A DNA stretch of 64,000 bases from the NCBI RefSeq assembly GCF_004339245.1, contig NZ_SMGG01000004.1, positions 1 to 64,000 of the forward strand, written 5' to 3'. Positions 1 to 64,000 of the stretch are shown piece after piece (positions within the stretch are counted from its first letter, which is position 1; every line of letters starts with the position of its first letter). The notes below the pieces were generated by a model, which was not told where the DNA came from, made no database searches, and saw only the letters and a program-made list of their open reading frames with translations. The translations under genes and the position numbers were made by a program. The DNA comes from Seleniivibrio woodruffii (GTDB lineage: Bacteria > Chrysiogenota > Deferribacteres > Deferribacterales > Geovibrionaceae).

Positions 1-140
1 CCGGGAAGCATCAGAAGAACGAAAGCCGCTGACACAAGAAGCCATGCTGTGTCGCCTGTGTCGGGTGCGGGCGCCTCATCGGCAAATGCCGAAAATGTAG
101 CAGCCATAAGGAGAAACGTTGTTAGCAGTGATTTTATCAT
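1..140 (-). CDS. amtB: Ammonium transporter, N-terminal part (partial)
   Basis: The left edge cuts this leftward gene, so only the first 46 codons are visible. They read as a signal peptide (start MIKSLLTTFLLMAATFSAFA) followed by D-T-G-D-T-A-W and a first membrane helix ending LLMLPG. This DTAW...L.S.A.VLLM.PG pattern is the N-terminus of Amt/MEP/Rh ammonium channels, trimeric inner-membrane proteins that conduct NH3/NH4+. The ATG (complement of 138-140) has a GGGTG ribosome site just upstream. Genes of this family usually travel with a PII regulator (glnK), which would lie outside the window. It diverges from the glycosyltransferase operon across a 245-base region holding two palindromes. 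Confidence 0.85.
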   Translation of the reverse strand, partial: MIKSLLTTFLLMAATFSAFADEAPAPDTGDTAWLLVSAAFVLLMLP

Positions 141-215
141 ATGTCACCCCGTAATTTAATTCAGTGAAGTTATTGCAAACCGCATGCCAAAAGCATTAAT
201 ACGAAGAATAGGGAT

Positions 216-260
216 TTGAAATAGCATTTGCATAAATGCTGATTATATAATCATCAGATG
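216..260. promoter_or_regulatory. Divergent promoter region with two palindromes
   Basis: Between amtB (leftward) and the GT2 gene (rightward) lie a perfect 7-base inverted repeat AGCATTT-GCAT-AAATGCT (223-240) and a perfect 12-base palindrome GATTATATAATC (241-252). The palindrome contains a TATAAT hexamer readable on both strands, so it could act as a -10 box in either direction. No strong -35 box is visible. Operator function is an inference. The rest of the 141-385 gap is AT-rich with no other feature I can support. Confidence 0.4.
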
Positions 261-385
261 TGCTCATAAAATAACCACACTTTCCGGGATGAACTAAATA
301 TTATTTGGAGTTGTCTAGATGCGGTAAATGTGATACTAATTTTTGTTCATATACTATGAATAATTATACGAAATCAGGATGGCTG

Positions 386-1105
386 ATGGAAAAAATTTCA
401 TATGTGATACCGGTTTATGATGAAGAAGATAATCTTGCCCCGCTCTATGAGCAGATAAATTCGGTTTGCGAAAAAATAGGCACAGATTATGAGATCATCT
501 TTGTTGATGACTTCAGCCGTGACAAAAGCCTTGAAATAATCAGAAAAATGGCTGAAAAAGACAGCCATGTCAAATATATAGCCTTTGCGAAAAACTGCGG
601 TCAGTCTGCCGCTCTTTATGCGGGATTTCAGCATGCAACGGGTGATGTTATAATCACCATGGATGCCGACCTGCAGAACGATCCGGCGGATATCCCCGAA
701 ATGCTCAAGCTCTACGGTGATTACGATATGGTCACCGGATGGAGATGGAACCGTCAGGACACCCTTTCCAAAAAACTTGCAAGCAAATTCGGCAACAGGA
801 TACGCAACGCCGTTATTAAAGAGGATATCCACGACACAGGATGTTCGCTGAAAGTTATGCGTGCCTCCATGCTTAAGCGTGTGAAGATGTATAAGGGACT
901 GCACAGGTTCCTGCCCGCCATGATGCGAATGGAGGGGGCAAAGGTTGTGGAGATGAAGGTGAACCACAGGGCACGCCATGCCGGTGTTTCAAAATATACC
1001 AACCTGAAAAGGGGCTATGAGGCTCTTTACGACCTCATATGCGTCCGCTGGATGCAGAAACGTCACCTCAAGATATCCATAAGGGAGAATAATGTCGGTT
1101 CTTAA
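386..1105 (+). CDS. Family 2 glycosyltransferase (DPM1/ArnC-like)
   Basis: 239 aa GT-A glycosyltransferase resembling dolichol/undecaprenyl-phosphate sugar transferases. The N-terminus has the Rossmann start ISYVIPVYDEEDNL, the DxD-type motif DADLQNDP lies near residue 97, and the C-terminus has the typical H-x-x-R-x-x-G-x-S-K-Y segment. It lacks the two C-terminal membrane helices of ArnC/GtrB, so it is a soluble or peripheral form. The ATG at 386 is preferred over an upstream TTG (305) because AGGA stands 6 bases before it and homology begins there. It overlaps the LAB_N gene by 14 bases, and together with the ArnT-like gene suggests synthesis of a polyprenyl-phosphate sugar donor for envelope or lipid A decoration. 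The sugar is unknown. Confidence 0.85.
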   Translation: MEKISYVIPVYDEEDNLAPLYEQINSVCEKIGTDYEIIFVDDFSRDKSLEIIRKMAEKDSHVKYIAFAKNCGQSAALYAGFQHATGDVIITMDADLQNDPADIPEMLKLYGDYDMVTGWRWNRQDTLSKKLASKFGNRIRNAVIKEDIHDTGCSLKVMRASMLKRVKMYKGLHRFLPAMMRMEGAKVVEMKVNHRARHAGVSKYTNLKRGYEALYDLICVRWMQKRHLKISIRENNVGS

Positions 1106-1739
1106 CACCGCACTCATCGTTTTCGGCTTTGCAGGACAGGTTCTGTTCTTTATGCGTTTCATCCTGCAATGGCTCTACGCCGAAAAGTACAAAAAGAGTG
1201 CAGTGCCCATGTCTTTCTGGTATTTCAGCCTTGCGGGCGGCTTTATGCTGCTCACATATGCGATTCTGGTCAAAGATCCGGTCTTTATTCTGGGTCAGTC
1301 AACGGGCGCAATTATATACATGAGAAACATCTCTCTGCTTATGAAGGAGAGAGGAACCAGACCCCGTTCGTTCGGGTTCTGGATGGTGATCATTCTGCTG
1401 ATATACTTCGGAATGGTTGCCGCTGCGGCGTATTTCTTCCCTGAAACGGCCAGAAAGGACAAAGTGCACTACACAGGCTTCATCTTTGCGGTGGGCATGG
1501 TTGCGCAGGGAATGTTCTTTCTCCGGTTCCTTGTTCAGTGGCTTGTTTCGGAAAAGGCCAAGAAGAGTGTTTTCCCTGTCATGTTCTGGTGGTTCAGTCT
1601 GGCGGGAAGCGTGCTTCTGCTAATATATTCAGTTATGGTACATGATGCGGTGTTCATCGCCGGTCAGAGTGTCGGAATTTTAATTTATGTCAGAAACCTT
1701 TACTTCATCAAACTTGAAAAACAGTCTCCGACTGCTTGA
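1092..1739 (+). CDS. Tandem LAB_N (lipid A biosynthesis N-terminal domain) membrane protein
   Basis: 215 aa, all-membrane protein made of two copies of the LAB_N domain, the short membrane domain also found at the N-terminus of some LpxB proteins. Copy 1 (about residues 7-75) and copy 2 (about 128-203) share the pattern F-x-R-F-x-x-Q-W-L-x-(A/S)-E-K-x-K-K-S, then FW-(Y/W)-FSLAG, then GQS-x-G-x-x-I-Y-x-RN. The conserved Arg, Gln, Trp and Lys residues are in both copies. Stand-alone LAB_N proteins commonly sit beside GT2 and ArnT-like genes, as here, and are thought to help lipid-linked sugar handling. No enzymatic role is proven. It overlaps both neighbours (14 and 53 bases), implying translational coupling. 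Confidence 0.85.
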   Translation: MSVLNTALIVFGFAGQVLFFMRFILQWLYAEKYKKSAVPMSFWYFSLAGGFMLLTYAILVKDPVFILGQSTGAIIYMRNISLLMKERGTRPRSFGFWMVIILLIYFGMVAAAAYFFPETARKDKVHYTGFIFAVGMVAQGMFFLRFLVQWLVSEKAKKSVFPVMFWWFSLAGSVLLLIYSVMVHDAVFIAGQSVGILIYVRNLYFIKLEKQSPTA

Positions 1740-3378
1740 GGGAAGCAGATTTTATCTGTTCCTCGTTCTTTATTTTGTTGTGCTTCTTCTGCCCGCCTTC
1801 TGGCTGGACATCATGGAAACAACGGATGCCCGCTATGCTGAGATCGGCAGGGAGATGCTGCGCAACAGAGACTATATTACGCCTTTTTACAATGGTATCA
1901 AGCATTTCCATAAACCTCCATTTACATACTGGATGACGGCCTTCGGGCTTGATATATTCGGAGTGAACGGACTGGGCGCAAGATTCTTTCTTGCGGTCTT
2001 TTCGGTCATGTCGCTCATTTATACCCGTGCAATGACCTTCACACTGACAGGCGACAGGGACAAGGCCGATCTTTCGGTGCTTATTCTTTCGTCGTCGCTC
2101 CTGTTTCTGATAGTCAGCCGTGTCATTTCCACTGATATATACCTTACGTTTTTCACGGTTGCCGCTCTGGCACATATGTTTGAGCAGATCTACGGCTCAA
2201 AAAGCATCAGAAACGCCATACTCTGCGGAATATTTTTCGGTTTCGGATTCCTCACCAAGGGGCCGATAATCTTCCTTTTTACACTGCTTCCCTTTGTTTT
2301 CATGTGCTTTGTGAGCAGGGAACACAGAAGGGCGTTCGGCATATGGGACTGGCTGGCGATGCTTCTGGTGTTTGTGTGTGTCGCTCTCCCTTGGTATCTG
2401 GCGGTAATAAACGCAAACGAGGGTCTTCTGCATTATTTCCTTTATGACCAGACGGTTGAACGTGTGGCCGATGCCGAGAGATTCAGCAGGTCGCAGCCTT
2501 TCTATTTCTTTCCTGCGGTGATTCTGGGAACTTTCCTGCCGTGGCTTTTCTATTTCTTTGCGAACATCCGCAACGCCCGATTTGTTAAGGGCGGCGCATG
2601 GATATATATGTATGTGCTTATACCTTTTATAGTTTTCCAGCTTTCTGCAAGCAAGCTGGCAACATATATCCTGCCCTTTTACCCCATAATGGCCGTTCTG
2701 GCCTCCGGCAGAGCTGAGAGACCCCTTATTCCCAACATGATCGGCTATATCTTCCTTGTTGTGGGTATTGCTGTCGGTGCGACCCCGATTTTCGTTGAGT
2801 ATCTGCGTGACTACTGGATGTTCATAAGCGGCAGTGCGGCGGCTTACTGCACACTGACCATGTATTTCATAGAGAAACACTGGTTTCAGCAGAGATACCA
2901 CTTCACGGTCTCTGTTTCATTGATTCTGGTGACACTGCTTGTATACGGCGGTCTGTGCTTCTCCGGTCCCTATATAAAAGGCTACAGGCTCTCCGGAGAC
3001 GATATTAAAAAGTTTGATCCTCAGGGCAAGTACGACATTGTTATCTACAGTGCATTCACTCCTTCGCTGAGTTTCTACACCGACAGGGTTGTTCCCATAT
3101 CCTTCGGCAAGAGAAGAGAGACCCAGTTTCAGACCGAAGAGGAGTTCAAAGACATATATTTCCGCAACAATCAGGAGCTGGTGCGCTATCTGGATCAGCG
3201 GGAAGAATACATCATCTTCACCTATAAAAAGAACTATGACAGATACATCGGGCTGACAGGCGACAAATGTGAGCTGATATCGGACAGAGGCGACAAAAAA
3301 GTGGCATATTTCTGCAGGAAGGGAACAAGACCCGGAAACGAGATACGTTCCGGCGAACTTTACAGATATATACCCTGA
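1687..3378 (+). CDS. ArnT-like (GT83/PMT family) glycosyltransferase
   Basis: 563 aa polytopic inner-membrane protein with about 11-12 hydrophobic segments and a C-terminal periplasmic domain from about residue 430. The first periplasmic loop holds the catalytic-type acidic pair and motif ETTDARYAEIGREML, followed by HFHKPPFTYW, matching ArnT/PMT glycosyltransferases that move a sugar from a polyprenyl phosphate to lipid A or protein. It is the last gene of the GT2-LAB_N-ArnT set. The ATG at 1687 lies inside the end of the LAB_N gene (53-base overlap), and no better start is seen before the conserved loop. Lipid A is the likely acceptor from family knowledge. The L-Ara4N pathway genes (arnA, arnB, arnD) are absent, so the donor sugar is probably different. 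Confidence 0.82.
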   Translation: MSETFTSSNLKNSLRLLEGSRFYLFLVLYFVVLLLPAFWLDIMETTDARYAEIGREMLRNRDYITPFYNGIKHFHKPPFTYWMTAFGLDIFGVNGLGARFFLAVFSVMSLIYTRAMTFTLTGDRDKADLSVLILSSSLLFLIVSRVISTDIYLTFFTVAALAHMFEQIYGSKSIRNAILCGIFFGFGFLTKGPIIFLFTLLPFVFMCFVSREHRRAFGIWDWLAMLLVFVCVALPWYLAVINANEGLLHYFLYDQTVERVADAERFSRSQPFYFFPAVILGTFLPWLFYFFANIRNARFVKGGAWIYMYVLIPFIVFQLSASKLATYILPFYPIMAVLASGRAERPLIPNMIGYIFLVVGIAVGATPIFVEYLRDYWMFISGSAAAYCTLTMYFIEKHWFQQRYHFTVSVSLILVTLLVYGGLCFSGPYIKGYRLSGDDIKKFDPQGKYDIVIYSAFTPSLSFYTDRVVPISFGKRRETQFQTEEEFKDIYFRNNQELVRYLDQREEYIIFTYKKNYDRYIGLTGDKCELISDRGDKKVAYFCRKGTRPGNEIRSGELYRYIP

Positions 3379-3394
3379 TTAAACTGAAATAGGT

Positions 3395-3423
3395 TTGACA
3401 TTTCGCTCTCGTCTTGTTAAGTT
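3395..3423 (+). promoter_or_regulatory. Sigma-70 type promoter for paaK
   Basis: TTGACA (3395-3400) and TAAGTT (3418-3423) are separated by 17 bases, 33 bases before the paaK start. The -35 box is perfect and the -10 box is weak. Confidence 0.5.
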
Positions 3424-3455
3424 TTTCTACCGCCACAAAAAGATTGGAGCATGCC

Positions 3456-4757
3456 ATGATCTGGAATCAGCAATATGAGACCATGCCGCGGGATGAACTG
3501 CGGAAACTTCAGCTTTTAAGACTCAAGCAGCTTGTGGAGAACGTGTATCATCGTGTTCCGTTTTACAGAGATGCGTTTGACAAAGCAGGCGTTAAACCTG
3601 AGGATATAAAATCGCTGGACGACCTTAAGCGTCTCCCTTTCACATATAAGCAGGATATGAGGGACAACTATCCCTTCGGCATGTTCGCAGTGCCTCAGGA
3701 GCAGGTTGTGCGTATCCACGCATCAAGCGGAACCACCGGAAAACCCACTGTTGTGGGCTACACCGCCAGAGATATCGACACATGGGCCGAGCTTATGGCC
3801 AGAACTGTTTCTGCGGCGGGTGTCGGCAGAGGCGATATACTTCAGAATGCCTACGGCTACGGACTTTTCACAGGCGGCCTCGGCGCACACTACGGTGCGG
3901 AGAAGGTCGGCGCATCGGTTATCCCCATTTCCGGCGGAAACTCAAAGAAACAGCTCATGCTCCTTAAGGATTTCGGCTCAACAGCCATATCCTGCACCCC
4001 CAGCTATGCCCTCAGCCTCTATGAAACGGCTGTGGAGGAGGGTGTTAAGCGTGAGGATCTTAAACTTAAAGTAGGAATATTCGGCGCAGAGCCATGGACA
4101 GAGGCCATGCGTCAGGAGATAGAGGCCAAGTGGCAGATAGACGCTGTGGACATATACGGTCTCAGCGAAATAATAGGCCCCGGTGTGGGCTATGAGTGCA
4201 TCGAAGAGAAGCGTGGAATGCACATCAGCGAAGACCACTTCATCGTGGAGACAATAAATCCCGACACAGGCGAGGTTCTGCCCGCCGGAGAGGAGGGCGA
4301 GCTTGTCTTCACCACAATCACCAAAGAGGCCATCCCGCTTATACGCTACCGCACAAGGGACATCACCAGACTTATAACCGATCCCTGCCGCTGTGGACGC
4401 TCTTTCGTGCGTATGAACAAGGTAACAGGCAGAAGCGACGACATGCTCATCATCAGAGGCGTGAACGTGTTCCCGTCTCAGGTTGAGGCTATAATCGTCA
4501 CCAAAGCGGAGCTTTCGCCCCACTATCTGCTTATTATTGACAGGGTGGACAACCTTGACACCCTTGAGATTCAGATAGAGCTTGCGGAAGGCATTTTTAT
4601 GGACAGGATCAGCAGACTTCAGGAACTTTCCAGATCTGTTGAAAAAGAGATAAAGGATATGATAGGCGTCACATGCAAGGTTCGCATTGTGGAGCACAAG
4701 ACCATAGCCAGAAGCGAGGGCAAGGCTCAGCGTGTTCTGGACAGAAGAAAGCTATGA
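3456..4757 (+). CDS. paaK: Phenylacetate-CoA ligase family protein (copy 1)
   Basis: 433 aa adenylate-forming enzyme of the PaaK family, which makes an acyl-CoA from an aryl-acetic acid, ATP and CoA. Visible motifs are the AMP/P-loop [14 protein letters not shown], the [10 protein letters not shown] adenine-binding loop, the [10 protein letters not shown] hinge region, and the small C-terminal domain beginning around [20 protein letters not shown]. The ATG at 3456 is chosen because GGAG precedes it by 6 bases and the paralogue at 8605 begins at the equivalent point. It is followed by a double-ACT protein, livHMGF and a second paaK. In anaerobes this arrangement usually serves breakdown of aromatic or branched-chain amino acids. 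The exact acid substrate cannot be read from sequence. Confidence 0.88.
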
Positions 4758-4767
4758 GAGGTGTATT

Positions 4768-5199
4768 ATGAAACTTCAGCAGATTTCGGTTTTCATCGAG
4801 AATCAGTCGGGAAGACTTTACGACGTTACAAACCTTCTGGGAAAAAGCGGAATAAACATCAGAGCGCTCTCTCTGGCTGACACTTCCGACTTCGGCATCT
4901 TAAGGCTCATAGTTAACAACCCCGAAGAGGCTTATAAGATTCTGAAAGACAACGAGTTCACCGTAGGCCGCACAGAAGTTGTGGCTGTGGAGATCAAGGA
5001 CGAGCCGGGCGGGCTGGCGGAGATCCTCGGTGCGCTCAGCAAAAACGAGATAAACGTTGAATATATGTATGCCTTTGTTGAGCCGGAAGGCAAAAGGGCA
5101 ATTATGATATTCCGCTTTGACGAAACCGAAAAAGCGGTTGAAAAGCTTCTTGAAGCAGGATTCACTCTTATTCCCGGTGCTAAGATTTACGGGATATAG
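4768..5199 (+). CDS. Tandem ACT-domain protein
   Basis: 143 aa cytosolic protein consisting of two ACT domains. The first starts LQQISVFIENQSGRLYDVTNLLG and the second near VVAVEIKDEPGGLAEILGAL. Both show the beta-alpha-beta-beta-alpha-beta pattern with a Gly at the amino-acid binding turn (QSGRL and EPGGL). Stand-alone double-ACT proteins often sit directly downstream of paaK and are thought to sense branched-chain or aromatic amino acids. Here paaK ends 10 bases upstream. The ATG at 4768 has GAGAGG six bases before it. No DNA-binding or catalytic part is present, so it probably regulates by protein contact. That is inference. Confidence 0.82.
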   Translation: MKLQQISVFIENQSGRLYDVTNLLGKSGINIRALSLADTSDFGILRLIVNNPEEAYKILKDNEFTVGRTEVVAVEIKDEPGGLAEILGALSKNEINVEYMYAFVEPEGKRAIMIFRFDETEKAVEKLLEAGFTLIPGAKIYGI

Positions 5200-5205
5200 T
5201 TATTC

Positions 5206-5330
5206 CGTCACTGCGAGCCGATTCATCGGCGCGGCAGTCTCATCCGTTAATGGTTGAGATGAAGGCAAAACAAGTTTGCCATTTTTCGCAAGCTCAAAAA
5301 GCCACACCTGCTGCGCAGGTTCGCAATGAC
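5206..5330. repeat. Composite palindromic intergenic repeat
   Basis: The gap between the ACT gene and livH carries two outward-related units. The left unit is CGTCACTGCGAGCCG with an inner CCGAT/ATCGG hairpin, continuing GGCAGTCTCATC. The right unit, read on the minus strand, is GTCATTGCGAACCTGCGCAG followed by CAGGTGTGGC. The same ATTGCGAACCTGCG core recurs at 44441 on the plus strand. This is a REP-like dispersed element, and its folding could also attenuate transcription into liv. Confidence 0.7.
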
Positions 5331-5358
5331 ACTTTAAAAAATTTACGGGCGGTTATTA

Positions 5359-6222
5359 ATGCAATTTCTTTATTCGGGGCTTACCAGCGGCAGTATCTAC
5401 GGTCTGGTGGCTCTGGGATTTAACATCATCTACAACACCACGGGACTGATAAACTTTGCGCAGGGAGAGTTTGTCATGCTGGGCGGGATGCTTATCTATA
5501 CCCTGTTCTGCATGTTCGAGGTTCCGTTTTACACGGCTCTGCCTCTGACCCTCATCGGGTGCTTCATAATCGGCGCACTGTATGAAAGGGTGTTCATCCA
5601 CATGTCCAGATATAAGACAGAGGTGAACCTCATCACGGTGACCATCGCCGCATCTATCATAATGCGTGACGTTGCGATGCACGTATGGGGGCGTGACAGC
5701 CTTCGGGTTGACGACTACATCCCCGTGGTCAACGTTCAGATGCCCGGCGGGGTTATCTCCAGCCAGAGCATACTTATCATCGCCGTCTCCATGCTGGTTG
5801 CGTGGGGGCTTAACCTGTTTCTGAAAAAATCAAAATACGGCAAGGCAATGAGAGCCTGTTTCGATGACCAGAGGGCGGCCGAGACCTGCGGAATAAGCGT
5901 CCGCAACGTCCGGATAATGTCCTTTGCGGTGTCGTCGGTAATGGCGGCCATTGCGGGTATAATCATATCGCCCATCACGTTCGTAACCTATGACGACGGC
6001 ATAATGATCGGTCTGAAAGGGTTTGCGGCGGCAATTCTGGGCGGACTGGGCAACTTCTGGGCGGCTGTGGCGGGCGGACTTCTTCTGGGAATCTTCGAGA
6101 GCTTTTCCGCCAGTGTTATCCCCTCCGGATACAAGGATGCCATGGCGTTCTTCGTTATCCTGCTCATCCTTTTCCTGAAACCTGACGGCCTGTTCGGCAA
6201 AAAGAAGGCGCAAAGAGTATGA
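5359..6222 (+). CDS. livH: Branched-chain amino acid ABC transporter permease LivH
   Basis: 287 aa inner-membrane permease of the LivH type, with about eight hydrophobic helices. Family signatures are the N-terminal GLTSGSIYGLVALGFNIIYNTTGLINFAQGEFVMLGG and the C-terminal EAA-like segment around FAAAILGGLGNFWAAVAGGLLLGI, split here only for description. It forms the membrane channel with LivM, driven by LivG/LivF. The start at 5359 is ATG with a weak upstream GGGCGG. The gene opens the livHMGF operon and overlaps livM by four bases (ATGA). No livK substrate-binding protein gene is present in the window, so the binding protein must be encoded elsewhere. Confidence 0.93.
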   Translation: MQFLYSGLTSGSIYGLVALGFNIIYNTTGLINFAQGEFVMLGGMLIYTLFCMFEVPFYTALPLTLIGCFIIGALYERVFIHMSRYKTEVNLITVTIAASIIMRDVAMHVWGRDSLRVDDYIPVVNVQMPGGVISSQSILIIAVSMLVAWGLNLFLKKSKYGKAMRACFDDQRAAETCGISVRNVRIMSFAVSSVMAAIAGIIISPITFVTYDDGIMIGLKGFAAAILGGLGNFWAAVAGGLLLGIFESFSASVIPSGYKDAMAFFVILLILFLKPDGLFGKKKAQRV

Positions 6223-7154
6223 AAAAGCTTAATTTCTTCTACATCATCCTTATGGCGTGCCTTCTGGGCTACATCGGCACTCAGGTGCAGAACGAATACT
6301 ACATCGGCGTTGCCACACTTCTGCTTATCCATGCAGTGAACGCAACGGCCATGAACATACTTCTGGGCTACACCGGAATCATCTCCATAGGTCAGGCGGC
6401 CTTCTTCGGTCTGGGTGCATACGTTTCGGCGGTGCTCTCCACAACCTATGGTATAGACCCGCTGATAACCCTCCCCATAGCGGCTGTAATAGCCTTTGTT
6501 CTGGCATATGCGGTGGGCTACCCCATCCTCAAGCTCCACGGTCACTATCTGGCCATGGCGACACTGGGAATGGGGATGATACTCTATATCTTCATGAACG
6601 AGCTGGACTTCATAACAGGCGGGCCTTCGGGCTTCGTAGGCATCGGCGACATCATCATCGGTAAATACGACCTGATGGACGAGAAGTCGTTCTTTGTGTT
6701 CATGAGTATATTTTTCATGATCTTTCTGGTTGTGTGCGAGCTGTTCGACAAGTCGTTCCTCCACAACAAACTTAAATTCATAAAGAACTCCGAGAGCGCA
6801 TGCCGCAGCTACGGCATAGACCCCGCCAAAACCAAGGTAACGGTCTTTGCGGCCATGGCGGCAATAACGGCTTTCAACGGCGGCATATTCACCTTTTACA
6901 CCCATTTCATAAGCCCCGTGTCGTTCAGCTTCAAATACTCGGTAGAGCTTCTGGCGATGGCGACAGTGGGCGGTCTGGGCTATATCTCAGGCGGTGTTAC
7001 GGGTGCTATCATCCTTGGCCTTGTGCCTGAGGTGTTCTCCGCTTTCGAGGAGTACGAAATGATAATCTACGGCGGTCTCTTGGCCGTTGTGATAATGTTC
7101 TTTCCCGGCGGCATAGCCGGAACTCTGAAAAGGCTGGTGAAGAGAAATGCTTGA
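6219..7154 (+). CDS. livM: Branched-chain amino acid ABC transporter permease LivM
   Basis: 311 aa polytopic permease, partner of LivH. Hallmarks are NILLGYTGIISIGQAAFFGLGAY near residue 45 (the LivM Gly-rich helix), the loop LTGGPSG-like segment FITGGPSGFVGIG, and the C-terminal ELLAMATVGGLGYISGG, the ATPase-contacting loop. It starts inside the livH stop (ATGA overlap) and overlaps livG by eight bases, so the four transporter subunits are translationally coupled. Confidence 0.92.
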   Translation: MKKLNFFYIILMACLLGYIGTQVQNEYYIGVATLLLIHAVNATAMNILLGYTGIISIGQAAFFGLGAYVSAVLSTTYGIDPLITLPIAAVIAFVLAYAVGYPILKLHGHYLAMATLGMGMILYIFMNELDFITGGPSGFVGIGDIIIGKYDLMDEKSFFVFMSIFFMIFLVVCELFDKSFLHNKLKFIKNSESACRSYGIDPAKTKVTVFAAMAAITAFNGGIFTFYTHFISPVSFSFKYSVELLAMATVGGLGYISGGVTGAIILGLVPEVFSAFEEYEMIIYGGLLAVVIMFFPGGIAGTLKRLVKRNA

Positions 7155-7899
7155 TATAAATAACGTAGGAGTCAGCTTCGGCGGCGTTCATGCGCTGAGC
7201 AGGGTCACTTTCACCATGCCCGATACGGGTATATCCGCTCTCATAGGACCCAACGGAGCGGGCAAGACAACGCTTTTCAACGTTATCACCGGATTTGTGG
7301 CTCCGAAAGAGGGCACTGTAAAGTTTGCCGGAAAAGAGATAACAGGCTACAGATCCGAGCAGGTCTTTATGGAGGGGATATCCAGAACCTTCCAGAACCT
7401 GAACATCATCCCTGAGCTTACACTTCGGGAGAACATGTATCTCGGTTTCATAGGCAAAGAAAAACCCTCTGCCCTTAAGACCATGCTGAGGCTTAACAGG
7501 GGCTACTGGAAAGAGACCACAAGGCGTATCGAAGAGTGCATGGAGTTCGTCAACGTGACGGAATACGCCGACATGACGCCGGGCAGCGTGCCTTACGGCG
7601 TTCTGAAAAACTTTGAGCTGGGAAGGGCGGTCATGTCCAACCCGAAACTTCTTCTGCTGGACGAACCTGCGGCGGGGCTTAACCTTGCCGAAAAGGAGAA
7701 TCTGGCGTCGATGGTGCGGAAAATTCAGTCCACAGGGGTTTGCATACTCATGGTGGAACACGATATGCAGTTTATTTCGTCTCTGGCGGAGTTCGTGGTC
7801 TGTCTTAACTTCGGTCAGGTCATTGCCACGGGAACCTATGGTGAGATACGGGAGAACAAAGAGGTTCTGAAAGCCTATCTGGGGGATGAGGATGCTTGA
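7147..7899 (+). CDS. livG: Branched-chain amino acid ABC transporter ATPase LivG
   Basis: 250 aa ABC ATPase. The Walker A motif GPNGAGKTT lies near residue 35, Walker B LLLLDEPAAGL near residue 160, and the H-loop is MVEHDM. The signature region reads LPYGVLKNFELGRAV-like (seen as VPYGVLKNFELGRAV), a variant of the LivG signature where LSYGQQR is more usual, so the Gln-rich stretch is altered. LivG pairs with LivF on the cytosolic face of LivHM. It overlaps livM by eight bases and livF by eight bases. Confidence 0.9.
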   Translation: MLDINNVGVSFGGVHALSRVTFTMPDTGISALIGPNGAGKTTLFNVITGFVAPKEGTVKFAGKEITGYRSEQVFMEGISRTFQNLNIIPELTLRENMYLGFIGKEKPSALKTMLRLNRGYWKETTRRIEECMEFVNVTEYADMTPGSVPYGVLKNFELGRAVMSNPKLLLLDEPAAGLNLAEKENLASMVRKIQSTGVCILMVEHDMQFISSLAEFVVCLNFGQVIATGTYGEIRENKEVLKAYLGDEDA

Positions 7900-8617
7900 G
7901 GTAAAATCCCTTTCGGTGTCATACGGAGCGGTTGCAGCTCTGATGAACGTATCGGTGCACGTTGCCCCGGGCGAGTTCGTTTCGCTTATCGGAAGCAACG
8001 GAGCGGGGAAAACCACGCTTTTAAACAGTATAATGAATATAATAGGCCGTTCCAAAGGGACGGTGAAATTTGACGGCAAAGACGTTTCCAAGGCGAATAC
8101 GCCTAAGATAGTCAGCCGTGGAATGGCGATCGTTCCGGAAGGCAGACGTGTGTTTGCCAACATGACCGTGCGGGAGAATCTGGAGATGGGCGGTTTCACC
8201 CGTCCGGCGGGCGAGGTTAAGGCCAACCTGCAAAAGATGTTCGAGATGTTCCCCGTTCTTGAGGAGCGGCAGACACAGACGGCGGGGATGCTCTCCGGCG
8301 GCGAACAGCAGATGCTCGCCATCGGCCGTGCGCTCATGACATCGCCGAAACTGCTACTGATGGATGAACCTTCTATGGGGCTTGCTCCCCTTGTTATAAA
8401 AGAGGTCTATGAGAAACTGAAAGTTCTGGCATCCGGCGGGCTTACCATCCTGCTGGTGGAGCAGAACGCAACTATGGCTCTGAAATACGCCCAGCGGGGC
8501 TATGTTCTGGAGAACGGACGCATCATTCTTCAGGGCAAGGCATCCGAGCTGCTCGGAGACAATGAAGTGAAAAGAGCATATCTCGGAAAGGAGTACAATG
8601 AAAAATGGGAGAGATGA
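7892..8617 (+). CDS. livF: Branched-chain amino acid ABC transporter ATPase LivF
   Basis: 241 aa ABC ATPase with Walker [10 protein letters not shown], signature [15 protein letters not shown], Walker [14 protein letters not shown] and H-loop LVEQN, the standard LivF set. Two in-frame ATGs exist, at 7886 and 7892. The second is preferred because GGGGG (7881-7885) stands six bases before it, while it abuts the first. The end overlaps the second paaK, so ligase and transporter are one transcription unit. Confidence 0.92.
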
Positions 8618-9915
8618 AATTCTGGCAGAAAGACGAAGAGACCATGCCCGTTGCGGAGAGGGAGGTTTTTCAGCTGGAGAGACTCCAGACCACCGTCAAC
8701 AGAGCATACCGCAAAGTGGACTTTTACCGTAAGAAATTTGACGAGCTTAACATAAAGCCCGATATAATCGGCGACCTGTCCGATATATCGAAACTGCCCT
8801 TCACCACAAAGCAGGATCTCAGGGACAACTATCCCTACGGCATGTTCGCCGTGCCTCTGCGTGACATAGTGCGCATCCACTCCTCAAGCGGCACAACGGG
8901 CAAACCCACGGTAGTGGGCTATACCGCAAGCGACCTGAAACAGTGGAACGACCTTGTGGCAAGGATAATGGTTGCGGGCGGTGTGTCCAAAGAGGATATC
9001 GTACACGTCTCCTTCACCTACGGCCTTTTCACAGGCGGATTCGGCCTTCACTACGGAGCGGAGACCATCGGAGCATCCGTTATCCCCGTTTCCAGCGGCA
9101 ACACGGCCAGACAGCTTGCCATAATGGAGGACTACAGAAGCACCGTTCTGGTGGCTACGCCCTCCTATGCCCTGCACATTGCGGAGACAATGGACAAAAT
9201 GGGCATCACAAAGGATAAACTGAACCTGAAAATAGCTCTTCTGGGCAGTGAGCCGTGGGGTGACAAGGTTCGTGACGAAATAGAGAACAGACTGGGCGTT
9301 CAGGCGTTCGACAACTACGGTCTCTCCGAGCTGATGGGGCCCGGAATCTCCGGCGAGTGCGAATGCAAGAACGGTCTGCACATCAACGAGGATTTCTTTT
9401 ACCCTGAGATAATCGACCCCGCCACTCTTCAGCCTCTGCCTCTGGGCGAGAAAGGGGAACTGGTGCTGACAACGCTTAAACGTGAGGGAATGCCCCTCAT
9501 AAGATACAGAACCCGTGACATAACAAGACTCTACAGAGACGAATGCGCCTGCGGCCGAACCCTCATAAAGATGGAAAAGGCGAAGGGCAGAACCGACGAC
9601 ATGCTCATTGTTAACGGCGTGAACGTGTTCCCGTCTCAGGTTGAGGAAGCGCTTTCGAAGGTTGAGGGCGTATCGCCCCATTACATGATCTTCGTTCGCA
9701 AGCGGGGCGCTCTGGACGAGATGGAGATCAAGGTTGAGGCCACCGAGGCCATCTTTTTCGACGAAATGAAGAAGCAGAAGAAACTTCTGGAAGACCTGAC
9801 ATATCAGCTCGCCAAGATTCTCCAGTTCAAGCCGAAGGTTAACCTTGTAATGGGACAGACCCTTGAAAGGTTCGAAGGCAAAGCCAAAAGAGTGGTTGAT
9901 GAAAGAAACATCTGA
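8605..9915 (+). CDS. paaK: Phenylacetate-CoA ligase family protein (copy 2)
   Basis: 436 aa paralogue of the ligase at 3456, with the same ANL-family motifs: [34 protein letters not shown] and [20 protein letters not shown]. The two copies flank the ACT-liv genes and differ throughout, so they are old duplicates with possibly different acid specificities. AAGGAG sits 11 bases before the ATG at 8605. A second ATG at 8614 overlaps the livF stop as ATGA and matches the start of copy 1, so the true start could be 8614. The end overlaps the HD phosphohydrolase gene by 17 bases. Confidence 0.88.
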
Positions 9916-10483
9916 CAGAGCTGCCGGCTTTTTTTACGAGCTGGGCATTTTGCAGACAATGAAGCGTTCCGGTCAGGACTATCTTGGTTCGGGCACACAG
10001 TCCATAGCCGACCATGTGTTCCGTACAGCCATGATAGGATATACAATGGCGAAGATGACCGGATGCGATGCGGACAAGGTGCTGAAAATGTGCATGTTTC
10101 ACGACCTTGAGGAATCCCGCACGGGTGATTTGAATTATTTACAGCAGAACTATGTGACCTCGGACGATGAAAAGGCTCTCAGCCATGTGGTTAAGGGGCT
10201 TGCCATCGAGCCGGAGGTCAACGAAACAATAGACGAATACGCTGCCCAGCAGTCGCAGGAAGCCATTCTGGCGAAGGATGCGGACACTCTGGAGCTTATC
10301 TTCTTTCTGAAAGAACAGAAGGACAAGGGCAACCAGCAGGCGGACAACTGGATTCGAACCGCATCTCAGAGGCTTAAGACCGAAATAGGCAAAGAGCTTA
10401 TGCAGTCGGCTCTGGACAGCATGTATTATGAATGGTGGTACAACAGTGGGGAAAACTGGCGCAGAGGCAACAAGAACTGGTAG
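9899..10483 (+). CDS. HD-domain phosphohydrolase (YfbR/HDDC2-like)
   Basis: 194 aa cytosolic HD-superfamily protein. Metal-binding residues are visible as [11 protein letters not shown] (first His), CMFHDLEES (the HD pair with Glu) and [10 protein letters not shown] (distal Asp). The order H...HDxxE...D fits the YfbR/HDDC2 group, which removes phosphate from deoxynucleoside 5'-monophosphates. Substrate is an inference. The ATG at 9899 lies within the end of paaK copy 2 and has AGAGTGG upstream; an earlier in-frame start at 9863 would add a non-conserved tail. Its placement in the liv/paaK operon has no obvious metabolic reason. Confidence 0.78.
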
Positions 10484-10982
10484 AAGGCACCCGTCGCCGC
10501 TGCACACGGCGGCACTGTCTTTCCGGCTTATCTTCTTCAGCGAGAAGGCGCTTTATGCCGTCTTTCTGAATAATGCGCACATGTTCAATCTGGTGTGCAT
10601 GTTCATAGTCAGTCTTTTCATTCCATACATAGGCATGGACGGAAAGATATCCCCCGAAAACGCCGGAAATATCCTTGAGGGGCTGGTTCTCACCATGTTC
10701 TTCTACGGCGGGCTCTTCCTCTATATGCCGAAAACAGTCCCGGTTTTTCTGGGATTTCTGCGTGTCATGATGGCTTTTGAGATTATGGCTGTTTTCCTGC
10801 CGCTCACTTTTCTTGTGCCTTCTGAATACGTCAAATACTTCCATCCGCTCTATTTCGCATGGTATCTCAGCCTTGTGACCTATGCCTACAGCAGGATACG
10901 GGGATACGGATATTTCCGCTCCGGAATAGTCGTCGTTGCCGTTTTTCTGTTCATTTCGCTTATTCCCGCACTGTTTTCATGA
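10428..10982 (+). CDS. Predicted integral membrane protein, unknown function
   Basis: Up to 184 aa. From about residue 30 it is hydrophobic with four to five predicted membrane helices, starting LSFRLIFFSEKALYAVFL and ending VVVAVFLFISLIPALFS. I do not recognise the family. The ATG at 10428 overlaps the HD gene by 56 bases and has a poor ribosome site, and the first 25 residues are basic and low in hydrophobicity, so the real start may be later (GTG at 10446 is possible). It is probably the last gene of the paaK-liv operon. Confidence 0.6.
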   Translation: MNGGTTVGKTGAEATRTGRRHPSPLHTAALSFRLIFFSEKALYAVFLNNAHMFNLVCMFIVSLFIPYIGMDGKISPENAGNILEGLVLTMFFYGGLFLYMPKTVPVFLGFLRVMMAFEIMAVFLPLTFLVPSEYVKYFHPLYFAWYLSLVTYAYSRIRGYGYFRSGIVVVAVFLFISLIPALFS

Positions 10983-11050
10983 TAAATTTTTGACTTGATA
11001 ATTAAAATTTGAAGGAGTATATTTTCCAGATCTTACCGGAGGTGGGCAAA

Positions 11051-11086
11051 ATGATTGTATTTTCGTGCTCTTATCTTCGTGATTAG
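11051..11086 (+). CDS. Possible 11-residue leader peptide before the MATE gene
   Basis: A perfect GGAGG ribosome site (11038-11042, continuing GTGGG) stands six bases before ATG at 11051, followed by 11 codons (MIVFSCSYLRD) and TAG. It lies 107 bases before the MATE start in a 210-base gap that otherwise holds AT-rich sequence. A ribosome site this strong with no long frame behind it resembles an attenuation leader. It may also be chance or the remains of a gene. Confidence 0.25.
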   Translation: MIVFSCSYLRD

Positions 11087-11192
11087 AAACCGGAATAGTT
11101 CAAACCCTCTCATCTGATCTTTTCTGATTTTAAGTCACTTTTCAAGGCGATCTTAGTTTTTAACAACCGTATACTATTTTTAAGGTGTTATT

Positions 11193-12584
11193 TTGGAAAC
11201 CAGTAATGATTCTATCGTACACGCCAGAAGCGGCGGTGTGCGTGAGATGATATCCATAGCTTTGCCTATGGTGATATCTAACGGGTGCGAGACCATAATG
11301 GTCTTTACCGACAGAGTGTTCCTGTCCCGTCTGGGTGCGGAGCAGATGAGTGCATCAATGGGCGGCGGCCTCTTTATGTTCACAGCCATATCCTTCTTTT
11401 TCGGACTTCTGGGATATTCAACTGCAATAACGGCGCAGTATCTTGGCTCGGGGCAGAAGGAGAAATGCCCTACGGTGACGTTTCAGGCACTTCTGACTGC
11501 GTTGTGTGCATATCCTGTGCTTTTGGCGGTGTCATTGCCGCTGGGGCATTATATATTCGGCATCTCAGGACTTTCGGAGGGGCAGCTTAAATATCAGTAC
11601 GAGTATTACGACATTCTGATGTACGGCTCGGTGCTGATGCTTGTGCGCTCGGCTCTTGCGGGATTTTTCATCGGTGTGGGCAGCTCACGTGTGGTGATGT
11701 TCGCCTCTTTCACAGCCATGATACTGAACGTTGCGTTCAGCTATGTGCTTATATTCGGCAAACTGGGCTTTGAGCCTATGGGGGTTGCCGGTGCGGCATA
11801 CGGAACACTGGCGGGGGGCTTCTGCGCACTTCTGGTGCTGATATATTCATACATCAGATATGCGAAATGCCACGACATGAATCTTAAGGTTTCGTTCCGC
11901 TACGACGGAGTGATACTTAAGAAACTGCTGAAATTCGGATTTCCGGCGGGAGTGGAGTTCTTCATGGGGCTGACGGCGTTCACCGCCATGATATTCATGT
12001 TCCACGCCAGAGGTGCGGAAACTGCGGCGGCGGTCACAATAACTTTCAACTGGGATCACGTCGCATACGTTCCCCTGATGGGGCTTGAGATAGGGGTCAC
12101 CAGTATATTCGGACGCTACATGGGAGCGGGCAGACCGGACATAGCCCACAAATCGATGATCTCGGGGCTTAAGACCGGAACCATATATTCGGTGGTCATC
12201 ACCTTCTTTTTCGTGTTCTTCCCGCTGATGCTGACGGACGTTTTCCGTCCCGAACATTACGATCCGGCATTTGAGAACTCAAGGGCACTGGCTGTGTTCA
12301 TGCTTCGCACGGCATCGATATATGTTATTGTTGAAGCTCTGATAGTTGTTCTGGCAGGCTCTCTGCGGGGGGCTGGGGACACCTACATGGCAATGTGGAT
12401 AACTGTAGGGGTAACCTGGGTGCTTGCGGGTATCCTTTATGTCTGCCTGCACGTTATAAACACGTCGCTTGAGGTTGCATGGCTGGCTCTGGTGCTTATG
12501 TTCCTTTCGATTCCTGTGCTTCTTCTTCTGCGCTACCGCAGCGGGAAGTGGCGTGAGATAAAGGTTATCAGCGGTTCACATTGA
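11193..12584 (+). CDS. MATE family efflux transporter
   Basis: 463 aa with about 12 membrane helices in two related halves, matching the MATE (multidrug and toxin extrusion) family, which exports cationic compounds using a Na+ or H+ gradient. Helix 1 reads REMISIALPMVISNGCETIMVFTDRVFLSRLG, the family N-terminal pattern with the VFTDRVFL segment, and the second half repeats it at GAGDTYMAMWI. Start is TTG at 11193 with TAAGGTG five bases before; no ATG fits the conserved helix. It converges on the GGDEF-EAL gene and the two 3' ends overlap by 17 bases. Confidence 0.87.
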   Translation: METSNDSIVHARSGGVREMISIALPMVISNGCETIMVFTDRVFLSRLGAEQMSASMGGGLFMFTAISFFFGLLGYSTAITAQYLGSGQKEKCPTVTFQALLTALCAYPVLLAVSLPLGHYIFGISGLSEGQLKYQYEYYDILMYGSVLMLVRSALAGFFIGVGSSRVVMFASFTAMILNVAFSYVLIFGKLGFEPMGVAGAAYGTLAGGFCALLVLIYSYIRYAKCHDMNLKVSFRYDGVILKKLLKFGFPAGVEFFMGLTAFTAMIFMFHARGAETAAAVTITFNWDHVAYVPLMGLEIGVTSIFGRYMGAGRPDIAHKSMISGLKTGTIYSVVITFFFVFFPLMLTDVFRPEHYDPAFENSRALAVFMLRTASIYVIVEALIVVLAGSLRGAGDTYMAMWITVGVTWVLAGILYVCLHVINTSLEVAWLALVLMFLSIPVLLLLRYRSGKWREIKVISGSH

Positions 12585-14523
12585 TCAGCTGTTTGATGGT
12601 TTCAGGAGATGAGGGTCTTGCGAGCAGGAAGCCCTGTATATCGTGGCAATTGAAGCTGCGAAGGGTTTCCAGCTCGTCCTCAAGCTCCACTCCTTCCGCC
12701 GTGACCTTAAGGCGCAGGCTCTCTGCCATTGCGATTATGGCACGGGTGATGGCGGCGTTGTCCTGATCGTTCATTATGTTGGTTATGAATGATCTGTCTA
12801 TTTTCAGCCTGTCTATGGGGAAATGTCGCAGATAGTTCAGCGACGAATAGCCTGTACCGAAATCATCAATGGAGAGCTTAAGCCCCATCTCTTTCAGTCC
12901 TTTCAGGGTTTCAGTGGTTCTTTCAACGTCTGTCATCAGAACGCTTTCGGTCAGTTCCAGCTCAATGGATGCGGGGTCGCATCCCGTTACTTTCAGTATG
13001 TTGCGCACACTGCTCAGGAAGTTTTTCTGTTTAAACTGAACGGCGGAAATGTTCACCGAGGTGATTATCTTCTCTCCGCTCATTGTCTCCCATTCTTTGT
13101 TCTGGAAGCATGCACGCAGAAGCACCCATTCGCCTATCTGAAGAATAAGTCCTGTGTCTTCGGCAAGGGATATGAAGGATGAGGGGGGCATGAGACCTTT
13201 TTCCGGCTGCAACCAGCGCAGAAGCGCCTCAACGCCGAACATTCTGCCCGTCTCCATGCTGAACTGGGGCTGATATTCAAGGAAGAACTCGTCCCTGTCC
13301 ATTGCGTGGCGCAGGTCGTTCTCCATTGTGAGTCTGTTCACCATTCTGCTGTTCATCTCGCCTGAGAAGAACTGGAAGTTGTTGCGTCCCTGTTCCTTAG
13401 CCTGATACATAGCCATGTCTGCGTTTTTCAGCAGGGTTTCGCCGTCCGCACCGTCTGCGGGGAACATGCTGATGCCGATGCTGAGGCTGGAGAATATTTC
13501 ATGGCTGCTGACGAACTGGGGTCTTCCCAGCATGTTCATCAGCTTGCCTGCAATGTGGCTTACCGTTGCTTCGTCAACGTTCGTAAGGACTATGACGAAC
13601 TCGTCTCCGCCGAGCCTTGCGACAGTGTCGCAGGAGCGGACGTTGGTTTTAAGGATGTTTGCGATGTTTATCAGCAGCTGGTCGCCTGTGGAGTGTCCCA
13701 GCGTGTCGTTTATGTTTTTGAAGCGGTCAACGTCCAGAAAGAGCACGGCGAAGTTCTCTTCGTTCCGTCTGGAGTGTTCCACCATTATCTTTATGCGGTC
13801 AAGGAGCAGCTGGCGGTTGGGAAGTCCGGTAAGGGTGTCGTAATATGCGAGGCGTTCTATCTTCTCTTCGGCCTTTTTCCTCTCGGTTATGTCCTGAATG
13901 GTTCCGATTATGGCGTCGGTTGCCCCGTCCTCATTTTTCAGAAGGGATTTTGAGAAGATAACGTTTCTGACAGTGCCGTCGGGCATCGTCATGACGCTTT
14001 CATAGGGTTTCAGCTGTCCTGTGCCCAGAATCTGCATGTCGGTTCTGGCGCACTGATATTTCCAGTCGTGCGGGGTTATCTCTTTAACGGTCTTTCCGGT
14101 GAGTTCTTCTTTTGACAGCCCGATGTATCTTTCGAACATCTTGTTGCAACCCATATATTTGCCGTCGGGAGACTTATAAAATACGGGGTTCGGCATGGAG
14201 TCGAGCATCGACTGCATGAAAAAGAGCGAGTTTTTTAGCTCTTCCGCATCGTTGGTATCGGCAAATTCCAGAATTATTTTCCGCTTGTCCTCTGTCACCG
14301 CTTTAAGCCTCACTTCAAATGAAATTTCGCCTTCGGGTAAAAGCCAGTTCTTGCTGAATGATGATTTTGTGTTTTCAGACATCCGGAAGTCAGCTATCTC
14401 CTGAGTGAGGTGTCCGTTCATTCCGCCTCTGCCGAAGCGGGTCTTTGCGGCTTCGTTAAGACAGATGAAGCTGTCGTCATCCAGCAGAAGAACGGGGTGC
14501 TGAGCATCCTCGAAAAGAGTCAT
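12568..14523 (-). CDS. PAS-GGDEF-EAL cyclic-di-GMP signalling protein
   Basis: About 651 aa, no membrane helices. A degenerate N-terminal PAS-like region (PVLLLDDDSFICLNEAA) is followed by a clear PAS domain (SMPNPVFYKSPDGKYMG), then GGDEF (DTLTGLPNR, RLGGDEFVIV) and EAL (EALLRW, DDFGTGYSSLNYL, KIDRSF). The active-site GGDEF is intact and an RxxD inhibitory site (RSCD) lies five residues ahead of it. The EAL metal ligands also look intact, so it could both make and break c-di-GMP. Start: ATG at 14523; a TTG at 14559 is the alternative and neither has a good ribosome site. It is divergent from the lone receiver gene. Confidence 0.88.
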   Translation of the reverse strand: MTLFEDAQHPVLLLDDDSFICLNEAAKTRFGRGGMNGHLTQEIADFRMSENTKSSFSKNWLLPEGEISFEVRLKAVTEDKRKIILEFADTNDAEELKNSLFFMQSMLDSMPNPVFYKSPDGKYMGCNKMFERYIGLSKEELTGKTVKEITPHDWKYQCARTDMQILGTGQLKPYESVMTMPDGTVRNVIFSKSLLKNEDGATDAIIGTIQDITERKKAEEKIERLAYYDTLTGLPNRQLLLDRIKIMVEHSRRNEENFAVLFLDVDRFKNINDTLGHSTGDQLLINIANILKTNVRSCDTVARLGGDEFVIVLTNVDEATVSHIAGKLMNMLGRPQFVSSHEIFSSLSIGISMFPADGADGETLLKNADMAMYQAKEQGRNNFQFFSGEMNSRMVNRLTMENDLRHAMDRDEFFLEYQPQFSMETGRMFGVEALLRWLQPEKGLMPPSSFISLAEDTGLILQIGEWVLLRACFQNKEWETMSGEKIITSVNISAVQFKQKNFLSSVRNILKVTGCDPASIELELTESVLMTDVERTTETLKGLKEMGLKLSIDDFGTGYSSLNYLRHFPIDRLKIDRSFITNIMNDQDNAAITRAIIAMAESLRLKVTAEGVELEDELETLRSFNCHDIQGFLLARPSSPETIKQLINVNR

Positions 14524-14690
14524 TATACTTATAGAACTGTAAATTGTCGGCTCCCGCAAAAAAATAATACCGGAGTCTATCAGTTCTTAAGCAAATTTTC
14601 AATAATCTGATTTAAAAATATGGTAAAATACCCTTTAAAGGCTCAAAGCCCTGCGGGGACATTAGCCCTTTATTCTTAGTTTAAATTATG

Positions 14691-14696
14691 TATAAT
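14691..14696 (+). promoter_or_regulatory. -10 box before the lone receiver gene
   Basis: A perfect TATAAT lies 39 bases upstream of the receiver start. No good -35 hexamer is seen at 17 bases. Confidence 0.35.
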
Positions 14697-14734
14697 ACCG
14701 TTCATGACATATCGGAGATAACAGAAGGTTGCAG

Positions 14735-15103
14735 ATGGATTCATTGGAAAAACTGAAAGAGTTCAAAGTTCTTTATGTTGAAGATGATGACATTACCAGA
14801 GAAATGGCATCCAGAATGATTTCCAAATATTTTAAAAATATTGTTATTGCCGCAGACGGAAGGGAAGGGCTGGAAAAATTCAGCTCCGAAGCCCCCGATA
14901 TCGTCATTACAGACCTCTCAATGCCGGAAATGAGCGGGTTTGAAATGATATCCCACATACGCAAGCTCAATCAGAACGTCCCTATAATCGTCACAACAGC
15001 CTACCGAAACGAAACCGAATGTCTTGAAGATGTTAATGCGGTTGTATTTAAACCCGTGAACAAAAAACTTCTCCTCCAGGCAATATCAAACCTCTACGAT
15101 TAA
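14735..15103 (+). CDS. Stand-alone CheY-like response regulator receiver
   Basis: 122 aa single receiver domain with no output domain. Acidic pocket VEDDD near residue 15, phospho-acceptor Asp in ITDLSMPEMSGFE, Thr in VTTAY and Lys in VFKPVNK are all present, so it should be phosphorylated. The ATG at 14735 has AGAAGG six bases upstream. It stands alone, divergent from the GGDEF-EAL gene, and may link a distant kinase to that protein or to motility. The partner is unknown. Confidence 0.88.
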   Translation: MDSLEKLKEFKVLYVEDDDITREMASRMISKYFKNIVIAADGREGLEKFSSEAPDIVITDLSMPEMSGFEMISHIRKLNQNVPIIVTTAYRNETECLEDVNAVVFKPVNKKLLLQAISNLYD

Positions 15104-15204
15104 CGCTTTAGCCTATCGTTTCCCTATTGTGGTTTTTTTTTGCCTATATAGTTTGATTTTTGACTATTTTGGGGTTATGATTATTTTGTTTCGCTTATTA
15201 GATA

Positions 15205-15218
15205 GTTAACTCGTTAAC
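15205..15218. promoter_or_regulatory. Possible ArsR-family operator
   Basis: GTTAAC-TC-GTTAAC, two copies of a self-palindromic hexamer, sits 37 bases before the arsR start in AT-rich DNA. A symmetric site in this position suits autoregulation by the ArsR-type repressor. No other large feature is seen in the 15104-15254 gap. Confidence 0.4.
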
Positions 15219-15254
15219 ATTCGTCGAAATTATTTTTTTCTAAGGTGGGATCCC

Positions 15255-15593
15255 ATGAATTCGAAGGTCGAAGTTTTCAAAGCACTAGGAGACGGCAACA
15301 GGCTCAGGATAGTCTGCATGCTGGGGGTCAGAGATCTCTGCGTGTGCGAGATCAATGCGGTTCTGAATATTTCCATGTCCACAATTTCGTCGCATCTGAA
15401 GGTTCTGCGCAACGCAGGACTTGTTACGTCGAAAAAGGACGGCAGATGGATAATCTACAGTCTCAACAAGAAAAACACGTTCATAGCAGATATCGTCAAT
15501 GTGACGGTGAGCGGAATGAAGTCCGATGAGACCGTTGCAGAGGATGCTCAGAAACTGAAGTACATCAATCCGAAGAACTGCGCCGAACATTAG
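15255..15593 (+). CDS. ArsR/SmtB family metal- or metalloid-responsive repressor
   Basis: 112 aa winged-helix regulator. It starts KVEVFKALGDGNRLRIVCMLG, contains the DLCVCEI motif at about residues 30-36 (the CxC As(III)/metal site of ArsR helix alpha3), and then the recognition helix STISSHLKVLRNAGLV and wing KDGRWIIYSL. A further Cys sits near the C-terminus (NCAEH). GGTGGG is the ribosome site. No arsenical pump, arsenate reductase or other obvious target lies next to it; the downstream gene encodes a PEP-binding protein with its own promoter. Metalloid response is from the motif; the true inducer is unknown. Confidence 0.88.
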   Translation: MNSKVEVFKALGDGNRLRIVCMLGVRDLCVCEINAVLNISMSTISSHLKVLRNAGLVTSKKDGRWIIYSLNKKNTFIADIVNVTVSGMKSDETVAEDAQKLKYINPKNCAEH

Positions 15594-15615
15594 TACCCGA
15601 AACACTCAGTGAGTC

Positions 15616-15644
15616 TTGCGGAAGTCATCTCGGGCGTATATAAT
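15616..15644 (+). promoter_or_regulatory. Promoter for the PEP-binding protein gene
   Basis: TTGCGG (15616-15621) and TATAAT (15639-15644) with exactly 17 bases between, 42 bases before the TTG start at 15687. Confidence 0.5.
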
Positions 15645-15686
15645 GTATTTCTGAGATGGCTTCTATAATAAAACACAGAGGTTAAG

Positions 15687-18299
15687 TTGAACAGACGCTT
15701 GACGGGCAGCGGCATCGTCACCCTGGCAGGAGGACTGCGCAAGGGCGACAGTGTTGTTTTTCAGATGGAAAATCCCCAAAGCTACAGCCAGATAGTTGAG
15801 GTTCTGCTCTCTGACCTGCAGGACTTCGGCGGCAGGTTTCACTTCATAGGCTTCTGTCAGAGCTTCAAGATAGATTCAAAATCGAACAAACTTGTCCGTT
15901 TCCACGTCGACCCCGCTGAGGGTTTCGAACACTTTGTCGATGAATGCTCCCGCTACATTATGAACGTTGAGGACGGCGACATCATCATGATGGACTGCCT
16001 CACAGAGCTTATGGGCTTCTGGGGTTCCGACTGGCTCATCGGATATGCGTATCAGCTGATCATGGATTTTGCGAAGATGCGCAGACTCACCACATTCACG
16101 GCTGTTCAGAGAAAATGCCACCGGCAGTTCACCTCCAGAAAGATAACCGAGGTGTCCACAGTGACGGTGCGTGTTATGCGCGACAACATCGGCAGACACT
16201 GTCTGGTGCCCAGAAAGGCGAAGGACAGGCAGTCTGCGGCCATGTATAAACCCTACATAATGGAGACCAAAAAGGGCGTGCGACCCATACACGACACCCT
16301 TGAGGCTCTTGAAATACAGAATCCGCCGGACAGACGGAGCGATATGCAGTATTTCACCTGTCTGGACAACCTCTTCCTCGGCGACGAGAACGCAGACGGA
16401 GAGGATGCGGTTAAAAAACTCTGCCGTGTTCTGATGGGCATGGACGAGCGGATTCAGGAGCTGGCGGCAAAGAACTTCACTCTGGAAGAGATGAAGATAA
16501 TCCGCAAGCGCACCATCGGTTCGGGCTTCATAGGCGGCAAGGCGGCGGGTATGCTCATCGCCAGAAAGATAATCCGTCAGAAACTGCCCCATCTTCTTCA
16601 ATATTTCGCCGAGGCCGACGACAGCTTCTTCCTCGGTTCCGATGCATTCTATACATATCTGATATATAACGGTTTATGGGACGAATATAAGTCATATTCC
16701 GATGAGCCGGACGGCAACAAGAGCCGCAGACTCCACAGGCTGGTGCTGAACGGAAAGATGCCTGCGGAGATTCTGGAGCGTCTTGAGGATCTGGTGGATT
16801 ATTACGGTCATTTTCCGATAATAGTGCGCTCAAGCTCCCATCAGGAGGACAGCTTCGAAAGCTCATATGCCGGAAAATATGAGAGCCGGTTCTGCATTCT
16901 GACGGGCGACGACTCCCAGATGCTCAGTCAGCTTGCGGACGTTGTTAAGGCCGTTTTTGCCAGCACCTTCAACCGTGAGGTGGACAGCTACCGCAAAATG
17001 TCCCGACTGATAGGCCGTGCCGACATCATGTCGGTGATAATCCAGAGGGTTTCAGGCGTTTATCAGGGGGATTATTTCCTTCCGCACGTCGCAGGAGTCG
17101 GCCATTCATACAACTCATTCGTATGGGACAAAAAGATAGATCCCGAATCTGGACTTCTGAGGATGGTTGCCGGTCTGGGAACCAGAGCCGTCAGCCGCTC
17201 CGGAACGGACTATGCCAGAATGATAGCCGTTAACCGTCCCAACGACAATCCCATGCCCGGTGCGGAGAACAAAAGGCTGTACAGCCAGAGGCTGATAGAC
17301 GTGGTGGACACGGTCACCAACAGGGTCAGGGAACTGAAGCCCTCAGACCTCCACGATTGTCAGTTCAAACCCTCGCTGAACGTTATCGCCGCCAGAGACA
17401 TGGAGACCGAAAAGAAGGTATACAAGGCCACTGGCGAGAATATCTATTCGTGGATGGTGGATCTGGATCATGTGATAAACAGGACCGCCGTCGTAAAAAT
17501 ACTTTCAGAAGTTCTCAAAACCCTTGAAGGGGAATACAGCAGTCCCGTGGAGATAGAGTTCACCATAAACTTTCAGGACGATCAGCGGTTCCTCATAAAC
17601 CTGCTCCAGTGCAGACCTGTGCAGGTGCAGAGGATAAGCGACGAGGACAACAAGGCGGGCAGGGGCGAGTATACCGTGTTCAAAGCCAAGGGAACTTTCC
17701 TCGGCGGCAACAACTCCATTCTCATCGATACCGTTGTATATGTTAACTGGGAGGAATACGTTGCGCTTCCGCCGGAGCAGAAGAAGGAGTGCGCAAAGAT
17801 AATCGGCATCCTGAACAACCGTATAAAGGAGAAGGGGTACAACAGCCTTCTTATGGGATACGGCAGATGGGGTTCCAGCGTCACCTCGCTGGGTGTTCCC
17901 GTTGCTTTTTCGGATATCGACGGAATGAAGGCCATTCTGGAGATAGGCAGGATAGAGCGTGGGCTTGTGCCTGAGATGTCATACGGAACGCACTTTTTCC
18001 ACGAGGTTGTTGAATCGAAGATAACCTATATCTGTGTGCTTGAAGATAAGACCAATTTTATGATGGATGAAACCATTCCGAAAGCGGTGAACATGCTCCG
18101 CAAGGCAGTTGAAGAACCTGAAGGTCTCGAAAAAGTTATCGGATACTTCAGATTCTCCAAAAAGCCCTTAAGACTTGTCACGGATATCCGCACCAGAACG
18201 GTTGCGATATATCGTGAGATCCAGCCCTGGTATTACTTGCAGTCGCAGCCGCAGCCGCCTTCCTCTCCTTCCTCATCGTCTTCGCAGCACTCAAGCTGA
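15687..18299 (+). CDS. PEP/pyruvate-binding domain protein with N-terminal KaiC-like region
   Basis: 870 aa. Residues about 1-180 look like a RecA/KaiC-type domain (SGIVTLAGGLRKGDSVVFQ, later DGDIIMMDCLTEL) but the Walker A loop lacks GxGKT, so ATP binding there is probably lost. From about 270 it matches the ATP-grasp domain of PEP synthase and PPDK: GSGFIGGKAAGMLIARK and the VRSSSHQEDSFESSYAGKYES-type loop at about 378-398. The phosphohistidine and TIM-barrel domains of those enzymes are absent, so it is not a full dikinase. The last ~20 codons are Ser/Pro/Gln-rich and run antisense through the Cys-rich gene, overlapping it by 67 bases. Start TTG with AGAGG upstream. Function unknown. Confidence 0.75.
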   Translation: MNRRLTGSGIVTLAGGLRKGDSVVFQMENPQSYSQIVEVLLSDLQDFGGRFHFIGFCQSFKIDSKSNKLVRFHVDPAEGFEHFVDECSRYIMNVEDGDIIMMDCLTELMGFWGSDWLIGYAYQLIMDFAKMRRLTTFTAVQRKCHRQFTSRKITEVSTVTVRVMRDNIGRHCLVPRKAKDRQSAAMYKPYIMETKKGVRPIHDTLEALEIQNPPDRRSDMQYFTCLDNLFLGDENADGEDAVKKLCRVLMGMDERIQELAAKNFTLEEMKIIRKRTIGSGFIGGKAAGMLIARKIIRQKLPHLLQYFAEADDSFFLGSDAFYTYLIYNGLWDEYKSYSDEPDGNKSRRLHRLVLNGKMPAEILERLEDLVDYYGHFPIIVRSSSHQEDSFESSYAGKYESRFCILTGDDSQMLSQLADVVKAVFASTFNREVDSYRKMSRLIGRADIMSVIIQRVSGVYQGDYFLPHVAGVGHSYNSFVWDKKIDPESGLLRMVAGLGTRAVSRSGTDYARMIAVNRPNDNPMPGAENKRLYSQRLIDVVDTVTNRVRELKPSDLHDCQFKPSLNVIAARDMETEKKVYKATGENIYSWMVDLDHVINRTAVVKILSEVLKTLEGEYSSPVEIEFTINFQDDQRFLINLLQCRPVQVQRISDEDNKAGRGEYTVFKAKGTFLGGNNSILIDTVVYVNWEEYVALPPEQKKECAKIIGILNNRIKEKGYNSLLMGYGRWGSSVTSLGVPVAFSDIDGMKAILEIGRIERGLVPEMSYGTHFFHEVVESKITYICVLEDKTNFMMDETIPKAVNMLRKAVEEPEGLEKVIGYFRFSKKPLRLVTDIRTRTVAIYREIQPWYYLQSQPQPPSSPSSSSSQHSS

Positions 18300-18529
18300 C
18301 TAGCATCGATGAGCGCCAGCTCGCCGCTTGTGATGGCAAGACCGACTTCCAGACAGTTGTAGATGAACTCTTCAAAGCTCATTTCGTTTGTTTTCGCAGC
18401 TTCGTTCAGCTCGTCGAACATTGATTTCTCAAGGTTGAAAGCAAAGCTCATCGTCTCTTCGGGTGCGCAGCTGTCGCTCTCGCATCCGCATTTGTCTTCC
18501 TTATGGTTGTTTCCGCCGCAGCAGCCCAT
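18233..18529 (-). CDS. Small cysteine-rich protein, unknown function
   Basis: 98 aa. The N-terminus is Cys-rich (MGCCGGNN, then CGCESDSC), the middle (about 27-65) looks like two helices with ribbon-helix-helix character (MSFAFNLEKSMFDELNEAAK), and the acidic tail ends CGCDCK after a DDEEGEEGG run. Ten cysteines suggest metal binding or redox at both ends. GAGGTGA stands six bases before the ATG, which strongly supports expression. Its 3' end overlaps the convergent PEP-binding gene by 67 bases. I do not recognise a named family. An antisense artefact is unlikely given the ribosome site and ordered composition. Confidence 0.7.
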   Translation of the reverse strand: MGCCGGNNHKEDKCGCESDSCAPEETMSFAFNLEKSMFDELNEAAKTNEMSFEEFIYNCLEVGLAITSGELALIDASQLECCEDDEEGEEGGCGCDCK

Positions 18530-18553
18530 AATATCACCTCATAGTTGATTTAT

Positions 18554-18570
18554 AATAACTTCATGTTATT
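18554..18570. promoter_or_regulatory. Inverted repeat upstream of the Cys-rich gene
   Basis: AATAAC-TTCAT-GTTATT, a 6-base inverted repeat with a 5-base centre, 25 bases before the Cys-rich protein start. Possible operator. The rest of the 18530-18678 divergent gap is AT-rich without clear boxes. Confidence 0.35.
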
Positions 18571-18678
18571 CTTTACGCTAAAGCCGTTCCATAACAATAG
18601 ATGTTCATGAAACGACTTCAAGGGTTTTTATCAGCTTTTGACCGATAATGCAAACAAAGACTTGTGAAACGGTGACAT

Positions 18679-19455
18679 ATGAAACTCGCTCTTGTTCAGA
18701 TTAAACACAGACAGACAAAAAGGGAGAACCTTGACAATATATTATCAGCCATAGAAAAATACGGCAGAGAATGCGGGCTGATGCTGTTTCCGGAAACCTG
18801 CATGGGGCTGAAAGCTGCGGGCGGGAGCCTGAGAGAGCTTGCCGAGGATATCGGATCGGGTGAGTTTGTTTCCGCTGTGCGCAAAGCCTGTGCGGCGGTT
18901 TCGGTTCACGTCTGCATAAACGTCTGGGAGGATAGCGGAACCGACAGAGTGTTCAACACCGCTCTGGTGATAGCTCCTGACGGAACCACAAAGGCGGTCT
19001 ACCGCAAACTCCATCTTTTCGATGCTCTCTCTGTGAGAGAGTCCGATGATATGAAAGCCGGAAGCGAGCTTCCTCCTGTGTTTGATGTTGACGGCGTAAA
19101 ATGTTCGCTGGCGGTATGCTATGACCTGCGCTTTCCGGAAGTGTTCCGCAGTGCTGTTTTCAGAGGTGCGGAGCTGTTCCTTATACCCGCCGCATGGTAT
19201 TCGGGCGCACACAAGACAGAGCACCTCAGAACGCTCCTTGCCGCCCGTGCGCTGGAGAACACAGCCTATGCCGCCTGTGCCGACATCTGTCAGGGCAGTT
19301 TCGCGGGGCATTCCGCCGTCTGTTCCCCTTTCGGCCTCATCGAGGCTGAGGCGGGCGAGGATGAGACGGTTATTTTTGCAGAAATCGACACTGCAAAGGT
19401 CAAAGAGACCAGAAAAATCCTTCCGTGTCTGGATAATTTGTCAGATATATTTTAA
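18679..19455 (+). CDS. Carbon-nitrogen hydrolase (nitrilase superfamily)
   Basis: 258 aa with the full nitrilase triad: Glu in LFPETCMG (about residue 39), Lys in AVYRKLHLFD (about 111) and Cys in LAVCYDLRFPE (about 145). These enzymes hydrolyse amide or nitrile C-N bonds in the cytosol through a Cys thioester. Length and the CYDLRFPE pattern suit the omega-amidase/deaminated-glutathione amidase branch, but substrate cannot be fixed by sequence. The ATG follows a GGTGAC ribosome site. Neighbours give no pathway hint. Confidence 0.85.
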   Translation: MKLALVQIKHRQTKRENLDNILSAIEKYGRECGLMLFPETCMGLKAAGGSLRELAEDIGSGEFVSAVRKACAAVSVHVCINVWEDSGTDRVFNTALVIAPDGTTKAVYRKLHLFDALSVRESDDMKAGSELPPVFDVDGVKCSLAVCYDLRFPEVFRSAVFRGAELFLIPAAWYSGAHKTEHLRTLLAARALENTAYAACADICQGSFAGHSAVCSPFGLIEAEAGEDETVIFAEIDTAKVKETRKILPCLDNLSDIF

Positions 19456-19492
19456 TTGTGTGAAATTACACATGAATCAAACACAAGTTTAA

Positions 19493-19521
19493 TTGAACAG
19501 GCGGATTCCTTTCGCTATACT
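19493..19521 (+). promoter_or_regulatory. Sigma-70 promoter for the lipoprotein gene
   Basis: TTGAAC (19493-19498) and TATACT (19516-19521) with 17-base spacing, 38 bases before the GTG start. Confidence 0.6.
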
Positions 19522-19559
19522 TATCATGCCATAGACTTATTTGCATGCGGAGGATTACC

Positions 19560-22433
19560 GTGTTCAGGTTGCTTATTTATGCATTTTTATGCGTTATGAT
19601 CGTTGCTTGCGGAGGCGGAACCACAGCCTCAAAGTCGAAATATGCCGTTAAGATCAATGTTGATATCGAACAGATCCAGAAACAGCGTAATAAATCCATG
19701 AGCCGTCTTCTGGTGGGTAACACCCTCATCGGCTCGGTTGTGATTGGCTACGGCCTTGAAGCACCGGACGAGACCATTGAGGTCATGGACAAGATAGAGA
19801 ACAATGAAGAGATACTCATAGAGGGGCTTGAGGCCGGAAAAACATATAATTTCAGCGTTTCAGCCTACGACTATGCCGACACGATGGTCTGCTTCGGCGG
19901 AGCCACAGCCCAGATAATGCCCAACGCCACTGAGGACGTTGTTCTGGAGTGCACCTTCGGCGAGAAATACGCAGTGGAAAACATGGCCTTCGAGATATTC
20001 TCCAAGGCGGCGGAAGGCACTCTGAGCACCACCGAGGCGGAGGATGCCGTTGCGTATAACTTCACCATGCACAACGGAATGGACCGCTCCGAATTTGTAT
20101 ACAGACTCCTTGGCTCAATGACTGCCGAGTTCGGATACAGCAACGACACCCTGTCCGGCATATCCCTGATCCGCAGAGACAGAAGCGCAAGCGGCAAAAC
20201 AGCGAGAACACAGACAGCTGAAGAAGTTGAGGAGAACGCCGGATATCTGGTTAAGTTCATCTATACCGACGGTTCATACGACTTTAACGACATCCGTTTT
20301 GTCCGTGAGGCAGAAGGCTGGAAGATAGCGGGCAACGGCCTTAAATACGGTCTGAAAGCCCGTCCGCAGATGGCGGAGTTCTATCCGCAGTCCGCAGGGG
20401 AACAGCCTCAGAAGATCGCAGGTCTTTCATTACATTACAATCAGAATCAGTATTTTTCAGATATTGAAACAGTGACCGTTTCCGTTCCGCAGGTTCAGGA
20501 AACAGGCCAGACGTCACCCGTTGTTCTGTCGGAAACTTTTGAAAACAGCGACGGGCTGCTCTACTCAAACAGTACCTATCTTTCTCCGACGTCCGAGTGG
20601 GTCTCTCTGGTCAACAGCAACATAATCCCCTTTACGGGCAGTCTTGCGCAGGACACGGCGGTTAGCTTTGCCGTCAGGGAATATGCAGACCCGCCGCACA
20701 CAGAGACTGAGAGTTTCCGTGTTCTGGGCGGATATACCTTCGGAGAGATAGAATCGGCCGAGTTTCCCGTGGTGACACCTGTTCGTGAGGGCAGTACCGT
20801 AAGGTTCAATCTCCAGCTCCCCAGCTGGGTCAGAAGACTTGAGTTCTATTTCGAGGGGATAGTCAATTATGAACATGTGATAAGAAAGTCAAGAATATCC
20901 ATTTACTCACCCTCGTTCCTCTTTGACGATTTTTTCAATGATATCGAAGAGGGCAGCGACACAAGCATCTTTATTTTCACAGCATACGACAGCAAAGACA
21001 GGGCATACAGCATATATATGCCCTATGACTATATTCTGGATACAATCGGCACAGAACCCGGCGGCGGCGCAGGAATCCTTGGAAACGGTTTTTCCGCTCT
21101 CTACACTCAGGATTACAGCGGCCAGACATATTATCCTGATATTAAAGGCGCAGGTGCGGCATCCGGTTTTTCAAGCGTGGCCTTTGTCTCCTCGTCAGAC
21201 TTAAGCTCTGCAGGCAGCAACGCATATAACCCCATCATTATGAACACCACATTCAGCGAAGGTACTCCTTCAGTTATCTCCAGACTCATTGTATACGCCT
21301 ACTATCAGAACGGGCTGTTCAATGCAAAAACTCTGGTGGATTCCGATGGCGACATCTTCATGTTTGCCGGATTATACGGCACGGGAAGAGCCACCGTCAT
21401 GAGGATATCACCCGATCTGCAGACGATCAGATGGGTGAAAAACTATGTGAATGCGTTTGATACCTATCATATATCGGGCAGTTTCACAGACATGGCGTTA
21501 GTTAACGAGGGAAGCGAGATAGTGCTTCTGCTGACGGGAATAGATGCTGGCTTTGAGCGTGCTGACCTTATAAGGATATCCGCCGCAAACGGTCTTGTGC
21601 AGAATGCCGTAAGGCTTTCCAGCAGTGACGGCGACAGCATCCGCCCCCTTAAGATAGGTGTTTATAAGCCGAAGAACAGAATAGTGGTGCTCACTGAAAG
21701 AAAGGCGGCTCCCGCTTCCGCAACTGCAGATTACTGTCTGTCGGTGTTCAGCGACAGTCTTGCCCACATAGATTCGAGAACGGTTCTTGAGAACGTCACA
21801 GCGGACAGCTTTGACATGGCGGTGTCATCCTCCGGTTCGGTCTGGATGTCATATGCTCTGGAAATCAGCGGTGTCAAACATATGCAGGTGGCAAAGGTCG
21901 ACGGCGACCTCACCGAAGACACAATGCAGTACGGCCTTACAGTTTCAAACAAGAGAACCGTTATGCCCGTTGACTCGCAGATGCAGTACACAAGCTACGG
22001 CACTAAATTAGCCGTGACCGACAACTATGTATATCTTCTGGGCAGGGGATATGAAATGCCTCAGACCGGAGATGCGGCAATTCTGCTGGTGAAAATGAGC
22101 CTGACGCAGAATCTGGTCTGGGTGAAATCCCTGCCTGTTCTGGTCACCCCCAATGAAATCATGCCGGCACCCCTTGATTCGGTGCTGATATACGGCGCAA
22201 ACAAGGTGTTTAACGTTTCGGCGGACGGTTCCATGGAGTTCTTTGAACCGGAGGATATCACTCCTGTGCTCTATCTGAACGCATCGGGCGGCGTGACGTT
22301 TGCCATATCGGACTATGAAGTGAACGCATTCACCCCCACGGAAGAGGGCTCCTCCTCCGAAACATCAATTCAGGCGACCGGTGCGCAGAATATAAGTCTT
22401 ATGTATCTTAACTCATCTACGGGTACAAACTGA
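19560..22433 (+). CDS. Large secreted lipoprotein, possible beta-propeller
   Basis: 957 aa. A short signal sequence ends in the lipobox I-V-A-C-GGG, giving a lipid-anchored Cys at about residue 18 and placing it in the outer or inner membrane leaflet. After an early conserved-looking region (GLEAGKTYNFSVSAYDYADTM, fibronectin/carbohydrate-binding flavour), the C-terminal half (about 570-950) is beta-rich with repeated aromatic/Gly strands such as GLYGTGRATVMRISPDLQTI and GRGYEMPQTGDAAILLVKM, suggesting a propeller. No catalytic motif is seen. The GTG at 19560 is chosen over an ATG at 19545 because GGAGG lies seven bases before it. A strong terminator follows. Confidence 0.75.
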   Translation: MFRLLIYAFLCVMIVACGGGTTASKSKYAVKINVDIEQIQKQRNKSMSRLLVGNTLIGSVVIGYGLEAPDETIEVMDKIENNEEILIEGLEAGKTYNFSVSAYDYADTMVCFGGATAQIMPNATEDVVLECTFGEKYAVENMAFEIFSKAAEGTLSTTEAEDAVAYNFTMHNGMDRSEFVYRLLGSMTAEFGYSNDTLSGISLIRRDRSASGKTARTQTAEEVEENAGYLVKFIYTDGSYDFNDIRFVREAEGWKIAGNGLKYGLKARPQMAEFYPQSAGEQPQKIAGLSLHYNQNQYFSDIETVTVSVPQVQETGQTSPVVLSETFENSDGLLYSNSTYLSPTSEWVSLVNSNIIPFTGSLAQDTAVSFAVREYADPPHTETESFRVLGGYTFGEIESAEFPVVTPVREGSTVRFNLQLPSWVRRLEFYFEGIVNYEHVIRKSRISIYSPSFLFDDFFNDIEEGSDTSIFIFTAYDSKDRAYSIYMPYDYILDTIGTEPGGGAGILGNGFSALYTQDYSGQTYYPDIKGAGAASGFSSVAFVSSSDLSSAGSNAYNPIIMNTTFSEGTPSVISRLIVYAYYQNGLFNAKTLVDSDGDIFMFAGLYGTGRATVMRISPDLQTIRWVKNYVNAFDTYHISGSFTDMALVNEGSEIVLLLTGIDAGFERADLIRISAANGLVQNAVRLSSSDGDSIRPLKIGVYKPKNRIVVLTERKAAPASATADYCLSVFSDSLAHIDSRTVLENVTADSFDMAVSSSGSVWMSYALEISGVKHMQVAKVDGDLTEDTMQYGLTVSNKRTVMPVDSQMQYTSYGTKLAVTDNYVYLLGRGYEMPQTGDAAILLVKMSLTQNLVWVKSLPVLVTPNEIMPAPLDSVLIYGANKVFNVSADGSMEFFEPEDITPVLYLNASGGVTFAISDYEVNAFTPTEEGSSSETSIQATGAQNISLMYLNSSTGTN

Positions 22434-22445
22434 CAGTCAATCAAA

Positions 22446-22487
22446 GGGGACATATGCTTGGTATATGTCCCCATTTCTTCTTTATTA
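22446..22487 (+). terminator. Intrinsic terminator of the lipoprotein gene
   Basis: A 10-base perfect stem GGGGACATAT / ATATGTCCCC (22446-22455 and 22463-22472) with a 7-base loop, followed by a T-rich tract. Confidence 0.85.
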
Positions 22488-22514
22488 AAAACACTTAACA
22501 AATATTGCAATAAT

Positions 22515-22545
22515 TTGACATTAATTTCAGAAAAGCTGTGATATT
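22515..22545 (+). promoter_or_regulatory. Promoter for the zinc-ribbon gene
   Basis: A perfect TTGACA (22515-22520) is followed by TGATAT/GATATT around 22539-22545 at 18-19 bases. It lies right after the terminator, so the zinc-ribbon gene is probably its own unit. Confidence 0.5.
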
Positions 22546-22611
22546 GTGCATTATCAAGTGACATGAGAATGTCAAAAACAAGATGATTGCGCAAAATGCG
22601 GAGTTTATATC

Positions 22612-22815
22612 ATGGCTAAGAAATCGTTCAAATGTAAAGACTGCGACACAAAGATAACTGTGAAGCAGGCCGGAGCAGTACGCTGCGAAACCTGTGGCGC
22701 TATTTACAAATGCTATTTCGAGATCAAAAAGGAATCCAAGAAAAAAGTGATCCCCAAGCAGGTTGAAGAAAAAGCGAAAACAATGCTTCACTTTTTCGAA
22801 AACAAGACTGCCTGA
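22612..22815 (+). CDS. Small zinc-ribbon protein
   Basis: 67 aa. Two CxxC knuckles (CKDC near residue 8 and CETC near 26) plus a further Cys (YKCYF) form a zinc ribbon, followed by a Lys-rich helix (KKESKKKVIPKQVEEKAK). This suggests a nucleic-acid or protein-binding cofactor. I do not recognise a named family. GCGGAG is upstream of the ATG. It has its own promoter and converges on the HD-GYP gene. Confidence 0.75.
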   Translation: MAKKSFKCKDCDTKITVKQAGAVRCETCGAIYKCYFEIKKESKKKVIPKQVEEKAKTMLHFFENKTA

Positions 22816-22837
22816 GGAATAAGAATGTCACGGTTCA

Positions 22838-24190
22838 TCACTGCAAAGCCGTGATGAACCTCATATTCTTTTTGCAGATACTGTTTCTCATTATCGTATC
22901 TTTAAATCTTTCAAATGTCTTCATCTCTTCCGCCTGAGACGCCTGCCGCACATCGTTTATCTCTTCAAAATTGTCAAGCACCGCAGAGGCCACATGGCTG
23001 TCCAGCTTTCCGCTCTCCACCATCTCACGGACTATTCCCGCAACCTGCTCCTTGGGCATTGATTCCCTGTAGGGTCTCTCTTCGGTTAGGGCGGTAACTA
23101 TATCCGCTATGGCCATTATCCTGCATCCCAGATCGAGCCTTTCTTCGTTGAGATGAAAGGGATAGCCGCTTCCGTCGAGATATTCGTGGTGGAAGGCTGC
23201 CCAGTTCTTTATCTTGTCGAAGATCTGGAACGTGTTGAGTATTGAGAAAGTATAGTAAGGATGCTTACGAAGTATCAGCTTTTCATCCTCGTCCAGTGCT
23301 CCCTGCTTGTAGAGTATTGCCGACGGGATGCCCAGCTTGCCTATGTCGTGGAGATACCCTGCTATCATCATAGACTTGCAGTCTTTTTCCGGAAAGCCGA
23401 GCTTTTCGGTTATCAGCTTTGCGGCGGCGGCAACCCCTGCGGAGTGGTTGGCGGTGAATACACAGCGGAAGTCTATGATACGGCTTAAGAGTTTCGCCGT
23501 TTCCAGAATTTTGTCTATGTCCATGTTTATGTGGGAAAAACGGAACGTATGTTTCAGCAGTTTATATTTTTCCTGCTCTTCGATATCGAACCAGAAAGAC
23601 TCTCTCTCTGCCAGCCTGTTGAACGCAGCGAGGTGTTCGGGGCTGAATTTTGTTCCCTTAAACCTGTTAACGTTCTCAGATATCCTGATGCGCTGATCCA
23701 GAGCGGGTTCTCCCCTGTGCAGAAGAACGTCTATCCTGTCGGAGAGGTGAATTATCATTGCCCCTTCGGGAATGACCTCGTCGCATGTTTCGGCCAGATG
23801 GTTTATTTCGCCGCCGTAGGGCGAATGGTGATATTTGACCAGTGCGGGAAGGTTTGGGAAGAGATCGAGGCTTGAGAGCAGGTGTGAACCTACAATCGCA
23901 TGGCAGTATTCCGAATCCCCTTTTTTGTCGCTGACATCGGCCAGCTCAAGAAACTCGCTCTCCATGACAACCCCTATGTCGTGGATGAGCGATGCGAGAA
24001 TAATGTCCTCTATCTCGCTGCGGGACATTCCGGCTTCGGCCGCAATGCTCCCCGCTATGAAGGCAACCCGCTGATGATGATTATTTATCAGAGGATTAAC
24101 AAGGTCCAGGGCTCTGGACAGCGCATATGCAACATCGAATGATGATGTGACGTACAGGTCGAAGCTGTCCGCATCCAGTTTCAGATCCAT
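22838..24190 (-). CDS. Tandem HD / HD-GYP domain protein
   Basis: 450 aa, soluble. The N-terminal half (about 40-190) has an HD domain (LIHDIGVVMESE, then YHHSPYGG). The C-terminal half is a clear HD-GYP domain: HDIGKLGIPSAILYKQGAL, then HHEYLDGSGYP, then ADIVTALTEERPYR. HD-GYP proteins hydrolyse cyclic-di-GMP; metal ligands appear present here, with the GYP motif intact. The start at 24190 has GGGAG five bases before it; the frame is open further upstream but that extension is antisense to the gltX promoter. It is divergent from gltX. Confidence 0.87.
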   Translation of the reverse strand: MDLKLDADSFDLYVTSSFDVAYALSRALDLVNPLINNHHQRVAFIAGSIAAEAGMSRSEIEDIILASLIHDIGVVMESEFLELADVSDKKGDSEYCHAIVGSHLLSSLDLFPNLPALVKYHHSPYGGEINHLAETCDEVIPEGAMIIHLSDRIDVLLHRGEPALDQRIRISENVNRFKGTKFSPEHLAAFNRLAERESFWFDIEEQEKYKLLKHTFRFSHINMDIDKILETAKLLSRIIDFRCVFTANHSAGVAAAAKLITEKLGFPEKDCKSMMIAGYLHDIGKLGIPSAILYKQGALDEDEKLILRKHPYYTFSILNTFQIFDKIKNWAAFHHEYLDGSGYPFHLNEERLDLGCRIMAIADIVTALTEERPYRESMPKEQVAGIVREMVESGKLDSHVASAVLDNFEEINDVRQASQAEEMKTFERFKDTIMRNSICKKNMRFITALQ

Positions 24191-24247
24191 CTTGTCTCCC
24201 GTGCAAATAAGTCTGCTCCGCAGAAATAAATAAGGTGTCTTCCATGG

Positions 24248-24276
24248 TTGAAAAACACATAGGAATACGCTAGTAT
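24248..24276 (+). promoter_or_regulatory. Promoter for gltX-glnS
   Basis: TTGAAA (24248-24253) and TAGTAT (24271-24276) with 17-base spacing, 48 bases before the gltX start. Confidence 0.55.
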
Positions 24277-24323
24277 AGCAGTTTAATCGGCATTGTGAAT
24301 ATAGATTTTTTTCAGGAGTCAAA

Positions 24324-25790
24324 ATGAGCGACAAACCTATCAGGGTACGCTTCGCACCGTCACCCACAGGCTATCTGCACGTCGGCGGCGCAAGAACAGC
24401 CCTTTTTAATTATCTCTTTGCGAAAAAAACAGGGGGAACCTTTCTTCTGCGCATAGAGGATACCGACAGAACACGCTTTCAGGAGGATTCACTCAAGGAG
24501 ATTTTCGAGAGCCTGAAATGGCTTGGGATAGAATGGACCGAAGGCCCTGAGAGGGGCGGAGAATACGGCCCGTATATCCAGTCGGAAAGACTTGATATCT
24601 ATAAAAAATATGCGCAGACCCTCTGGAACTCAGGACAGGCCTACCCCTGCTTCTGCACACCCGAAAGGCTTGAGAAGGTGCGCAAAGAGAAGGAACTGAG
24701 AAAGGAGATGCACGGCGGATATGACAGAAAATGCCGTGATATGTCCAAAGAGGAGTCGCAGGCGCTTATCGATGCGGGCACTCCCTACGTTCTCAGGCTG
24801 AAAGCTCCCCTTGAGGGCACGATATCCTTCGTCGACGGCATCAGGGGCGAGATAGAAACCCCTGTGACCATGGTTGACGACACGGTGCTTATGAAGACCG
24901 ACGGCTATCCCACATACCATCTGGCAAGCGTTGTTGACGACCACCTGATGGAAATTTCCCACGTTCTGCGAGGGGATGAGTGGATAGCCAGCACTCCCCG
25001 TCATATCCTGCTTTACAAAGCGTTCGGCTGGCAGCCCCCCATAATAGCCCACCTGCCCGTAATCCTTTCACCGGACGGCGGAAAACTCTCAAAGCGTAAG
25101 GGTGCGGCCTCCGTAATGGATTATAAAAGGGGCGGATATCTTCCCGAAGCACTGGTGAACTTCCTCTCCCTTCTGGGCTGGAACCCCGGCGACGACAGGG
25201 AGATAATGGGCATTCAGGAGATAATCGACGCTTTCGACATGGGCAGAATATCTGCGAAACCCTCGGTTTTCGATGAGGACAAGCTGACATGGGTGAACAG
25301 CCAGTATATGGAGAGCTACGACCCCGCAAAACTTCTGGCCGACATAGAACCCATGTGGGCTGAGAAGGGACTTCCCGTTGGAGAGTTCAGCACCGAATAT
25401 AAGGAGCGTGTGGTCTCTCTGTTCAGAACCCGCTGTAAAAAAGTTACGGAGTTCGGCGAGAACGGCGCATATTTTTTTGCAGACCCCGAAGATTTTGACG
25501 CAAAACAGGCGGCAAAGCAGTTCAATGCGGCTGTTAAACCCGCTCTTGATATGATAACAGAGAAGGCTGGCGCTGTTGCCGAGTGGAACAGAGGCGGCCT
25601 TGAAGCACTTTTCCACGGCATAGCCGATGAGCTTGAGATGTCCGCAGGCAAGATAAACCCCGCTGTCCGTCTGGCTGTTACAGGCGTGGGCGGCGGCCCC
25701 GACCTGATGGATATGCTGGAGCTGATGGGCAGGGACACCGTTGTCCGCCGTGTTAAAAAAGCCTCCGAATGGATAGAAAAAAACGTATAA
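24324..25790 (+). CDS. gltX: Glutamyl-tRNA synthetase
   Basis: 488 aa class I aminoacyl-tRNA synthetase that charges tRNA-Glu. The HIGH-type motif is in FAPSPTGYLHVGGARTAL and the KMSKS-type motif is KLSKRKG (about residue 254). Length and the C-terminal anticodon-binding helical region are normal for bacterial GluRS. AGGAG precedes the ATG. The adjacent glnS, only 12 bases downstream, means this GluRS should be discriminating (charging only tRNA-Glu). Confidence 0.96.
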   Translation: MSDKPIRVRFAPSPTGYLHVGGARTALFNYLFAKKTGGTFLLRIEDTDRTRFQEDSLKEIFESLKWLGIEWTEGPERGGEYGPYIQSERLDIYKKYAQTLWNSGQAYPCFCTPERLEKVRKEKELRKEMHGGYDRKCRDMSKEESQALIDAGTPYVLRLKAPLEGTISFVDGIRGEIETPVTMVDDTVLMKTDGYPTYHLASVVDDHLMEISHVLRGDEWIASTPRHILLYKAFGWQPPIIAHLPVILSPDGGKLSKRKGAASVMDYKRGGYLPEALVNFLSLLGWNPGDDREIMGIQEIIDAFDMGRISAKPSVFDEDKLTWVNSQYMESYDPAKLLADIEPMWAEKGLPVGEFSTEYKERVVSLFRTRCKKVTEFGENGAYFFADPEDFDAKQAAKQFNAAVKPALDMITEKAGAVAEWNRGGLEALFHGIADELEMSAGKINPAVRLAVTGVGGGPDLMDMLELMGRDTVVRRVKKASEWIEKNV

Positions 25791-25802
25791 GGATTGGGAT
25801 AC

Positions 25803-27479
25803 ATGGAAGAAGAAGTATCGAAACCGTCTAACTTTATAAAGACCATCATCCGCAGGGATCTGGAAGAGGGCAAGAACGAAAGCAGAGTACACACCCGCTT
25901 TCCGCCGGAACCTAACGGATATCTGCACATAGGACACGCCAAGTCCATCTGCATCAACTTCGGACTGGCAAAAGAGTTCGGCGGAAAATGCAACCTGCGC
26001 TATGACGACACAAACCCCGTTAAAGAGGATGTGGAATACGTCGATTCCATCCGTGAGGATGTGCGCTGGCTCGGATTCGACTGGGAGGACAGAGAGTTCT
26101 ATGCCTCCGACTATTTTGAATATTTCTACGAGTGCGCTGTAAACCTCATCAAAAAGGGCAAGGCCTACGTCTGCGACCTTAATGCGGACGAGATTCGCAA
26201 AACCAGAGGCAATCTGAAAGAGGCCGGTGCCGAAAGCCCCTACAGAAACAGAAGCGTCGAAGAGAACCTCGACCTGTTTCAGCGTATGAGAAACGGCGAA
26301 TTTGCCGACGGAGAGCGTGTTCTCAGGGCAAAGATAGATATGTCCTCGCCCAACATGAACATGCGTGACCCCGTTATCTACAGGATAGCCCATGCCCACC
26401 ACCACCGCACAGGCGACAAGTGGTGCATCTATCCCATGTACGACTTTGCACACGGGCTTGAGGATTCAGTTGAAAAAATAACCCACTCCATCTGCACACT
26501 GGAGTTTGAAGACCACAGACCCCTTTACGACTGGTTCCTTCAGGAGCTTGGAGTTTTCCATCCCCAGCAGATAGAGTTCGCAAGGCTGAACCTGACATAC
26601 ACGGTCATGAGCAAAAGAAAGCTCCTGACCCTTGTTGAGAAAAAACTGGTAAGCGGCTGGGACGACCCCCGCATGCCCACCATAGCCGGGCTTCGCCGCA
26701 GAGGATTCACCCCCGAATCCATCAGAAATTTCGCCGAGATGATAGGCGTTGCAAAAAGCAACAGCATCGTGGACTACGGGCAGCTTGAGTTCTGTCTGCG
26801 TGAGGATCTGAATAAAATAGCCCAGAGGGTTATGGTTGTTACTGATCCGCTGAAAGTGGTCATAACCAACTATCCTGAGGATCAGGTTGAATGGTTCGAT
26901 GCGGAGAACAACCCCGAAAACGAGGCGGACGGCACACGCAAAGTGCCCTTCTGCCGTGAGGTATACATCGAGCGGGACGACTTCATGGAAGATCCGCCCA
27001 AGAAATATTTCCGCCTGTCGCCCGGACAGGAGATGCGTCTTAAGCATGCTTACTATATCAAGTGCGAAGAGGTCATCAAGGATGCTGAGGGCAACATAAC
27101 CGAGCTTCACTGCTCATATGACCCTGCAAGCAGGGGCGGCTGGACAGAGGATGGCCGCAAGGTGAAGGGCACTGCCCACTGGGTGAGCGCACGCCACTGC
27201 ATAGAGGCCGAGGTTCGTCTGTATGAGCATCTTTTCAGCACTCCCAACCCCGACAAGGCTCCGGAGGGTATGGACTTTACAGCGAATATAAATCCCGATT
27301 CGCTGAAGGTCGTTACGGCATATGCCGAGCCTTCTCTGGCGGAAGTTGAACCCATGCAGAAATATCAGTTCCTGCGTGTGGGCTATTTCACCAGCGACAA
27401 GGATTCCGTGTCTGGAAAACCAGTGTTTAACAAAACTGTAGGTTTGAAAGACAGCTGGGCAAAAGCACAAAGCAATTAA
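25803..27479 (+). CDS. glnS: Glutaminyl-tRNA synthetase
   Basis: 558 aa class I synthetase that charges tRNA-Gln directly. The HIGH motif is in [15 protein letters not shown], the KMSKS equivalent is VMSKRKL, and the C-terminal beta-barrel anticodon domains follow from about residue 345. Length matches E. coli GlnRS. ATG at 25803 follows AAGGATTGGG; a TTG nine bases earlier is possible. GlnRS is patchy among bacteria and is usually explained by transfer from eukaryotes to bacteria and between bacteria, so the gltX-glnS pair is informative for taxonomy. Confidence 0.95.
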
Positions 27480-27484
27480 TAAGG

Positions 27485-27547
27485 GCATTCTGAGCAGAGC
27501 GAAGAATCTCGCATCAGAGATCCTTCGGCGGATGCCTCAGGATGACG
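27485..27547. repeat. Composite palindromic intergenic repeat
   Basis: GCATTCTGAGCAGAGCGAAG followed by AATCTC forms an inverted pair with GAGATCCTTCGGCGGATGCC followed by TCAGGATGAC. The CTGAG..GCGAAGA.TCTC core recurs at 44544-44569 and, inverted, at 44402 and 58846. Confidence 0.7.
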
Positions 27548-27571
27548 AACGACAATAAGATTTTAGAGAAT

Positions 27572-27602
27572 AAAAAAGGCGGAGTATCTACTCCGCCTTT
27601 TC
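27572..27602. terminator. Bidirectional intrinsic terminator
   Basis: Stem GGCGGAGTA / TACTCCGCC (27578-27586, 27589-27597) with A-run before and T-run after, so it can stop both glnS (rightward) and potD (leftward) transcripts. Confidence 0.88.
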
Positions 27603-28631
27603 CTATTTACCTGATTTAAGCAGGTTCCAGTATTTTTCGTAAACCGTGATGGCGTTGCCGACATCCAGCTGAAACTCGCCCTGCTTGATAACGCTTAAGG
27701 GCGGGTAGATTGTGGGGTTTGAGCGCACGGATTTATCCAGAAGCGCCACTCCCGCTTTGTTGGGGATGGCGTATCCCACTTCCTCGCTTATCATCTTCGC
27801 CACTTCGGGCTTCATTATATAGTTGATAAACTTGTGTGCGTTGGCGATGTTTTTGGATGCCTTGGGGATGCACATGCTGTCTATCCAGAATATTGCGCCC
27901 TCTTTGGGGTAGATGTATTTAATGGAGGGGTTCTCCTGTGCGGCTGCGAACATCTCTCCGTTGAATGTCAGACCCAGAGTGACCTCTCCGTTGATGAAGG
28001 GGATCTTGGGCGAGTCTGAGTTGTAAACACGCACGTTGGGGCGGAGTTTGCGCAGAAGCTCGTATGCCTGTTTTATCTTGTTGGGGTCGGTTTCGTTGCC
28101 TGAATAGCCGAGAATGCGCAGGGCTATATGGAAAACCTCACGCAGGTCGTCGGTGAGAACAACCTTGCCCTTATATTTCGAATCCCAGAGGATGCGGTAG
28201 GTGTTCGCCTCTTTCTGGTTCACAAAGTCGGAGTTGATTGCCAGCGATGTCGAGCCCCAGAGATAGGGCAGGCTGAATTTGTTGCCGGGGTCATACTCTT
28301 TGTTCATCAGAGCAGGATCCATGTTTTTCAGGTTGGGCAGGAGTTTGGGGTTGATGGGAGCCAGCAGTCCCTCTTTCTGCATCCTGTTAACATAGTAGGT
28401 GGACGGGAAGATAACGTCATATCCTTTGCCGCCAAGCACTTTCACTTTTGAGTACATAACCTCGTTGCTGTCGTAGGTGGTGTAGATAACTTTGATTCCG
28501 GTCTCTTTTTCAAAGCCTCTGAGAACCTGCTCGGGAATATATTCCGACCAGTTGTAAACATAGACCACCTCTTTGGCGAAAACTGAAGATGCCAAAAGGC
28601 AAAGAAGCATAACCAAGAACAGTCTTTTCAT
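27603..28631 (-). CDS. potD: Spermidine/putrescine ABC transporter substrate-binding protein
   Basis: 342 aa periplasmic binding protein of the PotD/PotF family. It has a signal peptide (MKRLFLVMLLCLLASSVFA) and the mature start KEVVYVYNWSEYIPEQVL, a family hallmark. Later segments GYDVIFPSTYYVNRM and LPYLWGSTSLAIN are also typical. It delivers polyamines to PotBC. It is the last gene of a leftward potABCD operon, overlapping potC by four bases. Confidence 0.92.
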   Translation of the reverse strand: MKRLFLVMLLCLLASSVFAKEVVYVYNWSEYIPEQVLRGFEKETGIKVIYTTYDSNEVMYSKVKVLGGKGYDVIFPSTYYVNRMQKEGLLAPINPKLLPNLKNMDPALMNKEYDPGNKFSLPYLWGSTSLAINSDFVNQKEANTYRILWDSKYKGKVVLTDDLREVFHIALRILGYSGNETDPNKIKQAYELLRKLRPNVRVYNSDSPKIPFINGEVTLGLTFNGEMFAAAQENPSIKYIYPKEGAIFWIDSMCIPKASKNIANAHKFINYIMKPEVAKMISEEVGYAIPNKAGVALLDKSVRSNPTIYPPLSVIKQGEFQLDVGNAITVYEKYWNLLKSGK

Positions 28632-29395
28632 TTCTTCTCCCTGTTAAGTAATTGAGATATCATAACTATCACAAGCGAAAGAGTGAACATCACCGTACAG
28701 AGGGCGTTCACCTCCGGCTTAACTCCCAGCCTGACCATTGAGTATATCCGCAGAGGCAGAATCTCGAAGTCGGGACCCGTCACAAAGAAACTGATGATAA
28801 CATCATCCATTGAAAGAGTAAAGGCGAGCAGCCATCCCGCAACAACAGCGGGAAGCATCATAGGCAGCAGAACGTGGCGCACTGTCTGAAACTCGGTTGC
28901 GCCCAGATCGCCTGCGGCATCGAAAAGGTTTTTGTCGAACCCTTTCATTCTGGACATAACTGTCACAGCCACAAAGGGCAGATTAAATGTTATATGTGAG
29001 AGGAGCAGGGTGAGAAACCCCGGCTCCAGCTGAACCGCAACAAAAAGGATAAGCAGGCTGATGCCCATTACGATGTCGGGAACCATTATAAGAATATAAA
29101 CCAGCGACATCAGCATCTTTTTGCCCTTAAAGGAGTAACGGTAGAACATCACCGCCGCCAGCGAACCCATTATGGTGGCTATGGTGGCGGACAGTGTGGC
29201 GACTATCAGCGAGTTGCCCGCCGCCGTCATAAGCGATGAGTTGTAGAGCAGACTCTCGTACCACTCAAGGGTGAACCCCTGCCATGTTGTTCCGAACTTG
29301 GATGCATTGAACGAATATGCGATAAGCACCAGAATGGGCAGATACAGGAAAGCGTATATCAGCGTGTTATAGCTGATCTTTACAAACCGCATCAT
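28628..29395 (-). CDS. potC: Spermidine/putrescine ABC transporter permease PotC
   Basis: 255 aa permease with six helices. The EAA loop reads FDAAGDLGATEFQTVRHVLLP, the ATPase contact of binding-protein-dependent importers, and the N-terminus FLYLPILVLIAYSFNASKFG is typical of PotC. Overlaps potD and potB by four bases each, showing tight coupling in the operon. Confidence 0.92.
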   Translation of the reverse strand: MMRFVKISYNTLIYAFLYLPILVLIAYSFNASKFGTTWQGFTLEWYESLLYNSSLMTAAGNSLIVATLSATIATIMGSLAAVMFYRYSFKGKKMLMSLVYILIMVPDIVMGISLLILFVAVQLEPGFLTLLLSHITFNLPFVAVTVMSRMKGFDKNLFDAAGDLGATEFQTVRHVLLPMMLPAVVAGWLLAFTLSMDDVIISFFVTGPDFEILPLRIYSMVRLGVKPEVNALCTVMFTLSLVIVMISQLLNREKK

Positions 29396-30243
29396 ATGGC
29401 GTCCCTGCCTGTCTGCTTGGTGCTTCTGTAGTAAACGTATATTATCACGAACATTATGACAGTGAGTATCATGCTTGCCGCTGCGCCCAGAGGCCAGTTG
29501 CGGGTGAGCAGGAACTGGTTGCGGATGAAGTTTCCGATAAGCAGTGATTTTGCGCCGCCCAGAACATCGGAAATATAGAACAGGCAGAGAGTGGGCAGGA
29601 AAACCAGCATACTGCCCGCAATGACGCCGGGCATTGAGAGGGGCAGCACAACATGAAAGAAAGTGCGCATGCGTCCTGCGCCGAGGTCTTTTGCCGCCTC
29701 TATGAGTTTATAGTCCAGCTTCTCAAGCACCGCATAAAGAGGCAGTATCATGAACGGCAGAAGGGAGTATACCATCCCCACCAGAACGGCGGATTCGGTG
29801 TACATAAGCCTTAACGGTTCATCGATTATGCCCAGAAACATCAGTATGTTGTTCAGCACTCCGTTTGTCTTGATTATCACAATGATGGCGTAGGTGCGGA
29901 TAAGGGAGCTTGTCCAGAAGGGGATTATTATGAAAACAAGCAGCAGTGTTTTGAATTTCCCCTTATATTTCGAAAGATTATACGCAAAAGGATAGCCCAC
30001 GAGAAGGCACAGGATAGTGGTTATGAAGGCCATTTCGAATGAATCCGCCATAACCTGAATGAAAACAGGGTCTTTCAGGGCTTTGTAGTTGTTCAGGGTG
30101 AACACCGGAGAAATCTCTCCGGGGGTGTTGCTGGTCATCAGGCTCACTGCGAACCCCATCAGCGTGGGGAGCAGAACGAATATCACGAGCCAGACGGTTA
30201 TAAGGGTTATGGAAAAGGTTTTAAAGCGGTTTTTCTCAGTCAT
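29392..30243 (-). CDS. potB: Spermidine/putrescine ABC transporter permease PotB
   Basis: 283 aa permease with six helices. The EAA loop is IEAAKDLGAGRMRTFFHVVLPLSMPG. The ATG at 30243 overlaps the potA stop by eight bases and gives a normal N-terminus; the longer frame upstream would run into potA coding sequence. Forms the channel with PotC. Confidence 0.92.
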   Translation of the reverse strand: MTEKNRFKTFSITLITVWLVIFVLLPTLMGFAVSLMTSNTPGEISPVFTLNNYKALKDPVFIQVMADSFEMAFITTILCLLVGYPFAYNLSKYKGKFKTLLLVFIIIPFWTSSLIRTYAIIVIIKTNGVLNNILMFLGIIDEPLRLMYTESAVLVGMVYSLLPFMILPLYAVLEKLDYKLIEAAKDLGAGRMRTFFHVVLPLSMPGVIAGSMLVFLPTLCLFYISDVLGGAKSLLIGNFIRNQFLLTRNWPLGAAASMILTVIMFVIIYVYYRSTKQTGRDAI

Positions 30244-31330
30244 CGGGAAGCAGTACCTCCCAGCCGTCAACCCACTTAACGGCAACCTTTTCTCCTGATT
30301 TGTATTCAAATTCGGGGTCGTCCTCGTCAAAGAACTCGCTGGCCATTATCTGCGTTCCGCTGTCCAGACGGACAATGGAATCCAGCGTTGCACCCTTGTA
30401 TGTTGTCTCTTCTATGATTCCCTGAAGGGGATAGTCGCTGTCTGCGTCTTTGATGTGCTCCAGACGGATGTCTTCGGGGCGCAGAAGGAGCTTAACCTTG
30501 TCGCCTTCAACGAATGAATGCTTTCTGGTGAGGCTGCACTGTCTGCCCTCAACGTTCGCACGGAGTTTTCCGGCCTCTGTCTTCTCGATTGTGGCCTGCA
30601 AAACGTTTATCTCGCCCACAAACTTCGCCACGAACATGTTTTTCGGGTTCTCATAAACCTCTTTGGGCGTGGCATCCTGCTGGATAACCCCTTCGTTCAT
30701 CACCACCACACGGTCGGACATTGAGAGAGCCTCCTCCTGATCGTGGGTGACGAATATGAAAGTTATGCCCAGTTTCCGCTGAATGTGTTTCAGCTCGGTC
30801 TGCATCTGTTTGCGGAGTTTATAGTCCAGAGCCGAGAGGGGTTCGTCCAGAAGGAGCACCTTCGGACGTTTCACGATCGCCCTTGCTATTGCAACCCTCT
30901 GCTGCTGTCCGCCGGAGAGGTTCTGGGGCATGCGGCTTGCGAAGCCTGTGAGCATGACCGTTTCAAGTGCGGCCATGACCCGCTCGTTTATTTCATTTTT
31001 CGGAGTTTTTTCCATTTTCAGCCCGAACGCAACGTTGTCGTATACGCTCATGTGGGGGAAGAGTGCGTAGCTCTGGAAAACGGTATTTACCTCCCTTTTG
31101 TTGGGAGGAATCGTGCTGACATCCTTGCCGCCGATGAACACTTTTCCGCTGTCCTGCGTTTCCAGCCCTGCGATGATACGCAGCAGAGTGGTTTTTCCGC
31201 AGCCGGAGGGACCCAGAAGTGTGACGAATTCGCCGTCTTTGATAATCAGGTCGAGGTTGTGCACCACCCCGTGACCGCCGAATGATTTGGAGATGTTCTC
31301 CAGTCTGACAATGTCGCTTGCGCTATTCAT
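30236..31330 (-). CDS. potA: Spermidine/putrescine ABC transporter ATPase PotA
   Basis: 364 aa ABC ATPase. Walker A GPSGCGKTT, signature LSGGQQQRVAIARA, Walker B VLLLDEPLSALD and H-loop THDQEEA are all canonical, and a TOBE domain occupies the C-terminal third (about 280-360). First gene of the leftward potABCD operon; the 103-base gap upstream to the methyltransferase gene is AT-rich and should hold the promoter. Confidence 0.95.
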   Translation of the reverse strand: MNSASDIVRLENISKSFGGHGVVHNLDLIIKDGEFVTLLGPSGCGKTTLLRIIAGLETQDSGKVFIGGKDVSTIPPNKREVNTVFQSYALFPHMSVYDNVAFGLKMEKTPKNEINERVMAALETVMLTGFASRMPQNLSGGQQQRVAIARAIVKRPKVLLLDEPLSALDYKLRKQMQTELKHIQRKLGITFIFVTHDQEEALSMSDRVVVMNEGVIQQDATPKEVYENPKNMFVAKFVGEINVLQATIEKTEAGKLRANVEGRQCSLTRKHSFVEGDKVKLLLRPEDIRLEHIKDADSDYPLQGIIEETTYKGATLDSIVRLDSGTQIMASEFFDEDDPEFEYKSGEKVAVKWVDGWEVLLPDD

Positions 31331-31433
31331 TTTTCACCGATAAAAATAATCAGGTACTTATATACAAATAAGACTAAACAGTCCATAAAAAACTGACTGA
31401 AAACCGGAAAATCACAAAATCATGACAGGCCGC

Positions 31434-32612
31434 TTATTCAACCACGCCGATGATTCCTTTAAGGTATTCTGATTCAGGGAAAAAAGGACTTATGGGGTGA
31501 TCGCCCGCCTGCGACATAAAACCTGTTATTCTGAGGGTTCTTCCGGCATCTTTTGCCGCCCATGCAACAGATTTTATGAAATCTTCTCTGGAAACACGGC
31601 CGGAACAGGAAAAAGTGACGAAAATTCCGTTCTTCTCAGTCTTTTTCAGTCCCAGCATGTTTATGTCCTTATATGCTCTCAAGGCCTGTTCCATGGCAGA
31701 CTGCGACTTTGCCAGTTTGGGAGGATCGAGGATTACAAGATCATGTTTGCGGGAATCCGTATTTCTTTGGCGAAGATATTCAAAAACGTCCGCTTTAACC
31801 GTTTCGGGTTTCTGCAAACCGTTCAGGTCAAAATTTTCTTCGAGGTTTTTAAGCGCATCCGCAGATGAATCCACGGAAGTTATGCTTTTTGCTCCCGCCG
31901 CCGCACAGTTCAGCGAAAAGCCGCCTGTGTAGCAGAAACAGTCTAAAACGTCGGAACCTGCGGCATACTGCGCAACAGCTTTTCTGTTATCCCTCTGGTC
32001 GAAATAATATCCGGTTTTCTGTCCGCTGACAGGGTTGGCTGAAATTTTTAGCCCGTTCTCTTTGATAAGTATTCTTTCCGGCGCATCGCCGTATATGCAG
32101 GCTTCCTGAAAAAAGACCTTTTCCTTTTTGTTCAGTTCGTCTGCCGGGCGGGCATATATTGATACGGGATTGACAACGGCTTTCAGTGCTTCTGTCATGA
32201 ACGGGAGATAGAGCACTGCTGAGGCCGTGTTCACCTGAAGGCCGATGTGGCCGTTGTAGTAATCCGCAACGTAGCCGGGCAGTCCGTCTGCTTCACCGTA
32301 GAGCAGGCGGAAGCTGTCGGTCTGTTCGCTGTTTATGAGTCGTTTTCTGGCACTCAGTGCCGCCTGAAGCCTTGCTGTGAAAAGGCTCTGGCGTGCCTGC
32401 TCGTCCTCGTTCCATGAGAAAAGGCGCAGGGTTATTGCGCTGTGTTCGCTGTAAAACCCGTATGCCACGAATTTCTTATCCGCATCAACAACACGGACGG
32501 CTTCGCCGTTTCTTATTCCGCTTTCGGCAGAGTGAACCGAGCCGGAAAACACCCACGGGTTTCTGTTTCTTGCCAGTTTGTCTTTCTGTTTTTTGAGTAT
32601 TACTGTTTTCAT
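31434..32612 (-). CDS. RlmI-like rRNA (cytosine-C5) methyltransferase
   Basis: 392 aa SAM-dependent methyltransferase with an N-terminal PUA domain (RNRNPWVFSGSV, GEAVRVVDADKKFVAYGFYS). The family insert TDSFRLLYGEADGLPGYVADYYN lies near residue 100, the SAM site is DCFCYTGGFSLNCA, and the catalytic regions are ILDPPKLAKS and FSCSG with the catalytic Cys. This is the RlmI family, which methylates 23S rRNA C1962. A second, divergent member lies at 63111-64000, so exact assignment of target to each copy is open. Confidence 0.85.
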   Translation of the reverse strand: MKTVILKKQKDKLARNRNPWVFSGSVHSAESGIRNGEAVRVVDADKKFVAYGFYSEHSAITLRLFSWNEDEQARQSLFTARLQAALSARKRLINSEQTDSFRLLYGEADGLPGYVADYYNGHIGLQVNTASAVLYLPFMTEALKAVVNPVSIYARPADELNKKEKVFFQEACIYGDAPERILIKENGLKISANPVSGQKTGYYFDQRDNRKAVAQYAAGSDVLDCFCYTGGFSLNCAAAGAKSITSVDSSADALKNLEENFDLNGLQKPETVKADVFEYLRQRNTDSRKHDLVILDPPKLAKSQSAMEQALRAYKDINMLGLKKTEKNGIFVTFSCSGRVSREDFIKSVAWAAKDAGRTLRITGFMSQAGDHPISPFFPESEYLKGIIGVVE

Positions 32613-32880
32613 ATCTGCTATTCAACACAATCTCACGAATATTTCAACTGAATAAGAGCGGCTGACCGAAACTTTTTAACGTTGTAAGATTCTTTACAAT
32701 CCTGTATGTTGTATCTGTGTTTCCCTGTTGTCGGGGGATTCGGATATTATACGAAACTTCTCTGAATTAACAGAAGTTTAATTTATGGATATTTCCGGTA
32801 ATATTGACTTGAAATTTAGAGAATATGCGGCAACAATTAAACAAAATTTACATTCTTAATTATTTTTTTTCGGAGGCGAC

Positions 32881-34566
32881 ATGAATCTGTCCATACGGTA
32901 CAAAATAGCTTTAATGGCAGTTGTTCCGGTGCTGCTTACTGCATTATTCCTTACGTTTTTCACCTATTTTCAGCTAAAAAAGATCGGAGAGACCGAGATC
33001 GAAAGTTTCCGCCAGAGCATGCGTCAGGCGAAGGAACAGGAGCTGAAGCAATATATAGATCTTGCACTTTCATCCATTAAAAAAGTATATGACAACTCAA
33101 GTGCCGATGATCCTGAAGCCAAGGCTCAGGTTGCGGCTATCCTTCAGGAGCTTTCATACGGAAGCGACGGCTATATCTTCCTGAATGACGACGAGGGTGT
33201 TGTTCTGGCAAACAAGGCCAAACCCGAACTGGTAGGACAGAACCTCATCGGAATGAAGGACAAGAACGGCGTATACATATTCAAGGAACTGATAGATGCG
33301 GCCAAGAAAGGCGGCGGATATGTAAGCTATCAGTGGTTTAAGGCATCCAAGAACACGGAGGTTGAAAAACTCAGCTATGCCGTGGAGCTTAAAAAATGGA
33401 ACTGGGTGCTTGGAACAGGTTTCTATGTTGACGATATTCAGGACGCAGTGAAAGCCAAAGAGGATGAGCTTCAGTCAACAGTCACAAAGACAATAATGGT
33501 GATACTCACCATGTCGGCTCTCATCACCGGCGGTATCATAATCGTTTCCTTCTTCCTTTCAAGCATTCTCACCAGAAGCATAAAGAGCATCAACCAGTTT
33601 CTTAAGGAAGTTTCCGACGGCGAGGGCGACCTCACCCGTGACCTGCCTATCCTCTCCAACGACGAAATGGGCGAGATGGCCAGACACTTCAATAAATTCA
33701 TAGGAAAACTGAACGAGATAATCTCCATTGTTAAAGAGGGTTCAGAAAACGTGGCTTCGGCCAGCACCGAGCTTGCGAGCACAACAGAGGAACTTACCGT
33801 AACGTTTCTTGATCAGGCCGGTCAGGTTACTTCCGTTGCCAGTGCAACAGAGGAGATAAGCGTTACATCACAGCATGTCATGCAGTCCATAGGCGAAGCC
33901 AACGATCAGGCAGCCAAAACAGAAAAGCTCACCCGTGAGGGCAAACAGCAGCTTTTAAGCTCTGTGTCCGAAGTTATGGGAATTAAAGAAAAAGTGGAAA
34001 AGCTGGGCAAAACCATTAATAATCTGGCCAGTTCATCTTCTGAAATAGGAAACATCGTCAGCGTTATCAACGATATCGCCGACCAGACAAACCTTCTGGC
34101 GCTCAATGCGGCCATTGAGGCTGCAAGGGCAGGGGAACACGGCAGAGGTTTTGCCGTTGTTGCCGACGAGGTAAGAAAGCTGGCAGAGCGCACACAGAGT
34201 GCAACAAAAGAGATAGAGAACATCATCGCAAGCCTCCAGAGCGAAACCAGAATAGCCACAGTGGACATGGACGAGGCAACAGGAAAGGTTGTTTCCGGTG
34301 CGAAGGCTATTCAGGGAACAGAGGCTGTGTTCTCGCAGATAGTCGTTTCCGTTGAAAGCATCAACAGAACAAACCACACAATAAACGGCGCCATTCAGGA
34401 GCAGGTATCAGCCATCGGAAACATCAACGAAAATGCGCAGGTAATTTCATCGGGAATCGATGAAAGCTCAAACGCACTTGCTCAGGTGACGGCGACAGTT
34501 GCCGACCTGCAGAAGCAGGCGGACGATCTGCATATTATGGTAAGCAAGTTCAAGACTAGAGCCTGA
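32881..34566 (+). CDS. Methyl-accepting chemotaxis protein with sCache_2 sensor
   Basis: 561 aa. N-terminal helix (about 9-29), periplasmic single Cache domain ([19 protein letters not shown], later [16 protein letters not shown]), second helix (about 203-228), HAMP, then the cytoplasmic signalling hairpin with the conserved tip [20 protein letters not shown]. sCache_2 receptors often bind small organic acids. GGAGG precedes the ATG and a strong terminator follows. Upstream 268 bases (32613-32880) are AT-rich with no clear flagellar-type promoter. Confidence 0.92.
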
Positions 34567-34571
34567 TAAAG

Positions 34572-34616
34572 AACCGTATGTGTCTGACAATGAAGGCACA
34601 TACGGTTTTCTTTTTT
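34572..34616 (+). terminator. Intrinsic terminator after the chemoreceptor
   Basis: Stem AACCGTATGTG / CACATACGGTT (34572-34582, 34597-34607) with a 14-base loop and a following TTTTCTTTTTT tract. Confidence 0.88.
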
Positions 34617-34681
34617 ACATTGATGTTAAATAATGTTAAAGTTAAACTGATTTATATATACAAAATATTGTGGGTGTATTT

Positions 34682-35381
34682 ATGAGTACGACCATTTTAG
34701 TTGTCGATGATGATCAGGAGATAATAGATATTCTTAAGCTCCTGCTGAATCTTGAAAAATACAATGTTATCACTGCGTCTAACGGCATCACCGGACTGTC
34801 TCTTGCCCCGGGAGTACAATCCTGACCTCATAATCCTCGACCTCAATCTGCCCGATATTGACGGGCAGCAGATATGCAAGATAATCAGAGGGGAGCAGGA
34901 CGTGCCCATCCTCATCCTTTCCGCCCGTGACAACGTTTCCGACAAGGTTGTCTGCCTCGAATACGGAGCGGACGACTACCTGACCAAGCCCTTTGAGAAC
35001 ATCGAGCTGATAGCCCGTGTAAAGGCTATTCTGCGCCGTGTTGAAAAACCTGCGGCGGTTCAGGAGGACAGCGACGGCCAAGCCTCCGTGTTTCATCACC
35101 TGACCATAGACAGGGCAAACAGACAGGTCTTCATAAAAAATGATAAAATAAGTCTTACGCCGAAGGAATACGACATCCTTCTGTATTTCATAGAAAAAGC
35201 CGGACAGGTGCTCTCCCGTGACACCATAGTCAGCGATATCTGGGGAAAGAACTCCATCTATTCATGGTCCAGAAGCCTTGATGTCCACATCAAGAACCTG
35301 CGCCAGAAGGTTGAGATAAACCCTAAAAATCCTGACATAATAAAAACCGTTTCCGGCGTCGGATATAAGATCAAGAAATGA
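34682..35381 (+). pseudogene. OmpR-family response regulator with apparent one-base frameshift
   Basis: The receiver N-terminus (MSTTILVVDDDQEIIDIL, to about residue 42) is read from ATG 34682, but this frame hits TGA at 34826-34828. The rest of the receiver (EYNPDLIILDLNLPD, with the phospho-acceptor Asp) and the winged-helix output domain (LTPKEYDILLYF, SRSLDVHIKNLRQKVE) are in a different frame. The switch falls in GCCCCGGG; removing one C of the run 34806-34809 restores a single 232-residue frame reading LAREYNPDL. The gene is thus either inactive, a sequencing slip, or (less likely) a +1 programmed shift. It overlaps the kinase by four bases, its obvious partner. Confidence 0.82.
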
Positions 35382-36928
35382 AGCTCACCTTTAAGCTGCT
35401 GATAAGCATCACTCTGGTAACCATTGTTATCATTCTGGCCATGACGAACGTTTTCATGGAGAGTCAGAAAAAGATACTGCTTCAGCAGGCGCACACTCAG
35501 GCAAAGACCATGTTCGACATGATCGTTGTCACCCGTCAGTGGGTGGCGGAGAACAGGGATCAGATTCAGCCTGTGCCTGCCGTTGCCACCAAGCAGCTTT
35601 CAACCTATGCCGAGAAAATGACGGATTTCCGTTTTCACATAACAAGTCTTCAGCTGATAAATCCTGAAAATGCTCCGGACGATTATGAGGTCAATGCCCT
35701 CAAACTGTTTGAAAAAGGGGCAAAGGAACATCAGGAGATAATCACCCTTAAGGGGGACAGGTACTACAGATATATGGCTCCGCTGTATGTCAACAAGGCC
35801 TGCATGGAGTGCCACGACTATCAGGGATATAAGATAGGCGATCTGCGGGGCGGAATATCTGTTACCATACCCATGAAATCTCTGGAAAAAGCCATGCAGG
35901 TGAACAACCGCAACTATCAGATAATCGGTTTCACCGCTTTTGCGGGTATCGTGCTCACCCTTACTCTGCTTCTGCGCATGATGGTACTCAAAAATCTGGA
36001 TACCCTTACGAATGCCGCCGTTTCATACAAAACGGGGGATTTTTCCAAAAAACTTGCAATAAAGACAGGAGACGAGATTCAGGAGCTTTCCGAAGCGTTC
36101 GAGATGATGCGCCACAGCATTCTGGAGAACGAGGACAGGCTGAAAGAACAGCTGGCAAGAGTCACAGGGCAGTATCAGTCGGTTATGCAGGAGCTTCAGA
36201 CAACCAACGACGAACTAAAGAGCATTAACAGCTTCAAGTCCGACATTCTGGACTCCCTTTCCCATGAGCTGAGAACGCCGCTTACGAAGATAATCTCCTA
36301 TTCCGAACTGCTTGTGGCTCAGGGGCTGGACTGTGCGCCGGATGTTAAGGAGAAGTCCCTCGCAACGATAGCAAAAAGCGCAAGACTGCTTAACACCCTT
36401 TTCAGCGAGATAATCACTCTGTCCCGTCTGGACAGCAATCAGTACCCTTATCACTTTATGCCGCTTAACATAGGCAAGCTGACCGCCGAGATCGCTTCCG
36501 ATCATGAAAAAGAGATGTCTGACAAAAATATAGAATTCAGCATGGATATCAGGGACGGATCAATGATAACCGCTGATGCGGAATCGTTCCGCCATGTCCT
36601 GATGAACCTTATATCCAACGCAGTGAAATTCAGCCGCAACGACGGTTTCATCAAAGTCCGCCTTAAAAGCAATGATGAATATAACATAATTGAGGTTGAG
36701 GATTCCGGGGTCGGTATTCCTGCGGATGAGTTGGAACTGGTGACCAAGAGGTTCTTCCGTGCGTCAAACGTCAAGCGTGAGTTTTCGGGCACAGGGCTGG
36801 GGCTTTCCATCATCTCCAGAATAGTCGAGGGGCACAACGGTGCGCTTGAAATTGAGTCGGAGCAGAATAAAGGCTCACTTTTCAGGGTTCTGATACCTAA
36901 GAACCTTGTGGCGGATGATGAGCACTAG
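35378..36928 (+). CDS. Sensor histidine kinase with haem-binding (Tll0287/DUF3365-like) domain
   Basis: 516 aa. Membrane helix about 5-25, then a periplasmic domain of about 155 residues containing a CxxCH haem c motif (CMECH, residues 142-146) and the Tll0287-like pattern YYRYMAPLYVNKACMECH. A second helix (about 187-207) leads to HAMP, a coiled coil, HisKA (DSLSHELRTPLTKI) and HATPase (NLISNAVKF, DSGVGIP, GTGLGLSI). A covalent haem suggests sensing of redox state, O2 or NO outside the membrane. It overlaps the damaged response regulator gene, its expected partner. Family-level function is inference. Confidence 0.88.
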   Translation: MKLTFKLLISITLVTIVIILAMTNVFMESQKKILLQQAHTQAKTMFDMIVVTRQWVAENRDQIQPVPAVATKQLSTYAEKMTDFRFHITSLQLINPENAPDDYEVNALKLFEKGAKEHQEIITLKGDRYYRYMAPLYVNKACMECHDYQGYKIGDLRGGISVTIPMKSLEKAMQVNNRNYQIIGFTAFAGIVLTLTLLLRMMVLKNLDTLTNAAVSYKTGDFSKKLAIKTGDEIQELSEAFEMMRHSILENEDRLKEQLARVTGQYQSVMQELQTTNDELKSINSFKSDILDSLSHELRTPLTKIISYSELLVAQGLDCAPDVKEKSLATIAKSARLLNTLFSEIITLSRLDSNQYPYHFMPLNIGKLTAEIASDHEKEMSDKNIEFSMDIRDGSMITADAESFRHVLMNLISNAVKFSRNDGFIKVRLKSNDEYNIIEVEDSGVGIPADELELVTKRFFRASNVKREFSGTGLGLSIISRIVEGHNGALEIESEQNKGSLFRVLIPKNLVADDEH

Positions 36929-36999
36929 TTTATTATCTGTTAATATGTTTAGATCTGATTTATAAGCATTTGTATTTTATTATTCTTTTCCATCAATAC

Positions 37000-37028
37000 T
37001 GTACATTAAAACAGCACCGTGATATACT
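37000..37028 (+). promoter_or_regulatory. Promoter abutting the YkgJ-like gene start
   Basis: TGTACA (37000-37005) and TATACT (37023-37028) with 17-base spacing. The -10 box ends six bases before the ATG at 37035, and no ribosome site is seen, so the transcript may be leaderless. Confidence 0.45.
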
Positions 37029-37034
37029 TGTTTC

Positions 37035-37667
37035 ATGGCCGGTATTAAACTGTACGATCTCCACGAAACGGTTTATTCGTTTGTCCTCAAATCCCTTAGC
37101 TCGGGCGAATCTCCTGCGGGTATCATAATCAGCCTGCATTCACTTACCGATGAAAGAGTGGCGGAACAGGTTCCGCAGACAGAAAAAGCGGTGATGAAGT
37201 GCCGGAGAGGCTGTTTCCACTGCTGCCGGGTGAACGTTCCCGTTCTTGCTCCCGAAGCGGATGTCATTGCTGAATATCTTAAAACCATCCTGAACGCCGA
37301 TGAACTGGAAAGGCTGAGAGCAAAGCTCAGATACATAAAGGTAAATATTGCCGGATACGATGATCAGGAACGCATTGTCTCAAACATTCCCTGCGGATTT
37401 CTGGGGGAGGAGGGCGAATGCATAATCCATCCTGTGCGCCCCCTTGTGTGCCGTTCTGTTGTCAGTGCGGACGATTCGGCCTGCTACAACGCCATGAACA
37501 TGTCCATCTATGAAGAATATGCCTACATTCCCATGAACCTAAAGCATAAAAGCATATATGACACTGTGTTTCTTGCGCTGGCGGACGCTCTGAAACAGAG
37601 CGGAGGCGACAGCAGAAGCTATGAGATATCCGAAGCCCTTCTTAAAAGGCTCACTATAAATATTTAA
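37035..37667 (+). CDS. YkgJ-like zinc/iron-chelating cysteine cluster protein
   Basis: 210 aa. It has the CxCC-type cluster of the YkgJ/CxxCxxCC family: C...GCFHCCRVNVPVL near residues 57-63, then PCGFLGEEGECIIHPVRPLVCRS near 118-140, with the conserved HPxRPLxCR. These eight or so Cys/His residues are thought to bind Zn or Fe. Function of the family is unclear. No ribosome site precedes the ATG; the promoter -10 ends six bases upstream, so it may be a leaderless message. It stands between the histidine kinase and the oxidase cluster. Confidence 0.8.
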   Translation: MAGIKLYDLHETVYSFVLKSLSSGESPAGIIISLHSLTDERVAEQVPQTEKAVMKCRRGCFHCCRVNVPVLAPEADVIAEYLKTILNADELERLRAKLRYIKVNIAGYDDQERIVSNIPCGFLGEEGECIIHPVRPLVCRSVVSADDSACYNAMNMSIYEEYAYIPMNLKHKSIYDTVFLALADALKQSGGDSRSYEISEALLKRLTINI

Positions 37668-37774
37668 CAAGGACTTATTTTGTCTCTTTTCTGCAATGTT
37701 CATTTGACGCATTGCATATTGGGATATAAAATGTAGTAAGTGTTCTATCTTTTTTCACATTGAGAGGTAAAACT

Positions 37775-38080
37775 ATGAAAAAGACAGCCTGCTTTATTGT
37801 TATGATTTCTGCTTTTGCGTTTTCAGCTGCTTTCGCCGCTGCAAACGGAGCGGCACTTTATGAAAAGTGCAAGGGATGCCACGGAGCAGACGGCTCAAAA
37901 CCCGCTCTGGGCGTCAGCAAAGCTATTAAAGGACTTCCTGCGGCAACAATCGAAGCCGATCTGAAAGGATATCAGGAAGGCAAGGGCGGAGCCAAAAAAG
38001 CCATCATGCTTGCTCAGGTTGCCAAACTGACACCCGAAGAGATCAAAGCACTTTCGGAATATATCTCTAAGCTGAAATAA
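37775..38080 (+). CDS. Small periplasmic c-type cytochrome
   Basis: 101 aa with a signal peptide ending SAAFA and one class I haem site CKGCHGADG (about residues 29-37) with a likely distal Met in the IMLAQVA segment. The ATG at 37775 has GAGAGG seven bases before it; a GTG 15 bases earlier is less likely. Small soluble monohaem cytochromes beside a caa3 oxidase usually donate electrons to it. The SCO gene starts 4 bases after its stop. Confidence 0.88.
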   Translation: MKKTACFIVMISAFAFSAAFAAANGAALYEKCKGCHGADGSKPALGVSKAIKGLPAATIEADLKGYQEGKGGAKKAIMLAQVAKLTPEEIKALSEYISKLK

Positions 38081-38084
38081 GCCG

Positions 38085-38957
38085 ATGAGATTCTTAAAAT
38101 TTGCAGTTCTCCTTTTTGCAGTTGTATGTCTTACAGGTCTGTTCTCCGTACGGCAGTCTTTTGCCGCCGATGTGGAGCATTCTGCCCATGAAAATATGCA
38201 GAAAGGAGAAAATAAAGAGCACGTTCACGATGAGAAGGCTCAGAAGGAGTCCGATGTCGGTGTCACCGAGCATCTGGGAAGCATAATCCCTCTGGATCTG
38301 GAGTTCACCACTTCCGAAGGGAAAAAGGTCACACTCAGAGAGCTTGTTGATAAACCCACTCTGTTCGCTCCCGTGTACTACACATGTCCGAACGTATGCA
38401 ATTTTCTCCAGTCACGTCTGGCGGATGTTATTCCCCAGATAAAAATGAAGCCCGGACAGCAGTATCAGGTCATTTCCGTCAGCTTCGACGAGAACGACAC
38501 CGTTAAGGACGCCGCCGAGAAAAAGGTCAACTATATGAAGGCCGCAGGCGGAACGGTTCCCGAAAACGGCTGGATATTCCTGACCGGTTCCAAGGAAAAT
38601 ATTGATAAACTTATGAACGCTCTGGGATTCCGCTTTAAAAGAAGCGGTGCAGACTTCGCCCACCCTGTGGCCGTTATGTCGGTTTCTCATTCAGGCAAGA
38701 TAGTCCGCTACCTCTATGGTACAGACATTCTGCCTTTTGAAATGACAATGGCCGTTGTTGAGGCGGAGAAGGAGACCCCGGGGCTTTCCGTTAAAAAACT
38801 CGTGGCCTACTGTTTCAACTACGATCCTCAGGGTAAGAGATATGTCTTTGACATAATGAAGGTATCCGGCGTGGTTGTTCTGCTGGTTATGGCCGTTTTC
38901 GCCGGATATCTTTTCTTCGGCGGAAAAAAGAGAAAAAAGAGAGGTTCCGATGAGTAA
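38085..38957 (+). CDS. SCO1/SenC-like copper chaperone
   Basis: 290 aa. Signal peptide, then a His-rich linker (VEHSAHENMQKGENKEHVHDE), then a thioredoxin-like SCO domain with the copper motif CPNVC (residues 101-105) and the distal His in FAHPVAV. A C-terminal membrane helix (about 262-281) with a Lys-rich end anchors it, an arrangement seen in some SCO proteins. SCO delivers copper to the CuA site of cytochrome oxidase. It overlaps the subunit I gene by eight bases. Confidence 0.9.
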   Translation: MRFLKFAVLLFAVVCLTGLFSVRQSFAADVEHSAHENMQKGENKEHVHDEKAQKESDVGVTEHLGSIIPLDLEFTTSEGKKVTLRELVDKPTLFAPVYYTCPNVCNFLQSRLADVIPQIKMKPGQQYQVISVSFDENDTVKDAAEKKVNYMKAAGGTVPENGWIFLTGSKENIDKLMNALGFRFKRSGADFAHPVAVMSVSHSGKIVRYLYGTDILPFEMTMAVVEAEKETPGLSVKKLVAYCFNYDPQGKRYVFDIMKVSGVVVLLVMAVFAGYLFFGGKKRKKRGSDE

Positions 38958-40569
38958 CAGTACTCTTTCATTCTGGGAGGAGACGGGGAACGGCCGCACA
39001 GGAATAATGGGCTGGCTGACCTCAACCGACCACAAACGGATCGGTCTTATGTATCTGTATATCCTGCTCGCAATGTTCATTGTGGGCGTGTTTCTGGGAC
39101 TTGCCATCCGTCTGGAGCTGATAGCTCCCGGCAGAACGATAATGGATGCCCAGACATACAACACGGTCTTCACTCTGCACGGGGTGATCATGATATTCAT
39201 CGTGGTGATCCCCAGCATTCCGGCGGCCATAGGCAACCTTGTGCTCCCCATCCAGCTGGGTGCGGAGGACGTTGCGTTTCCTAGGCTTAACCTGTTTTCT
39301 TGGTATCTTTATGTGGGCGGAACGCTTCTGGCTCTGGTTTCGCTGTTCACAGGCGGCGGAACTCCCGACACGGGATGGACGTTCTACGTTCCCTTCTCGG
39401 AGTTCACCACGACCAACGTTTCCGTGGCGGTGATAGCCGTTTTCATCCTCGGCTTCTCCTCCATCCTCACAGGTCTTAACTTCATCACAACAATACACAG
39501 ACTCAGAGCACCCGACATGACATGGACAAAGATCCCCCTGTTCACATGGTCGCTCTATGCCACAGGCTGGATTCAGGTTCTGGCCACTCCGGTTCTGGGT
39601 ATAACGGTTCTGCTTATATTTGCCGAAAGGGTTCTGGGAGTGGGGCTTTTCGATCCCAACAAGGGCGGCGACCCCATCCTTTATCAGCACCTTTTCTGGA
39701 TATACTCACACCCCGCCGTGTACATCATGATCCTTCCGGCCATGGGTGTCGTTTCCGACATTATCCCAGTCTTCGCCCGCAAGCCCATCTTCGGGTATAA
39801 GACCATCGCCTTTTCAAGCCTTATGATAGCCTTCGCAGGCTCTCTGGTGTGGGCGCACCACATGTTCACATCGGGCATGAGCGACACTGCGGTGCTGATC
39901 TTCTCGCTGCTGACTTTCATCGTGGCGATACCATCGGCCATAAAGGTGTTCAACTGGACTGCAACACTTTATAAGGGTTCCATATCCGTTGAGCCTCCCC
40001 TGCTGTATGCGCTGGGTTTCATCTTCCTGTTCTCCGTGGGCGGTCTTACGGGACTTATCCTCGGTTCGGCGGGAACTGACATACACGTTCACGACACATA
40101 CTTTGTCGTGAGCCACTTCCACTATGTCATCTTCGGCGGAACAGGCTTCGGTCTGTTTGCGGCCATGCACTTCTGGCTGCCGAAATACTACGGCCGCATG
40201 TATGACAAGACCCTTTCAAAGGTAGCGTTCTACATACTTTTTGTGGGTTTCAACCTGCTCTATTTCCCGCTGTTCATCATCGGGCTTCAGGGCATGCCCC
40301 GACGCTACTACGACTATCTGCCCCAGTATCAGGACGGACACATAATCTCCACTGTGGGTTCATGGGTTCTGGCGCTTGGTCTGGCCATAATGTTCTACAA
40401 CCTTATCAAAGGATGCCTGAAGGGCGAAAAGGTCAACGGACGCAACCCCTGGGGTGCGGCCACTCTGGAGTGGACAACTCCCACGCCTCCCCCTCTGCTC
40501 AACTTTGACAGGGAACCCGACACCTCACGCAAACCCTACGACTTTAAGGGGGTAACGCCTGATGAGTAA
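38950..40569 (+). CDS. ctaD: Cytochrome c oxidase subunit I (A2-type haem-copper oxidase)
   Basis: 539 aa with 12 membrane helices. The haem a ligand His is in LHGVIMIF, CuB His and the cross-linked Tyr are in SHPAVYIMILP, the two CuB His are in WAHHMFTSG, and the haem a3/a His pair is in HDTYFVVSHFHYV. The D-channel Glu of A1 enzymes (GHPEVY) is replaced: here the sequence is YSHPAVY, the Tyr-Ser signature of A2-type oxidases such as the Rhodothermus caa3. Reduces O2 to water with proton pumping. ATG at 38950 follows GAGG. Confidence 0.95.
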   Translation: MSNSTLSFWEETGNGRTGIMGWLTSTDHKRIGLMYLYILLAMFIVGVFLGLAIRLELIAPGRTIMDAQTYNTVFTLHGVIMIFIVVIPSIPAAIGNLVLPIQLGAEDVAFPRLNLFSWYLYVGGTLLALVSLFTGGGTPDTGWTFYVPFSEFTTTNVSVAVIAVFILGFSSILTGLNFITTIHRLRAPDMTWTKIPLFTWSLYATGWIQVLATPVLGITVLLIFAERVLGVGLFDPNKGGDPILYQHLFWIYSHPAVYIMILPAMGVVSDIIPVFARKPIFGYKTIAFSSLMIAFAGSLVWAHHMFTSGMSDTAVLIFSLLTFIVAIPSAIKVFNWTATLYKGSISVEPPLLYALGFIFLFSVGGLTGLILGSAGTDIHVHDTYFVVSHFHYVIFGGTGFGLFAAMHFWLPKYYGRMYDKTLSKVAFYILFVGFNLLYFPLFIIGLQGMPRRYYDYLPQYQDGHIISTVGSWVLALGLAIMFYNLIKGCLKGEKVNGRNPWGAATLEWTTPTPPPLLNFDREPDTSRKPYDFKGVTPDE

Positions 40570-41164
40570 CCATGTGCATAAAGACTACGCAGGAGCGAAA
40601 CTCGGCATGTGGCTGTTCCTCTTCACAGAGGTACTGCTTTTCGGCGGAATGTTTGTGCTCTACTCTGCGTATTTTCACGAGTATCCCCGCGAGTTCCACA
40701 TAGGCGGAAAACAGCTCGATGTGGTGATAGGCACACTGAACACGGTGGTTCTGCTGCTCTCCAGTTTCAGCATTGCGGCGGCCATCACATACATTCAGCA
40801 GGGAAAGAAAAAGCTTGCGCTGATATACACCTATCTGACCATCGGTGCGGCGTTCATTTTCCTTGTTAACAAGACAATAGAGTGGCGTGCGAAGTTTCAC
40901 CACGGCATCTGGCCGGATTCGCCCCATCTGAGGGAGCTTTCCCACGGCGAGAACATCTTCTTCGGGCTTTATTTCCTTATGACAGGTCTCCATGCGCTCC
41001 ACGTTATTATAGGCATGGTGGTTCTGTCGGTCATGGTCTACTTCCTTAAGAAGGATGTTATAAATCAGCAGGATTTTGTGAAACTTGAAAATGCAGGGCT
41101 CTACTGGCACATAGTGGACCTTATCTGGATATTCCTGTTTCCCCTGTTCTATCTTGTGTTGTGA
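40562..41164 (+). CDS. ctaE: Cytochrome c oxidase subunit III
   Basis: 200 aa, five membrane helices, starting after KLGMWLFLFTEVLLFGGMF, typical of the short bacterial subunit III. The helix GLHALHVIIGM and end LYWHIVDLIWIFLFPLFYL are conserved. It overlaps ctaD by eight bases. Confidence 0.92.
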   Translation: MSNHVHKDYAGAKLGMWLFLFTEVLLFGGMFVLYSAYFHEYPREFHIGGKQLDVVIGTLNTVVLLLSSFSIAAAITYIQQGKKKLALIYTYLTIGAAFIFLVNKTIEWRAKFHHGIWPDSPHLRELSHGENIFFGLYFLMTGLHALHVIIGMVVLSVMVYFLKKDVINQQDFVKLENAGLYWHIVDLIWIFLFPLFYLVL

Positions 41165-41172
41165 GGGCGGCT

Positions 41173-41463
41173 ATGAGCGAACATAAACACGAACACCATA
41201 TATTAAGCATTAAAACAGCCGGCATAATTCTGGGGCTTCTGCTCCTGCTGACTGCCATTACGGTCGGAGTTTCCCGAATCAATCTGGGATTTCTGAACGT
41301 GGCGGTGGCTATGACCCTTGCGACAACAAAGGCGCTGCTGGTTATTTTGTTTTTCATGCATATGAAATACGAGAGCAGGTTCATGCAGGCTATAGTCTTC
41401 ATGTGTTTCCTGATTCTGGCCATTTTCATAGGCTTCACATTCTTTGACGTGGCTTACAGGTAA
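41173..41463 (+). CDS. ctaF: Cytochrome c oxidase subunit IV
   Basis: 96 aa with three membrane helices. A His-rich N-terminus (SEHKHEHH) is followed by TAGIILGLLLLLTAITVG and ATTKALLVILFFMHMKYESRF, the latter being the subunit IV signature. ATG at 41173 has GAGGG six bases before it. Lies between subunits III and II. Confidence 0.88.
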   Translation: MSEHKHEHHILSIKTAGIILGLLLLLTAITVGVSRINLGFLNVAVAMTLATTKALLVILFFMHMKYESRFMQAIVFMCFLILAIFIGFTFFDVAYR

Positions 41464-41473
41464 GGGGGCGGAT

Positions 41474-42685
41474 ATGGATGCATCATTAGTCGATGCCGTC
41501 AGCAAGGTCGACACGGCATTTAAATTTATATTCGGCATATCCATTGTCATCCTGATTCTGATAACAGTGGTTACGCTGTACTTCCTCTACAGGTACAGCA
41601 GAAAAAGAAACCCTGAACCTGCGGACATCGACGGCAACCTTGTCGCCGAGATAATCTGGACTGTTGTGCCGACTTTGATAGTGGCGGCAATGTTCTGGTT
41701 CGGCTGGACAGGCTATAAGGCTCTGCGCAGTGCCCCTGCGGACAGCTATGAGGTTCAGTGCGAAGCGAGGATGTGGTCATGGAAGTTCACATATCCCAAC
41801 GGCAAGACCAGCGACAAGCTTTATGTGCCTGCCAACAAGCCCATAAAGGTTGACCTGACCTCTGTCGACGTTATCCACAGCTTCTATGCACCCGCATTCA
41901 GGATCAAGATGGACACAGTGCCGGGAATGCATACCTACGTATGGTTCAACAGCGGCGAACCCGGAAAATATGATATTCAGTGCGCCGAATACTGCGGCGT
42001 GCGCCATGCATACATGCTCTCCAAGATAGTCGTTCTTCCTGAGAAGGAGTTCAACGAATGGCTGAACGAGACCGCCGCCGTGCAGAAGGACGAGGGCGAG
42101 GAACTGCTTAAGAAATACGGCTGTTTCGATTGCCACTCCACAGACGGCAGTGTGCTTGTGGGTCCCAGCTTCAAGGATATCTACAACCGTGAGACGATTG
42201 TCATTGAGAACGGCAAGGAGAGAACCCTCAAGGCTGACGATGAGTATCTGAGAAGAGCCATCGAGGAACCTGCGGCAGAGCTTGTCAAAGGTTTTGAGGA
42301 TATGATGCCTCCGTTCAAGGGCACGATATTCGATGAGGAGATGAAGAAGATTCTCACGCACCTCAAGGGAGAGAAACCTCAGGCAAATGTCGGTGCAAAG
42401 GGTGCGGAAGTGGCCGAGCGTGAGGGCTGTCTGGGATGCCACTCCACAGACGGCAGCGTTATAGTCGGCCCCAGCTTCAAAGGGCTGATGGATCGCAAAG
42501 CAAAGGTTGTCTCCAAAGACGGTAAAAAGATGGAGGTGACAGCCAACATCGAGTATATCATCGGTTCAATAAAGACACCTGAAGCGTATATCACGGAAGG
42601 TTTCGATCCTTCGATGCCCGCTTATGAGAGCCTGAGCGATGACGATGTCAAGGCTCTGGTGGAATATATAAGCACGCTGAAATAA
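41474..42685 (+). CDS. ctaC: Cytochrome c oxidase subunit II with two fused cytochrome c domains
   Basis: 403 aa. Two membrane helices, then the CuA cupredoxin with H135, C170, E172, C174, H178 and M181 (CAEYCGVRHAYM). Two tandem cytochrome c domains follow: CFDCH (217-221) and CLGCH (319-323), each in a repeated block starting STDGSV-x-VGPSFK. Most caa3 enzymes have one fused haem c; two is less usual. No Cys-lipobox at the start, which begins MDASLVDAVS. ATG at 41474 follows GGGGG. The order I-III-IV-II is unusual, since ctaC normally leads. Confidence 0.93.
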   Translation: MDASLVDAVSKVDTAFKFIFGISIVILILITVVTLYFLYRYSRKRNPEPADIDGNLVAEIIWTVVPTLIVAAMFWFGWTGYKALRSAPADSYEVQCEARMWSWKFTYPNGKTSDKLYVPANKPIKVDLTSVDVIHSFYAPAFRIKMDTVPGMHTYVWFNSGEPGKYDIQCAEYCGVRHAYMLSKIVVLPEKEFNEWLNETAAVQKDEGEELLKKYGCFDCHSTDGSVLVGPSFKDIYNRETIVIENGKERTLKADDEYLRRAIEEPAAELVKGFEDMMPPFKGTIFDEEMKKILTHLKGEKPQANVGAKGAEVAEREGCLGCHSTDGSVIVGPSFKGLMDRKAKVVSKDGKKMEVTANIEYIIGSIKTPEAYITEGFDPSMPAYESLSDDDVKALVEYISTLK

Positions 42686-42687
42686 CA

Positions 42688-43524
42688 GTGAACTGTATCC
42701 TGAAACTTATAAGATTCAAATTATCTTTAATGGTAGGCCTTTCCGCTTTTGCGGGGGCCTGCCTTTCTTATCACCACATAGGTTTTCATCACCTTTATGC
42801 AATGCTGGCGGCGACGTTCCTGTCGTTCGGATGTTCTGCGCTGAACCAGTTTCAGGAGCGGGATCTTGACGGAATGATGCAGCGCACGAAAAAGCGTCCT
42901 CTGCCCTCAGGCAATCTTATGCCCAAAGAGGTTCTTGTGCTTTCAGTGAGCCTTATTCTTATGGGAATGGGCTTTATTGTTCTTTCTGAGAGCCTTTCGG
43001 CAATACTTATAGGCATATTCGTAATCGTGGGCTACAACTTCCTTTATACGCCGTTCAAACGGATTTCTCCGTTTTCGGTGATGCTCGGTTCCTTCTCCGG
43101 TGCCGTTCCGCCCCTGCTGGGCTACACAATGGCCGGAGGCTCGCCTTTTGACGTTAAGATACTTCTGGTATCAGCCACTCTCTATCTCTGGCAGACGCCG
43201 CATTTTGCCATTCTGGCGGACATGCATGCCGATGACTACATTCAGGCGGGTTTTAAGACTTTGCGCCACTCCTACGGCGAGGACAAGAGCAGGCTGTTCA
43301 TCAGCGTCTGGTCTGCCGCATATTTTGCCGCTCTCATGTTTCTGCCTCTGGCGGACATCTATGTGTATAAATATACCATGTTCGCCCATATTGCCGTTGC
43401 CCTGCCTGCGGCGTTCATAGTTCTTTTCTATTCCGACAATCCCCGAATCAGGTTCCACACACTCAACCTGTCCGCAATGATGTTCTTTCTTCTTTTGGCC
43501 GTGGACAGTATGATCGTTCTTTAA
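42688..43524 (+). CDS. ctaB: Haem O synthase (protohaem IX farnesyltransferase)
   Basis: 278 aa UbiA-family prenyltransferase with about nine helices. The first Asp-rich motif is NQFQERDLDGMMQRTKKRPLPSG and the loop with YTPFKR follows near residue 113. It farnesylates haem b to haem O for the oxidase. GTG at 42688 starts two bases after the ctaC stop, so it is translated with the oxidase; ribosome site weak. Confidence 0.9.
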   Translation: MNCILKLIRFKLSLMVGLSAFAGACLSYHHIGFHHLYAMLAATFLSFGCSALNQFQERDLDGMMQRTKKRPLPSGNLMPKEVLVLSVSLILMGMGFIVLSESLSAILIGIFVIVGYNFLYTPFKRISPFSVMLGSFSGAVPPLLGYTMAGGSPFDVKILLVSATLYLWQTPHFAILADMHADDYIQAGFKTLRHSYGEDKSRLFISVWSAAYFAALMFLPLADIYVYKYTMFAHIAVALPAAFIVLFYSDNPRIRFHTLNLSAMMFFLLLAVDSMIVL

Positions 43525-43581
43525 TCCTTGCAGTGTATAGATTAAAACGCTATCATCATATCTTTGAAGCGGAGGTGCGAA

Positions 43582-44403
43582 ATGAGCGCAAATGTTGAAA
43601 AGGTCATGACACGTCACCATGAGATCGCAGAGCGGTATGCCCTTGCGATGGAGAATGCAGAGGACAAGTCAGCCTGTATCGCCGCCATGAACGCCTGCGC
43701 AAAAGAAGTTAAGGCTCAGTATGCCGACCTTGAGAGCATCAGCAGTGAATACACAGAGCTTATGACCCTCGGAACGGCTTCAGAAGAGCTGAAAGAGATG
43801 GTCGAGCATACAGGAAAATGCTTCGGAAGCCGGATTGCCGCTGTTTATCCTAAGATGGCGATGTTCCTTTCCGATGAAGATTTCAGAAAAGCTCACACCG
43901 AACTGGATATCGTTCTGTCGGGCAACCCGCTTTTCGGCGGTGCAATGGAACAGGACGGGACTTTTGACGAGGTGGCGAAATCCTTCGCCCATTCGGTGAA
44001 CTCCATGGCGGAGAAGCTTAACGCAGAGGTTTCCGAGGCCGACGACAGCAAGATTTCGGAGCTTGAGGCGGTGTTCACGGAGTTCGATTCTCTGGCGAAA
44101 CGCTACAAAGCGGCAGTTGAAAAGGCGGACACCACAAAGAAGTTCGTAAAGGCGAACGATCTGTTCGTTGAGGCTGTCAGAAAGCTGATTCCACGTATGA
44201 AGGACGTTGCGGATACTATGCGACTGCTTTCGGCCAAGAGAGCAGTTCCTGAATCCGTTGCCGAGGCTGGAAAAAGCCTTAGAAACACTCTGGGCAAAGA
44301 GCTGAAAGAGGTTTTGCAGGACAAACGTGACCTTATGGCCGACATGAAGGTTAAGAAATCGGTGGAGAAGCTCGGAAAACTGCTGGAGACTTTACCTTTC
44401 TGA
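43582..44403 (+). CDS. Helical protein of unknown function
   Basis: 273 aa, soluble, almost all helix with no clear motif (start MSANVEKVMTRHHEIAERYA). It has four-helix or coiled-coil character and regularly spaced Glu/Lys. GGAGG stands six bases before the ATG at 43582. I do not recognise a family. It is followed by a repeat cluster and convergent azlD. Confidence 0.65.
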   Translation: MSANVEKVMTRHHEIAERYALAMENAEDKSACIAAMNACAKEVKAQYADLESISSEYTELMTLGTASEELKEMVEHTGKCFGSRIAAVYPKMAMFLSDEDFRKAHTELDIVLSGNPLFGGAMEQDGTFDEVAKSFAHSVNSMAEKLNAEVSEADDSKISELEAVFTEFDSLAKRYKAAVEKADTTKKFVKANDLFVEAVRKLIPRMKDVADTMRLLSAKRAVPESVAEAGKSLRNTLGKELKEVLQDKRDLMADMKVKKSVEKLGKLLETLPF

Positions 44404-44569
44404 GATTCTTCGGCTTCGCCTCAGAATGACTGCAAATTTACGTCATTGCGAACCTGCGTAAGCAGGTGCGGCAATCTCATCCGCAAAGTTTACAGGAATG
44501 TAAATCCCCCTTAGTCCCCCTTTATTAAAGGGGGAGATAACCGTCACTCTGAGCGTAGCGAAGAGTCTC
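44402..44569. repeat. Cluster of four dispersed intergenic repeats
   Basis: Four units in 170 bases: GAGATTCTTCGGCTTCGCC then TCAGAATGAC (44402-44430); CGTCATTGCGAACCTGCG with GGCAATCTCATCC (44441-44482); AAATCCCCCTTAGTCCCCC joined to TTTATTAAAGGGGGAGATA (44501-44539, a hairpin); and CGTCACTCTGAGCGTAGCG with AAGAGTCTC (44542-44569). The same families occur at 5206, 27485, 50283 and 58846. Confidence 0.75.
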
Positions 44570-44590
44570 AAACGCAAAGATTGCTATCCT

Positions 44591-44887
44591 TTAAAAAATA
44601 AACCTGAAAAAATTGACCGCCAGAATACCAACAGCCAGACAGAAAAGCAGCCCTCTGCCCGTTGCGGCGGCTCCTATGACCACCATGGCCGAAAGAATCT
44701 CCGCCACAGTCCCTTTGATTATCGAGGGAGCGGCTATAGATATCAGAATGGCAATGGGGATGCTTTGAAGGGCATACCTGAATCTGGGCGTAAGGGTGAG
44801 TTTACCCGCTATGTAGAAACCCAGAATACGGGTGAGATAGGTTGCCGCACCCATTCCGAGTATTGTAAGAAAACTAATCCTGTCCAT
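44591..44887 (-). CDS. azlD: AzlD-family amino-acid exporter subunit
   Basis: 98 aa, four helices, starting FLTILGMGAATYLTRILGFYIAG, the AzlD pattern. Works with AzlC as a two-component branched-chain amino acid exporter. It overlaps azlC by 14 bases. Confidence 0.85.
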   Translation of the reverse strand: MDRISFLTILGMGAATYLTRILGFYIAGKLTLTPRFRYALQSIPIAILISIAAPSIIKGTVAEILSAMVVIGAAATGRGLLFCLAVGILAVNFFRFIF

Positions 44888-45554
44888 ATGTTATCCACGC
44901 TGTAAGCCCGCCTGCTATCCCTCCGGCGAGTATGTACCATTTTCCGCCCACATAATGCTCAAAAAGGCACGAAACGATGACTGCAACTACAATCACAGGA
45001 ATATCCCTGCGTCCTCTGAAACCGGAAACAGCCATGGTTATGAACACTGCGGACAGAGCGAAGTCTATCCCCAGTTTTTCCGGCGACGGGATGAAGGCTC
45101 CCGCCTGACGGCCTATCAGAGCAGAGGCGAGCCAGAGAAAATAGAGGATGAAACCTGTGCCGGCCAGATAGCCTATGCGTTCGGCTGTTCTGTGCATTTT
45201 GCCCATGGTCAGAGCCCAGCCTTCGTCCACCATGAAGAACAGCGAAACGTAGCTGACCCATTTTTTCTCTTTTTCCGCATAGGGATATATCGATGCGCCC
45301 ATAAGGATGTGGCGGATGTTGACTATGAAGGTTGAAAGGATGATGGCGAACACAGGAAGCGGCTGGTGCCACATTTCCAGAGCCATTATCTGTGAAACTC
45401 CGGCGAATACCACCATGCAGGACATAATTGTCTCCCAGCCTGTGAGAACACCCTGAGTGAGCATGCCGTAAACAACGCCGTATGCCGCAACGCCGAGGGC
45501 GATGGGCAGGCCGTCTTTCATGCCGAGTTTGAATGCCTGATAGTTAGTATTCAT
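44874..45554 (-). CDS. azlC: AzlC-family branched-chain amino-acid exporter
   Basis: 226 aa, about seven helices. The N-terminus FKLGMKDGLPIALGVAAYGVVYGMLTQ is the AzlC signature, with MSCMVVFAGVSQIMALEMW following. Upstream gene of the azlCD pair on the minus strand. Exports branched-chain amino acids or analogues. Confidence 0.87.
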   Translation of the reverse strand: MNTNYQAFKLGMKDGLPIALGVAAYGVVYGMLTQGVLTGWETIMSCMVVFAGVSQIMALEMWHQPLPVFAIILSTFIVNIRHILMGASIYPYAEKEKKWVSYVSLFFMVDEGWALTMGKMHRTAERIGYLAGTGFILYFLWLASALIGRQAGAFIPSPEKLGIDFALSAVFITMAVSGFRGRRDIPVIVVAVIVSCLFEHYVGGKWYILAGGIAGGLTAWITYGQD

Positions 45555-45617
45555 AGATTCCGATTATATCCGAGCCGTATAAAAAATACAGTAAAAATTT
45601 AATGCCAATGACATTTT

Positions 45618-46247
45618 TTATGTGCGTCGGGAGAATGCAAGGGCTACACCGAGTCCCATCAGAACCGCTCCCGCCGCTTTGTTCAGATATCCCGCTCCGG
45701 TTTTGCTCTGTTTCAGTCTGTTTCCTATCTGTCCGCTGAAAAGTGCACAGGCGGAAAAGACTATGAATGTGCAGATGATGAACACCAGACCCAGACCCGC
45801 CATTTGCAGGGAAGGGTGACCGTTTTCCGGTTTTACGAACTGGGGAAAGAATGCGATGAAGAAAATCGCAACTTTCGGGTTGAGGATGTTTGCGGTGATG
45901 CTCTGTATGAAAACAGCTTTTGCGCTGAGCACTTTATCGTCCTTTTCGGCGCTGACCTCAGATTTGCTGGTGAAGGTTTTGTAGCCTATGTAGATGAGAT
46001 AGAGCGCACCCGCAATCTTTATTGCGGTGAAAGCTATTGCACTGGAACGGATTATTGCCGACAGACCTAAGATTGCGAACGCAGTATGGGCTATGTTGCC
46101 CAGAGAAAAACCTGCGGCGGCGGCCATTGCGCTTCTGTGCCCCTGTGTCAGCCCTCTGGTTATGACATAGATAACGTCGGGGCCGGGGCTTGCCGCCAGA
46201 AGCAAAGATGTTGTTGCGAAAAGGATAATCTGTGTGCTGTCAAGCAT
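45618..46247 (-). CDS. LysE/RhtB family amino-acid exporter
   Basis: 209 aa, six helices. The start LLAASPGPDVIYVITRGLTQG, then AAAAGFSLGNIAH, matches the RhtB branch. Substrate unknown. The ATG follows AGGTGACAT and starts eight bases after the BioB-like radical SAM gene, so the two are co-transcribed leftward. Confidence 0.85.
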   Translation of the reverse strand: MLDSTQIILFATTSLLLAASPGPDVIYVITRGLTQGHRSAMAAAAGFSLGNIAHTAFAILGLSAIIRSSAIAFTAIKIAGALYLIYIGYKTFTSKSEVSAEKDDKVLSAKAVFIQSITANILNPKVAIFFIAFFPQFVKPENGHPSLQMAGLGLVFIICTFIVFSACALFSGQIGNRLKQSKTGAGYLNKAAGAVLMGLGVALAFSRRT

Positions 46248-46254
46248 ATGTCAC

Positions 46255-47277
46255 CTATATTTCTGCCAGTTTACCGTGGGTTTTATTGTAATATGCCGAG
46301 GGGTGTTTGGCAACCTGCCATTCAGCCTCGGAAAGGAGTTTTGCACAGTCGGCAACGGACACGCCTCTGTTCTCTTCTGTTTTCTCTTTTGTGTCTCTGG
46401 GATTTCCGCCCACCTCAGCCCAGAAAAGGTTCGCTCCGGCCATCGCTCCCATAACGTTAGGTTCGTGGGTGCAGTTGCCCAGAACGGTCATTGGTGTGGC
46501 GATACGGGTCACAGCCACTATCTGCGCAAGCCTCAGCTCGGATATCATTCCGTACTGTTCGAGGTCAGAGCCGGGTATTGTTATTCTGCGCATGGCTCCG
46601 CTGAACGCAGGGTCGAATGATGCGGCAAGGAGAATTTTCTCAGCTATCTCCTCGTTAGTGTGTTCGGGACCTATTGGTTCAACGCAGGTTCCGACTATAA
46701 GCCCCGCATCCTGAAACGCTCTGATGGTTTTCAGGCGGTTCTTCACAGGTGCGTTGGTCTTGTCCCCTTCGCCCATGCGGATGGCATGGTAGGTTCCGTT
46801 GAATCCAGCATCCTTCATGCGTTTTGCCTGTTCAGGGGTCATATCGCCCACGTTGGCTATCATAAGGGTTTCGGGGCGCAGAACTTTTCTGACCTCCGAG
46901 GATATCTCGATGAATTTTCCGAAATCATAGTTGGCAGTTGTCATAAGGAACACTGCGGCGTTCTCTTCGGAATTGTCAAATCCCAGAGCGTACTCCGTGC
47001 ATTCCTGAACGGTAAGCTCTTTCGGCTCTTTGAAGATGCCGTATTTTGCGGCGAATGCGCAGAAACGGCAGTTTACCGGGCAGGGGGCGAGGTTCAGCGC
47101 AAACTGGCCGTGCACCTCGGCGGTGTTGCCTGTCAGCTCTCTGGATATGCGTGAGCTTTCGCCCATAAGCACTGCCGCCTCACGGGATCTGGGGTTTATT
47201 TCCAGCATGGAGACTACCTCCTGCTGAGTAAATGCCTCTCTGTTATTAACTTTTTTGATGATATCGTGAATGTTCAT
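46255..47277 (-). CDS. BioB-like radical SAM protein
   Basis: 340 aa. Radical SAM cluster CPVNCRFCAF (CxxxCxxC), a TIM-barrel pattern with MIANVGDMTPEQAKRM and GTYHAIRMGEGDKTN, and a C-terminal BATS-like region. It resembles biotin synthase and its relatives more than HydE, MqnE or CofH, but I cannot name the substrate. ATG at 47277 has GGAG six bases before it. Genes for biotin synthesis are not nearby; it is co-transcribed with an RhtB-type exporter and faces the LysG-type regulator. Confidence 0.8.
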   Translation of the reverse strand: MNIHDIIKKVNNREAFTQQEVVSMLEINPRSREAAVLMGESSRISRELTGNTAEVHGQFALNLAPCPVNCRFCAFAAKYGIFKEPKELTVQECTEYALGFDNSEENAAVFLMTTANYDFGKFIEISSEVRKVLRPETLMIANVGDMTPEQAKRMKDAGFNGTYHAIRMGEGDKTNAPVKNRLKTIRAFQDAGLIVGTCVEPIGPEHTNEEIAEKILLAASFDPAFSGAMRRITIPGSDLEQYGMISELRLAQIVAVTRIATPMTVLGNCTHEPNVMGAMAGANLFWAEVGGNPRDTKEKTEENRGVSVADCAKLLSEAEWQVAKHPSAYYNKTHGKLAEI

Positions 47278-47320
47278 TCTGATCTCCGACTGAAACAAAT
47301 AATGGGCAGAATATAGCAGT

Positions 47321-48202
47321 TTACATATCTTTACAATAGCGGATGAGGGCTTTTGTAAGAGCGTCCAGCGGTTTTGAGTGGATGTTCCATCTGTGCCAGT
47401 AGAGGTGTGCCTCAACTGTGAAGGGTGCGGCGGCATCTGCTATTATGCCCTTTTGCAGAAACGGCCAGCATTGCGGATCGGGCATCATGCCTATTCCAAG
47501 GCCTCTGATGACGGCATCCAGATATTTTTCCACAGACGGAATGAAGAGCGACGGGTACTGAACCTCCTCCGTTCCCAGAGCATTGCGGAACATCTGGGTG
47601 TGCAGGGTGTCCCGCTCGTTATAGATTATTACGGGTACGCTTTTCAGGGCTTCAATGGTGAAGCCTTCGGGGAACCATTCGTCCTTTTTATGGGGTGAAA
47701 CGTACATGCGGTAAGTGGTCTTGCCCAGATAATGAACACTGCATCCCTGCATCGGTGTGCTTCTTGTGCTGATGCATCCTGAAACGTCTCCGTTTTTCAG
47801 CATTCCGTGGGTCACTTCCTGATCGTCCACCCGCAGTTTCAGCAGAATATTCTCCCGCTTCACCGTCTCCTCTATGGCATCGAAGAACCATGTTGCCAGA
47901 GTGTCGGCGTTCAGCCCCACCGAAATGGAGGTGTAGCCGCAGTCCTCGTCGTGGCTGAGGGTTTTTTCAAGCTCCGATTCCAGCATCCGCACCTTATTGA
48001 AATGGGCTATGAATGCTCTGCCGGTGTCCGTTGGCACAGGCGGGTTTGAGCGCACCAGAAGCACGGATTTTGCCGCATCCTCCAGCAGGCGCACCCGCTG
48101 TGACACCGCAGACTGTGTTATGAACAGTTTTTCAGCGGCCTTTTCAAAACCGCCGCACTCAACAACGGCGCAGAAGGCCTCCAGAAGTTTATAATCGTAC
48201 AT
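47321..48202 (-). CDS. lysG: LysR-family regulator, ArgP/LysG type
   Basis: 293 aa LysR regulator with N-terminal winged-helix YKLLEAFCAVVECGGFEKAAEKLFITQSAVSQRVRLLE, typical of ArgP/LysG, then a two-lobe effector domain. ArgP/LysG regulators activate the divergent lysine/arginine exporter when the amino acid is high. Here the exporter is at 48295. No ribosome site is seen before the ATG, and the likely -10 box ends six bases upstream (leaderless candidate). Confidence 0.85.
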   Translation of the reverse strand: MYDYKLLEAFCAVVECGGFEKAAEKLFITQSAVSQRVRLLEDAAKSVLLVRSNPPVPTDTGRAFIAHFNKVRMLESELEKTLSHDEDCGYTSISVGLNADTLATWFFDAIEETVKRENILLKLRVDDQEVTHGMLKNGDVSGCISTRSTPMQGCSVHYLGKTTYRMYVSPHKKDEWFPEGFTIEALKSVPVIIYNERDTLHTQMFRNALGTEEVQYPSLFIPSVEKYLDAVIRGLGIGMMPDPQCWPFLQKGIIADAAAPFTVEAHLYWHRWNIHSKPLDALTKALIRYCKDM

Positions 48203-48208
48203 GGGGTG

Positions 48209-48237
48209 ATATTAGCAAAGCTTATGTATTATGAAAA
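48209..48237 (-). promoter_or_regulatory. Promoter of the LysG-type regulator
   Basis: On the minus strand TTTTCA and TAATAT are 17 bases apart, and the -10 box ends six bases before the ATG, leaving no room for a ribosome site. Confidence 0.4.
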
Positions 48238-48245
48238 CAATTAAT

Positions 48246-48274
48246 TTTACTTTCAGGCCGGTCTGTCATATGTT
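48246..48274 (+). promoter_or_regulatory. Promoter of the LysE exporter
   Basis: TTTACT (48246-48251) and TATGTT (48269-48274), 17-base spacing, 20 bases before the ATG at 48295. The 92-base divergent gap should also hold the LysG/ArgP site. Confidence 0.4.
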
Positions 48275-48294
48275 CTTTCGAAAGGAGAGACTAA

Positions 48295-48891
48295 ATGACT
48301 GCATTTGTTAGCGGATTTTCAACAGGAGCCGGACTCATAATAGCCATAGGAGCGCAGAACGCATTCGTGCTGACCCAGAGCGTGAAACGGAATCACCACT
48401 TTAAGGTGGCTCTCATCTGTGCATTCTTCGATGTACTTTTCATCATGACAGGCGTCGCAGGAGTTGGTTCCTATGTGGCTTCCAACCCCACGCTTATGGC
48501 ATGGACAACATGGGGCGGTGCACTGTTTCTCTACTGGTACGGTTTTCTCTCCCTCAAGTCCGCTTTCTCCCACCGCAAAATGGAGCTGAGCGACGAAACG
48601 GATTCCAGCGTTAAAAAAACTCTGCTGGCAACCATCGCCGTAACGGTTCTTAACCCCCATGTATATCTGGACACAGTGCTCCTTGTGGGCAGCATCAGCG
48701 CAGGGTTCATGGGCAATGGCCGCTATGTTTTCGGTCTTGGAGCCTCAACAGCCTCCGTCCTCTGGTTCTTTGCCCTTGTTCTCTTCGGTTCGGCTCTGGC
48801 CAGAGTGTTCGCAAGACCTATCGTCTGGCGCATACTGGACGGCGTGGTCTGCTGTACGATGTGGGGCGTGGCCACTTCTCTTATAATATAA
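48295..48891 (+). CDS. lysE: LysE/ArgO-type basic amino-acid exporter
   Basis: 198 aa, six helices. The first helix region FSTGAGLIIAIGAQNAFVLTQSVKRNH is the LysE/ArgO signature. It exports L-lysine and/or L-arginine. The divergent LysG/ArgP-type regulator supports that role. AAGGAG precedes the ATG by six bases. Confidence 0.9.
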   Translation: MTAFVSGFSTGAGLIIAIGAQNAFVLTQSVKRNHHFKVALICAFFDVLFIMTGVAGVGSYVASNPTLMAWTTWGGALFLYWYGFLSLKSAFSHRKMELSDETDSSVKKTLLATIAVTVLNPHVYLDTVLLVGSISAGFMGNGRYVFGLGASTASVLWFFALVLFGSALARVFARPIVWRILDGVVCCTMWGVATSLII

Positions 48892-48895
48892 TTTG

Positions 48896-48904
48896 TGCTA
48901 TAAT
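48896..48904 (+). promoter_or_regulatory. Extended -10 box before photolyase
   Basis: TGC-TATAAT (48896-48904) ends five bases before the photolyase ATG at 48910, with no ribosome site between. A near-leaderless transcript is possible, though read-through from lysE (stop 48889-48891) may also supply it. Confidence 0.4.
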
Positions 48905-48909
48905 GGCAG

Positions 48910-50241
48910 ATGGATAAAAGATTCATCTATAAGCTGAATGATAAACCCGCCACGGCGGGCAGGGTGGTCTACTGGATGTCCAGAGACCAGAGGGTGCAGG
49001 ACAACAGGGCTATGATATTTGCCGCTGAACGGGCGAAGCAAACGGGCTTCGGGTTTGCAGTGGTGTTCTGTGTCGCTCCCGGTTTTCCCAATGCGAATGC
49101 GTTCCATTACAGGTTCATGCTGGACGGTCTTAAAGAGGTTCAGCAGGAGCTTGAGTCACTTAATATTCCCTTCTTTCTGCTGACAGGCAGACCTCAGGAC
49201 GAAATTCCGGAATTTGTGAAACATTATAAGGTTAAGGCTCTGGTCTGCGACTTTATGCCGCTGAAAGTGCCTATGGCATGGCGGGCGGAGGTCGCGGCTT
49301 CCCTTGATATCCCCGTGTATGAGGTGGACGCACACAACGTTGTTCCCTGCCGCTTCGTTTCCAACAAGCAGGAATACGCTGCACGAACCATCAGACCGAA
49401 GATTCACAGATATCTGGGCGAATTTCTCACGGAACTGCCACGGATAGAGCGTCAGGAGGCTGTTTTCTCACAGTCCGTCCCATCTGCCGACTGGAAAAGG
49501 GCTGAAGGCTTTTATCCCTGCGGCGGGAGTTTTCCTCTGCCAACAGGTACGAAAGCGGGGCTTGAGACCCTCGCAGACTTTGTTTCAGAAGGCATTCACC
49601 GCTATGACGAAGGCAGAAACGACCCCAACGAGGATGCACAGTCAAAAATGTCACCGTACTTTCATTTCGGACAGGTTGCTCCACAGCGGGCGGCTCTGGA
49701 CGTTCTGAACTCGGACGCTCCGCAGGCTGATAAGGATGCCTATATCGAGGAACTTATCGTCCGGCGTGAGCTTTCGGACAACTACTGCCTGTATAATCCC
49801 CGATACGACAGCATTGAGGGAGCGGACGGCTGGGCGTTGAAAACACTGGATGAGCACAGGATTGATATGCGTGAGTATGTTTATATCTATGAGGAGTTTG
49901 AGGCCGCAAAGACCCATGACCCTCTATGGAACGCCGCCCAGAAACAGCTTAGGCACACGGGAAGGATACACGGCTACATGCGGATGTACTGGGCGAAAAA
50001 GATTCTGGAATGGACTCCCGATCCGGAAACTGCTTTCGGATATGCGCTGTTGCTTAACGACACCTATGCACTGGACGGCAGAGACCCCAACGGATACGTG
50101 GGCGTTGCATGGAGCATTGCGGGTGTGCACGACAGGGCGTGGTTCGAAAGACCAGTGTTCGGAAAGATAAGGTATATGAATTATAACGGCTGTAAGTCGA
50201 AATTTGATATAGAAAGCTACATAAAAAAAGCCCGGTTCTGA
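48910..50241 (+). CDS. phrB: Class II CPD photolyase
   Basis: 443 aa. FAD/light-driven repair of cyclobutane pyrimidine dimers. The C-terminal signature M-R-M-Y-W-A-K-K-I-L-E-W followed by DTYALDGRDPNGYVGVAWSIAG is specific to class II photolyases (archaeal/eukaryotic-like and some bacterial), distinct from E. coli PhrB class I. N-terminal alpha/beta domain starts VVYWMSRDQRVQDNRA. Starts 18 bases after the lysE stop, so it may be partly co-transcribed with it. Confidence 0.92.
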   Translation: MDKRFIYKLNDKPATAGRVVYWMSRDQRVQDNRAMIFAAERAKQTGFGFAVVFCVAPGFPNANAFHYRFMLDGLKEVQQELESLNIPFFLLTGRPQDEIPEFVKHYKVKALVCDFMPLKVPMAWRAEVAASLDIPVYEVDAHNVVPCRFVSNKQEYAARTIRPKIHRYLGEFLTELPRIERQEAVFSQSVPSADWKRAEGFYPCGGSFPLPTGTKAGLETLADFVSEGIHRYDEGRNDPNEDAQSKMSPYFHFGQVAPQRAALDVLNSDAPQADKDAYIEELIVRRELSDNYCLYNPRYDSIEGADGWALKTLDEHRIDMREYVYIYEEFEAAKTHDPLWNAAQKQLRHTGRIHGYMRMYWAKKILEWTPDPETAFGYALLLNDTYALDGRDPNGYVGVAWSIAGVHDRAWFERPVFGKIRYMNYNGCKSKFDIESYIKKARF

Positions 50242-50250
50242 GACCGGGCT
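50229..50250 (-). terminator. Terminator-like hairpin after the photolyase gene
   Basis: AGCCCGGT / ACCGGGCT (50229-50236 and 50243-50250) with a 6-base loop. The T-run follows on the minus strand (A-run at 50223-50229 of the plus strand), so it best fits stopping leftward transcripts from the chemoreceptor gene. Confidence 0.6.
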
Positions 50251-50282
50251 CAGACCAATGACAAAGTCGATTTTTTTGTTTT

Positions 50283-50427
50283 ATCTCCCCCTTTAATAAA
50301 GGGGGATCAAGGTGGATTTACATTTAATACCAATGAAAATCCACCCCAGCCCTCCTTTCCGGCTAGCCCGGTGCAGAAACAGTTGCATAAAATAGTGCAA
50401 ATGTTTTGACAAAGGAGGGAGCAATGC
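50283..50427. repeat. Multi-hairpin intergenic repeat
   Basis: Three nested or tandem inverted repeats: CCCCCTTT/AAAGGGGG (50287-50305), GGTGGATT/AATCCACC (50311-50345) and CCCTCCTTT/AAAGGAGGG (50350-50358, 50411-50419). The CCCCCTTTAATAAAGGGGG unit matches the one at 44516-44535. Confidence 0.7.
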
Positions 50428-50434
50428 AGTTGTT

Positions 50435-52033
50435 TTAAACCTTGAAATGCCTGAGCATTGATGAAAGCTCAGTTGCCTTCGCATTCAGCGAAGCGGCGAT
50501 GGAGCTTACGTCGTCTCCGGCCAGTGTGTTCTGCTCGGAGAGTTTATAGAGGGAGCGCATTATCTGGATAAGTTCTTTTGTACGGGTGGCTATCAGCGTT
50601 GTTTTGTTGACCAGCGTTGCCGAGGTTTTGAGTGAAATCTCCAGATCGCTCTTGGTGTCTCCTGCAAGGGTTATAAGTTCGTTGGAGCTTTCCGCAACCC
50701 CCAGAATCTTTTTGGAAAGGGTGTCGGTCTCCCTGCTGATTGACTCCACGCTCTCCACCAGTTCGCTTGTGGTGGCGTTTATGGTTCCCAGTGACGACTG
50801 GGTGCGTTCCGCCAGTTTGCGAACCTCGTCCGCAACAACGGCGAATCCTCTGCCGTGTTCTCCTGCTCTTGCGGCCTCAATTGATGCGTTAAGCGCCAGA
50901 AGGTTGGTCTGGTCGGCTATGTCGGATATCATGCCCAGAACTGAGGAAATCTGCGCCATCTGCTCATTCAGCGAGCGTATCCTGTCGGAAAGCTCCGACT
51001 GGCGTCTGCTGTCCTGAACTATGGCCGCCGAGAACTGCTTCAGCTGAAGGGTGAACTCATCGAGCTGTCTGTTCCCTTTTTCGATGACCTCTGTGGTGGT
51101 GACGGACATCTCCTCGGTAACATCCAGTTCCTGTCCGACCTCACGGGTCAGCTCACCGCTTTTTGAAACCAGATCCATCTGCTGGTGTATGTTCTCCGAC
51201 AGTGCGTCCGCCGTGGATGCCAGTCTGATGCTGGATTCCTGAGTTTCATCGGCGTTTTTCATCGTGGAGGATACAACGCTGTGTATCTTGTCTATGAAGT
51301 TGTCGACGTGCTTTGCCGTGTCGCCCAGCTCGTCGTGGCTGTCGACGTTCAGTCTCAGGCGCAGGTCTCCGTCGCCTTCGGATATGTCGTGCATCCTGTC
51401 TCTGAAAGAGAGCAGGAAACCTATGAGTATTTTTGAGGCTATCATAAGAAGCGACAGGGAAATGATAGTAACTGCGGCAAAGAACAGCTGGAGCTTAAGG
51501 GTGTTGCCGACGTTTGCTTCGGACTCTTCCTGAAGCATTGTAACAGCCTTGTTCATCTCTGTCAGCAGGGTCATGTTGTTCTGCATCAGATAGCTGAATG
51601 CGTCTTCATCGCCGTTTTCAACATATTTAGTGATATTGCCGGAGAAAACATTCCATATGTCCGCAACCTTCTTTATCTGCTCCAGTGCGGGGCCTTCCAC
51701 GGCCTCGATAAAGACCTTCTCGCCTTCAGGATCGGCAGAAACGGGAACCTCGCCGGAGTTCAGAAAGCCTTGCAGTGTCATGTCGAAGTTTTTGACGGAA
51801 CCCGTCAGGTTTTTTCTGGCGGCCTCTTTCTCGGCTCCGGAACTGATCCTGAAAACCAGAACCTCTTTTGTCATTTTTTGTGAAAGCATACGCTGTCTGC
51901 CGCCAAGGTTGACCAGCAGAGCATCTGATTTCTGAGAGGAGATCACGATCCAGTTTAACGCAAAGGAAACGATTATGATGAGAAATACAATAATTGTGGG
52001 GATAAAGAGTTTTTGTCTGATGCCCAAATTCAT
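50435..52033 (-). CDS. Methyl-accepting chemotaxis protein with PilJ/NIT-like sensor
   Basis: 532 aa. Helix about 12-32, then a periplasmic helical bundle containing [11 protein letters not shown], the motif shared by PilJ-type and NarX nitrate-sensing domains, a second helix (about 180-205), HAMP, and the signalling tip [20 protein letters not shown]. The GRQRM motif suggests nitrate/nitrite or related anion sensing, by family analogy. GAGGG precedes the ATG. Confidence 0.88.
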
Positions 52034-52180
52034 ACGAACCCTCTGTTTAAGTTGGCTGGCATATTAGCACATAAACAATACTTCTGTCCTCTAAAAAATA
52101 CAAGCAGATGTTATAAATCATTGGTTAGCTATTGGAAAATGTATTTACCGATAATATTTAAAAACGACACAAAATAAATC

Positions 52181-52209
52181 TTGTTAAAAATTATCCGGTT
52201 TCATATTAT
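52181..52209 (+). promoter_or_regulatory. Promoter of the HMA-like gene
   Basis: TTGTTA (52181-52186) and TATTAT (52204-52209) with 17-base spacing, 31 bases before the ATG. Confidence 0.55.
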
Positions 52210-52239
52210 AGCATAAGACACAATGGAGAGACACAATAT

Positions 52240-52506
52240 ATGAACTGTTATTATTTGCAGATAGAGGGTATGGGTTTTGAGAACGGAACCGTTTGCGTTC
52301 CGTGTGTATTCGCTTTTCTGAAAGAGATAGAGAAACAGAAGGGCGTTATGTCAGTGAGATTTTTAAGCATGGAAAAAGAGTTTCTGGTGGCAAGCGAAGA
52401 CCCTAAGCCCGAAAAGGTGAAAAAGCGTGCTTTGGAAGCTCTTAAAAAAGCCGGACTGAGTCTGGGCAAAGAGTTCAGACTGCGCTCCGTCAGGACTTGC
52501 TGTTAA
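52240..52506 (+). CDS. Small HMA-like metal-binding protein
   Basis: 88 aa with a predicted beta-alpha-beta-beta-alpha-beta fold: LQIEGMGFENGTVCVPCVFAFLKEI then GVMSVRFLSMEKEFLV and a C-terminal helix. The CVPC motif sits a few residues later than the CxxC of classic HMA domains, and a terminal CC ends the protein. This suits a metallochaperone. It converges on zntB with a 17-base 3' overlap and is probably linked to metal homeostasis. GGAGAG stands 11 bases before the ATG. Confidence 0.7.
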   Translation: MNCYYLQIEGMGFENGTVCVPCVFAFLKEIEKQKGVMSVRFLSMEKEFLVASEDPKPEKVKKRALEALKKAGLSLGKEFRLRSVRTCC

Positions 52507-53467
52507 ATCTTTTTGACTTTCTGATGGCCAGCATCTGCACCACAAGAATGATCACAAGTATTACTATGAAATAGAAAAATCCCCATTCGCTGCGCCCGCC
52601 GGGTATGCCGCCAAGATTCACCCCCAGAAGTCCTGTCAGAAATGTCAGCGGCAGAAACACAGCCGCCATCATCGAGATGAAATACATGTTCTTGTTTATT
52701 TTTTCGTTGGTAATAGCTGTCACTTCGTCCTGAAGCACATAGCATCTGTTGTCCAGAGCGTCCAGATCTTCAATGAATTTGCTTATTTTGTTTATGCATT
52801 CCTGAATGCGCTGTTCCTCTTCGGCATTGAACAGGCTGCCCTTTGTTGCGGCCAGTTTTGATGCGGCGTCCTTCTGCGGCGAAAAATATCTGGAAAAGGT
52901 TATGACTGCACGGCGTATCTCAGATATCTGCCTGCGCTGATTGATGTCGGATTCGTCAATTATGCGGTATTCAAGTTCGTAGGTATCGTCTTTCAGGTCT
53001 GTTATGTAGCTTTCCGCCCGCTCTGTGAGAATCTCCAGCAGAAGTGTTACCACTGCGCCCGTTGTTTCCGGTGCGTCATGCTGTTTCAGAGCTATGGCAA
53101 GGTCTTCCACTGCGTGGCACTGTCTTTTTGAGGTGGATATTATCCTGTCTTTCAGAACCAGCATCCTGACTGAGATCATATCGTGAGGATCCTGCTCGGT
53201 GTTCAGATTCACCGCACGCAGGTTCAGCATGTATCCTTCCTCATAGAACACCGCTCTGGGGCGGGTGTCCTCCGCCAGAAGGCTTTCAATGGCCAGCGGG
53301 TTTATCCCTTCCTGCTCCAGCCACTGTCTTGTGCGGTCGCTGTCGGCCTCCATGTGGAGCCACGACATTTTTCTGGTCAGGTTAGGCGAGTGGTGTGTGC
53401 GGTCGGTATCTATCCAGCCGTTTGTTTCCGAAAGAATGAAACTATATGTGATATATGATTTATCCAT
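52490..53467 (-). CDS. zntB: Zinc transporter ZntB (CorA family)
   Basis: 325 aa CorA-superfamily pentameric channel. Large cytosolic N-domain, then two C-terminal helices with the signature G-V-N-L-G-G-I-P-G (the ZntB form of the CorA GMN motif) before the periplasmic loop. ZntB moves zinc. The ATG at 53467 has GAGG nine bases before it; TTG at 53482 is the alternative. Confidence 0.88.
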   Translation of the reverse strand: MDKSYITYSFILSETNGWIDTDRTHHSPNLTRKMSWLHMEADSDRTRQWLEQEGINPLAIESLLAEDTRPRAVFYEEGYMLNLRAVNLNTEQDPHDMISVRMLVLKDRIISTSKRQCHAVEDLAIALKQHDAPETTGAVVTLLLEILTERAESYITDLKDDTYELEYRIIDESDINQRRQISEIRRAVITFSRYFSPQKDAASKLAATKGSLFNAEEEQRIQECINKISKFIEDLDALDNRCYVLQDEVTAITNEKINKNMYFISMMAAVFLPLTFLTGLLGVNLGGIPGGRSEWGFFYFIVILVIILVVQMLAIRKSKRFNSKS

Positions 53468-53537
53468 TGTATAAAACCTCAAAAAGAGTATACCTGATTA
53501 GTATAATGTATTCTACGCAAATTGGAGTTCCGGCTGT

Positions 53538-54731
53538 ATGATTAGTTCTCTGAAGATCAAAAACCCCTCACTTTACATAGTTTTTCTTTCGCTGATAGGC
53601 GCAACACCACCCCTTGCAACAGATATGTATCTGGCGGCCATTCCCAGAATTGCGGCGGAATGGAACGTTCATGTTGCAGAGGTCAATCTGTCGCTGGTTT
53701 TGTGGTTTGCGGCGTTCAGCCTTTCGCTTCTTATTTTCGGCCCGCTTTCCGACAGGTTCGGGCGAAGGCCTGTCCTTCTTTTCGGTCTTGGGCTTTTCGT
53801 TGTTTCCAGTTTTCTCTGCGGGCTGTCTGTGGATCCCGTTTCGCTTATCATTTTCAGGATAATTCAGGGCATAGGCGCCGCCGCTCCCTCTTCGATGGTA
53901 ATGGCCATATGCAGGGATAAATATGACGGTCGTGAAAGACAGAGGGCGCTGGCATATATAGGCGTGATACTCGCCGTTGCTCCCATGGTTGCTCCGTCAA
54001 TAGGCACCATGCTTCTGCATCTGGGCTCATGGAGGCTTATTTTCTTCACTCAGGCCGGAATGGTGGCCATAACTACCATCATTGCCCTTGGATATGAGGA
54101 GACAGCAAAAGAGCGCATAAACGGCAGCATACCTTTTCTGTTCTCACGCTATAAGTCACTTATCCACAACAGGGAATATGCCGCCGCAACAACCATTATG
54201 GGGCTTTCGATCGCACCTTTCTACGGCTTCATCGCCGTTTCACCCGTAATATATATCAAGGTCTTCGGGCTTTCCGAGGCATATTTCAGCATTCTTTTCG
54301 GTATGAACGCAGTCTGCGCCATGGCGGGTTCTTTTGTCAGTGCAAAAATTTCCATCAAGGCCTCTCAGGCGAAAATGATGACTGTAGGTTTCACAGGAGC
54401 CTTTGCCGGAGGGCTTGGGGTTCTGCTTCTGGGTCATATGGGATATCAGTTCTTCGCCGCAGGAATGTTCACTTTCGCTTTTTTCACCGGATTCAACAGA
54501 CCCGTAAGCTCCAGTCTTGTTCTGGAGCAGGTCAAAACGGATATAGGTTCCGCCTCATCCTTTATGGTGTTTTATCAGTTCATGACCGGAGCTGTCTGCA
54601 TGTGGCTGGTCACAATGCCCCACAAAGACCCGCTCAGGTTCTACGGAATTCTGATAACGTCTATAACCCTGACCGTTCTTCTTGTCTGGCCGGTGCTGTT
54701 TAAATGGCTGAGAAAAAAAGGCGGGATTTAA
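53538..54731 (+). CDS. Bcr/CflA family drug:proton antiporter (MFS)
   Basis: 397 aa, 12 helices. The segment FAAFSLSLLIFGPLSDRFGRRPVLLFG is the MFS motif A region of the Bcr/CflA branch, and LVLWFAAFSLS precedes it. Substrate range unknown. TATAAT at 53502-53507 is the likely -10 box. Divergent from zntB. Confidence 0.88.
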   Translation: MISSLKIKNPSLYIVFLSLIGATPPLATDMYLAAIPRIAAEWNVHVAEVNLSLVLWFAAFSLSLLIFGPLSDRFGRRPVLLFGLGLFVVSSFLCGLSVDPVSLIIFRIIQGIGAAAPSSMVMAICRDKYDGRERQRALAYIGVILAVAPMVAPSIGTMLLHLGSWRLIFFTQAGMVAITTIIALGYEETAKERINGSIPFLFSRYKSLIHNREYAAATTIMGLSIAPFYGFIAVSPVIYIKVFGLSEAYFSILFGMNAVCAMAGSFVSAKISIKASQAKMMTVGFTGAFAGGLGVLLLGHMGYQFFAAGMFTFAFFTGFNRPVSSSLVLEQVKTDIGSASSFMVFYQFMTGAVCMWLVTMPHKDPLRFYGILITSITLTVLLVWPVLFKWLRKKGGI

Positions 54732-54743
54732 AATAATCTTGCT

Positions 54744-54770
54744 TGTTAAATAGGATGAGAGAGGTATAAT
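54744..54770 (+). promoter_or_regulatory. Possible promoter of the chemoreceptor at 54806
   Basis: TTGTTA (54744-54749) and TATAAT (54765-54770), short 15-base spacing. Confidence 0.35.
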
Positions 54771-54805
54771 TAGTTCAGTATATTACTTATTCGCTGAGGT
54801 GGGGC

Positions 54806-56425
54806 ATGAGGATCAAAGCAAAACTTAACATCTTTTTCGGTATATTATTCGCAGTTTCAGTTTTCACGGCTGTTTGTCTCGGGATAAAACTTTCGGCGGC
54901 AAAGAGCGCCTCCGCAGTTCAGGACGAACGCACGAGACAGATACTCACTGTCAACACCCTTAAAACATACAACAGCGGGATAGCCCTTGCGGCAATGGAC
55001 ATGATTGTGGACAAAGCTTCAGGAACCATAGCCCCTGAACTTGTTGATGAGGTCGGTACATTTTACAAAGATATCGATGAAATGAAGGAACAGATCCGCG
55101 GGTATGCTGCTACAGATGAGGAAAAGGCTGATATTGAAAAGATACTCACGAATTTTGAAAATCAGAAGACACTGGTCACCGGAGAACTTTTCGATGCTGT
55201 CAGAAACGGTGCTGACGAAACCGTTTTTGCATCCCTTGACGACAGGATTGACACTCTGGCATCGGAGAACGATCAGGCGATAGAATACCTCACTTCGCTT
55301 ATTACCAACGAATATGAAATAGCTTCCGATGCGAACAGAACGGCGGTCAACTCTGCTGCTTTCTGGGTCTTCTTCACTTCAACAGTAATAGCCGTTCTTT
55401 CGGCTGTGATATACGTTCTCGTAAACCTTCAGGTGGTCAGAAAACTCTATGATTTTATCAATATCCTCAAAGAGTTCACCGGAGGCAAGGGCGACCTCAC
55501 AAAGCGAATCAACATTCACTCCAAGGATGAAATAGGGGAAATGGCAGGCCATTTCAACACCTTCGTGGGCAACATTCAGGAGATAGTTTCCGAGGTTAAG
55601 AGCAATTCCGAAGGGGTCAGTGCCAGTGCGGAGGAGCTTAACTCCACAATGAAGCATATGACCGAGACCTTTATGGAAAATTCCCGTCAGGTGGAGTCAA
55701 TAGCCTCCGCCATCAGCGAAATAAGCGCCACCAGCGACGTTATGGTGGACAACATACAGCAGGCCGCAGTTCCTCTTAATGAAGCCGTTGAGAGCACAAA
55801 GGACGGCGCAGAAAAGCTGGAGCAGGTCAAAAAAGGCATGGACAGCATAACAAAGTCCACTTCCAGACTTGCAGAGACAATCGAAAACCTGACGACATCA
55901 TCAGGGCAGATCGGCGAGATTCTGAACGTTATCAGCGATATCGCCGACCAGACCAACCTCCTCGCCCTTAACGCCGCAATTGAGGCCGCAAGAGCAGGTG
56001 AAGCGGGCAGGGGCTTTGCTGTGGTTGCGGACGAGGTTCGCAAGCTTGCGGAGAGAACCCAGTCTGCCACATCCGAGATAGACACCATCATCAGAACTTT
56101 CATCGCAGACACCAGATCCGCATCGGGCGAGATGGGCGATGCGGAAAAGAACATAGAGCTGGGCAACAGGCTCATTGAGCAGACGGACGCTTCATTCAGA
56201 AAGATCGTCGATGCCATAAACGAGGTGAATCTCAGCAACGGTGCGGTCAGGCTGGCCATAGGCGAGCAGAGCGAAGGGATTCAGAACGTAAACGAGAACG
56301 CTGTGCAGATGTCACAGGGACTTGAGAGCAACGTCAACACTATGGGCGAGGTGAACAGCACCATAGATCAGCTTGCTCAGCAGGCTGTGCATCTTAATAA
56401 CGTGGTGGAACGCTTTAAAGTTTAG
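54806..56425 (+). CDS. Methyl-accepting chemotaxis protein (helical-bundle sensor)
   Basis: 539 aa. Helix about 8-28, periplasmic all-helical sensor of about 155 residues (4HB-like), second helix (about 187-210), HAMP ([20 protein letters not shown]) and signalling tip [20 protein letters not shown]. Ligand unknown. GAGGTGGGG precedes the ATG. Third chemoreceptor of the window. Confidence 0.9.
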
Positions 56426-56462
56426 GCTTCCGTTTTTAAAAATTTAGGTGCATCATATTTTA

Positions 56463-57377
56463 ATGAGGCAATTATCAAAGGCTGACAAGGCTGTATTTAT
56501 TATAAATGATAGCGGAGAGCTTATCCATGCAGACGAACAGGCCCGCACTCTGATAAGTGAGACAGATGTTGCTGAGCGTCTTTCAGCTGTTGCCGAGGGC
56601 TTTTCATCCGTCCTGCTTTCGAGCGGGTGCGCAGAAGTTCCATATTCGGTAACTTGCAGGCATATTCAGGAAAACGGCATCAGGGTCATTATCTTTGAAG
56701 ACGTGTGCGGACGTTCGGAGCTCATTCGTCTGGCCTCAATAGGCAGCATAATGCCTTCGATAGCCCACGAAATGCGCAACCCCCTCACAGGAATCAGTGT
56801 TCTTCTTGACGATATCCACGACAGACTCACAGGAAAAGAGGACGAAAGACGCCTTATCCGTATGTCCATTGCCGAAATAGAGAGGCTGGAGCGGATGCTT
56901 AACGATGCGCTTGTATATTCCGGCGGCGGAAGCTCCGTGATGTTCGATGAAAATATCGGCGATATCCTTTCGGAAGTGCTCATGCTTAACCACAAGCTCT
57001 GCACTGTCAACAGAATTGAGGTTCACGGAGATATCTCCCCTGACATCCCGGAAATTCTTGCCGATGGCGGAAAGCTGAGGCAGGCATTTCATAACCTGAT
57101 AATAAATGCAGTTGAGGCGATGCCGGGTGGCGGAAATCTGACACTCAGTGCCTATGTGTCTGACGGTAAAATAAATATCCATATAAAAGACACCGGATAC
57201 GGAATAGCGGAAGAGAAGCTGCACATGATATTCGAGCCTTTTTTCACCGATAAAAGTGAAGGAAGCGGAATAGGGCTGTCGGTTGTGCGTGAGATAATCA
57301 GGATGCACGGCGGCGAAATCAGCGTCAGAAGCGAGATTGGAAAGGGCACAGACTTTTGTATCACCTTAAATATTTAG
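56463..57377 (+). CDS. Cytosolic PAS-like histidine kinase
   Basis: 304 aa with no membrane helix. A short N-terminal PAS-like part (KADKAVFIINDSGELIHADE), then HisKA SIAHEMRNPLTGISVLLDDI (phospho-His) and HATPase with NLIINAVEAM, DTGYGIAEEK and GSGIGLSVV. This NtrB-like layout pairs with the sigma-54 regulator 88 bases downstream. ATG at 56463 is preferred over GTG 56448; AGGTG lies upstream. Confidence 0.85.
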   Translation: MRQLSKADKAVFIINDSGELIHADEQARTLISETDVAERLSAVAEGFSSVLLSSGCAEVPYSVTCRHIQENGIRVIIFEDVCGRSELIRLASIGSIMPSIAHEMRNPLTGISVLLDDIHDRLTGKEDERRLIRMSIAEIERLERMLNDALVYSGGGSSVMFDENIGDILSEVLMLNHKLCTVNRIEVHGDISPDIPEILADGGKLRQAFHNLIINAVEAMPGGGNLTLSAYVSDGKINIHIKDTGYGIAEEKLHMIFEPFFTDKSEGSGIGLSVVREIIRMHGGEISVRSEIGKGTDFCITLNI

Positions 57378-57381
57378 CTTA

Positions 57382-57406
57382 TGGCGGAAAATCGCCACTT
57401 TATTAT
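57382..57406 (+). terminator. Weak terminator-like hairpin
   Basis: TGGCG/CGCCA (57382-57386, 57393-57397) with a 6-base loop, followed by CTTTATTATT. Could reduce read-through from kinase to regulator gene. Confidence 0.3.
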
Positions 57407-57433
57407 TGAATTTCCCGGACAAATAACTATAAT
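57406..57433 (+). promoter_or_regulatory. Promoter of the NtrC-type regulator
   Basis: TTGAAT (57406-57411) and TATAAT (57428-57433) with 16-base spacing, 32 bases before the start. Confidence 0.5.
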
Positions 57434-57465
57434 AAGACAATCTTCTTTATTCGCATGGACACTAT

Positions 57466-58830
57466 ATGGAAAAAATACTTGTTGTTGATGATGAAATATT
57501 CATCCGGGAAAACCTCGAACGCACTCTCACCCTCAAAGGCTACGACGTAGCCGTCGCTCAGAACCGTCACGAATCAATCCACATGCTTACCGAAGGGGAT
57601 ATCGACCTTGTACTGCTGGATCTTAATCTGGGCAGGGACAGCGGTATCGATATTCTGCGGGAGATGAAAGAGGTCGATCCTGAGATTCTCGTCATAATAA
57701 TAACAGGTTACGGAACAGTGGAAAGTGCCGTGGAAGCCCTTAAGATGGGGGCATACGACTACATAAAGAAGCCTTTCAAGGCGGATGCCCTGCACCTGAT
57801 AGTCAGGCTCGCCCTTGAAACCAGAAGCCTTAAGCGTGAGCTTAAATCCTTTAAAAGGGACGGCTCTGTATTGCCGGAGGTGGTTGGGGTCAGCCCCGCC
57901 ATGACCGACGTTTTCAGAAAGATCAGAGAAGTGGCCAAGCACGAGACCGCCACTGTGCTTATCACAGGGGAGAGCGGAACCGGAAAAGAGGTTGTCTCCA
58001 GAGCCATCCACAACCTGTCCCCCAGAAAAGACAAGCCCTTTGTGGACATAAACTGCGGCTCACTGCCTTATAACCTTCTCGAATCAGAGCTTTTTGGCCA
58101 TGAGAAAGGAGCGTTCACCGATGCCAAAACCAGAAAGATAGGTCTTCTGGAAGAGGCGGCGGGCGGAACGGTTTTTCTGGACGAGATAGGCGAGATGGAT
58201 ATGAACCTTCAGGTCAAGTTTCTGAGGGTGCTTGAAGAACGTAAGATACGCAGGCTGGGAAGTACCAGAAACATCGATATTGATGTGCGGATCATTGCCG
58301 CAACAAACAAGGACCTTATGGAGGCCATCAACAAGAAGGAATTCCGTGAGGATCTGTTTTACAGGCTGAACGTTTTCCCAATGGCTCTGCCCCCTTTGAG
58401 GGAGCGCACGGAGGATATCGCCCCTCTGCTTGATCACTTTATAAAAAGGTACAGCGGAGAGTTTAAAAAGGACATCAGAGAGGTCTCGAAAGAGGCTCTG
58501 GAGCTTTTCAAGGCATATTCATGGCCGGGCAACATACGGGAGATGAAGAACATTGTCGAACGTATCTGTATTATGTATGAAAAAGAGATAATAACGCCTG
58601 ATATGCTTCCCAGAGAGATAGCGGGTGAGAAACCGAGGCCGGGCGGGCATATAAACATGCATATTCCGGCTGACGGTGTCGATTTTGAGACTATGATAGA
58701 GAACATCGAAAAACAGCTTCTTTCGGAAGCCCTTGTCATGACAGGCGCAAACGTTCTGCGCACTTCAAAACTTCTCAATATTCCCAGAGGGACACTCAGG
58801 TATAAGCTGGAAAAATACGGTCTGGTGTAG
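57466..58830 (+). CDS. NtrC-family sigma-54 dependent response regulator
   Basis: 454 aa. Receiver with phospho-acceptor D52 (LLDLNLG), AAA+ domain with Walker A GESGTGKE (168-175), Walker B GTVFLDEI (234-241), and Fis-type HTH at the C-terminus ([20 protein letters not shown]). The sigma-54 contact loop reads GAFTDA (215-220) rather than the usual GAFTGA. Paired with the kinase just upstream. No sigma-54 promoter (-24/-12 GG-GC) was found in the window, so targets are elsewhere. Confidence 0.9.
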
Positions 58831-58845
58831 GATTTGGCAAAAAAT

Positions 58846-58875
58846 GAGACCCTTCGGCTGACGTCTCAGGGTGAC
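58846..58875. repeat. Dispersed intergenic repeat
   Basis: GAGACCCTTCGGCTGACG followed by TCTCAGGGTGAC, the same family as 27485 and 44402. A related CTCTGCGAACGTAGTGAAG unit follows at 58900. Confidence 0.65.
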
Positions 58876-59658
58876 GGTTGGGTGTGTGATGTTATTTCGT
58901 CTCTGCGAACGTAGTGAAGCAGCCTTCCACACTCATACAGCCCGCCGCTTTGGTATATACCTTCCAGACACTGCTGGATGTCTTCACGAACCCCGCAGGG
59001 GCAAAGTATATAAGCGACATCAGGACATAAAAAAGCCCTGCCGGTATTGGAGACCTCAGCAGGGCGAAAAGCGGTTGATACCGCCTATGCATCTATTGAT
59101 TTGTGGCTATTTGCTTACTTAAAACTTTTTGTCCTGTCAGCGGGCATAACGCCCGCCGAATACAAGACACTCCCCCTCGGCTTTCGCCGAACCCATGTTT
59201 AAATCTGATACCTATTGCGTACGTTTCGTAGTAATATAGAGCAATGCCCGTGCCAAAATCTGACAAATCATTTGTAAAGTATGTAAGTGTCTGCGAATAA
59301 ATGCTTTATAAAAAAATCAAACGATAATTTCTGTTGGTTTGATATTTTTATATGTGGCTAAAATCCGCCAATGGGCTGAATGGGGTGTGAAAAGTGGCCA
59401 ATTTTCACCATCAAGCATTCCTGAAACAGAATATATCATTGTTGCTATTAATTTTTCTGTGTAATTCAGGGTGTATTTAATGAAGCGTCCGTTAATTACT
59501 CTTCCGTTGATTTATCATGTTCGGGTATTTGTTCTTAAATCTATTGTGAAGAAACCGGAAATAGTATAAAATTAAACCATAAACCAATTCCTATTCAGAC
59601 ACGGCTTTTAACATTTAACCCCGCTGTTAAAGCGGACAGACAGCCCGGAGTAAGCAGA
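58876..59658. other. Gene-free hairpin-rich island
   Basis: The largest gap in the window. 58900-59190 packs hairpins: GCCCTGC/GCAGGGC (59035-59041/59059-59065), GCGGT/ACCGC (59070-59083), GCGGGC/GCCCGC (59140-59156) and CGGC/GCCG (59178-59189). Short open frames run both ways (66 codons leftward from 59092, about 60 codons rightward to a stop near 59214), but neither has a good ribosome site. From 59200 to 59658 the DNA is AT-rich, with an ATCAAAC/GTTTGAT hairpin at 59316-59343 and a weak TTGTGA/TATAAA pair at 59544-59570 before the kinase. I see no recognised gene. Confidence 0.6.
59029..59065 (-). terminator. Leftward intrinsic terminator inside the island
   Basis: Read on the minus strand, GCCCTGC / GCAGGGC with a 17-base loop is followed at once by TTTTTT (A-run 59029-59034 on the plus strand). 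It would end a leftward transcript arising inside 59066-59658, where no gene is annotated, hinting at a small RNA. Confidence 0.5.
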
Positions 59659-61614
59659 ATGATTATTCCTGAAGTCAAAAGTGTTCGGACAAAACTGTTT
59701 ATCTTTGTCATGCTCACCATCCTTCTGATGTGTGCCGTCTTTGCCGTCACTCTGTATACGATGACCCTGTCGAACATAAAAGAGCGTGCCGCCGCTGCTT
59801 TCCGTACATCTTTCGCTCTGCTCAACGAAAATATCAAGAGTCTTCAGGTTGATCTGCTTAAATATACCGATATTCTCTCTCAGTCGGTCTATCTGCGTGA
59901 TATGGAGTTTGGCACTGAGGCAGGACTCAGAGAGGGAGCCGGACGGATGGCAGAGCTTGCCAATCTGGGCAATATCGGCGCACTGGCTGTTTTTGATGAG
60001 GTCGGAAACCCTATTGTGTTTGCATTCCGGAAGAACGGCGACTATTTCAGCGGATATATGCTGAACGGAAGGCTTTCGGTTATTAAAGACGGTGCGGCTG
60101 TTGAATCCGGAGATGAGACACGGTTCATCCGGACGTTTCTCGGCAAGTCGAAAAATCTCAGGCCGGGGTATAATTTCAGCGATCTTTCCGGTGTTCTGGC
60201 TGCCCAATACACGGGCAAGACAGTTAAAGACGGAAAAAACTTTTCAATAACAGCTTCCGATTTTCTGGACAGCACTTTCGTCAGAAAAATATCCTCTTCC
60301 ACAGGAATGGATTTCACCTATTATATAAACGGAAAAACAGCTTTCAGCGGAAACTTTAAACCGGAAGCCCCCTTGACAACGCCCTTTCCGTCAGGTGCCG
60401 AGACTGCGGAGAAAATCGTTAAATATGAAGGGATGAACGTCTATTTTCAGAAATGGGTGATAGACGGCGACACCTCGGTGGATTTCGGTTTCGCCGCACA
60501 AGACTACGCACTCAGGGACATCCGCAGGAATATTCTGGTGGGCTTCATAATGATCTGGTGCTTCGTCGTTGTTCTGGTGGTTCCTGTGAGCCTTTTCCTG
60601 CTTAATCTGGCTGTAACAAAGCCTCTGAGAGAGCTTCAGGCGGCTGTGAGAAAAGCCGAGTCTCTCGATTATGACCAGTTTCTCCCCATTAAGCGCAGCG
60701 ACGAGATAGGTGATCTTGTTTCCGCCTATAACGAACTTATAAAGAGGATAAAAGAGCGTGAGGCCGAACTGCAGGATATGAACGGAAGGCTCAAGGGGAT
60801 GGTTGAGCTGGAGACAGGACTCAGGCAGAAGAACGAACAGCTCCTTTTCGAACAGCAGAAGTTTGTGGATATGGGACGTATGGTTAACGCCATCGCCCAC
60901 CAGTGGCGTCAGCCGCTGAATATCATCGGCCTTGCGGTTCAGAGCTTTGTTATAAACTACAGGGAGAAGCGGATAGACATGGCCGAGGCCGACGACTTTG
61001 AAGAGAAGGTCATGGCAATGCTTCAGCATATGTCCGCCACCATAGACGATTTCCGCAATTTCTTCCGATCCGACAAGACAGAGAAGCAGTTTTCTGTAAT
61101 AACGGGTATGGTTGAGGTTATAAGGCTCATAAACGCCCAGCTGAAATACAACGGAGTAACCCTTAACTATACATGCAGAAGCGGTTCCGAAATTTTTGTT
61201 TTTGAAGAGGGCATGCAGGAGAACCCCGGAAAGATGGCTGAAACCGCCATAGTCAGCGGTTTTCCGGGTGAGTTTAAACAGGCGGTAATGAATATTGTCC
61301 AGAACTCAAGGGATGCCGTTTCAAAAAAACTGAGCGGCGGGGCTGTCAGAGAGGGTATAATAGACATTGTTCTTGAGGTTGGGGAGTCTGACGTGACTTT
61401 CACAATATCCGATAACGGCGGCGGAATAGATCCGGATGTCATCGACCGGATTTTCGATCCTTATTTCACAACAAAACAGAACGAAAGCGGAACCGGCATC
61501 GGTCTGTATATGACAAAAACAATTATAGAAGGGCATATGAAGGGCAGAATTTCAGCTTCAAACACAAATAACGGAGCGGTATTCACTGTTGTTCTGCCGA
61601 AGTTCACTTCCTGA
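59659..61614 (+). CDS. Membrane histidine kinase with extracytoplasmic sensor
   Basis: 651 aa. Helix about 10-32, a large periplasmic sensor (about 33-283, dCache-like with GNIGALAVFDEVGNPIVFAFR), second helix (about 295-318), HAMP, coiled coil, HisKA IAHQWRQPLNIIG (phospho-His in HQWRQPL form) and HATPase (NIVQNSRDAV, DNGGGID, GTGIGLYM). The PhnD-like gene starts 14 bases downstream and is probably a sensory partner. No response regulator is adjacent. Confidence 0.88.
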   Translation: MIIPEVKSVRTKLFIFVMLTILLMCAVFAVTLYTMTLSNIKERAAAAFRTSFALLNENIKSLQVDLLKYTDILSQSVYLRDMEFGTEAGLREGAGRMAELANLGNIGALAVFDEVGNPIVFAFRKNGDYFSGYMLNGRLSVIKDGAAVESGDETRFIRTFLGKSKNLRPGYNFSDLSGVLAAQYTGKTVKDGKNFSITASDFLDSTFVRKISSSTGMDFTYYINGKTAFSGNFKPEAPLTTPFPSGAETAEKIVKYEGMNVYFQKWVIDGDTSVDFGFAAQDYALRDIRRNILVGFIMIWCFVVVLVVPVSLFLLNLAVTKPLRELQAAVRKAESLDYDQFLPIKRSDEIGDLVSAYNELIKRIKEREAELQDMNGRLKGMVELETGLRQKNEQLLFEQQKFVDMGRMVNAIAHQWRQPLNIIGLAVQSFVINYREKRIDMAEADDFEEKVMAMLQHMSATIDDFRNFFRSDKTEKQFSVITGMVEVIRLINAQLKYNGVTLNYTCRSGSEIFVFEEGMQENPGKMAETAIVSGFPGEFKQAVMNIVQNSRDAVSKKLSGGAVREGIIDIVLEVGESDVTFTISDNGGGIDPDVIDRIFDPYFTTKQNESGTGIGLYMTKTIIEGHMKGRISASNTNNGAVFTVVLPKFTS

Positions 61615-61627
61615 ACGAGGGAATTTT

Positions 61628-62626
61628 ATGCGCAAGCTGATTTTTATTTTTCTTATTCTATCACTGGCCATGACTGCGCTTGCAGACAGGGAAAGGGTTT
61701 TTACCGTCGGGGTCAGGGCTTTTAACGGAGTGCAGGAATCCTACAGATCGTGGTCGCCGACACTTCTTTATCTGGAACAGAACCAGAACAAATATTCCTT
61801 TTATCTTATGCCTGTTTTCGGGTTTGAGCAGATGCGCAAACTGCTGGAGACCGGACAGATAGATTTTGTGATAACCCAGCCCGCAGAGGCCGTCATTCTG
61901 CATGAAAAATACGGTTCAAGGATCATTCTGACACTTCTTCGGGAATACAGCGGCAGAACCGTGTCATATTTTTCGTCAGCCATGTTCACCAGAGCGGAGA
62001 GGGACGATATTAAAGATTTCGACGACATGAAAGGGAAAACTCTGGCCGCTATAGATCCTGAAGGGTTCGGAGCCTACTGGATGATCCTGAAAGAACTCAG
62101 GGATGCCGGACTGAAAGAGGGAAAGGATTTTAATATGGTTTTCACAGGCACTCAGGACAAGGTTGTTGAGAGTGTTTTGGAGGGAAGGGCAGATGCCGGA
62201 ACTGTACGTTCGGGTATTTTGGAAAAGATGGCGAAAAACGGCCATATAGATTTAAAGAATATAAAAGTCATAAACAGCGTAACAGACGGCCTCCCGCTTC
62301 TGCACAGCACAAAGCTTTATCCTGAATGGGCATTTTCCGCCGGAAAAGATGTCAGCGAAGAGACTGTGAACGAGGTTCAGAACATACTGACAAACATCCC
62401 GCAGGATGCTCAGGTGCTTAAAGAAAGCGGATATGCCGGATGGATACTCCCTGTGAGCTACATCAGCGTTTATGATATTATGAAAGACCTCAAAAAAGGC
62501 CTTTATGAGGAACAGCCTATGCTCGGCTTCTCCGACTGGCCTTTCTATATGAAAATTCTTGTGCCCATACTTATAATCTGGGTGATCATACTGGGTTATG
62601 TCGGTTTTTCAATATATAGAAAATGA
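61628..62626 (+). CDS. PhnD-like periplasmic binding protein with C-terminal anchor
   Basis: 332 aa. Signal peptide, then a type 2 periplasmic binding fold of the phosphate/phosphonate-binding (PhnD) type (GVRAFNGVQESYRSWSP, then GQIDFVITQPAEAVIL, GKTLAAIDPEGFGAYWM), and a C-terminal membrane helix (about 307-327). PhnD-like domains also form the sensor of TtrS-type kinases. Here the domain is split off and membrane-anchored beside a kinase, so it is likely a ligand-binding partner. GAGGG precedes the ATG at 61628. Confidence 0.82.
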   Translation: MRKLIFIFLILSLAMTALADRERVFTVGVRAFNGVQESYRSWSPTLLYLEQNQNKYSFYLMPVFGFEQMRKLLETGQIDFVITQPAEAVILHEKYGSRIILTLLREYSGRTVSYFSSAMFTRAERDDIKDFDDMKGKTLAAIDPEGFGAYWMILKELRDAGLKEGKDFNMVFTGTQDKVVESVLEGRADAGTVRSGILEKMAKNGHIDLKNIKVINSVTDGLPLLHSTKLYPEWAFSAGKDVSEETVNEVQNILTNIPQDAQVLKESGYAGWILPVSYISVYDIMKDLKKGLYEEQPMLGFSDWPFYMKILVPILIIWVIILGYVGFSIYRK

Positions 62627-62677
62627 TTCATATTGATTTCCTGAGATGAAGGGATTATTCTTTCAGCGGGGGAGATC

Positions 62678-63118
62678 ATGAGAAAGTTTATCATCATAAC
62701 AGCCGTGCTTCTGCTTCCGTTCGGTCTTTTTGCCGGACAGCTGAAAACAGCGGAAACGGCGGATATCATTAAAGCGGCTAAATCGTTCAAAGGAAAGACC
62801 GTTGTCGTGTTCTGGGCGCCCTGGTGTCCCCACTGCATGCGTGAGCTGAGAATGCTCAGGAACAGTCCGGATTTTATCAGAAAGAACAATATTCAGGTAA
62901 TAGGCATAACCAAACAGAACGATGAGAAGAACGCAGAATCCGCTATCAAAGAAGAAAGATTCCCTTTCAGGTTCTACACCGGGTCTCAGGCTCTGCACAA
63001 AGATATGATGAAGATAGATGCCGTACCGTTCACCAGAGTGTACAACAGTAAGGGCGAGGTTCTGGACGAGGAATACGGATCTCAGACCCTTGAAGATATT
63101 GAGTTAATGGTCAACTGA
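62678..63118 (+). CDS. Thioredoxin-like periplasmic protein (TlpA/DsbE type)
   Basis: 146 aa. Signal peptide, then thioredoxin fold with redox motif WCPHC (C50, C53) and cis-Pro in AVPFTRVYN. The CPHC form with TlpA-like FWAPWCPHCMREL suggests cytochrome c maturation or thiol reduction in the periplasm. GGGGGAG precedes the ATG. Converges on the RlmI-like gene with an eight-base overlap. Confidence 0.88.
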   Translation: MRKFIIITAVLLLPFGLFAGQLKTAETADIIKAAKSFKGKTVVVFWAPWCPHCMRELRMLRNSPDFIRKNNIQVIGITKQNDEKNAESAIKEERFPFRFYTGSQALHKDMMKIDAVPFTRVYNSKGEVLDEEYGSQTLEDIELMVN

Positions 63119-64000
63119 GCCTTATATAAATGCATTTAAGGTATGCGCCCTCCGCAAAGCCCACAGGATGATCCGGAGCGTTGAGGGTGCGGTCAATTTC
63201 GGTGAATTTCCTGCCTGATTTTCTTACAGTTTTCAATACTGCGTCGAAAAAATCCTCCGCACTTACCCTTGCCGAGCAGGAAGCGGATATGAGTATTCCG
63301 TCTTTATCCGTGAGGTTTACACCAAGTCTGGTGAGCTTTTCGTAAGCCGCGAGGGCGTTGGGTATGTCCGCCTGCTTGCGTGCGAACGAGGGGGGATCGA
63401 CGATCACCATCCCGAATTTCCTGCCCCTGTCAGCCATATGCTTCATGGCTTCGAATGCGTCGGCACAGATGGTCTCGTGCTTTGCTGCAAGCTGAGGATT
63501 GAGGGCAAAGTTGCGCTTTGCGGCCTCCAGAGCCTGCGGGGCTATGTCCAGACTGATCACTGACCTTGCGCCGCCCTGAGCCGCATATAATGAGAACCCG
63601 CCGTTGTATGCGAATATATTTAAAACGTCACGTCCTTTTGCGAGTTTTCCTGCCTTTGCTCTGTTCTCCCTCTGATCCAGAAAAAATCCGGTCTTCTGAC
63701 CGTTGACCGGATCAGCCTCGAAAAGTAACCCGTTCTCCGAGAACACAACCGCACCTTTAACAGGTCTGCCTCTGAGGATGGCTCCGTCAGAATATTTTCC
63801 GGTGGGTTCAATTGTGCGGGAGAGCCTGAGGACGATGGTTTCCGGCTTAACAAGTGCTGAGAAAATGTCGCATATCAGCTCGATGTGGGGCATCCACCCT
63901 GCGGTATCGATCTTTATGACCAGAACGTTGCGGTAGATGTCCGCCACAAGGCCGGGGATATTATCGTTTTCGCCGTGGAGCAGGCGGAAACCGTCAGTAT
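63111..64000 (-). CDS. RlmI-like methyltransferase, partial (runs off the window)
   Basis: The reading frame continues to the window end, so the start lies beyond 64000 and about 296 residues are visible. It has TDGFRLLHGENDNIPGLVADIY (family insert), SAM site NIFAYNGGFSLYAA, DPPSFARK and SASCSARVSAEDFF with the catalytic Cys. It is a second member of the RlmI family, diverged from that at 31434. The N-terminal PUA domain would be in the missing part. Confidence 0.82.
   Translation of the reverse strand, partial: TDGFRLLHGENDNIPGLVADIYRNVLVIKIDTAGWMPHIELICDIFSALVKPETIVLRLSRTIEPTGKYSDGAILRGRPVKGAVVFSENGLLFEADPVNGQKTGFFLDQRENRAKAGKLAKGRDVLNIFAYNGGFSLYAAQGGARSVISLDIAPQALEAAKRNFALNPQLAAKHETICADAFEAMKHMADRGRKFGMVIVDPPSFARKQADIPNALAAYEKLTRLGVNLTDKDGILISASCSARVSAEDFFDAVLKTVRKSGRKFTEIDRTLNAPDHPVGFAEGAYLKCIYIRLS

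Follow-up and report, generated by a model that had tools for sequence, protein, structure and literature searches.

In Vibrio, the gene qrr1 adjoins luxO, and LuxO is a sigma-54 activator. The small RNA NrsZ of Pseudomonas aeruginosa is described in excerpted text of PMC8395346 as an RNA of about 226 nt that lies in the intergenic region after ntrC and is produced through RpoN and NtrB/C, and it is also mentioned in an excerpt of PMC9731577. According to portions of PMC4063720 and PMC8395346, the 407-nt CrcZ RNA of Pseudomonas adjoins cbrB, depends on RpoN and on activation by CbrB, an NtrC-type regulator, and uses A-rich motifs to titrate Hfq, and a portion of PMC4211561 presents the Qrr RNAs of Vibrio as activated by the response regulator LuxO. 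Here we describe a locus in a 64,000-nucleotide stretch of the Seleniivibrio woodruffii genome (the window) at which the minus strand of 59029-59228 is very probably a sigma-54-dependent small RNA gene driven by the neighbouring two-component system, as judged from comparative sequence analysis. The features of the locus are as follows.

56448-57377, plus strand: histidine kinase with HisKA and HATPase_c domains, 57-59% identical in three close relatives
57382-57397, no strand: dyad TGGC-N8-GCCA in the gap between the kinase and regulator genes, a possible autoregulation site
57466-58830, plus strand: NtrC-family response regulator with Response_reg, Sigma54_activat and HTH_8 domains
58841-59007 (58841-58879, 58895-58961 and 58973-59007), no strand: dispersed intergenic repeat pieces, separate from the RNA gene
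59029-59228, minus strand: predicted small RNA gene of about 200 nt, 89% of columns invariant in four species, covariance model match
59240-59255, minus strand: predicted sigma-54 promoter TGGCACGGGCATTGCT, full score on the consensus used
59355-59370, no strand: perfect dyad TGGC-N8-GCCA lying 142 nt ahead of the predicted start, a distance shared by all four species
59395-59410, no strand: second dyad, with one mismatch here and perfect in the other three species

The gene-free interval that holds the RNA gene is flanked by the regulator gene on one side and by a second histidine kinase gene (59659-61614, plus strand, 651 aa) on the other. When the intergenic sequence was searched against the window genome and 38 related genomes, 39 in all, 59023-59258 matched at 90-92% identity in three of the four same-genus genomes (G001, G003 and G004), and the 192 bases to its left had no match in these three. 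The order kinase, regulator, hairpin unit, kinase is common to all three. We place the conserved unit at 59029-59228, with control sites reaching to 59410; the predicted start was set 12 nt past the promoter GC and the end at the final T of the terminator run. A sigma-70-like site on the plus strand at 59544-59572 (TTGTGA, 17 nt, TAAAAT), mostly retained across the four-species alignment, probably serves the 651-aa kinase gene in the direction opposite to the RNA. Directly after that kinase gene, 61589-62626 encodes a PhnD-like binding protein that resembles the sensor part of the tetrathionate kinase TtrS (143.6 bits against NF040750, where the cut-off is 750), and kinase and binding protein may form one split sensor.

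The distribution of conserved columns across the four species provides the main support for the small RNA. Invariant columns make up 89% of the transcript, 88% of the promoter and 88% and 75% of the two dyads, while only 25% are invariant between the dyads, 21% from the dyads to the promoter, 27% from the promoter to the start, 24% in the downstream flank and 43% in the upstream part toward the kinase gene. In the regulator gene, identity at fourfold-degenerate sites is 37-39% for the window species against its three relatives and 37-55% across all pairs of the four species. As the flanks and the fourfold sites are deeply diverged, the transcript is under strong constraint, and the coincidence of the conserved blocks with promoter, dyads and transcript supports the reading of this unit as a sigma-54-dependent small RNA gene. 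The segment 59029-59228 is not neutral spacer, an outcome that the original prediction had allowed for and that conservation of the unit in four other species contradicts.

The promoter TGGCACnnGCATTGCT is retained in all four close species, and a similar promoter occurs in the fourth relative, G002. The motif is weak on its own because the strict sigma-54 pattern has eight matches in the window genome against three for a reversed-pattern control, so that conservation carries the case; two of the other strict sites lie before genes that look flagellar when their translations are judged by eye. The two dyads are probable activator sites, and the second sits at -182/-183 in all four species (182 nt before the predicted start here). 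A relaxed dyad pattern finds eight places in the window genome, which fall into seven loci (one locus includes both dyads of the small RNA), and only at the small RNA promoter does a strong sigma-54 site lie within 500 bp of a dyad. The dyad at 57382-57397 has no strong sigma-54 site within 500 bp, and another dyad, at 62229-62244, lies inside a coding gene.

The regulator is 93-94% identical in the three close relatives and 77% identical in G002, and we presume it to be the activator of the small RNA and the kinase encoded at 56448-57377 to be its partner. The difference between 93-94% for the regulator and 57-59% for its kinase in the three relatives is an unusual contrast within one two-component system. 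The window genome also encodes RpoN, and Hfq (PF17209) is found in 12 of 13 genomes, that of the window included. In addition to the normal Hfq, the window genome encodes a protein of 174 aa that combines two Hfq-like domains in a single frame (L095 535-1059, minus strand; G000:C3:268434-268958). Such paired matches occur in 11 of the 13 genomes searched, the second stretch in G012 being below the cut-off, and we found no literature report of a tandem Hfq.

The original prediction had drawn attention to four hairpins and a T-tailed terminator on the minus strand. All four are present, as three hairpins and a terminator stem of the minus-strand RNA, and the terminator is real, with a stem at 59035-59065 followed by six T residues at 59029-59034.

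59176-59191, minus strand: hairpin 1, stem identical in four species, loop variable, absent from G002
59131-59168, minus strand: hairpin 2, outer and inner stem, the inner stem retained in five species, loop variable
59071-59084, minus strand: hairpin 3, with one U-A to C-G compensatory change in G002
59029-59065, minus strand: Rho-independent terminator, 9-bp stem and T6, identical in four species

A simple terminator scan did not list the minus-strand terminator at 59029-59065, since its loop exceeds the 3-8 nt that the scan permits. In each of the five species, all 200 dinucleotide shuffles gave a less stable predicted fold than the native transcript sequence (z from -3.28 to -4.9). In the five-species alignment 4 of 35 pairs are changed on both sides and 95.2% of cells pair, and each of these values is reached by 2 of 500 shuffles. 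The small-RNA reading is weakened by three aspects of the same alignment: all both-sided changes originate from G002, further pair types do not rise above shuffles, of which 480 of 500 reach or exceed their number, and the covariation score of 0.126 for the structure is close to the 0.100 obtained when it is slid by +3 columns.

G002 offers a more distant view of the unit. Downstream of its regulator orthologue, and in the same orientation, come two dyads (one mismatched), a predicted sigma-54 promoter TGGCACACCCATTGCT, a GCGGGC/GCCCGC hairpin and then TGACAGG, a hairpin-bearing block AGATGCATAGGCGG, and a terminator of another sequence that retains a stem plus T run. The RNA is thus codirectional with the regulator in G002 and convergent with it in the other four species. 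Support for the small RNA from this homologue with its retained stems is joined by the fold stability in all five species and by the presence of RpoN and Hfq.

Of 50 genomes of the phylum, a covariance model built from the five genus sequences matches 5, each belonging to the window's genus and each with one significant copy. The scores of these five members are true by construction because they built the model, and the informative result is the 45 misses, obtained with search filters that were stricter and lost some weak matches. A second match in the window genome (G000:C4:473659, E 0.26) was dropped as below significance. A pattern search of named genomes recovered Seleniivibrio sp., Seleniivibrio woodruffii and Deferribacteraceae UBA6799 and UBA6793; three of these four records share sequence with the G001, G003 and G004 contigs and the fourth contains the G002 sequence. 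To date the predicted RNA looks confined to Seleniivibrio and its nearest relatives. The first reading of the segment could place it in no known family, and a search with Rfam 15 agrees: no window match reached a gathering score, and the best permissive matches (E 1.7-4.3) fall far under the cut-offs.

The stretch first singled out, 58876-59190, merges two unrelated things. Its hairpin unit is the conserved element described above, and its left part, to 59007, consists of dispersed repeats, which we set aside as being no component of the RNA gene. A search for other copies in the own genome accordingly divides: the left-flank repeats have 25 matches, the query itself included, and the hairpin unit has no significant extra copy. 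The repeat sequence is not conserved at the locus in other species. Several of its copies lie in a tandem array with a 154-bp unit in 7.2 copies (L007 1388-2488 and L096; G000:C3, about 1040600-1041700), which is built of two repeat motifs that are also scattered intergenically, including in the left part of the interval; for these repeat-like strings we found no literature match.

Taken together, these data suggest a mechanism in which the kinase encoded before the regulator would sense a signal and phosphorylate the regulator, which would then bind the two dyads at -142 and -182 and drive sigma-54 RNA polymerase to produce a structured RNA of about 200 nt ending at 59029. The RNA would act in trans, probably with Hfq, on mRNAs or a protein. 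Base-pairing against the leaders of the 651-aa kinase, the regulator and a DASS-type transporter gave no consistent signal; the shuffle fraction fell no lower than 0.045, a value reached when a single short segment was paired with DASS in one species. In the window genome the strongest duplex of a linker (-28.2 kcal/mol) falls within the final part of the chemoreceptor gene that directly precedes the kinase gene; it was rejected as a target for lack of conservation across the four species, since its shuffle fraction of 0 here compares with 0.155, 0.01 (for a different site) and 0.77 in the remaining species.

The alternative that survives best accepts the RNA as real and has it act as a decoy that titrates a protein, CrcZ-like for Hfq or CsrB-like for CsrA, and not by base-pairing. 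Hfq is present, by eye the hairpins are separated by an A-rich linker and a conserved GGGGGAG stretch, and no pairing partner emerged among the few mRNAs tested; inspection reveals, however, no array of repeated binding motifs, and we consider a decoy unlikely, though deserving of real weight. That the conserved unit is instead a regulatory DNA element plus the terminator of the regulator transcript is a quite improbable reading. In its favour, the regulator gene has the unit at its 3' end and the opposite strand can form the hairpins too, with weaker energy in five of five species, but only on the minus strand is the stem trailed by the T run, constraint spans 200 nt with the unpaired linkers included, and the G002 unit is reversed relative to the regulator while still running from promoter to terminator.

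Open frames on both strands had been offered as a sign of past coding, and with the GGGGGAG stretch as a potential ribosome site they would suit a gene that encodes a small protein or a formerly coding one in decay. The frames, of 83 and 66 aa, are unremarkable because 10.5% of 2000 Markov simulations of 58831-59262 give stop-free runs at least as long on both strands, and no reading frame is conserved, as the four close species differ by frame-breaking indels (1, 3, 4, 7 and 8 nt). A coding origin therefore has very little to recommend it, and the missing reading frame, like the restriction of dyads near a strong sigma-54 site to this promoter, favours the small RNA. Least credible of all is the suggested mobile-element end or attachment-like site, for which the dispersed repeats of the left flank would speak, but which does not fit a hairpin unit that has one significant copy per genome, adjoins the same orthologous regulator in five of five genus genomes and has no match in phage or plasmid collections.

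The position of the small RNA gains meaning from the sister genera. An orthologous regulator (64-68%) is present in six of seven family genomes outside the genus, the best match in G007 being 41%. A sigma-54-like site lies downstream of the regulator in all six (loci L031-L036), of a strong TGGCAC type in three (8.2-8.5 of 8.5) and of a TGGTAT type in three (7.5). Within 500 bp after the regulator, five of the six carry two or three dyads, none with more than one mismatch, which exceeds 98.8-100% of simulations; G005 has one mismatched dyad-like site, within chance (0.268). The next gene in all six encodes a DASS-type transporter, an identity tested on one gene (PF00939 and PF03600) to which the other five are 74-93% identical. 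This within-chance site of G005, and the lack of a target among the few mRNAs tested, take something from the support for the main reading, although the small RNA itself is unaffected by G005 because its case rests on genus data.

The sister-genus module thus shares with the window an orthologous regulator and a sigma-54-like site directly downstream, and differs in that the promoter leads into a DASS transporter gene and not an RNA; with this arrangement in the sister genera, the RNA appears to occupy the output position of the system. No DASS transporter gene lies within the 1.5-kb flanks of the five genus loci. The transporter gene is at another locus in four of the five genus genomes and was not found in G003, and in the window genome none of the eight strict sigma-54 sites is near it and no sigma-54 site is seen by eye in its upstream sequence. 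The G002 RNA is codirectional with the regulator, like the sister-genus transporter. The simplest reading is that the RNA succeeded the transporter in the role of regulator output; alternatively, the transporter may have replaced the RNA. The two-component system may concern organic-acid or carbon status. Only tentatively, and at less than even confidence, do we propose that the genus swapped the output of this system from protein to RNA and that, among the sigma-54 outputs of the regulator, the RNA is the principal and perhaps the sole one. If true, one bacterial family would display the passage from direct control of transcription to riboregulation.

In summary, the original prediction holds in part: of the options it raised, a leftward small RNA ending near 59029 is favoured, at the level of sequence, by conservation, a predicted sigma-54 promoter, dyads and a terminator. 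The locus adds a candidate dedicated sigma-54 riboregulator in Deferribacterota, where the literature we found on Deferribacter or Seleniivibrio small RNAs reports no sigma-54 riboregulator, and it allows a comparison between sister genera in which the promoter linked to one regulator precedes different genes, for a transporter in six genomes and for an RNA in five. The covariance model defines the RNA sufficiently for search and for testing in a cultured organism.

In its functional kind the locus reads as a sigma-54-dependent small RNA beside its activator, with a predicted promoter before an RNA that has its own putative terminator, an adjacent NtrC-type activator gene, and probable upstream sites in the form of dyads in four of four species and in G002; for a Hfq-dependent base-pairing small RNA, the genome encodes Hfq. 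Relative to the Qrr RNAs, which occur in several copies with a common core, the window RNA has one significant copy per genome. CrcZ differs in its repeated A-rich motifs, of which inspection found none in the window RNA, and in its length, 407 against about 200 nt. With NrsZ it has no Rfam family in common, and regulator and phylum are different; what the two share, here as predicted from sequence, is an RNA beside an NtrC-type regulator gene and sigma-54 acting with a two-component system. The RNA thus appears to resemble CrcZ/CbrAB, NrsZ/NtrBC and Qrr/LuxO in anatomy and not as a member of their sequence families.
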